From Acholeplasmataceae bacterium (lineage in GTDB: Bacteria > Bacillota_I > Bacilli_A > Acholeplasmatales > UBA5453), in the NCBI GenBank assembly GCA_012522345.1, contig JAAYKO010000062.1, forward strand, positions 1 to 40,808: a stretch of DNA of 40,808 nucleotides. The letters are read 5' to 3'. The position numbers and the translations under genes are program-made. The notes beneath the pieces are model-generated. The model ran no database searches. It was not told the DNA's origin and worked only from the letters and a program-made list of their open reading frames with translations. How positions within the stretch are numbered: position 1 is the first letter of the stretch; each line of letters opens with the position of its first letter. Positions 1 to 40,808 of the stretch are shown here, piece after piece.

Positions 1-3000
1 GTTAATTCGCCATCTTCCTGTTCTAATATGAGCCATTTAATAGATTCTACTTTAAAATAATATATTTGATTACTAACAATATATTGTCCGTTATGGAATT
101 TATTATTTATATTATCAGGATTAGCAGACAATTTTGCATATTCATTTCCTTGATATTCATAGTAGCCATTGTTATTCGTTTGAGTTAGATTATCTAATGC
201 TCCTATTAGATAATAATCATCTACTACTGTTTGTGGATATTTACCAAAATAAATATAATCTTTACCATTTTCAGCAACCATTAGTGTTAATTGTTTAATT
301 TCTGAATTTAGATGATTACTGTCACCAGCTGCATATATCTTTATATCATAGCCAAAGTAACCACTAAAATCATACTCTAATGTACTACTATCTAGCGTTA
401 TCTCTTCGCCATCTACAACTACTCTATATGAAGTTGCTCCATCAACAATACTCCAAGTTATATTTCTTGTACTACCTAATTCTTCTACTGTTTCGTTTAT
501 AATAGGTGCTTCTAATTTAATATAAGAGTTGCTTGGTGCAGAAGTTAACTTTTCTGATCCAATAGCCCTAATATATATTTCATACCTATTTCCATCATTT
601 ATATATTCATTTAAAATCTCATCAATCCCAACATAACTTAATCCATAACCTAAATCATAGACAAACTCATCATCAATATATAAGTGATATGTTGTTGTGT
701 CATCATGAGAATCAGAACTCCAAATTAAAACATCACTGCTATATAATAACTCTGGTTTTCCTAATGCTCTATAACTCTTTAACTCGTTATAACCGGAACT
801 AATAGTTTTTGTATTGTTTCCTAAAGCGAGAACTCTTACATTAACTAGTTCACTTGTTATTTGTTTAGGTAGTAAAAACTGAGGCTCTATACCAAAATTA
901 TAAACATCACCATTAATCTCTAATTGATAACCATCAATATCATCAACTTTATCAACTGCAATATAACCATCTTCTATTCTCATATTAGTTGGCATATCTA
1001 GCTTTTTAATTGAAGATTCTGAACTTAAATAACCTTGTTCAGCAATTGCCTTAACAGTTATTGTGTATACTTCTAGGTTAGTAGAAATTGTATATTCTTT
1101 TTCTAAGCCTTCATAAACAACTTCATTATTAAGAATTACTTGATAACTACTTACTTTATCAATTTCAGTCCAACTTAGTACTCCATCTAAATGATTTAAT
1201 TTTGGATCATTAACTTTGGCAAAGTTAAATTCACTACTATAATCTCCATTAACAAAACTTTCATCATCACCTAATGCTTTTATTACAACAGTTAAGCTGC
1301 CTTCTTCTAAAATGTTGTTTAAATAGTTATTTGTTGTGGTGTATTTATTACCGTTAACAACTAACTCATAACCGCTTGCATCTTCTACCTCATCCCAAGT
1401 TAATATTCCTTCTACTACTTCTAAATTAATATTATTTGTTAGTTTATTAACTTCTATAGGAGTTGAATAATTAGAAAATATTATATTCTCACTATTATTA
1501 TAAGCCTTAACACTTACTGTATAACTTCCTTCTGGATAAGTTTCGTCCAATACAAAAGAAATTTGATAACCTAAATCAATCTCTTGATCATTTACTTTGA
1601 CCATAAAACCACCTGAGTAATTAACGACTTCCCAAGTAAATACAGAATCATTGATTTCTACATTTAAAGTTTCTAATTTTATCACTTCTATAGATTGAGT
1701 ATAATTTCCGTCAATATAATAATTATTATCTCCTACTGGATAAACTTTAATATAGTTTTTACCTATCAAAACCTCTTCTAAAAGATAACTATTTTGATTA
1801 ACTTCTATTAATTCATCATTAACATCTAAAACATAGCTTGTTGCGTTATTGACACTATCCCAAGAGATTAAATAATCAAGCGACTTTAAGTTTGTAGCTG
1901 TTTCAAGTTTTTCATAAACAAACTCCTTGTTAACGCTACCATATATATTAGTGTCATTACTGTTGGCTGAAATTTTAATACTGTATGTTCCTGAATTATC
2001 ATCACTAAAGCAATATGTATTATCTTCTAATGTTATTCTATTTACATTTACTAATAAAGTGTAATTATCTGCACCTTCAATAACATCCCAAGTTATAGTG
2101 TCTTTATCTAAAGTCATATTTAGGATTTGATCTAATCTAATAACATAATCGCTATATAATGAATCTAAAAATAGTGGGTTACTACTAACTACTTTAACTC
2201 TTACTTTAAATCCATCACTACCAACTTCACTTGGAATTTGAAAAAAGTCATTAGTTGTTTCATATTCAACATCATCTATTTCAACAATATATTTAAGGGC
2301 ATCAATATTTTCATCCCACTCTATAAACGATCCCGATAATCTTACCTCTGGTGCATCTAAAATACTGTTTTTATCTACAACTGTTAAAGTTGCGGTCATT
2401 GGTGCTACAGTTTCATAGTTTAACTCATCATATACAAAACTAGCCGTTACTTCTAAAGTTCCAGGTTCAATTAAAGTATTATCTGTATATAATACCTCTT
2501 CAATTTCTTCAGGAAGTTCACCCGTGATTGTTAAAGTATGTGGCTCGCCATCTTCTAAAATAATTAAATCATCAAAACTTATACCACTCATATCTATAAC
2601 TGCTTTATTAATTTTTATTATCGCAAATAGGCCTTCTGGCAGTTCATAGTTATTGTTAATATCTTCAAACGTTAAGTCAACTATATATTGTCCTGCATTA
2701 ACTTGATTATTATTAACGTAAATAACAGATACACCTTCAGGAAGTTGTTCGTTTATTTTAACTGAATGAACACCTTTATCATAAGTAACTTCTATATGAT
2801 TAACTGTTATTACTCCTAAATCAGCCTTTTCTATAGTTAATGTAGCTGTTTTATCAGAAATATAAACATCAGAATCATAAATATATTTAAATTTAACTAC
2901 TACTTCATAAATACCAGCATTTACTTTATCATTGTTAAAGTAAGTTGCTATTACTCCATCGGGTAGGTCACCTTCTATCGCTAAAGATTTAACACTGCCA

Positions 3001-4304
3001 TCATAAACATAATCTTTATCTTTAAATTCAACATTTAATTCTTGCTTTTCAACCCATTTTGCCGTTAAAGTGATTTCTTCAGTAACTACATAACCAATAA
3101 ATGACCATTTTTCATCTTCTACATACCACCCTAAAAAATGATATCCTTCGTTTACTGGATCATCTGGCTTAGCTACTTTATTACCTTCTTTAACTTGTAA
3201 TTCAAAAGTATCTTCCTCATTAACAAACGTAATTGTATATGTTGTTTCTTCAACTGTTGACAAATTGCCGCTTATTAAATCATTTAACCATTCTTCTTCT
3301 GATTTGTCATAATCAGGATAGTTTTCTAAATATATTTCATAAGCGGATTTTCCCGATTCTCCCTTTTCTCCTGCATCCCCTTTGGGACCTTGTGGACCTT
3401 CTGAGCCCGGAGCACCATCTTCTCCTTTGGGACCTTGTTCTCCCGGGTCGCCTTTCGGGCCTCCTGGAGCACCATCTTCACCTTTTGGACCCTGTTCTCC
3501 TGGGTCACCTTTTGGACCTTGTGGACCTCGTGGACCTTCTGGACCTGGTGGACCCTCTGGACCTTCTGGACCTGGTGGACCTCCAGGAGCGCCATCTTCA
3601 CCTTTTGGACCTTGGGGACCTTCTGGACCTTCTGGACCCTCTGGACCTGGTGGACCTTCTGGACCCTCTGGACCTGGTGGACCTCCAGGAGCGCCATCTT
3701 CACCTTTGGGACCTTGGGGACCTTCTGGACCTGGAGCACCGTCTTCTCCTTTGGGACCTTGGGGACCTTTTGGACCTGGAGAGCCATCTTCTCCTTTGGG
3801 ACCTTGTGGACCTGGAGCACCATCTTCTCCCTTGGGACCTTGTGGGCCTTCTGGACCTAGAGCGCCATCTTCTCCTTTGGGACCTTGCGAACCTTCTGGA
3901 CCTTGAGATCCTGTCTCTCCTTTTGGACCTTGATCTCCTGTTTCACCTTTTAGACCTTGGTCTCCAGTTTCACCTTTTGGACCCTGATCTCCTGTTTCGC
4001 CTTTTGGACCTTGATTTCCTGTTTCACCTTTTGGACCTTGGTCTCCTGTTTCACCTTTTGGACCTTGATCTCCTGTTTCACCTTTGGGACCTTGTTCTTC
4101 AATGTCACTCTTTAGTACTTCTAAAGCAATCAAATTATTCCAATTAGTCTCATCCTCATATTTCCATTGAATATGTGTGTCAGACGTTTGGATTTCGATG
4201 TTTTTACCATCTACTCCATCTTTTCCGATTAGTTTACATGAATTTAAAAAAACCATAAAACTACAAACAAGCGCTAAACTAATTATCTTTAATATTTTTT
4301 TCAT
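1..4304 (-). CDS. Giant collagen-like, multi-repeat surface lipoprotein (C-terminus off the left edge)
   Basis: The frame is open from an ATG at 4304 to the left edge, about 1434 codons, with a strong AAGGAGGG site at 4311-4320. The first 23 residues are a lipoprotein signal ending FLNSC (Cys23). Next comes an [11 protein letters not shown] segment typical of Firmicute collagen-like proteins. Then follow about 245 residues of Gly-X-Y (roughly 69-315), a [13 protein letters not shown]...EEEWL segment, an InlB B-type repeat (about 356-418, ending LTAKW), three MBG/YDG-like modules (to about residue 635), and a long series of FN3-like modules with recurring 'W..v..a..Y.v.v' cores. At the left edge there is the start of a DUF6273-like domain ([23 protein letters not shown]). 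The family names are from my recognition; the frame was checked at many points and no stop was found. The likely role is a cell-surface adhesin or stalk. The GC-rich Gly-X-Y tract differs sharply in base composition from its surroundings. Confidence 0.88.
3357..4103 (-). repeat. Gly-X-Y (collagen-like) coding tandem repeat
   Basis: This is a GC-rich tandem repeat inside the surface lipoprotein, built on 9-base Gly-X-Y units. The part near 3900-4100 is about eight copies of a 27-base unit coding GPKGETGDQ. The rest mixes [15 protein letters not shown] and GPPGPE blocks, including a near-perfect duplicated block around 3545-3700. At three places the triplet is broken by an extra Gly (GAPG-GPP twice, GAPG-GPK once). 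Such tracts expand and contract by slippage and recombination, so length variation between strains is expected. Confidence 0.9.
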
Positions 4305-5202
4305 TTGTCAGTCCCTCCTTCCATGGTTGACAAAAGTTATTATCTTAACATTATATTATCATAAGATTGTAATTTATCATATGGTCTTTTTTTAGTTAAT
4401 TACGATTGAAACCTTAACAACTCGTTATAAAGGCAAAATCTATTTTAGTTTTTTACTGTATTATACTTAATTAAAATTGCTTAAACAACAAAATTATCGG
4501 TTATAAAAAATTATTAGTAAAAATATTTTATAATATTTACTATTAAAAAATACATATACTTATAACATTAATATTTTCTTCCTTTACTACTTCTAAATAA
4601 ATTAACTTTCAATTTGTTAAATCAATCTTTAAAATCATTAAAAAAATTCAAATAATATGACAGACAACGAGAGTAAACTTGTTGATTAAATATTTATAAT
4701 ATCTGCTTGCTTAATTTAAAAAGCAATGTTATTATTGTAATATAGACACAAAACGAAACTAATTATTGTCAGTCAATTATCAAATGGAAAATTTATTAAA
4801 AAACATGAAAAAAAGTTAGGTTCCACTAAAAACTAACAAGATTTATTTAAGTAGTTATCTTTTGTATAAATCGAGAAAATTTTTCTTGGTTTCTCTCTAG
4901 AAAATTACCTTTGATATCTCTTTCTACCTGGTTTAAGATTCTCACCATCTATAATTGTTTAATCTGCGGTTTGTACATAACTCCTATTTCTACAACCTTG
5001 TAATGGAACGTTTATTCTTAGATGAGTAATTGATAGTAAAAATAAAAATCATGGTAAGATTCTCCCATGAAATGTTATAGCATTATAAAAATGATTCAAA
5101 TCCAAGACGCCTTAATTCTGATTGTAGTATAAAAGAAAAAGAAAGGAAATGTATACTCGCTACATACTATAATCTATAAATTGAGTGTACTGGGGCATCA
5201 AG
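4305..5202. other. Gene-free AT-rich interval of about 900 bases
   Basis: Only the ribosome-binding site and a possible minus-strand -10 (TATAAT, 4350-4355) of the surface lipoprotein, and a possible plus-strand -10 (TATAAT, 5168-5173) of the next gene, can be pointed to. A short inverted repeat TCATGG/CCATGA sits near 5050-5071. On the minus strand around 4800-5010 there are gene-like codon runs broken by many stops, which may be a decayed gene, but no family is recognisable. Confidence 0.4.
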
Positions 5203-5673
5203 ATGAAAAAACTGTTTGTTTTTTTAGTGTTTTTACTACTACCACTATTTTTATTTAGCTGCGGTGGTAATGGGACTTTCAACAAAGATAGTGAAGCATT
5301 TAAAGCTTTAATGGAAGAAATTGGGGATAACGATATTGAGGTTATTAGTGTAAAGTGGATTTCGATTCAAGCAAAACATGAAAAAGAGAAATTTGAAGGC
5401 ATTCATTACTATATCGTGTATAAAAAATCTACCGGTGATGAAGAATTTTACGCATCTATCGAAATTTCAAAAGCAACAGGTGTGGATGAAGAGATAATTG
5501 TTGATACAGATTATTCAGATTTAGAAGATTTAAATGATGATTATGACATTGATGTAAGCATGCAAGAACTTGCTGTGGCGTTTGCAAAAGAAGAAAATGT
5601 AGAGTATTCATTTAAAGAAGGAACATTAAGTGCAAGTCAAATCTCAAGTGCACTTAAAAAAGCAAAAAAATAA
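5203..5673 (+). CDS. Small lipoprotein of unknown function
   Basis: The protein has 156 residues from the ATG at 5203. A GTG 18 bases upstream is in frame, but the ATG puts the signal peptide at the N-terminus in the usual way: MKK, a hydrophobic stretch, then the lipobox LFSC with Cys20. The mature part is acidic and soluble, with an Asp/Glu-rich middle (about 94-117) and a C-terminal stretch ending LKKAKK. I recognise no domain. It stands alone: about 900 bases upstream are empty and a hairpin terminator follows. It is probably anchored to the outer face of the membrane; function unknown. Confidence 0.75.
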   Translation: MKKLFVFLVFLLLPLFLFSCGGNGTFNKDSEAFKALMEEIGDNDIEVISVKWISIQAKHEKEKFEGIHYYIVYKKSTGDEEFYASIEISKATGVDEEIIVDTDYSDLEDLNDDYDIDVSMQELAVAFAKEENVEYSFKEGTLSASQISSALKKAKK

Positions 5674-5743
5674 ACTTATAAAAGAAATTGAATTGTTAAG
5701 TTTAATGTAGACAAAAAAGTTAAGTGTTTTCAATTTGAACTGT

Positions 5744-5783
5744 AAAGGCGCCATCTATCCTAGCGATGAATAGCGCTTTTTTA
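5744..5783 (+). terminator. Possible terminator after the small lipoprotein gene
   Basis: The arms AAAGGCGC (5744-5751) and GCGCTTTT (5773-5780) pair with one G-U, and T residues follow. The loop is long (21 bases), so this is a moderate call. Confidence 0.45.
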
Positions 5784-5949
5784 TATACTATAACTGAGGG
5801 TTATTCTCTTAATCTTTTTATTTCTTTAGATGTTTTGTTCGCCATCTGCTCTTCTTTTTCAAGAAATCAGCCGAATAGTCCCTGGTTTAGTTAACATCTG
5901 ACAAAAAGTCTCAACTAAGTCAATATGAGAGCTGCATCATCAGTGATAT

Positions 5950-5978
5950 TTGACATTTTGCAGGAAAACTATTATAAT
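5950..5978 (+). promoter_or_regulatory. Consensus sigma-A promoter of the SAM riboswitch unit
   Basis: TTGACA (5950-5955), a 17-base spacer and TATAAT (5973-5978): both hexamers and the spacing match consensus exactly. The start site would fall near 5985, at the first pairing strand of the riboswitch. Confidence 0.85.
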
Positions 5979-5980
5979 TA

Positions 5981-6070
5981 AATTACCATAAAGAGAAGGT
6001 GAGAGACAAGCTCAACGACCCTTCAGCAACCTGTCAAAAGATAAGGTGCTAATGCTTGAACGATGGCAAT
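5981..6070 (+). promoter_or_regulatory. SAM riboswitch (S-box, SAM-I family)
   Basis: The S-box hallmarks appear in order: AGAGAAGGTGAGAGAC, then CAGCAACC, then AAGGTGCTAAT. P1 can form between ATTACCAT (5982-5989) and ATGGCAAT (6063-6070) with one mismatch. The 3' P1 strand (GATGGC, 6062-6067) can instead pair with GCCATC (6090-6095) in the 5' arm of the terminator, the usual anti-terminator arrangement, so binding of S-adenosylmethionine should cause termination. Only about nine bases lie between GCTAAT and the 3' P1 strand, too few for a normal P4 hairpin, so this may be a shortened variant. It controls the orphan gene at 6136. Confidence 0.87.
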
Positions 6071-6086
6071 GTTTTTTTTATCTATT

Positions 6087-6116
6087 AACGCCATCAATTA
6101 TGGCGTTTTCTTTTTT
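6087..6116 (+). terminator. Riboswitch-controlled terminator
   Basis: A perfect 8-bp stem, AACGCCAT (6087-6094) / ATGGCGTT (6100-6107), has a 5-base loop and a T-rich tail. It lies between the SAM aptamer and the next gene and shares bases with the anti-terminator. Confidence 0.88.
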
Positions 6117-6135
6117 GGTAGAAAGGAAAATATCG

Positions 6136-6480
6136 ATGCATATAGTAGAAAAATGGTTATTAACCTACCAAAATGAAGAGCTTACAATCACTCCTAAAAA
6201 TGTAAGCATCCACGCCCCTTTAAATAGAGTTATCGATAAAGTGGGCCATTATTTAATAAGTTTTATTGAAATTGAAAGCATTATCTACATTGTTACATAT
6301 GAACCAATAGAAGCTATTGGAAGTATTACAAAGTTATTAGTAACAAAATTTATTAAAACAGATGAAGGTGATAAAATGACAAATTTAGAAGAAAGTGATA
6401 GAAAAAACATGCAGTTAATTGCTAACCATTTTATGAAAACAAGTTTCAGCCTAAATTTAAAGCAAACAAAATATAATTGA
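6136..6480 (+). CDS. Orphan 114-residue protein under SAM riboswitch control
   Basis: The ATG at 6136 follows GAAAGGA with suitable spacing. An in-frame start at 6046 would lie inside the riboswitch and translate through the terminator hairpin, so it was rejected. The stop is TGA. The protein begins MHIVEKWLLTY, has a hydrophobic beta-rich middle (GHYLISFIEIESIIYIVTYEP, split here as residues 38-57) and ends in a basic tail. It has no signal peptide, clear membrane helix or known motif. It is the only gene in the unit; a terminator-like palindrome follows. S-box control suggests a link to methionine, SAM or sulfur metabolism, but I cannot name a function. Confidence 0.75.
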   Translation: MHIVEKWLLTYQNEELTITPKNVSIHAPLNRVIDKVGHYLISFIEIESIIYIVTYEPIEAIGSITKLLVTKFIKTDEGDKMTNLEESDRKNMQLIANHFMKTSFSLNLKQTKYN

Positions 6481-6582
6481 TTAACTTTAAATTAAATTCG
6501 TCATTTAAGTTAAATATTTGAAAACGAATCTGTGTGAATGCTTATAATAGGTTTGCTGTCGCTAGAGGCGGGTATTTTTCGC

Positions 6583-6654
6583 AAACAAAAAAGCCTTAAT
6601 CATTTGAACGTTATTAATAATTAAAGTTCTTGATAATTAAAAGACTTTTGTTTA
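6583..6654. terminator. Long imperfect palindrome between convergent genes, probably a bidirectional terminator
   Basis: AAACAAAA...TTTTGTTT arms enclose partly matching TTAATCA..GAAC / GTTC..TGATAATTAA segments, giving an approximately 70-base hairpin between the plus-strand orphan gene and the minus-strand ROK gene. It has several mismatches. Confidence 0.45.
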
Positions 6655-6693
6655 AATTTATCCGTTAACTATTTTATCGTCATCAATTATTAA

Positions 6694-7542
6694 TTATAGT
6701 AATTTACTTAAATCATTAAGGTCGTATAATAAAGCCCATTTAGCGACGATATTTTTTGGATCTTGAGGTTCTTTGATTTTTACAGCCTCGTATGATTGTT
6801 CTAGCGTTGCCTCTTTAACTATTTTTAAAGCTTCTTCCATATAAAAAGGATAGGTTTTTGTTGTTCCTCCCACAACTATTACATCTGGATTATAAAACTG
6901 AATTACGAGTGCTAATAATAAACCAAAATAATAGCCTGCTTCTTTAACGATATTTATTGACTTTTTACAACCACTATTAATTTTAGCAATTAATTCTTTT
7001 GGGCTAGCCTTAGCCTTTTCTAAGATTGCTCTACCACTAGATAAGTTATCAAACTTTTCAATTCCATCTCGGTAAGGAATATGAGCAAAACCAACTTCAC
7101 CAGCAAACCCTTTAGCACCTGTAAATAATTTATTATTGGAATAAACTCCTAATGCAATTCCAGTTCCGACCATTAACACAGCGATAGTACTAGCATCTTT
7201 ATAGTTAGCTGCTTCTGTTAAAACTGCTGCTTTTACATCATTAATGAATTTTACATTATATTTGCCATCACTAAAATATTCTGCAGTCACTCCATCTAAA
7301 TTCGGCTGTACATCTGATACAATTAAATAATTATCATCTTCTACTAAACCCGGCATTGCAATCCCAATAGATTCTACTTCGAATGGTAGACTATTGATAA
7401 ATTTAAATATTTCAGCTTTAATATATTCTTTTTTAGCCGTTATTCCAGTCGGCACTGTTCTCTCAAAATATTGGCCATTAAAAATAGCGAGCATCTGCAT
7501 TTTAGTCCCACCGATATCAATTCCAACGTTTTTATTATCCAT
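6694..7542 (-). CDS. ROK-family sugar kinase (glucokinase-like)
   Basis: The protein has 282 residues; the ATG is preceded by AGAAGGGA. It shows the ROK/hexokinase fold signatures: phosphate-1 motif DIGGT (9-13), GIAMPG (60-65), catalytic Asp in NDVKAA (Asp102), phosphate-2 motif GTGIALG (126-132), GEVGFAHI (148-155) and the adenosine motif VIVVGGT (about 221-227). The family phosphorylates sugars such as glucose or N-acyl-hexosamines with ATP. The usual ROK zinc motif CxCGxxGCxE, which should follow His154, is absent: the segment reads PYRDGIEKF and has no cysteine pair. There is no DNA-binding N-terminus, so this is a kinase and not a ROK repressor. The substrate cannot be set from sequence; it is monocistronic. 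Confidence 0.85.
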   Translation of the reverse strand: MDNKNVGIDIGGTKMQMLAIFNGQYFERTVPTGITAKKEYIKAEIFKFINSLPFEVESIGIAMPGLVEDDNYLIVSDVQPNLDGVTAEYFSDGKYNVKFINDVKAAVLTEAANYKDASTIAVLMVGTGIALGVYSNNKLFTGAKGFAGEVGFAHIPYRDGIEKFDNLSSGRAILEKAKASPKELIAKINSGCKKSINIVKEAGYYFGLLLALVIQFYNPDVIVVGGTTKTYPFYMEEALKIVKEATLEQSYEAVKIKEPQDPKNIVAKWALLYDLNDLSKLL

Positions 7543-7760
7543 AATTTTTAGATCCCTTCTCTTTGATTTGTTTATAGTTGAGTTTGTGTTTTGTCTTTCT
7601 TTTTTTACTTTACAAATGTAGTTTTAGTAATCATGTTTCTCTATTTATATTGTAACATGTAACTAACACGTATACTTAAAATCTAAAAGTTTAAGTTGAT
7701 GCTGTTTATAATTCGAGATAAAATTTTACTTTCTTTTAATACTTGTAAACAATAATGATG

Positions 7761-7835
7761 TATAATGTAACTACACTATTAGGTTTTTTCATTAGCAAAA
7801 ACATCTAGACTCTTCTTTTAGGGTCTAAGGGGGAA
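7761..7835 (+). promoter_or_regulatory. Possible promoter and strong ribosome-binding site of the DegV gene
   Basis: TATAAT at 7761-7766 is preceded directly by TG; no good -35 is seen. A purine-rich AAGGGGGAAG site ends just before the ATG at 7839. The leader holds a short repeat TCTAGACTC/GGGTCTAAG that may form a small hairpin. Confidence 0.45.
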
Positions 7836-7838
7836 GAT

Positions 7839-8690
7839 ATGAAAAAAATTGGGATTGTAGTTTGTAGTAACGCAGGTACAGATTATTTCGATTTAGGCTA
7901 TCCAATCGAGGTAATGCGTTCTTCACTAATCTTGGATGGCAAGGAATATAAAGACTACATTGATATTACTGCTGATGAGTTTTATCGACGAGCATCAGAG
8001 GAAGAAAATTTAAAAATTTCTACTGCCCAATGTCCTGTCGGTGTAATGACAGAAATTTTAAACAAAATGGCAGATAATGGCAACGAAGATATTATTGCAA
8101 TAGTAATCTCTAAAGAATTTAGCGGAATTTATCAAAGTGTTCATATCGCAAGTGAAATGGTTAATAATGCTAAAGTTCATGTCATTGACTCTAAATCAGT
8201 TTCCTTTGGGCAATTGTTTTTAGTTCAAGAAACGATTAAAATGATTAAAGAAGGGAAAAATACAGATGAGATAGTTGAAAGATTGCTCGCTTTAAGAGAA
8301 AAAATTGAAGTTTTAGTTGTCGTTGACACCTTAAAGTTTCTAGTGAAAAACGGACGACTTTCTGTCGCGAGCGGTCTGATTGGAACCCTTTTAAAAATCA
8401 AACCAATTTTAAGAATAAACCGCAATGGAAAACTCGAAACTTATGAAAAGATTAGAACAAAGAAAAGAGCGGTTGAAAGAGTTTTAGAGATCTTTAAAAC
8501 AGAAACATTTAATCGCGAAGTTGAAATTTGTCTCTGTTATACGAACAATTTGGAATCCGTAAAAGAGCTTGAAAGTAAACTCTTAGAAATAAAACCGGGC
8601 GCAAAAGTATCTTATATCCCCTTATCACCTGTTGTCGGTGCTCATGCAGGACCCGGTACTTTAGGGTTAGGATACGTTTATCTCGATTGA
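7839..8690 (+). CDS. DegV family fatty-acid-binding protein (FakB-like)
   Basis: The protein has 283 residues, the normal size for the family. The DegV pattern is clear: KIGIVVCSNAGTD at the N-terminus, ISTAQCPVG (about 59-67), VISKEFSGIYQS (about 88-99), VIDSKSVSFGQ (about 116-126), then DTLKFLVKNGRLS and LLKIKPIL in the second half, and a GAHAGPGTLGLGY end (HxGPG). DegV/FakB proteins bind a single fatty acid and present it to the kinase FakA, which makes acyl phosphate for phospholipid synthesis. No fakA is in the window. The gene is alone between its own promoter and a strong terminator. The role is inferred from family knowledge. Confidence 0.92.
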   Translation: MKKIGIVVCSNAGTDYFDLGYPIEVMRSSLILDGKEYKDYIDITADEFYRRASEEENLKISTAQCPVGVMTEILNKMADNGNEDIIAIVISKEFSGIYQSVHIASEMVNNAKVHVIDSKSVSFGQLFLVQETIKMIKEGKNTDEIVERLLALREKIEVLVVVDTLKFLVKNGRLSVASGLIGTLLKIKPILRINRNGKLETYEKIRTKKRAVERVLEIFKTETFNREVEICLCYTNNLESVKELESKLLEIKPGAKVSYIPLSPVVGAHAGPGTLGLGYVYLD

Positions 8691-8773
8691 AATAAGTTAA
8701 TTTTATTTCTGAAAACTATTAAATTTTTTAGTTCTAGTTTAGAACAGCATCATTTTATATTAATTAGATTATT

Positions 8774-8810
8774 AAAGGCATTTTAATAGCGAAATTAAAA
8801 TGCCTTTTTT
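8774..8810. terminator. Strong terminator after the DegV gene
   Basis: A perfect 14-bp stem, AAAGGCATTTTAAT / ATTAAAATGCCTTT, has a 6-base loop and six Ts. It lies between convergent genes and may also act for the minus-strand gene. Confidence 0.93.
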
Positions 8811-8818
8811 ACTTTAAT

Positions 8819-9478
8819 TTACTCAATGTTTTTTAAAATGATTGTTTTAATAAAACGTCTTTTACTAATCGAATCAATATACAACAAAATGCCAGCAATT
8901 ACCGCTCCTAAAGTATCAACTAGCAAATCTATCATTGTGTCTTTTAGTGCTGCTTGACCGACATAATCGATTCCTGTTTGAACATCGCGAAATCTTTGCA
9001 TATTGCTGTTTGTGGCAACGACATCGACAATAAACTCATAAATTTCCCAAAGTGTGCCCAAAGAAATTGCTGCTAAAATTGAAATAATAATTATTGGCAC
9101 TGCATATCTTTCTGGTTCTTTAGCATAATAAGATAGGATTACAAAAACAATAATAACGATATTCATCCCATTTAAAAAATGGACTATTGTGTCATAGTAG
9201 CTAAAAATTTCATAAAATCTGAAAATAAATCCTCCACCCATCGATAAGACAATCGCTACTAAAATAATAATATAAAGTGATTTGCTCATAATGATGTTTC
9301 TTTTTTTCAATACTGAGGGGATAAATGTGACAAAGAAAATTGTTATTGCGGAAATAATTACTGTAATTGTACTACCGATTAATTCCCCTTTACTTTTACC
9401 GAAAAAGAAGTATAACGCTAACGCTGCTGCAGCTGCAAGTACTGATAGTGCCCTTATTATATTATTAACAATTTTCAT
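8819..9478 (-). CDS. DUF2238/YjdF-like integral membrane protein
   Basis: The start is the ATG at 9478, preceded by AGGAG at 7 bases; a longer in-frame start at 9556 has no such site and lies upstream of the likely -10. The protein has 219 residues and about six membrane helices. Polar residues placed in or next to the helices match the DUF2238 pattern as I remember it: YYDTIVHFLNG (94-104), LWEIYEFI (143-150) and DTMIDLLVDTLGA (180-192). These conserved Asp, His and Glu residues suggest metal binding or catalysis within the membrane, but the family's function is not known to me. It stands alone. Confidence 0.72.
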   Translation of the reverse strand: MKIVNNIIRALSVLAAAAALALYFFFGKSKGELIGSTITVIISAITIFFVTFIPSVLKKRNIIMSKSLYIIILVAIVLSMGGGFIFRFYEIFSYYDTIVHFLNGMNIVIIVFVILSYYAKEPERYAVPIIIISILAAISLGTLWEIYEFIVDVVATNSNMQRFRDVQTGIDYVGQAALKDTMIDLLVDTLGAVIAGILLYIDSISKRRFIKTIILKNIE

Positions 9479-9526
9479 AATTTTTCTCCTACTATTGATC
9501 CAATATTTATTGCAAAGACTAAAGAT

Positions 9527-9532
9527 ATTATA
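9527..9532 (-). promoter_or_regulatory. Extended -10 of the DUF2238-like gene
   Basis: On the minus strand TGCTATAAT gives a consensus -10 with the TGn extension, about 50 bases upstream of the chosen ATG. No convincing -35 is seen. Confidence 0.5.
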
Positions 9533-9646
9533 GCATTTTATAATTGATAATTGCATCTTACCTTTGTTTTTCTACCAGTTAGCAAGAAATTTTTAAAAAA
9601 ATTATCATAAAGGTTATAATGTAAGTAATGGTGAAGGAGTGGTTAA

Positions 9647-10081
9647 ATGAAAGTTGAATTAATTATTGACAAAAATGTTGCTAAACCTTACGCGATTATT
9701 TATAGTAATGAGAAGACAGAACACATTAATAACGTTATTAAAATTTTAAAAAGTAGTGAACGAGCACTACCCGTAACACTTAATGATAAAATTCATATCT
9801 TGTGGCCAAGAGATATTTATTTAATTCAAGTAACAGATGGGAAATTAACAGTTTATGACAAGGATAAGACTTATTCTTTAAACAAAAGATTGTATGAAGC
9901 AAAGGAGCTTTTAGGCAGTAATTTTATTCAAATATCGAAAAGTTCGGTAGTTAATGTAAATTATGTTGAAAGTGTTGAAGCTTCATTTAGTGGAACTTTA
10001 AAAGTCAAACTTAAAAATAATCTTAGCGATTATATCTCGAGATTTTTTGTTAAAGACTTTAAAAAGTATTTAGGATTGTAA
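9647..10081 (+). CDS. LytTR-domain transcriptional regulator
   Basis: The protein has 144 residues; the ATG follows AAGGAG. It has a short N-terminal part (1-45) and a LytTR DNA-binding domain (about 48-144), with the family pattern of strands: ILWPRDIYLIQ, LTVYDKDKTYSLN, FIQISKSSVVNVNYVESV, and SRFFVKDFKKYLGL at the end. There is no response-regulator receiver domain. It is followed after 12 bases by a DUF3021 membrane protein. The LytTR/DUF3021 pair is a common Firmicute arrangement in which the membrane partner is thought to control the regulator. The targets are unknown; autoregulation is likely by analogy. Confidence 0.88.
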   Translation: MKVELIIDKNVAKPYAIIYSNEKTEHINNVIKILKSSERALPVTLNDKIHILWPRDIYLIQVTDGKLTVYDKDKTYSLNKRLYEAKELLGSNFIQISKSSVVNVNYVESVEASFSGTLKVKLKNNLSDYISRFFVKDFKKYLGL

Positions 10082-10093
10082 AGGAGGAATAAA

Positions 10094-10543
10094 ATGAAAG
10101 TCGTAATTAAAAGAAAAAATGCCTTAGAATTAGCATTGTTTGGAATGATGTTAGGATTTACAGTGTTGACAATTTCAATGCTTTTAGGAATGCTCAGTTC
10201 AAGTGAAGAAACATTTGACTATTTAATTAAAGAAAACTTAATTAGAAATATTTGGTGTAGCGCACTAGTTGGAATTGGCTTTAATTTGCCTGGAGTAATC
10301 TATTATAATGACAAACTTTCCTACCCGATTAAAGCTCTTATTCACCTTGGCATTGGCTACATTGTTTTCTTTCCAATCGCTTTTTATGCGAACTGGATTC
10401 CAGTTAACAATGGTTGGTTAGCAGTTGTCATAAGTATCGCGATTTTAATTATTGTGTCGCTTGGAATTTGGGTTGGATTTTATCTTTATTATAAACTTGA
10501 AGCAGAAAGAATTAACGCTAAAATTAAAGAAAGAAAACTGTAA
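10094..10543 (+). CDS. DUF3021 family membrane protein, partner of the LytTR regulator
   Basis: The protein has 149 residues, with AAGGAGG before the ATG and a 12-base gap to the LytTR gene, so the two are one operon. Four membrane helices are visible (about 13-35, 50-70, 80-103 and 110-135), with a positive N-terminus (KVVIKRKNALE) and a charged C-terminal helix (KLEAERINAKIKERKL) inside the cell. Size and helix pattern fit DUF3021. It probably acts as a membrane sensor or inhibitor of the LytTR protein; that role is inference from gene pairing. Confidence 0.82.
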   Translation: MKVVIKRKNALELALFGMMLGFTVLTISMLLGMLSSSEETFDYLIKENLIRNIWCSALVGIGFNLPGVIYYNDKLSYPIKALIHLGIGYIVFFPIAFYANWIPVNNGWLAVVISIAILIIVSLGIWVGFYLYYKLEAERINAKIKERKL

Positions 10544-10592
10544 AACAATTATAACCAATTTCAAAACAAAAGATTTTTAAAAATATTGTTTT

Positions 10593-10642
10593 AACCCCGC
10601 AATTTGAACTTTTATTTCAAAAAGAGAAATGCGGGGTTTTTT
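10593..10642 (+). terminator. Terminator after the LytTR/DUF3021 operon
   Basis: AACCCCGCAATTT pairs with AAATGCGGGGTT across a long loop, followed by a T run. The GC-rich core makes it strong. Confidence 0.9.
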
Positions 10643-10756
10643 CTTGTTTATTGACTTTAATTTTAAAACTTTACTGGAATCTTTTAAATACCTCTTTACA
10701 ATAAAGATAAGTGTTGTTTTGTTTTTGGGATTCATCTACTAATTTTTGGCAATTTA

Positions 10757-10765
10757 TGGTATACT
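10757..10765 (+). promoter_or_regulatory. Extended -10 promoter of the hut operon
   Basis: TGGTATACT is a near-consensus -10 with a TGn extension, about 46 bases upstream of hutH. No good -35 stands at the right distance, as expected for an extended -10. I see no clear operator or attenuator in the leader. Confidence 0.55.
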
Positions 10766-10810
10766 AAATGAAAATAAAGTTGTTAGTTTATAGTGGAGGA
10801 AAATTGAGAG

Positions 10811-12337
10811 ATGATAGTTTTAGATGGGCATAGTTTAACGTTAAAAGAATTAATTAAAATTGCTGAAAACAAAGTATCAGTAAGTATTGCAGCTGACAAT
10901 AAAAAGGCTATTGATCAAGCTAGCAAATATATTAGTCAAGTTGTTAAAAATAAAAAGCCAATTTATGGAATTAATACTGGTTTTGGCCACTTCTCACAGA
11001 CAATGATTGATAATGAAAAATTAGAAGATTTACAAACTAATTTGTTGTTGAGTCACGCTTGTGGTGTTGGAAAAATGCTTCCTGAAACTGTCGTAAGAGC
11101 AATGATGGCTTTAAGGATTAATGCCCTTATTCAAGGGTTTAGTGGGATTCGTTATCAAACTATCAAACAGCTTCTTTTACTTTTAAATAAGAATATTACC
11201 CCTGTCGTTTATGAACAAGGAAGCCTTGGAGCTAGTGGTGATTTAGCTCTGTTATCGCATATGAGTTTACCACTTCTTGGAATGGGTGAAGTTATTTATC
11301 AAAATAAAATTATTAAGGCCGAAACAGCTTATCAGCATTTGGGACTTGAACCACTTCCTAAACTATACCCTAAAGAAGGTTTGAGTTTAATCAATGGAAC
11401 TCAAGGGATGAGTGCTATTGGTGGACTTGCCTTAAATGAGGCTTTTAAGCTGCTTAATTTAGCTAATTTAGCTTTAACTCTCACGATGGAAGCTTTAGAA
11501 GGGCTTACTTCAGCATATGATGAGAAAGTGCAACAATTACGTAAACAAGATGGACAAATTGCAGTCGCAAAACAATTAAGAACTCTTTTAAAGGGAAGTG
11601 TATATGCCACAAAATATAGTAAAGAAAAAGTCCAAGATGCCTATAGCTTGCGGTGCGGACCACAGGTTCATGGAGCGAGTCTTGGCGTTTTTTGGCATGT
11701 TAAAGAAATTGTTGAAAATGAATTTAACGCCGTTACTGATAATCCACTAGTTTTTATTGCTGAAGATGAGGTAATTAGTGCTGGTAACTTTCATGGTCAA
11801 CCTCTAGCACTTGCGTTTGACTACTTAGCTATCGCAGTTAGTGAATTAGCTAATATTAGTGAACGCCGAATTGAAAGGCTTGTTAATCCACAACTTAATA
11901 ATGGTCTTCCACCCTTTTTAACAAAACATTCTGGTCTTAATTCTGGCTTTATGATTGTTCAATATACTGCTGCTTCTTTGGTAAGTGAAAATAAATCATT
12001 ATCGCATCCAGCTTCTGTCGATTCAATTCCTTCAAGCGCAAATCAAGAAGATCACGTTTCAATGGGCTCAATTTCAGCTCGCAAAGCTAGAGATATAATT
12101 GAAAATACTCGTAAAGTTATCGCTATGGAACTTTTAACTGCATGTCAAGCACTTGATTTTAAAGGAATTGAAGGTGCTGGAAAGATTGCTCAACAAACTC
12201 ATAGATTAATTCGAACGAAAATTCCTTTTATCGCTAATGATGAAGCCTTATATCCTCATCTTCAAAAAATAGAAAAACTACTTTTAGATGATAATTTTTA
12301 TTCTACTTTATTTAAAGGAGTTGATTTGATTGAATAA
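10811..12337 (+). CDS. hutH: Histidine ammonia-lyase
   Basis: The protein has 508 residues, full length for the family. It removes ammonia from L-histidine to give trans-urocanate, the first step of histidine breakdown, in the cytoplasm. The MIO prosthetic group forms from Ala-Ser-Gly at 141-143 in GSLGASGDLALL. The conserved YGINTGFG with the catalytic Tyr (Tyr52) is near the N-terminus, and FHGQPLAL and the SISARKARDI-type C-terminal segments are present. The ATG follows GGAGGA at 10 bases. It is the first gene of a five-gene operon in which every gene overlaps the next, so the operon is translationally coupled. The next gene begins inside its last codons. Confidence 0.97.
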   Translation: MIVLDGHSLTLKELIKIAENKVSVSIAADNKKAIDQASKYISQVVKNKKPIYGINTGFGHFSQTMIDNEKLEDLQTNLLLSHACGVGKMLPETVVRAMMALRINALIQGFSGIRYQTIKQLLLLLNKNITPVVYEQGSLGASGDLALLSHMSLPLLGMGEVIYQNKIIKAETAYQHLGLEPLPKLYPKEGLSLINGTQGMSAIGGLALNEAFKLLNLANLALTLTMEALEGLTSAYDEKVQQLRKQDGQIAVAKQLRTLLKGSVYATKYSKEKVQDAYSLRCGPQVHGASLGVFWHVKEIVENEFNAVTDNPLVFIAEDEVISAGNFHGQPLALAFDYLAIAVSELANISERRIERLVNPQLNNGLPPFLTKHSGLNSGFMIVQYTAASLVSENKSLSHPASVDSIPSSANQEDHVSMGSISARKARDIIENTRKVIAMELLTACQALDFKGIEGAGKIAQQTHRLIRTKIPFIANDEALYPHLQKIEKLLLDDNFYSTLFKGVDLIE

Positions 12338-14327
12338 TATTTCAATAGAAAGTTTATTTAAAGTTTTGCCTGAATATCCCAAATTTATAGACGGAATTAG
12401 GCGGGCGCCAAAACGGGAACTTAATTTAAGTAAAACAGATCAAAAATTAGCTTTAAAAAATGCTTTAAGGTATATTCCTAAAAAATGGCATCAGAAGCTT
12501 GCACCAGAGTTTTATCAAGAATTAAAAACTCAAGGCCGAATTTATGGCTATCGATTTAGACCAAAGGGGCGAATTTTTGCTAAACCTATTGAGCAGTATA
12601 AAGGTTTAACTGTTGAAGGTCGAGCACTTCAAGTGATGATTGACAATAATTTAGACTTTGAGGTTGCGCTTTATCCTTATGAACTTGTCACTTATGGCGA
12701 AACTGGGCAAGTCTGTCAAAATTGGATGCAATACCATTTAATTAAAGCTTATTTAAAAATAATGAAACCTAACCAGACTTTATCGATTCTTTCTGGCCAT
12801 CCTTTGGGATTATTTGCAAGTAGTGTTGAAGCACCGAGGGTTGTACTGACGAATGGACTGATGATAGGTCTTTATGATAACTTAACAAGTTTTAACCGAG
12901 CCACTGCAATCGGCGTAACCAATTATGGACAGATGACCGCTGGCGGGTTGATGTATATCGGCCCTCAAGGCATTGTTCATGGCACTTATTCAACGCTCTT
13001 AAATGCTGGTCGCTTAAAGTTAGGGCTTAAAACTGATGATAACCTTAAGGGGAAACTTTTTGTTTCATCTGGTCTTGGCGGAATGAGTGGTGCTCAAGGA
13101 AAAGCAGCAATAATTGCAGGCGGTGTTGCGATAGTCGCAGAAGTTGACTATTCAAGAATTAAAACAAGATTCGACCAAGGTTGGATAAACCTAATTGTTG
13201 ATAAACCGGAGTTAGCCTTCGGTACTGCCAAAAAATATCTTACTGAGAAAAAAACGATTGCGATTGCCTATTATGGAAATATTGTCGATTTACTTGAATA
13301 TGCCGTTAACAACAAAATTAAAATTGATTTATTAAGCGATCAAACTAGTTGTCATGCTGTTTATGATGGCGGTTATTGTCCAGCAGATCTCAGTTTTGAA
13401 CAAAGAACAGAATTGCTAGCCACAAATAAATTTGAATTTGCAAAATTGGTGGATTTATCTTTAACTCGTCATTATCAAGCGATTAAAAGTCTAGTTGCGA
13501 GAGGAACTTATTTCTTTGATTACGGCAATAGTTTTTTAAAAGCTGTTAGTGATACGGGAATTAAGGAAATCTTTAAAAATAAAGAAAACGACTTAGCTGG
13601 TTTTATTTATCCTTCTTATGTCGAAGATTTAATGGGACCTTTGTTGTTTGATTATGGCTATGGACCGTTTCGTTGGATTTGTTTATCAGGGAAAGATAGC
13701 GATTTAGACTTAACGGACCAAGTTGCGTTAAACTGTATCGATCCAACAAGACGTTTTCAAGATAAAGATAATTATGAATGGTTAAAAAATGCGAAATCAA
13801 ACAATTTAGTAGTTGGCAGTAAAGCCCGCATTTTATACCAAGATGCAAATGGGCGCTTAAAGATCGCGCTTGCCTTTAATGATTTAGTCCGCAAAGGAAA
13901 ATGCGGTCCTATTATGCTTGGTCGCGATCATCATGATACCGGTGGTACAGACTCACCATTTCGTGAAACCGCCAATATTAAAGATGGTTCTAACATCACT
14001 GCTGATATGGCAACTCATGTCGCTTTAGGAAATGCTCTAAGAGGGATGAGTTTAGTCGCTCTTCACAACGGCGGCGGCGTTGGTATCGGTAAAGCAATCA
14101 ATGGTGGTTTTGGCATGGTCTTAGACGGCAGCACTAAAACTGATGAAATTTTAAAAAGGGCGTTGCGATACGATGTTATGGCTGGCGTTGCCAGGCGAGC
14201 TTGGGCCCAAAATTCACCTTCAATTGAAACTATAATAACTGATGATGATCCGCTGTTGAATGTAACTTTGCCTGAATTAGCTGATGAAAGTTTGCTTGAA
14301 AAAATAGTTGAAAAGAGGAATAATTGA
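12330..14327 (+). CDS. hutU: Urocanate hydratase, long (eukaryote-like) type
   Basis: The protein has 665 residues; it converts urocanate to imidazolonepropionate using tightly bound NAD. The start is TTG at 12330, set by AAAGGAG at 12314-12320 (9-base spacing); it overlaps hutH by 8 bases. The NAD-binding parts ITVTNYGQMTAGG-like (194-206, here IGVTNYGQMTAGG) and SSGLGGMSGAQ (246-256) are clear. The length exceeds the roughly 550 residues of the common bacterial enzyme and fits the longer class found in animals and some anaerobes. Consistent with that class, the segment before GPFRW reads LLFDYGY and lacks the cysteine that is active in the short type. The stop TGA overlaps the ATG of ftcD. 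Confidence 0.96.
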   Translation: MNNISIESLFKVLPEYPKFIDGIRRAPKRELNLSKTDQKLALKNALRYIPKKWHQKLAPEFYQELKTQGRIYGYRFRPKGRIFAKPIEQYKGLTVEGRALQVMIDNNLDFEVALYPYELVTYGETGQVCQNWMQYHLIKAYLKIMKPNQTLSILSGHPLGLFASSVEAPRVVLTNGLMIGLYDNLTSFNRATAIGVTNYGQMTAGGLMYIGPQGIVHGTYSTLLNAGRLKLGLKTDDNLKGKLFVSSGLGGMSGAQGKAAIIAGGVAIVAEVDYSRIKTRFDQGWINLIVDKPELAFGTAKKYLTEKKTIAIAYYGNIVDLLEYAVNNKIKIDLLSDQTSCHAVYDGGYCPADLSFEQRTELLATNKFEFAKLVDLSLTRHYQAIKSLVARGTYFFDYGNSFLKAVSDTGIKEIFKNKENDLAGFIYPSYVEDLMGPLLFDYGYGPFRWICLSGKDSDLDLTDQVALNCIDPTRRFQDKDNYEWLKNAKSNNLVVGSKARILYQDANGRLKIALAFNDLVRKGKCGPIMLGRDHHDTGGTDSPFRETANIKDGSNITADMATHVALGNALRGMSLVALHNGGGVGIGKAINGGFGMVLDGSTKTDEILKRALRYDVMAGVARRAWAQNSPSIETIITDDDPLLNVTLPELADESLLEKIVEKRNN

Positions 14328-15301
14328 TGAGACAAATTGTTCAATGTGTACCTAATTTTTCTGAAGGTAGAAATCAAAATATTATTAATGAAATTATTAA
14401 ACCTTTAAAAAATCAGGCAGGATTTATCCTAGTCAGTTTTGAACCTGACCAGGACTATAATCGCACAGTTGTGACCTTACTCGGTGATCCCGAAGCAATG
14501 ATTGAGCCTTTAGTTAGCTTCTTTGCAAAAGCTTTGGAGCTAATTGATTTAAATAATCATCGCGGACAACATCCCCGAATGGGTGCTGTTGATGTTGTTC
14601 CCTTTATTCCGATTAGTAATATTACAATTAAAGAATGCGTTAATTTTGCTAAAATTTTAAGTGAAAAAATTAATTCTAAATTAAACATTCCTATCTTTTT
14701 GTACGCTAAAGCTGCAACAACTAAGATTAGAGAAAGTTTGCCTAAAATTAGACAAGGTGAATTTGAAGGAATGAAAACCAAAATAAAAGAACCAAATTGG
14801 CACCCTGATTATGGAGTCAATGAAATTCATCCTACCTTTGGGACGGTTGCAATTGGCGCTAGGTTACCACTTATCGCTTACAACATTGACTTAGCAACTA
14901 AAGATCAAAAAATAGCGAATAAAATTGCTCGGGCAATCAGAGGGTCAAGTGGTGGCTTTAAATATATTCAAGCTGGACCTGCTTTTTTGGATAAGAGAGG
15001 TCACATGCAGGTTACAATGAATATTTTAGACTACAATAAAAATCCATTATACAGAATTTTCGAGGTAGTAAAAACAGAAGCTAAACGTTATCAATTAGCA
15101 GTTACTTCATCTGAGATTATCGGTTTAATCCCACGAGATGCTTTAGTAGAATCGATTCACTATTATCAAGCTGCTGGTGGTTATAAAACCGCTTTAGACC
15201 TTAGTTTAAGTGAAATTAGTAATTTGGCTATTAAATATTTCGGTTTACGCAACTTTTCAAAAGAAAAAATAATTGAATCATACTTAGAGGTTTTAAAATG
15301 A
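14327..15301 (+). CDS. ftcD: Glutamate formimidoyltransferase (single-domain FtcD)
   Basis: The protein has 324 residues from the ATG at 14327, which shares its A with the hutU stop; a TTG one codon upstream is less likely. It transfers the formimino group of N-formimino-glutamate to tetrahydrofolate, giving glutamate and 5-formimino-THF. Typical features are IVQCVPNFSEGRN at the start, the active-site region with NHRGQHPRMGAVDVVPF (about 84-100), and GTVAIGARLPLIAYN (about 174-188). The cyclodeaminase half that is fused in animals is encoded separately two genes on. It overlaps hutI by ATGA. Its presence replaces HutG or the HutF/HutG route. Confidence 0.95.
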   Translation: MRQIVQCVPNFSEGRNQNIINEIIKPLKNQAGFILVSFEPDQDYNRTVVTLLGDPEAMIEPLVSFFAKALELIDLNNHRGQHPRMGAVDVVPFIPISNITIKECVNFAKILSEKINSKLNIPIFLYAKAATTKIRESLPKIRQGEFEGMKTKIKEPNWHPDYGVNEIHPTFGTVAIGARLPLIAYNIDLATKDQKIANKIARAIRGSSGGFKYIQAGPAFLDKRGHMQVTMNILDYNKNPLYRIFEVVKTEAKRYQLAVTSSEIIGLIPRDALVESIHYYQAAGGYKTALDLSLSEISNLAIKYFGLRNFSKEKIIESYLEVLK

Positions 15302-16563
15302 AAGCTGACTCCTTAATTTACAATATAAAGACTCTTTATACCCCAATACATGAACCACCTCTTAGAGGCGCTAATTTACGTGCTATTAAAGAGCTTACTA
15401 ACGCTTATATTGCTGTAAAAAATGGTAAAATAATTGCTGTAGGTGAAACTGATTATTCTCAGTTTTTAAGTCCTGAAACTAAAAAGATAGATGCTAAAGG
15501 AAAAATCGCTCTTCCTGGGTTTATTGATGCTCACACTCACCTTGTTCATGCTGGTTCTAGAGAAGAGGAGTTTGCAGCTATTCAGCAAGGCGTACCATAT
15601 TTAGATATTTTAGCCGGGGGTGGCGGTATTATTAATACTGTCTCAAAAACTCGTGCGACTTCCTTTGTTGAATTATTAACTCAAGCACGAAAATCTTTAA
15701 ATAAAATGCTTAGTTATGGCGTTACTACGATTGAAGCCAAAAGTGGCTATGGGCTAAATCTTGCCACTGAAATAAAACAACTCCAAGTCGCTCAAACCTT
15801 ACATCAACAAGGGCCAGTTCATATAACCTCAACATACATGGGTGCTCATGCAATTCCACTTGAACATAAAAAAAATCCGGCCACTTACATCAATAGTATT
15901 ATTGCTGATTTACCGACCATTAAAAGTCTAGGCTATGTTGATGTCGTTGATGTATTTTGTGAAAAGGATGTCTTTAGTCTCTCTGAAACAGAAAAAATCT
16001 TAACTGTAGCTAAAAATTTAGGATTTAAAGTCAGACTGCATGCAGATGAACTTGAGGCTTTGGGTGGTGCTGGACTGGGAGTGAAACTCGAAGCAATCAG
16101 CGTCGATCATCTCATTAATATAAGCGATAAAGATATCGTTAAACTTGGTCAAAGTAACACTTTTGCTTGTCTCTTACCCGGAACTTCATTTTACTTGCAA
16201 AAACCATTTGCTAAAGCTCGAATGATGATTGATAATAATGTCGCTGTTTGTGTTGCCGGTGATTACAACCCTGGCAGTTGTCCAACTGAAAATTTTCAAC
16301 TTATTATGCAACTCGCTGCTAGTTATTTAAAATTATCGCCAGAGGAAGTTTTAAACGCTGTTACTATCAATCCTGCTCATCTCTTAAATCTTTCTAATCA
16401 AAAGGGAAGCTTAACTCCAGGAAAAGATGCTGACATACTTCTTCTAGATGCTCCAAACTTAGCTTATATTATGTATCATTTTGGAATCAATCATGTAAAT
16501 GATGTCTTTATCAAAGGAAAACAGGTTGTGAAAAATAAACGAATAGAAGGTGAAACGAAATGA
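15298..16563 (+). CDS. hutI: Imidazolonepropionase
   Basis: The protein has 421 residues and belongs to the amidohydrolase superfamily. It opens the ring of 4-imidazolone-5-propionate to give N-formimino-L-glutamate, the third step of the pathway. The metal site begins with DAHTHLVHAGSREEEF (His-x-His, about residues 79-94). Downstream are EAKSGYGL, YMGAHAIP, KVRLHADEL (metal His) and the VAGDYNPGSCPTEN segment (metal Asp), all characteristic. The C-terminal GSLTPGKDADILLLDAPN is the usual beta-sandwich return. ATGA overlaps link it to ftcD before and fchA after. The order ftcD-hutI-fchA shows that folate-linked breakdown is a single expression unit. Confidence 0.96.
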   Translation: MKADSLIYNIKTLYTPIHEPPLRGANLRAIKELTNAYIAVKNGKIIAVGETDYSQFLSPETKKIDAKGKIALPGFIDAHTHLVHAGSREEEFAAIQQGVPYLDILAGGGGIINTVSKTRATSFVELLTQARKSLNKMLSYGVTTIEAKSGYGLNLATEIKQLQVAQTLHQQGPVHITSTYMGAHAIPLEHKKNPATYINSIIADLPTIKSLGYVDVVDVFCEKDVFSLSETEKILTVAKNLGFKVRLHADELEALGGAGLGVKLEAISVDHLINISDKDIVKLGQSNTFACLLPGTSFYLQKPFAKARMMIDNNVAVCVAGDYNPGSCPTENFQLIMQLAASYLKLSPEEVLNAVTINPAHLLNLSNQKGSLTPGKDADILLLDAPNLAYIMYHFGINHVNDVFIKGKQVVKNKRIEGETK

Positions 16564-17207
16564 ATCTTTGGCAAAAACCCTTATTTGAATTTGTCGATTT
16601 AGTTGACTCCAATTCTCCCGCTCCTGGTGGTGGGAGTTGTGCTGCTTTAATGAGCACCTTAGGTTTAGCACTCGCTCGCATGGTTGGGCATTTAAGTATC
16701 AATAAAAAACTTTTTTTAAAGCATGACAAAAAAGTGCAAAAAGAGTTTAACGAAACTTTGACAACTCTTTTGGAATTAAAAGAAAAAATCATTCCCTTAA
16801 TCGATGAGGACACCGCAAGTTTTAACGCAATTATGGCTGCTTTCCGTTTAGCAAATAAGACTCAAGAAGAAAAACTTTTAAGGTCACAAGAAATTAAAAA
16901 CGCAACTCTGCAAGCGATTAAAATCCCCTATCAAGTCGCAAAATTATCTCTTGAGGCGCTACTGGCTTTAACTCCCATTCTAACTTATGGCAACAAACAA
17001 ACTATGTCTGATCTTGGGGTGGGAATCTTAGCGCTTTGTAGCGGTATCGAAGGAGCCGTCTACAATGTTTTAATCAATTTAATTGGCTTTCGTGAGGCTG
17101 AAACCGTAACTCAATACCAAAAAGAAGTAAAGCAAATGTTAGAAGTCACCAAACAAACAAAAACTAAATTACTAGGACAAATTTACCGCAATCTTGAGTT
17201 TGCTTAA
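16560..17207 (+). CDS. fchA: Formiminotetrahydrofolate cyclodeaminase / methenyl-THF cyclohydrolase family (FchA)
   Basis: The protein has 215 residues and equals the C-terminal half of animal FTCD. It removes ammonia from 5-formimino-THF and closes the ring to 5,10-methenyl-THF. The N-terminal signature FVDLVDSNSPAPGGGSCAALM (here about residues 11-31) and the helical remainder fit the all-helical cyclodeaminase fold. It overlaps hutI by ATGA and is the last gene of the operon, followed by a strong terminator. Some members of the family act as methenyl-THF cyclohydrolases; placement beside ftcD favours cyclodeaminase here. Confidence 0.93.
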   Translation: MNLWQKPLFEFVDLVDSNSPAPGGGSCAALMSTLGLALARMVGHLSINKKLFLKHDKKVQKEFNETLTTLLELKEKIIPLIDEDTASFNAIMAAFRLANKTQEEKLLRSQEIKNATLQAIKIPYQVAKLSLEALLALTPILTYGNKQTMSDLGVGILALCSGIEGAVYNVLINLIGFREAETVTQYQKEVKQMLEVTKQTKTKLLGQIYRNLEFA

Positions 17208-17241
17208 TGGTGTATGAAATATTGTTTTGTTAAAGTATTTA

Positions 17242-17269
17242 AAGAAGTTTACGACAAACTTCTTTTTTT
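17242..17269 (+). terminator. Terminator of the hut operon
   Basis: AAGAAGTTT / AAACTTCTT forms a 9-bp stem with loop ACGAC and a T run. Confidence 0.92.
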
Positions 17270-17274
17270 GTTTT

Positions 17275-17321
17275 TCCAAAAAAAATAGAGACTATCTCAT
17301 TATCAAATAGTCTCTATTTTT
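17275..17321 (-). terminator. Bidirectional terminator, mainly for the minus-strand lyase
   Basis: A 15-bp perfect stem, AAAAATAGAGACTAT (17281-17295) / ATAGTCTCTATTTTT (17307-17321). Read on the minus strand it ends in a run of eight Ts. Confidence 0.9.
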
Positions 17322-17349
17322 AAGGTTGAAAAGGAGTTGTTGTTTCAGT

Positions 17350-18798
17350 CTAAAAACTAGTTTTAAAATCCTTTTTAAAAGTTGCGATTAATTTTGTTTG
17401 CCAATCAGATATAGGTGTTAATTCACCGAAAAAGAAGCGAAGAATATTAGGTTCTTTTACAAACTTTAAACCACCAACTAACTCCCGGTGATTATAAAGC
17501 CAAACAATTCTATCAATTGCATAATTAATTTGCGATAAAGTGAACGTTCTTCGCGGTATAGCTAACCGCAATAACTCAACATCAGCGATTCTTTCACTTC
17601 CGTCGCTTTCGCGTTGTTCAGACATTGTTCCTCTTTCCATTCCTCTAATTCCACTAATTAAATAAAGCGCCACCGCAAGCGAACCAGCTGGATATTGATT
17701 TGAGGGTACGTGTGGCAAAAAGCTTCTTGCATCGAGATGACAGCCAAGACCTCCTGGCGGGGTAACAACTGGAACATTAAATTTTAAGAGGGTTTCAGCC
17801 ATATATTTAATAAATTCAGGGCCTTGACTAATCACATCATCTTCCATCGATTCATCAATACCAACCCGGATCGCTTCCATCTCTTTTGTACTCATACCAC
17901 CATATGTTAAAAATCCTTCATACAAGATTACAAACTCTTTCATCACATCAAGAAGTTTTTTATCTTTTAATAAAATTCCGCCACCTCTTGCAAAGCCAAA
18001 TTTACGGGCTGAAAAATACACGATATCAAAAAGCGAACAGAGTTCTTTTGTAATCTCTTTAATTGTTTTTTCTGTTTCACCGGATTCTTTTGCTTTGATA
18101 AAATAGAGATTATCTTGTAGAAGACTGGCATCAAGAACTGAAATAGCACCGTATTTTTGACACAATTTTGTAACTTCTTTTGCGTTTTCTAAAGCGAAAG
18201 GCTGACCACCAATAAGATTAGTTCCCGCCTCCATTCTCACAAAAGCGATATCTTTTACTGAATGGCTTTTAAAGTGTTTTTTTAATTTGGCAAGATCCAT
18301 ATTTCCTTTAAAAGGATGATCGCTTACTAAATTCAAGCCTTCAGCAATTATTAATTCATCAACGATGCCGCCTTGTGCTAAAATATGAGCTTTAGTTGTT
18401 GTAAAGTGATAGTTCATTGGGACTCTCATCCCAGGTTTTACCAATGCCTTAGCAATCAGATGCTCACAAGCTCTACCTTGATGGGCTGGTAAGAAATAAG
18501 GTAAACCGAATAATTCTGTTAATTTTTCTTCTAACTTATAATAGGTTTTGCTCCCTGCATAAGCATCATCAGCAGTCATTGAAGCAGCTAGTTGTTCATC
18601 ACTCATCGCGTTAGTCCCGCTATCTGTCAACATATCTAAAAACACATCTTCACTTTTTAAAAGGAAGGTGTTGTTTCCAGCTTTTGTGATTGCCTTAAAC
18701 CGCTTTTCTGGTGATAACAAATAGCTTTTTTGAACAATTTTAACTTTGTGAAACTCAAGGGGTTGATTTGGCAGAAACTTCATTGTAACTTTTTTCAT
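17350..18798 (-). CDS. PLP-dependent beta-eliminating lyase, tyrosine phenol-lyase/tryptophanase family, divergent
   Basis: The protein has 482 residues, with AAAGGAG before the ATG. These enzymes split tyrosine or tryptophan into phenol or indole, pyruvate and ammonia. Conserved parts include GTNAMSDEQ, AYAGSKTYYKLE (Tyr80), TNLIGGQP, LDAS, YEGFLTYGGM, RLAIPRRTF (Arg411) and LRFFF. The residues that set phenol-lyase specificity by my memory of the Citrobacter enzyme are present: Thr133 in HFTTT and Arg389 in GMERG, where tryptophanase has Asp and Val. The PLP-lysine loop is unusual: SARKFGFARGGG (Lys266) in place of SGKKD/SAKKD, and the usual Arg after DAT is Leu226 (DASLL). So the fold is sure and the substrate is not. 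A T-box riboswitch controls it. Confidence 0.85.
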   Translation of the reverse strand: MKKVTMKFLPNQPLEFHKVKIVQKSYLLSPEKRFKAITKAGNNTFLLKSEDVFLDMLTDSGTNAMSDEQLAASMTADDAYAGSKTYYKLEEKLTELFGLPYFLPAHQGRACEHLIAKALVKPGMRVPMNYHFTTTKAHILAQGGIVDELIIAEGLNLVSDHPFKGNMDLAKLKKHFKSHSVKDIAFVRMEAGTNLIGGQPFALENAKEVTKLCQKYGAISVLDASLLQDNLYFIKAKESGETEKTIKEITKELCSLFDIVYFSARKFGFARGGGILLKDKKLLDVMKEFVILYEGFLTYGGMSTKEMEAIRVGIDESMEDDVISQGPEFIKYMAETLLKFNVPVVTPPGGLGCHLDARSFLPHVPSNQYPAGSLAVALYLISGIRGMERGTMSEQRESDGSERIADVELLRLAIPRRTFTLSQINYAIDRIVWLYNHRELVGGLKFVKEPNILRFFFGELTPISDWQTKLIATFKKDFKTSF

Positions 18799-18828
18799 TT
18801 TTTTTCTCCTTTAAATTTACATATAAAA

Positions 18829-18859
18829 TAAAAAAATTCATCCTTAGATAAGGACGAAT
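18829..18859 (-). terminator. T-box-controlled terminator
   Basis: On the minus strand ATTCGTCCTTA pairs with TAAGGATGAAT (one G-U) and is followed by seven Ts. Its 5' arm would be captured by the T-box anti-terminator when uncharged tRNA is bound. Confidence 0.9.
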
Positions 18860-19076
18860 CTATTTTAGACCGTGGTACCACCTTAATTCGCTATCAAATA
18901 GCCTCATGTTAGTTTTTGTGCTGGCAACTTAACAAGCCAGGAAAAACTCCTATATAAGTAATTCACAGTCACTTTTTGGGATACTTACACCAGCCGTATC
19001 TTCTCTTAACATTAAAAAGTGTTGCTACTCTTTATATATTCAGCGTTTATCTTGATTTAATTACTCTATTAAAACA
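18829..19076 (-). promoter_or_regulatory. T-box riboswitch ahead of the TPL/tryptophanase-family gene
   Basis: The T-box core AAGGTGGTACCACGG lies at 18884-18870 (minus strand), directly before the terminator. Upstream is stem III, CTGGC...GCCAG (18920-18940), and stem I with AGAGTAG, AGAGAAG, the distal loop GGCTGGTGTAA closed by GATAC/GTATC, and the GTGAA and GGAG elements around the specifier loop. GTGAA (18966-18962) is followed by TTAC: read directly the specifier is TTA (Leu), shifted by one it is TAC (Tyr). TGG (Trp) does not occur there. A T-box turns expression on when its tRNA is uncharged. Confidence 0.93.
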
Positions 19077-19148
19077 AAAGTTATTAAAACTTATGTAACT
19101 AGTTTATCTCTTTTTGGTTAATTATGCAATGTTTTTTTCAAAAAACTG

Positions 19149-20255
19149 TTAGTAATCTTCGATTTTTTCTTTTTCTTCTTTTGGGAACAAAATACCGGCG
19201 ATTGGAATTATAACAAAAAACAACCAACTATAAGTCCAAGCTCCTTCAACAAAATATCCAGTAGAATAAAATAGTATTGTAGCAATAAACGGTGTATAAT
19301 CAACAATTTTTTCAAACTTAGTATCAAAATATATTGCAATTATTGGAACAAGTAATAAGATCATCCAACTCCAAGCCCATCCCTTTGTAAAAAGGCTAAC
19401 CACAAAATAAGTTACCAGTATTAAAATTGCGATTATTCCAAAATATTTATTTTTAAGTATTTTGCTTTTCATTTGAATTTGTTCAGCATAAATTGAATAA
19501 GCAAAAGGTAGAATGAAAATTAACATCGGTAAGGCCCAGTTGCCTGTAGAAATACTCAATATGTAATACAAAACTATCGCCACCAAAATGCTTAAAAACA
19601 GTATTGTTTTTCTTATTTTATCATCGATATAAAGCGATCCTATTAGAGGAATAAGTAAGAACACTGGCCAACCATAAATGTAGAAATCAGGCCAAAAATA
19701 ACTAACTAAAAAATAAATTATTGTACTAACAAACGGTGTAAGACCCACAAATATTTTATTTCCAAGGTCACTTACAATTACCCCTAAAATCGGAATTGAT
19801 AAAAACACTAACCACATCGGATGCCAGAGGTCAAATTCCATTCCAACAACATAAAAGATTGCACTGGAAATAAATACCGCAAGACCTGGCAATCTATGTA
19901 GACTTACTTTTTCTGTTAATAACGCTGTTATTGGAATTAACAGGAAAAACAACCAACTATAGGTCCATAAGTTTAAGGCCATTCCAAAAATAAAAAATAG
20001 AATCATCGCGAAAAAAGTCATCAGTGCGACTATTTTATTGTCAGTCTTTTTCATTTTATTTAAGTCATCTTGAAGCGAATAATAAATTTCTTGAGGTGTT
20101 CCTAATTTTTCCACTATTTGCGCTTCTGCTAACCCCGACTCCAACGCTTCATCATAAAGATAACTATAATCATTAACAATTTCTTTTATTTCTGTTTTAC
20201 TAACAAGTTTTCTTTCAAAATATGCTGTTAGTTCTTTTAAATATTTATTTTTCAT
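19149..20255 (-). CDS. DUF1700/HAAS-like membrane protein with six internal repeats
   Basis: The protein has 368 residues. The first 65 or so form a soluble HAAS/DUF1700-like domain (YLKELTAYFE...EIVNDYSYLYDEALESGL..A..IVEKLGTPQEIYY), usual beside PadR regulators. The rest is six tandem units of about 45-55 residues. Each has one helix ending before a short loop with an aromatic cluster, then a second helix ending in P: LWTYSWLFFLLIP, LWHPMWLVFLSIP, FYIYGWPVFLLIP, NWALPMLIFILP, WAWSWMILLLVP, AWTYSWLFFVIIP. About 12 membrane helices result. It overlaps the PadR gene, whose last codons run into its start. Function unknown; it probably senses or protects the envelope. Confidence 0.8.
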   Translation of the reverse strand: MKNKYLKELTAYFERKLVSKTEIKEIVNDYSYLYDEALESGLAEAQIVEKLGTPQEIYYSLQDDLNKMKKTDNKIVALMTFFAMILFFIFGMALNLWTYSWLFFLLIPITALLTEKVSLHRLPGLAVFISSAIFYVVGMEFDLWHPMWLVFLSIPILGVIVSDLGNKIFVGLTPFVSTIIYFLVSYFWPDFYIYGWPVFLLIPLIGSLYIDDKIRKTILFLSILVAIVLYYILSISTGNWALPMLIFILPFAYSIYAEQIQMKSKILKNKYFGIIAILILVTYFVVSLFTKGWAWSWMILLLVPIIAIYFDTKFEKIVDYTPFIATILFYSTGYFVEGAWTYSWLFFVIIPIAGILFPKEEKEKIEDY

Positions 20256-20574
20256 TTTTTGTTTCTCCTCTGCCTAAAATTGTTTCAACATTTGTTAAAA
20301 AATCTTCCCATTCTTGAATATTTTTTTTGAGATTTGTTTTGCCTTTTTCGGTAATTGCATAATATTTCCTTTTTGCCCCGAAGGGACTTTCTCTTTCATA
20401 AACACGAAACAAACCTTGATTTGTCAACCTTCTTAAAATTGGATAAATCGTATTCTCGTTGACATCAAGAAGATTTGCAAGTTCACTAATTATTTCAAAT
20501 CCATACATATCTTGATTACTAATAACTTGCAAAATACATAGTTCCAAAACTCCTTTTTTAAATTGAGTGTTCAA
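20245..20574 (-). CDS. PadR-family transcriptional repressor
   Basis: The protein has 109 residues from a TTG at 20574, chosen because GGAGGC lies six bases upstream; starts further upstream fall in the operator region. The PadR winged helix is clear: LNTQFKKGVLELCILQVI, MYGFEIISEL, NENTIYPILRRLTNQGL, and the wing GAKRKYYAITEKGK. The family represses neighbouring genes and its own, and often responds to small molecules or envelope stress through partner proteins. The last codons overlap the start of the HAAS-type membrane protein by 11 bases. Two palindromes in its promoter are probable binding sites. Confidence 0.9.
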   Translation of the reverse strand: MNTQFKKGVLELCILQVISNQDMYGFEIISELANLLDVNENTIYPILRRLTNQGLFRVYERESPFGAKRKYYAITEKGKTNLKKNIQEWEDFLTNVETILGRGETKNEK

Positions 20575-20591
20575 GTAATCGCCTCCGGTAT

Positions 20592-20604
20592 TGTGTAATA
20601 CACA
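20592..20604. promoter_or_regulatory. Palindromic operator 1 (downstream of the padR start of transcription)
   Basis: TGTGTAATACACA, 6-bp arms around one central base, lies between the -10 and the ribosome-binding site of padR. Confidence 0.7.
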
Positions 20605-20609
20605 CTTCA

Positions 20610-20638
20610 AGTATATCAAACTACTGTGTAAAACACAA
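20610..20638 (-). promoter_or_regulatory. padR operon promoter
   Basis: On the minus strand: -35 TTGTGT (20638-20633), 17 bases, -10 TATACT (20615-20610). The -35 lies inside operator 2 and operator 1 covers the region just after the start, so a bound repressor would block both sides. Confidence 0.75.
20625..20637. promoter_or_regulatory. Palindromic operator 2 (over the padR -35)
   Basis: TGTGTAAAACACA has the same TGTGTAA/TACACA-type arms as operator 1, with centres 33 bases apart, about three helical turns. Confidence 0.7.
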
Positions 20639-20717
20639 TAGCGAAATTGAAAAATTATAAAAAGCTTATCATCAACAGGTTCAAATCAAAAAATTATAAT
20701 TATTATTGGCTTTGTTG

Positions 20718-20726
20718 TGGTATAAT
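20718..20726 (+). promoter_or_regulatory. Extended -10 promoter of the SDR epimerase gene
   Basis: TGGTATAAT: a consensus -10 with TGn extension, 47 bases before the ATG, divergent from padR. No clear -35. Confidence 0.55.
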
Positions 20727-20772
20727 TGAATCAGATTTATTTTTTTGAAATAACATAATTGGAGAGAAAAAA

Positions 20773-21783
20773 ATGAAAGAATATATTGTAACTGGTGCCA
20801 CAGGCTATGTTGGTTATGTCTTAGTCCACAAATTGATTGAAAATGGTTATCAACCTGTAAAAATCTTAATTAGATCAAAAAAAAGCAAATCAAGATTTAG
20901 CCATTTACCAGTTGAAGTGGCGCTTGGTGACATTAACGATGAACAATTTTTAGAACGAGAAATTTCGCCAAATTCAGTTGTTTTTCATCTAGCTGGAATT
21001 GTTGACATCGGCAACTTTAAAAAACAGCAAATTTACGAAACAAATGTCAATGGTTCACTTAAAATAATTAATGCTTGTATAAATAACAAAGCTGAAAAAT
21101 TAATTTACACAAGTTCTGTATCCGCAATTGTTCCCCCTAAAAACAACGAAAAAATTGTAGAACCTAAACACTTTGAACTTAAAAAACTTTCTGGGCACTA
21201 TGCAAAGAGTAAAGCAATAACAACTAACTATCTTTTAAATAAAAGTCAAAATGGCAAATTAAATGCTGTAGTTGCTTATCCTTCTGCGATAATTGGACCT
21301 TATGACTATAATGTTTCTAATTTAGGCCAAGTTGTTATCAGTTATTTAAATAAATCTCTTTTCGCATATACTAAAGGTAAATATAATTTTGTTGATGTTA
21401 GAGATGTTGCCGCAGGTTTAATTAAATGTTATGAAGAGGGAAAAAGTGGTGAAGGTTATTTACTGACAGGCCAAACTGTCACTTTAAAAGAAATGTTTGA
21501 GATTTTAAACGAAATCTTAAACCGACCCAAATTACCACTAAAATTACCGCTTTGGTTTATTAAAATGGTTCTACCTTTTGTTGAACTATTTTATACAATT
21601 AAAAGGAAAAATCCGATATTTGGGAGATCATCGATTAGATTTTTAAATCAAAATTCCAACTTCGATAACACAAAAGCCAAACAAGAATTAAATTTTAATC
21701 CAAGGCCAGTTGCTATTAGTTTCAATGATATGATTAACTGGTTTTATGAAAATAAGCCAGACCTTCTAAAAAAACACAATTAA
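20773..21783 (+). CDS. NAD(P)-dependent epimerase/dehydratase family protein (extended SDR)
   Basis: The protein has 336 residues. It has the extended short-chain dehydrogenase pattern: nucleotide-binding TGATGYVG (7-14), FHLAGIVDIG (about 71-80), active-site Ser in YTSSVSA (112-118) and YAKSK (Tyr143, Lys147), then VAYPSAIIGP and FVDVRDVAAG. The sequence style is closest to dihydroflavonol-reductase or 3-beta-hydroxysteroid-dehydrogenase-like proteins, so the substrate could be a sugar nucleotide, an aldehyde or a lipid; it cannot be fixed. It is transcribed alone, divergently from padR, and ends at a strong terminator. Link to the padR unit is possible but not shown. Confidence 0.85.
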   Translation: MKEYIVTGATGYVGYVLVHKLIENGYQPVKILIRSKKSKSRFSHLPVEVALGDINDEQFLEREISPNSVVFHLAGIVDIGNFKKQQIYETNVNGSLKIINACINNKAEKLIYTSSVSAIVPPKNNEKIVEPKHFELKKLSGHYAKSKAITTNYLLNKSQNGKLNAVVAYPSAIIGPYDYNVSNLGQVVISYLNKSLFAYTKGKYNFVDVRDVAAGLIKCYEEGKSGEGYLLTGQTVTLKEMFEILNEILNRPKLPLKLPLWFIKMVLPFVELFYTIKRKNPIFGRSSIRFLNQNSNFDNTKAKQELNFNPRPVAISFNDMINWFYENKPDLLKKHN

Positions 21784-21800
21784 TTTGAAATTGACTGTTT

Positions 21801-21822
21801 CCGCAATATTTGCGGTTTTTTT
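21801..21822 (+). terminator. Terminator after the epimerase gene
   Basis: CCGCAA-TAT-TTGCGG followed by seven Ts. Confidence 0.92.
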
Positions 21823-22041
21823 ATTAGTTTTAAGTATTAGATAGTTTAATTTTTTTTTGCTTATCGCTGAAGCGCGTTATAAAGATTTTTTTCTAATCTA
21901 AATCTTTTAGCCTTTTGAAATGCCTAGCTTTATCTTGGCTTTGCCATTTATTTTAAATAATGGTAAATTGTGAAAAACTTAAGCACCACTGATAACTAAA
22001 ACAAAATATATTAAAACTTTTCCTTATTTATTAAAAATAAA

Positions 22042-22050
22042 TGTTATAAT
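22042..22050 (+). promoter_or_regulatory. Extended -10 promoter of pepO
   Basis: TGTTATAAT, with a TGn extension, lies 19 bases before the ATG, so the leader is only about 12 bases and just holds the AGAGGTG ribosome site. Confidence 0.55.
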
Positions 22051-22068
22051 AAAAAAAGAGGTGAAACC

Positions 22069-23970
22069 ATGAACAAAGAGCTTTTAAAACAAAACTATTA
22101 TCAAGCCGTTAACGAAAAATGGCTAGATAAAGCAGTTATTCCTGGTGATCAACCAGCAATTTCTGCATTTCTTGAACTTCATTTGGATATTGAAAAAACT
22201 TTAATGGATTTAGTTGCCAAATGGAATGATGATCAAAAAGGTCTAAACGAAAATTTGTTGAAGTTTGTTAAACTTTACAAAATGGCTAGTGATTTTGAAA
22301 AACGAGAGAGTCTCGGCAGTAAACCAATTGAGCCAGTCTTAAAGAAAATTTTAAAATTAACCAGTTTAAAAGATTTAGAAGACAATTATCAAGATTTAGT
22401 TTTTGATTCAATCAGTTTGCCATTTCATTTTCATGTAATGCAAGACTTTAAAAACAGTAATAATCAAGTCTTTTATTTTGGCGCTGCTAAATTGTTTTTG
22501 CCAGACACTTCCTATTATCAAAACGAAGAACGCAAACAACAACTCATCGGCCTTTTCACTCACACTACTACTCAATTGATGAGCTTATATGGTTATCAAC
22601 CAGAAGAGATTAACCAACTTCTTAGTGAGGCTCTAAAATTCGATTCTCTTTTAGTTCCCGTTACTAAATCAAGTGTTGAAGCTGCTGATTATGTAAAGAT
22701 GTACAACCCATTGAGCGCCAAAGAGATTAAAGAAAAGATTAAAAACTTTGATTTAATTGGGAAGGCAGAAAGCGCAGTTGAACAGAGTGTCGATAAGCTG
22801 ATTGCGACAAACTTAGATTTTATTAATGCTTTTGATGAGATAATTAATGAAGAAAACTTTAAATTCATTAAATCTTGGATGATTGTTTCCAATTTAATTA
22901 GCTTTTCTTCTCATTTGACAGATGCAATTAGAGTTGCCGGCGGAGCTTTCACTAGAGCATTATCAGGCATTAAAGAAGCCCGAAGTAAAGAAAAGGATGC
23001 CTTTTATTACGCTTATAATTCTTTCAGTCAAGTCGTTGGGCTTTATTACGGTGAAACCTATTTTGGCCCAAAAGCTAAAGAAGATGTCAGACACATGGTC
23101 CATGAAATGGTTGATGTCTACAAAGAGCGAATTAAGGATAACACTTGGCTAGAGGATGAGACTAAAGAAAAAGCTTTAAAGAAAGTTGCTGCTCTTTCTG
23201 TCCATGTTGGCTATCCAGATGAACTTCCTAAATATTATGAGCAAGCAGATATTAAAAATTATGATGAAGGTTCAAACTTACTTTTAGAATCAATTAAATT
23301 AAGAAAATTAATTTACAAAGACAACTTAAATAGATTTAACAACCCGCCAAATAAAAACCTTTGGATGATGCCAGCTTCAATGGTGAATGCCTATTATAGT
23401 CCGCAAAATAATCAAATTGTTTTCCCTGCAGCTATTTTGCAAAAACCATATTACAGTCTTGAGCAAACAGCTTCAGAAAACTATGGCGGAATTGGTGCTG
23501 TAATGGCACATGAAATCTCTCATGCTTTTGATAATAATGGGGCAAAATTTGATGAAACAGGTTCACTGGCTAATTGGTGGACTGAAAAAGATTTAACCGC
23601 TTTTAAAGAGAAATCAAAAGATATGATCGCTTTATTTGATGGTGTTGAAACCGGTTATGGTAAATGTAATGGCGAACTCACTGTTTCTGAAAATATTGCT
23701 GATAGCGGTGGACTTAGAGCTGCCTTAGAAGCAAGTAAAAAATTGCCAGACCACGACTATGAACTATTTTTTAAAAACTGGGCTCGTGTTTGGCGAAAAA
23801 AAGGCTCACTTGAATACAATCAATTACTATTAACAATCGATGTTCATGGCCCGGCAATTTTAAGAGCTAATATGCAACTCTCAAACTTGCCTGAATTTCA
23901 AGATTACTACAAGCTTTCAAAAGAAGATAAAATGTATTTAGCTAAAGAAAAAATGGTAAGTATTTGGTAA
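22069..23970 (+). CDS. pepO: M13-family zinc endopeptidase (PepO/neprilysin-like)
   Basis: The protein has 633 residues, the size of bacterial PepO. The zinc site is complete: HEISH (481-485) with the third ligand Glu541 in ENIADSGG. Further family marks are VNAYYSPQNNQIVFPAAILQ (here about 444-463), AFDNNGAKFDETG after the zinc site, and the C-terminal VHGP.. segment with the usual Arg/His. There is no signal peptide, so it acts in the cytoplasm as in lactic-acid bacteria, where PepO cuts oligopeptides. It is monocistronic. Together with the amino-acid catabolic genes in this window it fits peptide use as a carbon and nitrogen source (inference). Confidence 0.93.
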   Translation: MNKELLKQNYYQAVNEKWLDKAVIPGDQPAISAFLELHLDIEKTLMDLVAKWNDDQKGLNENLLKFVKLYKMASDFEKRESLGSKPIEPVLKKILKLTSLKDLEDNYQDLVFDSISLPFHFHVMQDFKNSNNQVFYFGAAKLFLPDTSYYQNEERKQQLIGLFTHTTTQLMSLYGYQPEEINQLLSEALKFDSLLVPVTKSSVEAADYVKMYNPLSAKEIKEKIKNFDLIGKAESAVEQSVDKLIATNLDFINAFDEIINEENFKFIKSWMIVSNLISFSSHLTDAIRVAGGAFTRALSGIKEARSKEKDAFYYAYNSFSQVVGLYYGETYFGPKAKEDVRHMVHEMVDVYKERIKDNTWLEDETKEKALKKVAALSVHVGYPDELPKYYEQADIKNYDEGSNLLLESIKLRKLIYKDNLNRFNNPPNKNLWMMPASMVNAYYSPQNNQIVFPAAILQKPYYSLEQTASENYGGIGAVMAHEISHAFDNNGAKFDETGSLANWWTEKDLTAFKEKSKDMIALFDGVETGYGKCNGELTVSENIADSGGLRAALEASKKLPDHDYELFFKNWARVWRKKGSLEYNQLLLTIDVHGPAILRANMQLSNLPEFQDYYKLSKEDKMYLAKEKMVSIW

Positions 23971-23995
23971 TTAACATTTAAATTATAAGACTAAA

Positions 23996-24031
23996 AAATA
24001 CCTTTGAAAATTTTTTTCCAAGGTGTTTTTT
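23996..24031 (+). terminator. Terminator after pepO
   Basis: AATACCTTTGAAAA pairs with TTTTCCAAGGTGTT (one mismatch, one G-U), followed by Ts. Confidence 0.8.
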
Positions 24032-24173
24032 ATTTTGTTAATTTATTCAATCATAGTACCATTATTTCCGTTTAAAAAATTTAATCTTTTCTTTCTTTGG
24101 ACATGATGTTGTAAAAAAGGGATAAATAAAATATAATTGCTTATAGGTAAAGAATTTGAGAAGAGGTAATCTT

Positions 24174-24872
24174 ATGCACTTAAAAAAAACCAGTCAAAAA
24201 CTTAATATTTATGTTCAAATAGGTGTTTTGGCTGCCTTATCGATTTTAGCTTTTGTTTACGAAATCTACGGAAATACTGAGGTTATTCCGGCACTACAAG
24301 AAAGTTTTACAATTTTACTGTCTTTAGCTGCTGTTTGGTTTTTATTTAAAGAAAAACATTATTTTGCAGCTTATGCTATTTTATTTCTTTTAGTTTACGC
24401 TTCAGGTCTTTATAGTTTTATTGCTTGGTTTTTTTCGTTAAATTTTTCCTCTAGTAGGTTTTTATTTAATTTCTCATGGTTTTATCCATTTCTTGCTTTA
24501 GGTGCGATTTATTTGCTATTATTGATGATTTCCTATCTTTTAAACTCTCGTTTTCACTTTAATAGTCAAAACTTTAAATTAACTCCTTTAATTATCGCTT
24601 TTAGTGTATTAATGTTTTTAACTCATAATATTGTTACTTTTATCTTTATTGCCGTAGTTGAGTTTATCGCAATCAACTATAAAAAACTTGCCTCCCTATT
24701 TTTGATGTTAGGAAAATCAATTGTTGTTCCTTTTACACTATTGAGATTAATCGTTAATGGAAATATAAAAACTACTACTACTGGTTTGTGGCTTTTAACT
24801 TTTTTAGCTTTTTATGTAATTTTCCTAATTGTTCAAGAAATGATTGTCATTTTTAAACCACAAATTAATTAG
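24174..24872 (+). CDS. Integral membrane protein of unknown function
   Basis: The protein has 232 residues from the ATG at 24174, which follows AAGAGGT; a TTG 18 bases upstream in frame overlaps that site and was rejected. Six or seven hydrophobic segments are visible (about 13-33, 44-60, 65-90, 100-125, 138-160, 165-195 and 207-228), with a basic N-terminus (HLKKTSQK). It is rich in Phe and Leu with no charged motif that I recognise. It lies alone between pepO and a lipoprotein gene and has its own terminator. I cannot assign a family. Confidence 0.72.
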   Translation: MHLKKTSQKLNIYVQIGVLAALSILAFVYEIYGNTEVIPALQESFTILLSLAAVWFLFKEKHYFAAYAILFLLVYASGLYSFIAWFFSLNFSSSRFLFNFSWFYPFLALGAIYLLLLMISYLLNSRFHFNSQNFKLTPLIIAFSVLMFLTHNIVTFIFIAVVEFIAINYKKLASLFLMLGKSIVVPFTLLRLIVNGNIKTTTTGLWLLTFLAFYVIFLIVQEMIVIFKPQIN

Positions 24873-24881
24873 ATTAATTTT

Positions 24882-24909
24882 AAAAAAGTTCACAACTGAA
24901 CTTTTTTTT
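24882..24909 (+). terminator. Terminator after the unknown membrane protein gene
   Basis: AAAAAAGTTCA-CAAC-TGAAC followed by eight Ts. Confidence 0.92.
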
Positions 24910-24980
24910 AATAATGTTGTATAATATTTGTAAAAGAGCAGTCAAATAAAGTTGCAAATAAAAATAATAAAGGAGAAAAA

Positions 24981-26393
24981 ATGAAGAAATTGTATATTCT
25001 AATAAGTTTAAGTTTTATTTTCTTTTTATTAGCTGGTTGCCAAAGTAAGACTTATGAAGTTTCATTTGAGATGAATGGCGCAACCACTGAACAAATTCGC
25101 TCACAAAAAATTAGTAGTGGTAGACAAGCCTTAAAACCTGCAGATCCACTTAAAGATGGGTTTGTTTTTGAGTACTGGCATGAACAAGATAGTGATGTCG
25201 CTTGGGATTTTGAAACTAATTCTGTCAATAGCTCCATAACTCTTGTAGCTAAATGGCGAGAGATTGAAGCTGATCTGCCAAATGGCCCCAAGGAACCAAC
25301 TGAAACTGAAGAGCCTAAGGAACCTGAAGGACCTTCAGAGCCTGGGAAACCTGAAAAGCCAACTATTCCTGAAGAATCTCTTGATCCAGACCAAATTTAT
25401 ATTGATGGAACCACCACTCTTTATGGGCCTGAACTCTGGGCTATTAAAGATGACTTTGAAACAACTAATATCGAGCTTGATGCTGAACATTTAAAAGTTA
25501 TTGATGCTGATGAATTAGCTGTTTATCAATCCAAGCCAATAAGTATCACTTCTTACCAGTCGCTTGTGATGTCATGGAATGTTATAGATTTAGATAAAGA
25601 ACAACTTAATTTCTTAGTTTCAATTGGTAAAGATAATCAGTTTAGTCGTTTCTTTATTATGGGCAGTTGGAAAGATGGCAACAATCGTTCCTTTTCTAAT
25701 CAAGAAGATGATTTTGGCAAAGTCAACGTTGATATTTTAACCAATAAAGATGTAAACAACGACTTAATAATAATTAAGATTACTATTAACACTTTTGAGA
25801 GCGATTCTGCCAAAATAAAAAATGTCTCCTTTACAACAAAAAAAGATGATAATTTAGTTTATGATGAATCACTTCTAGTCGAAAAGAAAATTGATGTTGC
25901 CCCGATTTCACAACTAGATATTCCGATTATTGGAAATCTAATTTGTTCGCCAACTTCTTTGACAATGGTCCTTAATTATTATGGTAATGATTTAGTCGTG
26001 ACTGATGTTGCCAAAAAAGTCCAAGATCAAAATAATAACATCTACGGCAATTGGACTCTCAATGCAAGTTATGCTGGTGGGTTTGGCCTTGACAGTCGCG
26101 TTGAATATATTAGTAATTTTCAACAAGTCATCGACTACATCAATGAGGATATCCCCGTTATTATGTCAATTAGGTCAAGCTCAATGGATGATTTAACTGG
26201 ATCAATTATGGCATATCCAAGCGGACATTTAGTTGTCTTAATTGGATTTAAATTAATCGAGGGAAAATGGTATGGAATCTTTAATGATCCTGCTGAGCAT
26301 GACGCAGCAAAAGTTGAAAGATTTTACGAAATGTCTCAAGTATTAAATGTTTTTAGAAATTATACTTATATTCTTAAGACCATAAAATTTTAA
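24981..26393 (+). CDS. Lipoprotein with InlB-type repeat and C39-like (papain-fold) peptidase domain
   Basis: The protein has 470 residues; AAAGGAG precedes the ATG, and TATAAT (24920-24925) is a likely -10. The signal ends LLAGC (Cys20), so it is membrane-anchored outside the cell. Residues 25-93 form an InlB B-type repeat (YEVSFEMNG...ITLVAKW). A Pro/Glu-rich linker follows (about 100-135), then a beta-rich region (140-290). The C-terminal domain (about 305-465) looks like Peptidase_C39_2: Gln311, Cys322 in ICSPTSLTMVLNYYG, His416 in GHLVVLIGF, and NDPA (Asn435, Asp436). All catalytic positions are present. The substrate is unknown; surface protein or peptide processing is possible. Confidence 0.82.
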   Translation: MKKLYILISLSFIFFLLAGCQSKTYEVSFEMNGATTEQIRSQKISSGRQALKPADPLKDGFVFEYWHEQDSDVAWDFETNSVNSSITLVAKWREIEADLPNGPKEPTETEEPKEPEGPSEPGKPEKPTIPEESLDPDQIYIDGTTTLYGPELWAIKDDFETTNIELDAEHLKVIDADELAVYQSKPISITSYQSLVMSWNVIDLDKEQLNFLVSIGKDNQFSRFFIMGSWKDGNNRSFSNQEDDFGKVNVDILTNKDVNNDLIIIKITINTFESDSAKIKNVSFTTKKDDNLVYDESLLVEKKIDVAPISQLDIPIIGNLICSPTSLTMVLNYYGNDLVVTDVAKKVQDQNNNIYGNWTLNASYAGGFGLDSRVEYISNFQQVIDYINEDIPVIMSIRSSSMDDLTGSIMAYPSGHLVVLIGFKLIEGKWYGIFNDPAEHDAAKVERFYEMSQVLNVFRNYTYILKTIKF

Positions 26394-26428
26394 TTAATTT
26401 ACTTTAACAATTATTTAGAAAAATTATG

Positions 26429-26459
26429 AAAAAAACTACATTTTTTTGTAGTTTTTTTT
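26429..26459 (+). terminator. Terminator after the C39-like lipoprotein gene
   Basis: AAAAAAACTACA / TGTAGTTTTTTTT with a T-rich loop. Confidence 0.9.
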
Positions 26460-26582
26460 GTTTATTCTTGATTTCTCAACGATAAAGAGCACTCATTTCC
26501 AACTGTAAGCAATAAAAGGGTATTTTGAGTCAAAAAAGACTATAATAAAAGTGGATAAAATATAAGATAGGAGGAATAAATT

Positions 26583-27677
26583 GTGTCACATATTTTAATC
26601 GAAAACTTTGATCCGCTTAAACAACAAAAAGTTGAAATTTTAAGCGCAGATGGAAAGATTGTTAATGCTGATTTGAATCCTAAATTGGATCAGGAAACAT
26701 TAATTAAGATATATAAAACCATGACTTTGGGTCGGGTTGCAGATATCAGAGCAGTTCAATACCAAAGACAGGGAAGAATGCTTACTTATGCACCTAACAT
26801 TGGTCAAGAAGCTACCCAAGTTGGAGCAATGGCAGCACTCAATAAAGAGGATTGGCTTGTTCCGGGTTATCGTGAATTAAATATGATGTTGTATAAAGGT
26901 GTGCCTTTAGAAAACATCTATCTTTACTGGTATGGTAATGAGATGGGAAGCAAATTTCCAAAAGAGGCAAGAGTTTTACCAGTTAACATTATTATTGGTT
27001 CACAAATTGCAATCGCAGCAGGAGTTGCCCTAGCAGCTCAAAAACAAAATAAACCTGAGGTAGTTGTCACAACTATCGGTGATGGAGGAACATCTCATGG
27101 TGATTTTAATGAAGGGATGAATTTTGCTGGTACTTTTGATGCTCCACTTGTAATTTTAATTCAAAATAACCACTGGGCTATCTCAACTCCGCGTGAAATC
27201 CAAACCAAAGCTAAAACCTTAGCTCAAAAAGCAATTGCCGCAGGAATTAAAGGAATTCAAGTCGATGGTAATGATGTTTTTGCAGTTTATTCAGTAATGA
27301 AAAAAGCGACCGAACATGCTAGAAGCGGAAAAGGACCTGTTTTAGTTGAAGCAGTCACTTACCGAATTGGTGCTCACACTACTTCTGATGATCCCACTCT
27401 ATATCGCAGTGATGAAGAAGTTGAAAAATGGCGAAAACGAGATCCAATTGCAAGATTAAAAAAATATTTAATTGCCAAAAAATGGTGGAGTGAAAAAGAA
27501 GATGAACTCCTCGATGCTGAAAATAATAAATATGTTCAAGAAGTTTTCGCTAAAGTTGAAAAATCAGGTGAAGTTCCACTTGAAGATGTTTTCCAATATG
27601 TCTACGAGACAATGACCCCAAATCAAATTGAACAATATGAATCTTACAAAGAATTTCTTGAAAGGGGGATGAAATAA
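26583..27677 (+). CDS. pdhA: Pyruvate dehydrogenase E1 component, alpha subunit
   Basis: The protein has 364 residues. The start is GTG at 26583, eight bases after AGGAGG. The E1 alpha/beta heterotetramer decarboxylates pyruvate with thiamine diphosphate and acetylates the E2 lipoyl group. The ThDP motif is clear, GDGGTSHGDFNEG (166-178) with NN at 195-196, as are RQGRMLTYAPNIGQEA (62-77) and the phosphorylation-loop-like RIGAHTTSDDPTLYR region. Branched-chain 2-oxoacid dehydrogenase subunits are similar, but the four-gene set with the adjacent lplA fits PDH. The stop overlaps the ATG of pdhB by one base. TATAAT at 26541-26546 is a possible -10. Confidence 0.93.
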   Translation: MSHILIENFDPLKQQKVEILSADGKIVNADLNPKLDQETLIKIYKTMTLGRVADIRAVQYQRQGRMLTYAPNIGQEATQVGAMAALNKEDWLVPGYRELNMMLYKGVPLENIYLYWYGNEMGSKFPKEARVLPVNIIIGSQIAIAAGVALAAQKQNKPEVVVTTIGDGGTSHGDFNEGMNFAGTFDAPLVILIQNNHWAISTPREIQTKAKTLAQKAIAAGIKGIQVDGNDVFAVYSVMKKATEHARSGKGPVLVEAVTYRIGAHTTSDDPTLYRSDEEVEKWRKRDPIARLKKYLIAKKWWSEKEDELLDAENNKYVQEVFAKVEKSGEVPLEDVFQYVYETMTPNQIEQYESYKEFLERGMK

Positions 27678-28657
27678 TGGCTACATTAAATTTAATTCAG
27701 GCGATTAATCAAACGCTTGATCAACAATTAGAAAAAAATCCACAACTCGTTGTTTATGGTGAAGATGTTGGATTAGAGGGTGGCGTTTTTAGAGCTACTC
27801 AAAACTTACAAAAAAAATATGGTGTTAAAAGAGTATTTGATACTCCAATCGCGGAATCATCAATCGTAGGAACTGCAATCGGAATGGCGGTTAATGGACT
27901 TAAACCTGTAGTTGAAATTCAATTCGATGGTTTTATCTTTGTTACATTTTCTCAAATTGCAACTCAACTTGCTAGACTTAGAAATCGCTCACGCGGTAAC
28001 TATCCTGTTCCAATCGTCATCCGAGTTCCTGTTGGTGGTGGAATCAGAGGTTTAGAACATCACTCAGAAAGTATTGAAACATTTTTTGGTCATATTCCAG
28101 GAATAAAGGTTGTAATGCCTTCTACTCCTTATGATGCTAAAGGATTGTTGACTTCAGCAATTCAAAGCAATGATCCAATTATTTTCATGGAACCAAAACG
28201 GATTTATCGTTCAGGTAGACAAGAAGTCCCCGAACAAGAGTATCAAATTCCAATTGGTAAAGCTAAAGTTTTAAAACAAGGAAACGATTTAACCTTAGTC
28301 GGTTGGGGTGCTCAACTAAGAGAAATAAATGAAGCGGTTAAAGAGGTTGAAAGTCAAACTTCGATATCTGTTGAAGTAATTGATCTTCGCACAATCAGTC
28401 CTATCGATAGCGAAACGATTATCACTTCTGTGAAAAAAACTGGAAGATTTTTAGTTGTTCATGAAGCTGCAAGAACTTACGGCCCAGGAGCTGAACTAAT
28501 TTCTTTAGTAAATGAAAAAGCCTTTCTCTATTTAGAAGCTCCGCCCACCAGATTAACTGGTTTTGATATCGTTGTTCCTCTTGCTCGAGGAGAGCATCAC
28601 CATATGATTAATAAAGAACAAATAATTGCAGAAATTAAAAAAATTGTTGCATTTTAA
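27677..28657 (+). CDS. pdhB: Pyruvate dehydrogenase E1 component, beta subunit
   Basis: The protein has 326 residues, the normal length. It forms the second half of the ThDP site and the E2-binding face. Family segments seen are YGEDVGLEGGVFRAT, FDTPIAESSIVG, EIQFDGFIFV, RVPVGGGIRG, HHSESIETFF and PSTPYDAKGLL, with EAPPTRLTGFDIVVP near the end. The ATG overlaps the pdhA stop (TAATG), so the two subunits are translationally coupled and should be made in equal amounts. The next gene, the E2 core, starts 18 bases on with its own AGAGGAG site. Confidence 0.95.
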   Translation: MATLNLIQAINQTLDQQLEKNPQLVVYGEDVGLEGGVFRATQNLQKKYGVKRVFDTPIAESSIVGTAIGMAVNGLKPVVEIQFDGFIFVTFSQIATQLARLRNRSRGNYPVPIVIRVPVGGGIRGLEHHSESIETFFGHIPGIKVVMPSTPYDAKGLLTSAIQSNDPIIFMEPKRIYRSGRQEVPEQEYQIPIGKAKVLKQGNDLTLVGWGAQLREINEAVKEVESQTSISVEVIDLRTISPIDSETIITSVKKTGRFLVVHEAARTYGPGAELISLVNEKAFLYLEAPPTRLTGFDIVVPLARGEHHHMINKEQIIAEIKKIVAF

Positions 28658-28675
28658 AAGAGGAGATGACAAATA

Positions 28676-29926
28676 ATGTATGATTTTAAATTTGCTGACA
28701 TCGGTGATGGTGTTGTTGAAGGTGTCATTTTAGAATGGAAAGTAAAACTTGGCGATAAAGTAAATGAAGGTGACACTTTAGTTATTGTTGAAACTGATAA
28801 AGTTAACGCTGAACTTCCTGCTCCAGTCTCAGGTGTTATAACAAAAATTGGTAAACCCCAAGGAGAAGTTATTCACGTTGGAGAGACCGTTGTCGTTATT
28901 GATGACGGTAGTTCACCGCAAGAAAAACCTTTAGAAGAACCTGCCCAAGAAGAAAAAGGCGCATCAGTTATTGGCGAAATTGAAGTCTCTTCTGCTATAA
29001 TTGAAGAGAGTAGTGAAGCAAAGGAAACTGTTGTTGAACCGGAACGAAAAAAAGCTCTTGCGACTCCTGTAGCTCGGGCGCTTGCCAAAAATAATAATCT
29101 TGATATTAATGAAATTACCGGAACCGGTCCAAACAACCGAGTTCTTAAAGAGGATATTTTAGCACATCTAGAGAAACAAACAGTCCCAACTCCACCTCCA
29201 ATTTCAAAACCTGTCTTTAGCCCTGGGGAAGATGTTAGAATTGAGCCTCTCAGCTCAATTAGAAAGTCAATCTCGCAAGCGATGACCGTTTCCAAACGGA
29301 CTATTGCAGATACAGTATTAATGGATGAAGTTGTTGTCGATGAACTGATTTCTTTAAGAAACAGCTCAAAAGGGCAAGCTGAAAGTTTAGGGATTCGCTT
29401 AACTTATATGGCTTTTATTGCTAAAGCTGCTATAATAGCATTAAAAGAATTCCCAATCTTTAACTCCAGTTACGACCAAGAAAAAGAACAACTAGTTTAC
29501 AAAAACTACATCAATTTGGGTTTTGCGGTCGACACTGCAGCAGGTTTAATTGTTCCAAATATTAAGAATGCCCAAAACTTAAGTATTTTTGATTTAGCTA
29601 AACAAATTAGGGAATTAGCAACAAAAGCAGTTGAACGAACAATTCAGCTACCAGAAATTCAAAATGGAACCTTTACAATTACTAATTTTGGTTCTGTAGG
29701 TATTGCCTATGGTACCCCCATTATAAATTACCCTGAAGTTGCGATTTTGGGAATTGGAAAAATTGTTAAAAAACCAATCGTAAAAGATGATCAAATTACA
29801 ACTGGATTTGTCCTTCCGCTATCCTTAGCTGTTGATCATAGAATAATTGATGGCGCAGATGCGGGTAGATTTTTATTACTTATTAAGGAGTTATTGAGCA
29901 ATCCACAATTAATGTTATTGAGGTGA
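28676..29926 (+). CDS. pdhC: Pyruvate dehydrogenase E2 component (dihydrolipoamide acetyltransferase)
   Basis: The protein has 416 residues. There is one lipoyl domain (1-77) with Lys42 in ETDKVNAELP as the lipoylation site. An acidic Glu-rich linker follows, then a peripheral-subunit-binding domain (about 127-165: ATPVARALAKNNN...GTGPNNRVLKEDIL), a Pro-rich linker, and a catalytic acyltransferase domain (about 185-416) with HRIIDG (388-393) holding His388 and Asp392. It forms the core of the complex and passes the acetyl group to CoA. The N-terminus FKFADIGDGVVEG is a little unlike the usual F.LPDIGEG. Branched-chain E2 is an alternative, less likely given the operon. Confidence 0.94.
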   Translation: MYDFKFADIGDGVVEGVILEWKVKLGDKVNEGDTLVIVETDKVNAELPAPVSGVITKIGKPQGEVIHVGETVVVIDDGSSPQEKPLEEPAQEEKGASVIGEIEVSSAIIEESSEAKETVVEPERKKALATPVARALAKNNNLDINEITGTGPNNRVLKEDILAHLEKQTVPTPPPISKPVFSPGEDVRIEPLSSIRKSISQAMTVSKRTIADTVLMDEVVVDELISLRNSSKGQAESLGIRLTYMAFIAKAAIIALKEFPIFNSSYDQEKEQLVYKNYINLGFAVDTAAGLIVPNIKNAQNLSIFDLAKQIRELATKAVERTIQLPEIQNGTFTITNFGSVGIAYGTPIINYPEVAILGIGKIVKKPIVKDDQITTGFVLPLSLAVDHRIIDGADAGRFLLLIKELLSNPQLMLLR

Positions 29927-29930
29927 GAAA

Positions 29931-31295
29931 ATGAAAAGTTATGATTTAGTTGTTTTAGGTGGTGGACCAGGTGGTTATGTAGCGGCAATTAAAGCGGCCC
30001 AAAATAATTTAAAAGTTGCTTTAATTGAAAAAGACGTTGTTGGCGGGATTTGTTTAAATCATGGTTGTATTCCAACCAAAGCTATTTTGAAAAGCACAAA
30101 AACATATGACTTGTTTAAAAATGCAAAAAGTTATGGAATCAATGTTGAAAAAGATGCTTTTTCCTTTGATTTAACTAGTATCATTCGCCGCAAAGATGGT
30201 ATCGTAAGAAGACTTACAACCGGAGTTAAAATGTTACTCAAAAAAAATGGAGTTGATGTTTATAATGGTTACGGTGAAGTCTTAAATAAAAATGAAGTGA
30301 GTGTCAACGATGAAACAATCAGAGGCGACAACTTAATTATCGCAACCGGCGGAACAGCTATTATTCCTCCAATCCCAGGAGCAAAAGAAGCTTATAAATC
30401 TGGTTTTGCAGTAACTAGTATGGAACTTTTAAATGTAACCGATTTACCTAAAAAACTAACTATAATTGGTGGCGGTGTTATTGGTGTTGAGTTTGCAACA
30501 ATCTTCAATTCACTTGGCTCTGAAGTAACAATTATCGAGATGCAAGAAACTATTGTTTCAGCGATGGATGAAGAAATTATTGATGAGTATAGTAAAATCT
30601 TAAAAAAATCTGGCGTTAAAGTTATTACAGGCGGTGAAGTGAAAAAAGTTTCTTCAAATAGCATTGTATACAGTTACAAAAATGAAGAAAAAGAACTTCC
30701 AGCTGATTTAGTTCTTCTCGCTGTTGGAATAAGACCAAATATTGATTCTTTTAAAAAGATAAATCTTAAAATGGCTGGTTCCGGCGTTGAAGTAAACGAA
30801 CGGCTCCAAACAAGTCTTGAAAATGTCTACGCAATTGGAGATGTTACTGGAAAACATATGCTCGCCCATGTGGCATCTGCAGAAGGAATTGTCGCAGTGG
30901 AAAACATTTTAGGTACTAAAACTAAAATCAATTACAACCAGATTCCTGCAGCTATTTATGGTTCACCAGAAATAGCCACAATTGGAATGACTGAAAAAGA
31001 AGCCCAAAACCAAAACTTAAAATATACTGTTTCAAAATTCCCCTTGCTAGCTAATGGGAAAGCCTTAGCTGATGGAGATTCCACAGGATTTATTAAGATT
31101 ATTAAAGGTCTTGAATTAGATGAAATCTTAGGCGCTCATATTCTGGCTTACAATGCAGTTGACTTGATTTCAGAAATTGCTGTCGCAATGAGATTGGAGT
31201 CAACAAACAAAGAGGTTGCCTCAACAATTCATCCCCATCCTTCGCTTTCAGAAATTATTATGGAAGCTGCAATGGACAAACCAATTAATTTTTAA
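29931..31295 (+). CDS. pdhD: Dihydrolipoyl dehydrogenase (E3)
   Basis: The protein has 454 residues and reoxidises the E2 dihydrolipoyl group, passing electrons through FAD to NAD. FAD-binding GGGPGGYVAA (10-19), redox disulfide CLNHGC (Cys41, Cys46), NAD-binding GGGVIGVEFA, YAIGDVTG and the C-terminal active-site HPHPSLSE with its His-Glu pair are all present. It has no N-terminal lipoyl domain. It follows pdhC by four bases and closes the operon. A 9-bp hairpin terminator follows. Confidence 0.95.
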   Translation: MKSYDLVVLGGGPGGYVAAIKAAQNNLKVALIEKDVVGGICLNHGCIPTKAILKSTKTYDLFKNAKSYGINVEKDAFSFDLTSIIRRKDGIVRRLTTGVKMLLKKNGVDVYNGYGEVLNKNEVSVNDETIRGDNLIIATGGTAIIPPIPGAKEAYKSGFAVTSMELLNVTDLPKKLTIIGGGVIGVEFATIFNSLGSEVTIIEMQETIVSAMDEEIIDEYSKILKKSGVKVITGGEVKKVSSNSIVYSYKNEEKELPADLVLLAVGIRPNIDSFKKINLKMAGSGVEVNERLQTSLENVYAIGDVTGKHMLAHVASAEGIVAVENILGTKTKINYNQIPAAIYGSPEIATIGMTEKEAQNQNLKYTVSKFPLLANGKALADGDSTGFIKIIKGLELDEILGAHILAYNAVDLISEIAVAMRLESTNKEVASTIHPHPSLSEIIMEAAMDKPINF

Positions 31296-31300
31296 AAACA

Positions 31301-31325
31301 AAAGGAGAAATTATCTCCTTTTTTT
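31301..31325 (+). terminator. Terminator of the pdh operon
   Basis: AAAGGAGA-AATTA-TCTCCTTT with a T tail, between convergent pdhD and lplA. Confidence 0.9.
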
Positions 31326-31331
31326 CTATTT

Positions 31332-32315
31332 CTATTCAATTATTCCACTCAATAGCAATTCACTAAATTCAGCCTTATTAACATCTAAAAGAATGCTTTC
31401 AAGGACAATATCATCAAGTGCCTTTAAGACTTCCGTTTTATTATATTTAACTTTTTTAAGTCTATTTTCAATTATCTCAACCGGCAACAAATCAAAATAA
31501 TCGCCATAGATTTTAATATTTTCAATTACACCTAAATTTAAATCTAAAACGATATTAAACATTCCGCCACTTATTCTTTTGCTCAACTTTTTAGTGTAGG
31601 GGGGCTGTTTTTCAAACCGCCATTCATCGGTCATATATTTTTCTGCGAGTTGGTTAATAATCTGCTCCTCTTCTGGAGAAAGATGGTATACCTTGGTTGT
31701 TATTTCGTTTTCTAGATGCTTTATTAATTGCGCTTCGTTCAGCTTCGGTAAATACTGTTTTAAATTAACAACTCGACTTCTCACACTTTCGATTCCTTTG
31801 GAAATAAGTTTCTCATTATTTGGTGTTATTGTCCGGATCATTGTCTCAATATCAACATCATATAATAATGTGCCATGAATTAAAAATCCATATTTATTTT
31901 GTAAAAAGGCAACCCCGCTAATTTTTTTATTATTAAAAAGAAGATCATTGCGACCACTAAACTCAATATCAAGACCTATTTTTGCCATCGCATCGATAAC
32001 TTTTTGTAAGTATGGTTTAAAAGAAAAGTTTTCTGTCTTTTTTGTAATCATTGAAAACATAGTATTATTTTCATCGGCATAAACAGCACCACCACCTGAC
32101 GGTCTGCGGTAAACGTCAATCTTATTTTCTTTTAAATAATCTAAGTTAACTTCATTTTCAAGCACTTGATGTTTGCCGATAACAACACCTTTTATTTTCC
32201 AAGTAAAGAAATAAGCTTCATCAGCTTTAAGCAAATTTTGCATAATATATTCTTCTAAAGCAAAATAAAAGTAAGGTTTTAAATTGCCTTGATTATTATG
32301 TTGAACTAAAATCAA
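31332..32315 (-). CDS. lplA: Lipoate-protein ligase
   Basis: The protein has 327 residues from a TTG at 32315, preferred because GAGGTG stands six bases upstream; a GTG at 32324 in frame overlaps that site. The enzyme activates free lipoate with ATP and joins it to the lipoyl-domain lysine of E2. Typical segments are VIGKHQ, YRRPSGGGAVYAD (RRxSGGGAV), GRNDLLFNNKKISG and FLIHGTLLYDVD, followed by a C-terminal accessory domain. It converges on the pdh operon, whose E2 is the obvious substrate. No lipoyl synthase (lipA) is in the window, so scavenging from outside is plausible. Confidence 0.92.
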   Translation of the reverse strand: MILVQHNNQGNLKPYFYFALEEYIMQNLLKADEAYFFTWKIKGVVIGKHQVLENEVNLDYLKENKIDVYRRPSGGGAVYADENNTMFSMITKKTENFSFKPYLQKVIDAMAKIGLDIEFSGRNDLLFNNKKISGVAFLQNKYGFLIHGTLLYDVDIETMIRTITPNNEKLISKGIESVRSRVVNLKQYLPKLNEAQLIKHLENEITTKVYHLSPEEEQIINQLAEKYMTDEWRFEKQPPYTKKLSKRISGGMFNIVLDLNLGVIENIKIYGDYFDLLPVEIIENRLKKVKYNKTEVLKALDDIVLESILLDVNKAEFSELLLSGIIE

Positions 32316-32413
32316 TTCTCTCACCTCACAAGATTCACTAATATTATAACATTTATCGCCCCGATAATAGATAAATTTACATTCTAAGATTATTATCAGT
32401 TTTTCTTTTAATA

Positions 32414-32440
32414 TTGAAAAAGTATTTTATCGTGTATAAT
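32414..32440 (+). promoter_or_regulatory. Promoter of the C26 amidotransferase gene
   Basis: TTGAAA (32414-32419), 15 bases, TATAAT (32435-32440). AAAGGAG precedes the ATG. Confidence 0.5.
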
Positions 32441-32468
32441 ATAATTAGCAAACTAAAAGGAGTTTATT

Positions 32469-33143
32469 ATGGCAAAATTAATTTGTTTTACCCCCAGACT
32501 CTTAACTGAGAATTCAGTTGAAAAACAATTTATTAACACTCGTTATTTAACCCCATTAGTTAAACGCGGTTTTAACACTGTAATGTTAACTGCAGATAAC
32601 CCCAACATCGAAGATATTTTAACGTTATGTGACGGCTTTATCATTACCGGTGGAACAGATATCGATCCTGTTCACTACAACGAAACTAATGAAGGCTTAT
32701 CAAAAAGTGTTTCAGAAAAACTCGATCAAATTGATAAAGATGTCATTGAGTACGCTGTAAAAAATAAAAAACCGCTTTTAGGAATTTGTCGCGGTCATCA
32801 ATCGATAAATGTTTTCTTAGGAGGATCACTCCATCAAGATCTAAACGAGAAAAATGTTGATCATAAAAATATTGGCAAAAACCATTTTATTCAAATGAAA
32901 CAACATCCACTTTTTGCTTGGGATAAAGTTATTAATGTTAATAGTTATCATCATCAATCAATTAAAAATCTCGCCCCTGAATTTGAAGTTATTGGAGTTC
33001 ACGAAGACTCTACTATCGAGATGATCGTTCACCGAAGACTACCTATCTTTGCTGTCCAGTGGCATCCAGAGGTAAACTCTAATTCCCCTGAATCAAAAAT
33101 CATTTTTGATGCTTTTGCTAAATTAGTCAAAGCCAACTTTTAA
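32469..33143 (+). CDS. Peptidase C26 / gamma-glutamyl-GABA hydrolase-like class I glutamine amidotransferase
   Basis: The protein has 224 residues. The triad is visible: Cys107 in LLGICRGHQ, and His199 and Glu201 in VQWHPEV. GFIITGGTDIDPVHY (56-70) and FLGGSLHQDL are typical of the PuuD/gamma-glutamyl hydrolase group. Such enzymes cut gamma-glutamyl amide bonds, for example gamma-glutamyl-GABA in putrescine breakdown, or folate polyglutamates. No other polyamine gene is nearby, so the substrate is open. It is transcribed alone and ends at a shared terminator with the convergent c-di-GMP gene. Confidence 0.87.
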   Translation: MAKLICFTPRLLTENSVEKQFINTRYLTPLVKRGFNTVMLTADNPNIEDILTLCDGFIITGGTDIDPVHYNETNEGLSKSVSEKLDQIDKDVIEYAVKNKKPLLGICRGHQSINVFLGGSLHQDLNEKNVDHKNIGKNHFIQMKQHPLFAWDKVINVNSYHHQSIKNLAPEFEVIGVHEDSTIEMIVHRRLPIFAVQWHPEVNSNSPESKIIFDAFAKLVKANF

Positions 33144-33171
33144 AAATAAAAACTCCATTCTAAAAAAGAAT

Positions 33172-33220
33172 AAAAAAAGTTTATCGCAAAAGTATTTTTT
33201 TAAGCAATAAACTTTTTTTT
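33172..33220. terminator. Bidirectional terminator
   Basis: AAAAAAAGTTTATCGC pairs with GCAATAAACTTTTTTT (one mismatch). It has T runs on both strands, between convergent genes. Confidence 0.88.
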
Positions 33221-33223
33221 GTT

Positions 33224-35230
33224 TTATTTATTATTAGTATCATTTTTTGCAAACACATCTAAAAAGACTTTTACAAGTTTAGGATCAAATTGTGTCTTGC
33301 TGCATCTTTTGATTTCTTCAACTGCTTCGGCATGACTCATCTTCTTTTTATAAGGTCGTTCTGATGTCATCGCTTCGTAAGAGCTGGCAATCGCGATTAT
33401 TCTCGCTCGAAATGGTATTTCATCGCCTTTCAAACCTCTTGGATAACCAAAACCATCAAAACGTTCATGGTGATATAAAATATCTTCCGCAATTGCAGCA
33501 TAGTCCGGGATTGTCACAATTATTCGGTAACCGATCTCTGGATGTTTTTTTATTAAGGTCCACTCTTTTTCGGTCAGCTTTCCTTTTTTGTTAAGGATTT
33601 TCTCATCAATTGCAACTTTTCCGATATCATAAAGCTCACTAGCAATTTTCAACATCTTTATCTCACTGCCTCGCAGCTTTAACTTTTTCCCCATTTTAAG
33701 AGCAATTTCTGTAACTTTTCCTAAATTATCTTTTTTATATGGCATTTTATCAGCTACCATCTGCTTAAATTTAGCAACTATTTTAGCTCGATGATCTTTC
33801 ATTTTGATTAATTTATTTGTATACATCATATTTTCTGCTTCTTTAATTACTAAATCAATATCTCGGTCGCATTTTTTTGTTGCAAGCCCAAATGAGATTG
33901 AAATATTCATGCCATAAATTGTTAATTTTTCAAATTTTGCTTCAATTACAGCAAGCATTTTTTGCGCTTCAGCATAAGATGTGTTAGGAAGTAATACCGC
34001 AAACTCATCACCGCCAATTCGCGAGATATATTGATTAAATCCAAAATTTTTAACTAGTTTTTCAGCAACAAATTTTAAAAGTTCATCACCTGCATCGTGA
34101 CCAAAAGCGTCGTTTGTAATTTTTAAACCATTAATATCCGCAAAAATAACAGATAAGGGATAATATTTTTCTTTACTAAACTCAATGATGTTTTCTTCAT
34201 AACTTCTTCTATTATAGAGATTGGTCAAAGCATCATAGTATGACAACTTTAAAATCTTCTGCTCATTTTCATAGCGTTCTGTAATATCAATTGAACGAAT
34301 TGCAACTCCAAAAATCTCTTCAGAAGAATTTTTAATTGGTGTATAATGCTCTTCTAAATATTTTCCTTTATTGACTTCTACTTCAAATATCATATTAACT
34401 ATTTCACCAGCAAAGGCCTTATCAATACATTCCTTGATTCTTAAACGCATCTCCTCATCATCAATATAATTTAAATAATTTTCACCAATATTAACATCTG
34501 TAACATAAAACGTCCTCATCTGACTACAATGAAAATCGTTAATTGCAATATAATTATAATTTTTATCAACAGCAAAAAACTCCATTTTTGCAGTAGAATC
34601 AATACTTGACTGTAAAACGGCTTTTTGTTCAGCTAAAATTTTTTCTTGTTCTATTTTTTCTTTTTGAAAGTGAATAACGACCGAAACAAGCATCGTTGCG
34701 ATTGGGAAAACTATTAGAAATGGAACATAAGTAATTCTTAAAATTTCTACCGACTGGGGATAAGGCATTGTTAAAAATGCTAAAATAGTTAAAACACTAA
34801 CAATAAAGCCAAAAAATAAATACTCTAAATAAAGATTCATCTTGGGGAGTTTTTTTCTAATGTTATGCCAGAAAACTCCAAACCCGCCCGATAAAACAAT
34901 TGTTAAAATTCCTGGTAAAACTCCTCCACCAGCAATCGTTAGCCGATAGCCAATCGCAATCACAGCAGCTATCAAGGTTGGGACTAAACCAAAAAACAAC
35001 CCAATAATCGAGAGCATAACAGTCCTGGCATCAAAAAAGACTCCTTCTCTCAAAACCCATGGGTCGTGCATCAATAATATAACCATGCCACCAAGAATAA
35101 TTCCTGAAATTATATTTTTAGATATTTTGTTTTTTTCAAAGCGCAATATTACATAGACAAAAATGATTGAAAATATGATTACTGCATTGGAAATTAAATT
35201 CATTATTATTTCAAAAATTTCTTTTGGCAT
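33224..35230 (-). CDS. Membrane-bound PAS-GGDEF-HD-GYP protein (c-di-GMP turnover)
   Basis: The protein has 668 residues; TGGAGTG precedes the ATG. Residues 5-185 form a LytS-like 5TM sensor (LREGVFFDARTVMLSIIGLFFG; split as about 61-82). A PAS domain covers about 205-318, GGDEF about 325-475 with GGDEF at 406-410, and HD-GYP about 490-660. The cyclase half looks active: DALTNLYNRR, DINGLK and RIGGDEF; there is no RxxD inhibitory site. The HD-GYP half is altered: the HD pair reads YD (Tyr534) and the later Asp of VxDxYDA is Ser (IASSYEAM), while HPEIG, HHERFDG and GYP remain. It may therefore bind rather than cleave c-di-GMP. It is divergent from the EAL gene. Confidence 0.9.
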   Translation of the reverse strand: MPKEIFEIIMNLISNAVIIFSIIFVYVILRFEKNKISKNIISGIILGGMVILLMHDPWVLREGVFFDARTVMLSIIGLFFGLVPTLIAAVIAIGYRLTIAGGGVLPGILTIVLSGGFGVFWHNIRKKLPKMNLYLEYLFFGFIVSVLTILAFLTMPYPQSVEILRITYVPFLIVFPIATMLVSVVIHFQKEKIEQEKILAEQKAVLQSSIDSTAKMEFFAVDKNYNYIAINDFHCSQMRTFYVTDVNIGENYLNYIDDEEMRLRIKECIDKAFAGEIVNMIFEVEVNKGKYLEEHYTPIKNSSEEIFGVAIRSIDITERYENEQKILKLSYYDALTNLYNRRSYEENIIEFSKEKYYPLSVIFADINGLKITNDAFGHDAGDELLKFVAEKLVKNFGFNQYISRIGGDEFAVLLPNTSYAEAQKMLAVIEAKFEKLTIYGMNISISFGLATKKCDRDIDLVIKEAENMMYTNKLIKMKDHRAKIVAKFKQMVADKMPYKKDNLGKVTEIALKMGKKLKLRGSEIKMLKIASELYDIGKVAIDEKILNKKGKLTEKEWTLIKKHPEIGYRIIVTIPDYAAIAEDILYHHERFDGFGYPRGLKGDEIPFRARIIAIASSYEAMTSERPYKKKMSHAEAVEEIKRCSKTQFDPKLVKVFLDVFAKNDTNNK

Positions 35231-35610
35231 AACTGTTCACTCCAGAAAATATCATTTTTAGAAGTTTGAACAAAACAATATTAAACTGGCTATTCAATTT
35301 AATAATACCATATATTGGTAACATCTTAGTAGTAATGTTCATTTTTTAATGATAAATTTAACTTAAATCGTTAAAATCCCTTTAGGTTAAAACTATGATA
35401 TCACATTTTTAACTAAATTAAAAACACTATTTCTTATTGCTTATTTTTTTAGATGTTTTAGTAAAATAAAACAAAAAGAAATCATTATTTCAAAATTTTT
35501 TTGCTTATTTTTTTAACTGTTATTAGTTGTTTTTTGCAATATTTTATTGAATAAAAGCGAAATTACGCTATAATACTATTGTAGCTATGCTTCATAAAAG
35601 GAGAAAACTT
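35231..35610. other. Divergent intergenic region between two c-di-GMP genes
   Basis: This AT-rich stretch of 380 bases has promoters at each end and no gene. On the minus side an extended -10-like TGGTATTAT lies about 35305-35315. I found no GEMM c-di-GMP riboswitch pattern. Confidence 0.5.
35547..35574 (+). promoter_or_regulatory. Promoter of the EAL gene
   Basis: TTGAAT (35547-35552), 16 bases, TATAAT (35569-35574). Transcription should start near 35581, so the ATG at 35587 would have almost no leader. Confidence 0.7.
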
Positions 35611-37245
35611 ATGCTCACATTTGACAGGAAAATAAGTAATTTTAAGTCAATTGTATTAAAAGTAGTTATCTTGCTTGTGATGTTTTTAGTTTCCGTTTTA
35701 GTTTATTTTAGTGGTGGCACAAAAAGTGCGATTTCCCATTTGATGTATATTCCCATTGTCTTATCAGGATTTTTATTTGGATACAAATGGGCCTTTTTTT
35801 TAAGTCTCATCGGAGGACTTTTCTTAGGACCTTTTATGCCGCTTGATGTTTCTTTAAATGTTAAACAGGATTTGGCAAATTGGATAATTAGAACCGTTGT
35901 CTTTGTTTTACTTGGAGTTGAGAGTGGAATTGCCAAAAATTACGTTTCCTTGAGTGAAGGCAAATACAATCGTTCATTATATTATCATTATGCAACAAAC
36001 ATCCCTAATTTAAATATTTTAAAGATGTTAGATGAAAATGAACTCGAACCTAGTAAAGGTTTGACTGCCGTTACAGTCTTGATTTTAAATTATGAAAAAA
36101 TAGTAGAGTTTTTCACTACTGAAGTCTACAACAAACTAATCAGCAATATCTATAATGATCTAAACAATAAGATCTCTCATAAAAAAGTAGTCTTAAGTAA
36201 CAACTCAAATAAGTTTTGGTTGCTTGTTGATGATAACTCACCTAAGGATGTCGTAAAAGAAATCCGCGATATCATTGTTAAGTTTAGAAGAGAAAATGAA
36301 TTTTCAGTTTACTTTGAGTTCTCGCTCGGTCATGAATTAATTTATTCGATTGCTGAAAAAGAAGAAACCTTATTTTATGCTTCCACAAATAAAGCTTATA
36401 AAGTTGCTGCAGCTAAAAACACCATTATCGCTGATAAGATTAATAAACAATATGATTATACTTTACTATCAGATTTAGACCTTTCGTTAAAAGATAATGA
36501 TTTCTTTTTAGTCTATCAACCTTTAATTCCTAATTATAAAACTAGGACTTTATTTTTTGAAGCTTTAATCAGATGGAATCATCCCGAAAGAGGACTGATT
36601 CCCCCAAATGATTTTATTCCTTTAGTTGAAGAGACACTGCTGATCAATAGACTTACTCTTTGGGTCTTAAATAAAGCCATTGAAAAGACTAAGTTTTTTG
36701 AAGAACAAGGCTTGGATACCAGAATCTCAATTAATGTCTCGCCGCGTAACATTTATAGTTCTCGCTTTATTAAAAGTGTCATTGATATTTTTAATATTCA
36801 TAATGTTGACCCTAAAAAAATTGAATTTGAAATTACCGAAGGAACAGCGATGAATGCTTCTGCTGAAACTATTGAGCACTTACAACAATTAAAAGATTTA
36901 GGTGTTGAAATCGCAATTGATGACTTTGGTAAAGGCTATTCATCAATTTATTATTTGACAAGTTTTCCAATCTCAACAGTTAAAATTGATCGCAATTTTA
37001 CCTTAGAAATCCTCTCCAATCCTCGCCAAAAGATTTTGATTGAAGAATCTGTTAATTTATTGAGAAAGCTTGGTTTTGATGTCATCTGTGAAGGTGTTGA
37101 GACTTTTGAACAATTAGAAATTATTCAAGAGATGAATGTTGACTACTATCAAGGATATTATTTTTCTAAACCATTAAATGATCAGGATATTAATAATTGG
37201 ACAAAAAACTATTGTAGCATTTTAAAAAAGCGGTTTTATAATTAA
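35611..37245 (+). CDS. Membrane-bound EAL-domain c-di-GMP phosphodiesterase with degenerate GGDEF-like domain
   Basis: The start is the ATG at 35611, seven bases after AAAGGAG; an ATG at 35587 lacks a ribosome site. The protein has 544 residues. Four membrane helices cover about 14-112. A region of about 125-275 has the cyclase fold pattern but no GGDEF (LLVDDNS stands there), so it is non-catalytic. The EAL domain (about 290-535) keeps all key residues: EAL (317-319), Asn375 in NVSPRN, Glu407/Glu410 in EITE, DDFG (437-440), Lys458, Glu494 in EGVET and the QGYYFSKP end. It should cut c-di-GMP to pGpG. It lies between two GGDEF genes. Confidence 0.93.
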   Translation: MLTFDRKISNFKSIVLKVVILLVMFLVSVLVYFSGGTKSAISHLMYIPIVLSGFLFGYKWAFFLSLIGGLFLGPFMPLDVSLNVKQDLANWIIRTVVFVLLGVESGIAKNYVSLSEGKYNRSLYYHYATNIPNLNILKMLDENELEPSKGLTAVTVLILNYEKIVEFFTTEVYNKLISNIYNDLNNKISHKKVVLSNNSNKFWLLVDDNSPKDVVKEIRDIIVKFRRENEFSVYFEFSLGHELIYSIAEKEETLFYASTNKAYKVAAAKNTIIADKINKQYDYTLLSDLDLSLKDNDFFLVYQPLIPNYKTRTLFFEALIRWNHPERGLIPPNDFIPLVEETLLINRLTLWVLNKAIEKTKFFEEQGLDTRISINVSPRNIYSSRFIKSVIDIFNIHNVDPKKIEFEITEGTAMNASAETIEHLQQLKDLGVEIAIDDFGKGYSSIYYLTSFPISTVKIDRNFTLEILSNPRQKILIEESVNLLRKLGFDVICEGVETFEQLEIIQEMNVDYYQGYYFSKPLNDQDINNWTKNYCSILKKRFYN

Positions 37246-37376
37246 ACTCCTTAAAACTTTTTTACTGATGTTGCTTTAATAAATTGACATTATTAAGACC
37301 AAATGTTAAAATTGTCTTAATCTTTTTTATTAATTATGTTTCATTTCTTAATTTAATTATAAAAGGAGTTCACTTG

Positions 37377-38903
37377 ATGAGTTTTTTAGATTTTTATGTA
37401 GTTGTTTTAATTTTAATCTTTATATTGTTTGTCTTTTTCTTTTTCTACTTATTGAAAAACAAAGATTCTCTTTCTTTGCTCTTTTCAGTTTTTTCGCTCT
37501 TTAGTGCAATTTGTCTTTTTGGTGTTATCGGCCAATTAAAGTCTTCTTCTATGGAACAAATCCTCTTTTTTCAAAAGATTAAATATATTGGTCTGCCCTT
37601 TATGGCACCAACCTTTTTAATGTTTTTATTTAGAATTCATAATATTGCCTATCGAAGCCCTTTGGCTGTTTTTAGTCTATTTGTTATCCCTTTTATTATC
37701 TTTGCTTTAGTGATGACAAATGAATTTCATCATTTATATTACCAAAGCGTACAAACTTTTGAATATCGCGGTTATTTAATAACTTCACGTGAAGCTGGCC
37801 CGCTTTATTACCTTGGATTCGGATATCATGTTTTAATGTATGCCGGTGGTTTTTATTTAACTCTTAAAATCTCTGCTCGCAAAAATAAAAACATTAAAGT
37901 CTTAAGTTATCTTTTAATGGCTAGTATAGTTTGGTCTTTTCTTTTTCACATTTTTTATTTATTTAAATTGCTTCCATTTGGTGTTGAAATCCCCCTTATT
38001 GGTTTTCTTTTACAATTGCTTGCTTTTTTATGGCTTATGTTTTACTGTCGCTTATTTGATGCTTATGAACTTCGTCATATCGCAACCCCTAAACTCCAAG
38101 AGGGAATTATAATTATTGATAATGATTTTGACTTAATTTATTATAATCCCGCAGCTAAAACTATGTTTGATTGGTTAAACCCAAAATTGATTGGCGTTTC
38201 TTTCTCCCAAACTCCTTTAGGTAAACATCTCCTTTTTAATGATGATGTTAATTTTGTTTTAAAACTTGATGTTTTTGGCGAAGAAAAACATTTTAATTTT
38301 AATACTACTTCACTATATAGCCATAATGAAAAATTAAAAGGTTTTGTCTATGTCTTTAGTGATTACACTAAACGAATTCAGTTGGAAAATGAATTAAAAT
38401 ATCTCGCCAACTATGATGGTCTAACTCAGCTTTACAATCAAATTACAATACTTAACAAAGCTGAAACTGCTTTTAAAGAAGCCAAATGTCTTCAGACTCT
38501 ATTCTCGGTTGTTGTAATAGATGCCAATGGTTTTAAAAGAATAAATGATAGTTTTGGTCATCTATTTGGCAATCTTGTTTTAAAAGAACTTGCTACTGTT
38601 ATTAAAGAAATTTTTGCTAATGAAGATTGTCTTTTAGGTCGACTCGGTGGTGATGAGTTTTTAATTGTTTGTCACTGCTTAGAAAAAGATTGCATCGCTG
38701 ACAAGTTAGCTGATTTAGTTAAAAGGGTCGGAAAGATCCGCAAAAACAAACTCAAAGAACTAGCTCTTTCAATTAGTGTTGGTGTCCATCAAATCGATTT
38801 TAAGAAAGATGCTGACCAAACACTTGAAAAAGCGATTCACTCAGCTGATCGCGCCATGTATAGGGCTAAAGAACAAGGAATCAACATCGTAAATTACTAC
38901 TAA
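37377..38903 (+). CDS. 7TM-PAS-GGDEF diguanylate cyclase
   Basis: The ATG at 37377 is chosen because AAAGGAG lies eight bases upstream; a longer in-frame start at 37284 has none. The protein has 508 residues. Seven or eight helices (about 5-225) resemble the histidine-kinase 7TM sensor module (EAGPLYYLGFGYH between helices). A PAS domain (about 238-335) and GGDEF domain (about 340-505) follow. YDGLTQLYN, IDANGFKRIND and RLGGDEF (GGDEF at 424-428) are intact, so cyclase activity is expected. No RxxD inhibitory site precedes GGDEF. It lies 131 bases after the EAL gene on the same strand with no terminator between, so they may be cotranscribed. Confidence 0.91.
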   Translation: MSFLDFYVVVLILIFILFVFFFFYLLKNKDSLSLLFSVFSLFSAICLFGVIGQLKSSSMEQILFFQKIKYIGLPFMAPTFLMFLFRIHNIAYRSPLAVFSLFVIPFIIFALVMTNEFHHLYYQSVQTFEYRGYLITSREAGPLYYLGFGYHVLMYAGGFYLTLKISARKNKNIKVLSYLLMASIVWSFLFHIFYLFKLLPFGVEIPLIGFLLQLLAFLWLMFYCRLFDAYELRHIATPKLQEGIIIIDNDFDLIYYNPAAKTMFDWLNPKLIGVSFSQTPLGKHLLFNDDVNFVLKLDVFGEEKHFNFNTTSLYSHNEKLKGFVYVFSDYTKRIQLENELKYLANYDGLTQLYNQITILNKAETAFKEAKCLQTLFSVVVIDANGFKRINDSFGHLFGNLVLKELATVIKEIFANEDCLLGRLGGDEFLIVCHCLEKDCIADKLADLVKRVGKIRKNKLKELALSISVGVHQIDFKKDADQTLEKAIHSADRAMYRAKEQGINIVNYY

Positions 38904-38908
38904 TAACC

Positions 38909-38940
38909 AAAAAAGTCTAGAAAAAATCTAGACTTTTTTT
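38909..38940. terminator. Bidirectional terminator
   Basis: AAAAAAGTCTAGA / TCTAGACTTTTTTT with a short A-rich loop, between convergent genes. Confidence 0.93.
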
Positions 38941-38957
38941 AATTTCAGATGTTTATT

Positions 38958-40808
38958 TTAATTTCTACCAGGATCCCAAATAATTGGATACTCTTTCCAA
39001 ATTCCGTAGGAACCAATACTTCGAGGAATAATGTTTGCTCCAGTGACTGGATTATGCGGAACGTCTTCTAGAGCTTCCCACAAGGAACCATCATGAACTA
39101 CAAAATCTCCTTGAACGTAAGTATTAAAAGGGGCAAACATGTCTGTTATTTCAATCCAACCATTTCTTTCTGCTCCTGGTGCAGATTCACTATTGGAGTT
39201 TGAAGTTCCATTCCAATAATATGTCTTATTGTTAAAGATTACTCTTTCCTTAATGTAACCCGTGTTTAAATACTCATTGTTGGGACGCCACTGATCAGTT
39301 AATTCTCGCCAACCATTTCTTCCTAACAAAGGATCAATATTTACTGCATTAGTATCTTTTGTCCACATAAACTTTCTAACTGTTTCATCTTCACTAGTTA
39401 TCGTGACGATGTTCGCTTTTGAATATGATGTTTGACTATTATATTCGCCTCTTTCAACACTAGCAGTAAAGTGACTTGAATTATTTAAAGCTGGGCCCCA
39501 AATGTAGTTTGATTGAACAATATAGTAAGCACCGTTACTGGTGACAATCTCACCTCGTTCATATTTTGCTTGACCATTAAAAGCGTTGTATTCACTAGTT
39601 GCCTTTTTCCAACCTGTCCAATCTTCTAATTGGCTATAATTAGTGGACTTTGCTGATGCAAAATACCATTCCTTTTGACCATTGGAATCAATACTATAGA
39701 CAAAGTCGCCAAGTTTATATTTATTTGAGCCAATTGCGAAATAAAGTCCAAATGGTTCCCAACCCCAATGGTTTATCTCCGGAGGGCTTGTTAAACCGTT
39801 ATTTTTTGCACGCCAAAATTGACCATCATAATAGACAACATCACCAACACTATAAGTTGCTCCACTTGTAAATGCGGCACTATACTTTTTCCAGCTTCCT
39901 CCTGGGGGTTCACTCCAATTACCACCATAGACTGAAATATAAAATCCTTTTAGTTCTTCAGGCCCATCATAATATACTATTTCACCACTATTATAACCTC
40001 TACCACCGGCCCAAATTTTAAGAATGTTAGGGGCGTAAAGATAATCTTCATAACCCCAATTATCATAACCTGTCGACAATAAAATCGTAAGTTTTGTCGG
40101 ATTGGTTAAACTATTTAATTGTAAATCGACTAAATTTACCGAATAAATAATAACTTCATAATTTCCTGACGGCAATGTTAAGTTGTCGCAGGCTACTCCA
40201 TCGCATTTAACATAGTAATAAATATCATGTTTTCCTTTACTATCGGTAAAATTTCCATTATTATTATAGTGTTTAAATTTAAAAACCAAGTTTTTTAAAG
40301 TTTCATTATGAGTTGTTAAATTATCATAATCAACAATAAAGTTATTGAGGTTAAAATTGCTTGTGAAAGTGACTTCTTCCTTAAATAAAGTAGATTCACC
40401 ATTATCCCAAACAGCACTATAGCGATTGTTTTGAACTGCTGTAGTAATAATTGCAATTTTCAAAAAGTTATAACCTGTTGGAAAAGTATTGGCGTTTAAT
40501 TCAATTCTTTTTAATACTGGGATAGTAACAAAATCCTCACTCTTTTCGACCATTTGATTATAATACACAAACTCGCCATCAGGAATAGTGTCGAAATCAT
40601 TTTCATATTCATAATTTAAAAGATCAATATCTTTTTGGGTTACACCTTGGCTTGATTCCCATTTATGAATCACTTTAAATCTGAGATTGATATTGGTATA
40701 AGCTTTAATGTGAACTTTAATTTCTAAATTAAGATAGTATTTGCCACCTTGATTATAAATATAGGAATTTAAAGATCCTGAACCTGTAGTTGGTAATTTA
40801 ATTGTTAA
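38958..40808 (-). CDS. Surface-type protein with seven CBM5/12-like repeats (N-terminus off the right edge)
   Basis: The frame is open through the right edge: 616 residues are visible. A GTG at 40673 is internal, since 45 sense codons precede it. The first 280 or so residues are beta-rich and unrecognised. The rest is seven degenerate units of about 45-55 residues with the pattern 'W....Y..G..V.y.g..w.a......P......W': YNSGEIVYYDG, YSVGDVVYYDGQFWRA, YKLGDFVYSI, YERGEIVTSNGAYYI, YSKANIVTI, YIKERVIFNNKTYYW and YVQGDFVVHDGSLWEA. This resembles the ChiC-like carbohydrate-binding fold (CBM5/12). It ends WDPGRN with no anchor. It may be an adhesin or glycan-degrading enzyme whose catalytic part is outside the window. 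Confidence 0.82.
   Translation of the reverse strand, partial: LTIKLPTTGSGSLNSYIYNQGGKYYLNLEIKVHIKAYTNINLRFKVIHKWESSQGVTQKDIDLLNYEYENDFDTIPDGEFVYYNQMVEKSEDFVTIPVLKRIELNANTFPTGYNFLKIAIITTAVQNNRYSAVWDNGESTLFKEEVTFTSNFNLNNFIVDYDNLTTHNETLKNLVFKFKHYNNNGNFTDSKGKHDIYYYVKCDGVACDNLTLPSGNYEVIIYSVNLVDLQLNSLTNPTKLTILLSTGYDNWGYEDYLYAPNILKIWAGGRGYNSGEIVYYDGPEELKGFYISVYGGNWSEPPGGSWKKYSAAFTSGATYSVGDVVYYDGQFWRAKNNGLTSPPEINHWGWEPFGLYFAIGSNKYKLGDFVYSIDSNGQKEWYFASAKSTNYSQLEDWTGWKKATSEYNAFNGQAKYERGEIVTSNGAYYIVQSNYIWGPALNNSSHFTASVERGEYNSQTSYSKANIVTITSEDETVRKFMWTKDTNAVNIDPLLGRNGWRELTDQWRPNNEYLNTGYIKERVIFNNKTYYWNGTSNSNSESAPGAERNGWIEITDMFAPFNTYVQGDFVVHDGSLWEALEDVPHNPVTGANIIPRSIGSYGIWKEYPIIWDPGRN

Follow-up and report, generated by a model that had tools for sequence, protein, structure and literature searches.

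The window, by which we mean the whole stretch of 40,808 nucleotides from an Acholeplasmataceae bacterium analysed here, carries on its minus strand a T-box leader followed by one gene for a PLP enzyme related to tyrosine phenol-lyase (TPL). The locus is made up of the following features:

18847-19052, minus strand: T-box leader (tRNA-sensing riboswitch), identified with Rfam RF00230 and also in a genome-wide search
18947-19046, minus strand: Stem I, with the AGUA loop-E half, the AGAGA...GGUG apical motifs and the specifier loop, from the cmscan alignment
18958-18960, minus strand: specifier triplet UAC (tyrosine), from the comparison of leaders
18850-18885, minus strand: antiterminator with the T-box sequence AAGGUGGUACCACGG, from sequence and fold (-6.4 kcal/mol)
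18834-18861, minus strand: intrinsic terminator, a 12-pair stem plus U-run, from a terminator scan and fold
17350-18798, minus strand: TPL-like PLP enzyme of 482 aa, of a distinct subfamily, from PF01212, PRK13238, a tree, residue tables and a structure model

A cmscan search of 701 bases aligned the leader (18847-19052, minus strand) to RF00230 over the complete model (1-219), with 83.5 bits and an E value of 1.5e-18, and the genome-wide Rfam search returned nine T-boxes, the window leader among them. The gathering score of RF00230 is 93 bits, above that of the window leader, so a default Rfam scan misses the T-box and reports only a SAM riboswitch in the window. In relatives, many of the leaders before this gene score 94-138 bits, above the gathering score; the T-box homology of the window leader is therefore not in doubt. 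The antiterminator follows the pattern AAGG-[UGGUACC]-ACGGUCU...CCUU and folds with a 7-nt bulge, and UGGU at 18877-18880 (minus strand) is the predicted partner of the tRNA NCCA end. One terminator was found by the scan against 0.3 expected, and its helix has a folding energy of -13.3 kcal/mol against -6.4 kcal/mol for the antiterminator. These competing structures both precede the gene, as in a T-box of transcriptional design. A sequence-only reading of this DNA had recognised the T-box core, the Stem I elements and the terminator, all of which are borne out by the Rfam match, the terminator scan and the folds; the alignment to RF00230 that it proposed covers the whole model at the E value given above, although the score stays below the gathering threshold.

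The TPL-like gene (17350-18798, minus strand) is, as that reading had said, the sole gene behind the T-box, and it is monocistronic; the neighbouring gene ends at 17207 on the opposite strand. We also observed a complete histidine-degradation operon (hutH, hutU, ftcD, hutI, fchA; 10811-17207, plus strand) that stops just short of the convergent TPL-like gene. Elsewhere in the window, a SAM-I riboswitch (RF00162, 60 bits; 5983-6069, plus strand) and a terminator-like hairpin are followed by a small ORF at about 6137-6480; no Pfam family matches the ORF that encloses it (6046-6480). SAM control of this uncharacterised small protein would be unusual.

T-boxes raise expression when their cognate tRNA is uncharged. 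For the specifier of the window leader, TTA or TAC had been suggested and tryptophan argued against. Each of the 27 distinct leaders of the TPL-like gene family, two of which (L047 and L049) were read by eye, has UAC at the specifier position, so that TAC is confirmed, TTA is not, and the specifier is indeed not that of tryptophan. Within the window the context is GAA-U-UAC-U, where UUA directly follows GAA, in a register that several leaders of this genome normally use; read in this way, the switch would sense leucine. UUA is unreadable, however, in most relatives, whose contexts are GAA-UAC-A, GAAA-UAC-A, AUA-UAC-A and GAAGU-UAC-A, while UAC is common to all 27, and the one-base offset seen in the window recurs in this genome before thrS (GAA-U-ACU-C). 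A leucine specifier is thus extremely improbable, and we rejected it on the comparison of the 27 leaders. The other T-boxes of this genome have their codon one base ahead of the Stem I lower helix, and the codons read there are GCU (alaS), UGG (trpB and trpS), UUC (pheS) and AUC (ileS), the genes being named from their translated starts, or by HMM for trpB and thrS.

As a control, we read 37 T-boxes in three genomes that carry the gene. UAC was found before three TPL-like genes and before two tyrS genes (L150 and L166, the tyrS identity of both being confirmed), and triplet reading gave UAC in none of the remaining 32. Given UAC in 27 family leaders and two tyrS leaders and in none of these 32, the window switch is a tyrosine T-box, and its specifier, as judged by leader comparison, is UAC. 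The amino acid specified also matches the gene, since UAC occurs in 27/27 leaders and the enzyme has a tyrosine pocket.

The enzyme is a member of the beta-eliminating lyases, PF01212 (166 bits; cut-off 27), and matches NCBIfam PRK13238 (559 bits; cut-off 285). It fails the TPL equivalog model TIGR02618 (425 bits against a cut-off of 720.7) and both tryptophanase (TnaA) models, TIGR02617 (327 against 826 bits) and NF053783 (391 against 750 bits). In a tree of 78 sequences, 66 subfamily members, mostly from Bacillota and Mycoplasmatota, are placed apart from TPL and tryptophanase with full support. The predicted structure is nearest to the TPL structures 9j3u and 1c7g (TM 0.89-0.90); sequence identity to TPL is 37-39%. 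Judged by its sequence, the enzyme is neither a canonical TPL nor a tryptophanase and is a member of a distinct sister family. Its earlier description as a catabolic-type PLP lyase therefore had the family right (PF01212, PRK13238) and missed the separate subfamily, which fails the equivalog cut-offs of both named enzymes.

With TPL (TIGR02618; 1c7g, 2ez1, 9j3u) the window enzyme shares the fold, the PLP lysine and, in TPL numbering, Asp214, Asn185, Tyr71, Thr124, Met379, Arg381, Arg404 and Phe448; Met379 is kept in 65 of the 66 members and the other seven, together with Lys257, in all 66. Five residues discriminate TPL from tryptophanase, namely Thr124, Met288, Met379, Arg381 and Phe448 (PMC5805759). 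The subfamily keeps four of these five phenol-specific residues, and position 288 is Phe as in TnaA, which belongs to the same superfamily. The counterparts of TnaA Asp137, Val394, Ile396 and His463 are missing from the window enzyme, these tryptophanase-type residues being replaced in the subfamily by Thr, Met, Arg and Phe. Apart from the change of Met288 to Phe, the subfamily differs from TPL in four replacements found in all 66 members (Arg217 to Leu, Lys256 to Arg, Thr216 to Ser, Asn262 to Arg or Lys) and in Glu69 to Asp, found in nearly all. Within the PLP-contact set, then, Asp214, Asn185 and Lys257 are kept and Arg217 and Lys256 are replaced throughout, the latter two being conserved in all 12 TPL/TnaA sequences compared. 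We take Arg217 and Lys256 to touch PLP or the area around the substrate carboxylate, and Asn262 and Glu69 to lie at the TPL monovalent cation site (roles partly from PMC3870968). With changes at both sites the chemistry may be tuned differently, and with Arg217 and Lys256 replaced TPL chemistry cannot be assumed for the subfamily.

In fold-type I enzymes of this kind, the reaction can switch when residues surrounding the cofactor change. The invariant replacement of Arg217, Lys256, Thr216 and Asn262 near PLP and the cation site suggests altered chemistry of this sort, by which the enzyme could provide tyrosine or a substitute amino acid through another reaction, such as transamination of 4-hydroxyphenylpyruvate or beta-replacement with a substituted phenol; were 4-hydroxyphenylpyruvate imported, the absence of TyrA from many T-box genomes (see below) would be immaterial. 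The residues separating phenol-lyase from indole-lyase are nevertheless kept, which points to phenol as the leaving or entering group, and Tyr71 and Arg381 would be superfluous in a transaminase. We consider another reaction rather unlikely.

A scan of named genomes found the subfamily in Bacillota, Mycoplasmatota, Actinomycetota, Bacteroidota, Planctomycetota and Rhodoplanes, and gave a single, partial match in Archaea. The T-box core lies directly upstream of the gene in nine genomes of the first named search (window included), before 16 of the 21 subfamily genes sampled evenly across class Bacilli and before 5 of 27 in a Clostridia sample; the pairing occurs in dozens of species. Rfam confirms the T-box in all 15 core-bearing loci submitted, and leaders before subfamily genes have Rfam E values of 1e-10 to 1e-30. 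The sequence-only reading had proposed a search for T-boxes before homologues, which thus finds the pairing in many genera, and had named as a refuting case a lyase gene recently inserted behind a synthetase leader, which does not hold given conservation on this scale. At canonical genes no T-box was found (0/4 TPL-type, 0/6 TnaA-type, 0/10 together), nor was one found at order-level tryptophanase loci; a tryptophanase-type paralogue in the same genome as the window (L020) is likewise without a T-box. Because the T-box is conserved on the subfamily and occurs at 0/10 canonical genes, the leader is neither a chance nor a recent arrangement. These comparisons give good support to a tyrosine T-box that has been kept, in many genera, before genes of a sister family of TPL.

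T-box-bearing members do not cluster on the subfamily tree: their distribution takes about ten changes to explain, and the T-box has therefore been repeatedly lost or gained. An Rfam search of 15 Clostridia loci without a T-box core, at E values up to 0.01, found no T-box, and we rejected the idea that one had been missed there. Clostridia members L076-L088 and their neighbours have several hundred non-coding bases upstream, without a T-box or other Rfam family; members of this type may be under another tyrosine-responsive control. In L018 a T-box-like core falls within the coding sequence of a gene on the other strand, and we dismissed it. Nor did about 50 loci show any conserved neighbouring gene or an adjoining phenol-supplying or pathway gene, and we dropped the attempt to deduce a pathway from the gene neighbourhood.

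Other T-boxes were noted along the way. One locus has a second T-box (L094:1133-1369, minus strand) downstream of the TPL-like gene and before an ABC-type amino-acid-binding lipoprotein; it is probably not a tyrosine T-box, because its specifier region reads GAUACUAAUCACUUC. GNAT acetyltransferase genes stand directly behind a Val (GUC) T-box in L001 and an apparent Asp (GAC) T-box in L009, where they apparently lead operons with tRNA synthetases, and a similar protein begins an operon in L162.

Known tyrosine T-boxes control tyrS, NhaC transporters, and a tyrosine biosynthesis operon and phenylalanine-4-hydroxylase in the B. cereus group, the hydroxylase being an enzyme that makes tyrosine from phenylalanine (PMC2494555). 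The window leader resembles known tyrosine T-boxes (RF00230) in its Stem I with UAC, its antiterminator with UGGU, its terminator and its transcriptional design, but its target is a TPL-family enzyme; the words 'lyase' and 'tryptophanase' are absent from the text of PMC2494555. TyrR mediates activation of the canonical TPL gene, which is regarded as catabolic (PMC1173090) and has no T-box in the loci checked, so the control of the subfamily is opposite in sense. The open-access papers searched, with subscription papers outside the scope, contain no report of a T-box on TPL or tryptophanase genes, and priority for the pairing of a T-box with this subfamily cannot be claimed.

This opposite regulation (PMC1173090) is one of several points against an ordinary tyrosine-degrading phenol-lyase that the T-box simply brings back to basal expression, or that provides pyruvate and ammonia when starvation is general. 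Although the family is shared with TPL, T-boxes raise expression only upon starvation for the cognate amino acid, the pairing is a property of the subfamily that canonical TPL and TnaA do not share, and the TPL equivalog cut-off is failed. We judge an ordinary degradative role improbable.

The genome to which the window belongs contains a DAHP synthase-tyrA pair together with aroB, aroA, aroE and aroC (named from translations), whereas pheA and trpA were not found there. It may make tyrosine conventionally and, given tyrA and the aro genes, would gain a second route through the TPL-like enzyme. Across the Bacilli sample, presence of the gene showed no association with the absence of TyrA (TyrA present in 7/21 genomes with the gene against 126/374 without it), and we dropped the idea that the subfamily is a general substitute for TyrA. 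TyrA (prephenate dehydrogenase) is missing from the genomes of 17 of 23 T-box-bearing members against 3 of 10 others (Fisher p 0.026, uncorrected), a comparison of incomplete MAGs that amounts to about one phylogenetically independent informative pair.

The same genome offers a parallel. On contig C76 (L003), a Trp T-box (UGG) lies directly before trpB with no trpA found, and this reads as indole salvage, from indole to tryptophan; a leader similar to that of L003 also precedes trpB in L160. Both systems place an enzyme that would build an aromatic amino acid from a free aromatic compound and a three-carbon unit under the matching T-box, but the folds differ, and the trpB reaction is known whereas that of the TPL-like enzyme is predicted. 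By analogy with trpB, the TPL-like enzyme would therefore serve phenol salvage.

T-boxes answer uncharged tRNA regardless of its cause. The enzyme, with its TPL-type pocket, might clear toxic tyrosine analogues (for example meta-tyrosine or halotyrosines), whose blocking of tyrosyl-tRNA synthetase increases the amount of uncharged tRNA-Tyr. Yet a phenol-lyase doing so would also break down tyrosine just when the cell has least of it, misacylated tRNA would leave the switch untriggered, and no analogue-related genes lie nearby. Analogue removal seems to us a poor prospect.

We propose that uncharged tRNA-Tyr would act through the tyrosine-specific T-box to switch on the single gene, whose product, a divergent TPL relative predicted to retain the phenol/tyrosine pocket, would join phenol to a three-carbon aminoacrylate to give tyrosine. 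The aminoacrylate would come from serine or from pyruvate and ammonia. The TPL reaction is reversible, and TPL also exchanges side chains; because of this reversibility, phenol with serine, or with pyruvate and ammonia, is a chemically reasonable set of substrates. Taking together the sign of T-box control, the kept phenol-recognition residues and the parallel with trpB under its Trp T-box, the synthetic direction is the best inference. We infer that tyrosine is the product, phenol the aromatic substrate and a three-carbon compound the donor, and on balance we lean towards the view that tyrosine starvation induces a TPL relative that forms tyrosine, probably from phenol and a three-carbon unit.

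On a limited search of papers, the reverse TPL reaction is not known to us as a physiological route to tyrosine in any case. It is used industrially for the production of tyrosine and L-DOPA (work cited in PMC12058496). The conservation of a tyrosine T-box before a divergent TPL family gives a direct, testable prediction of a physiological route from phenol to tyrosine. More tentatively, and with somewhat less confidence than in the reading above, we suggest a dedicated anabolic sister family of TPL in gut and digester bacteria, induced by tRNA-Tyr starvation and forming tyrosine from phenol independently of the shikimate pathway. If true, this would change the annotation of widespread proteins that 'tryptophanase' or 'tyrosine phenol-lyase' models match at present, and it would have consequences for predicted auxotrophies and for how gut, termite and digester communities are thought to metabolise phenol or indole.
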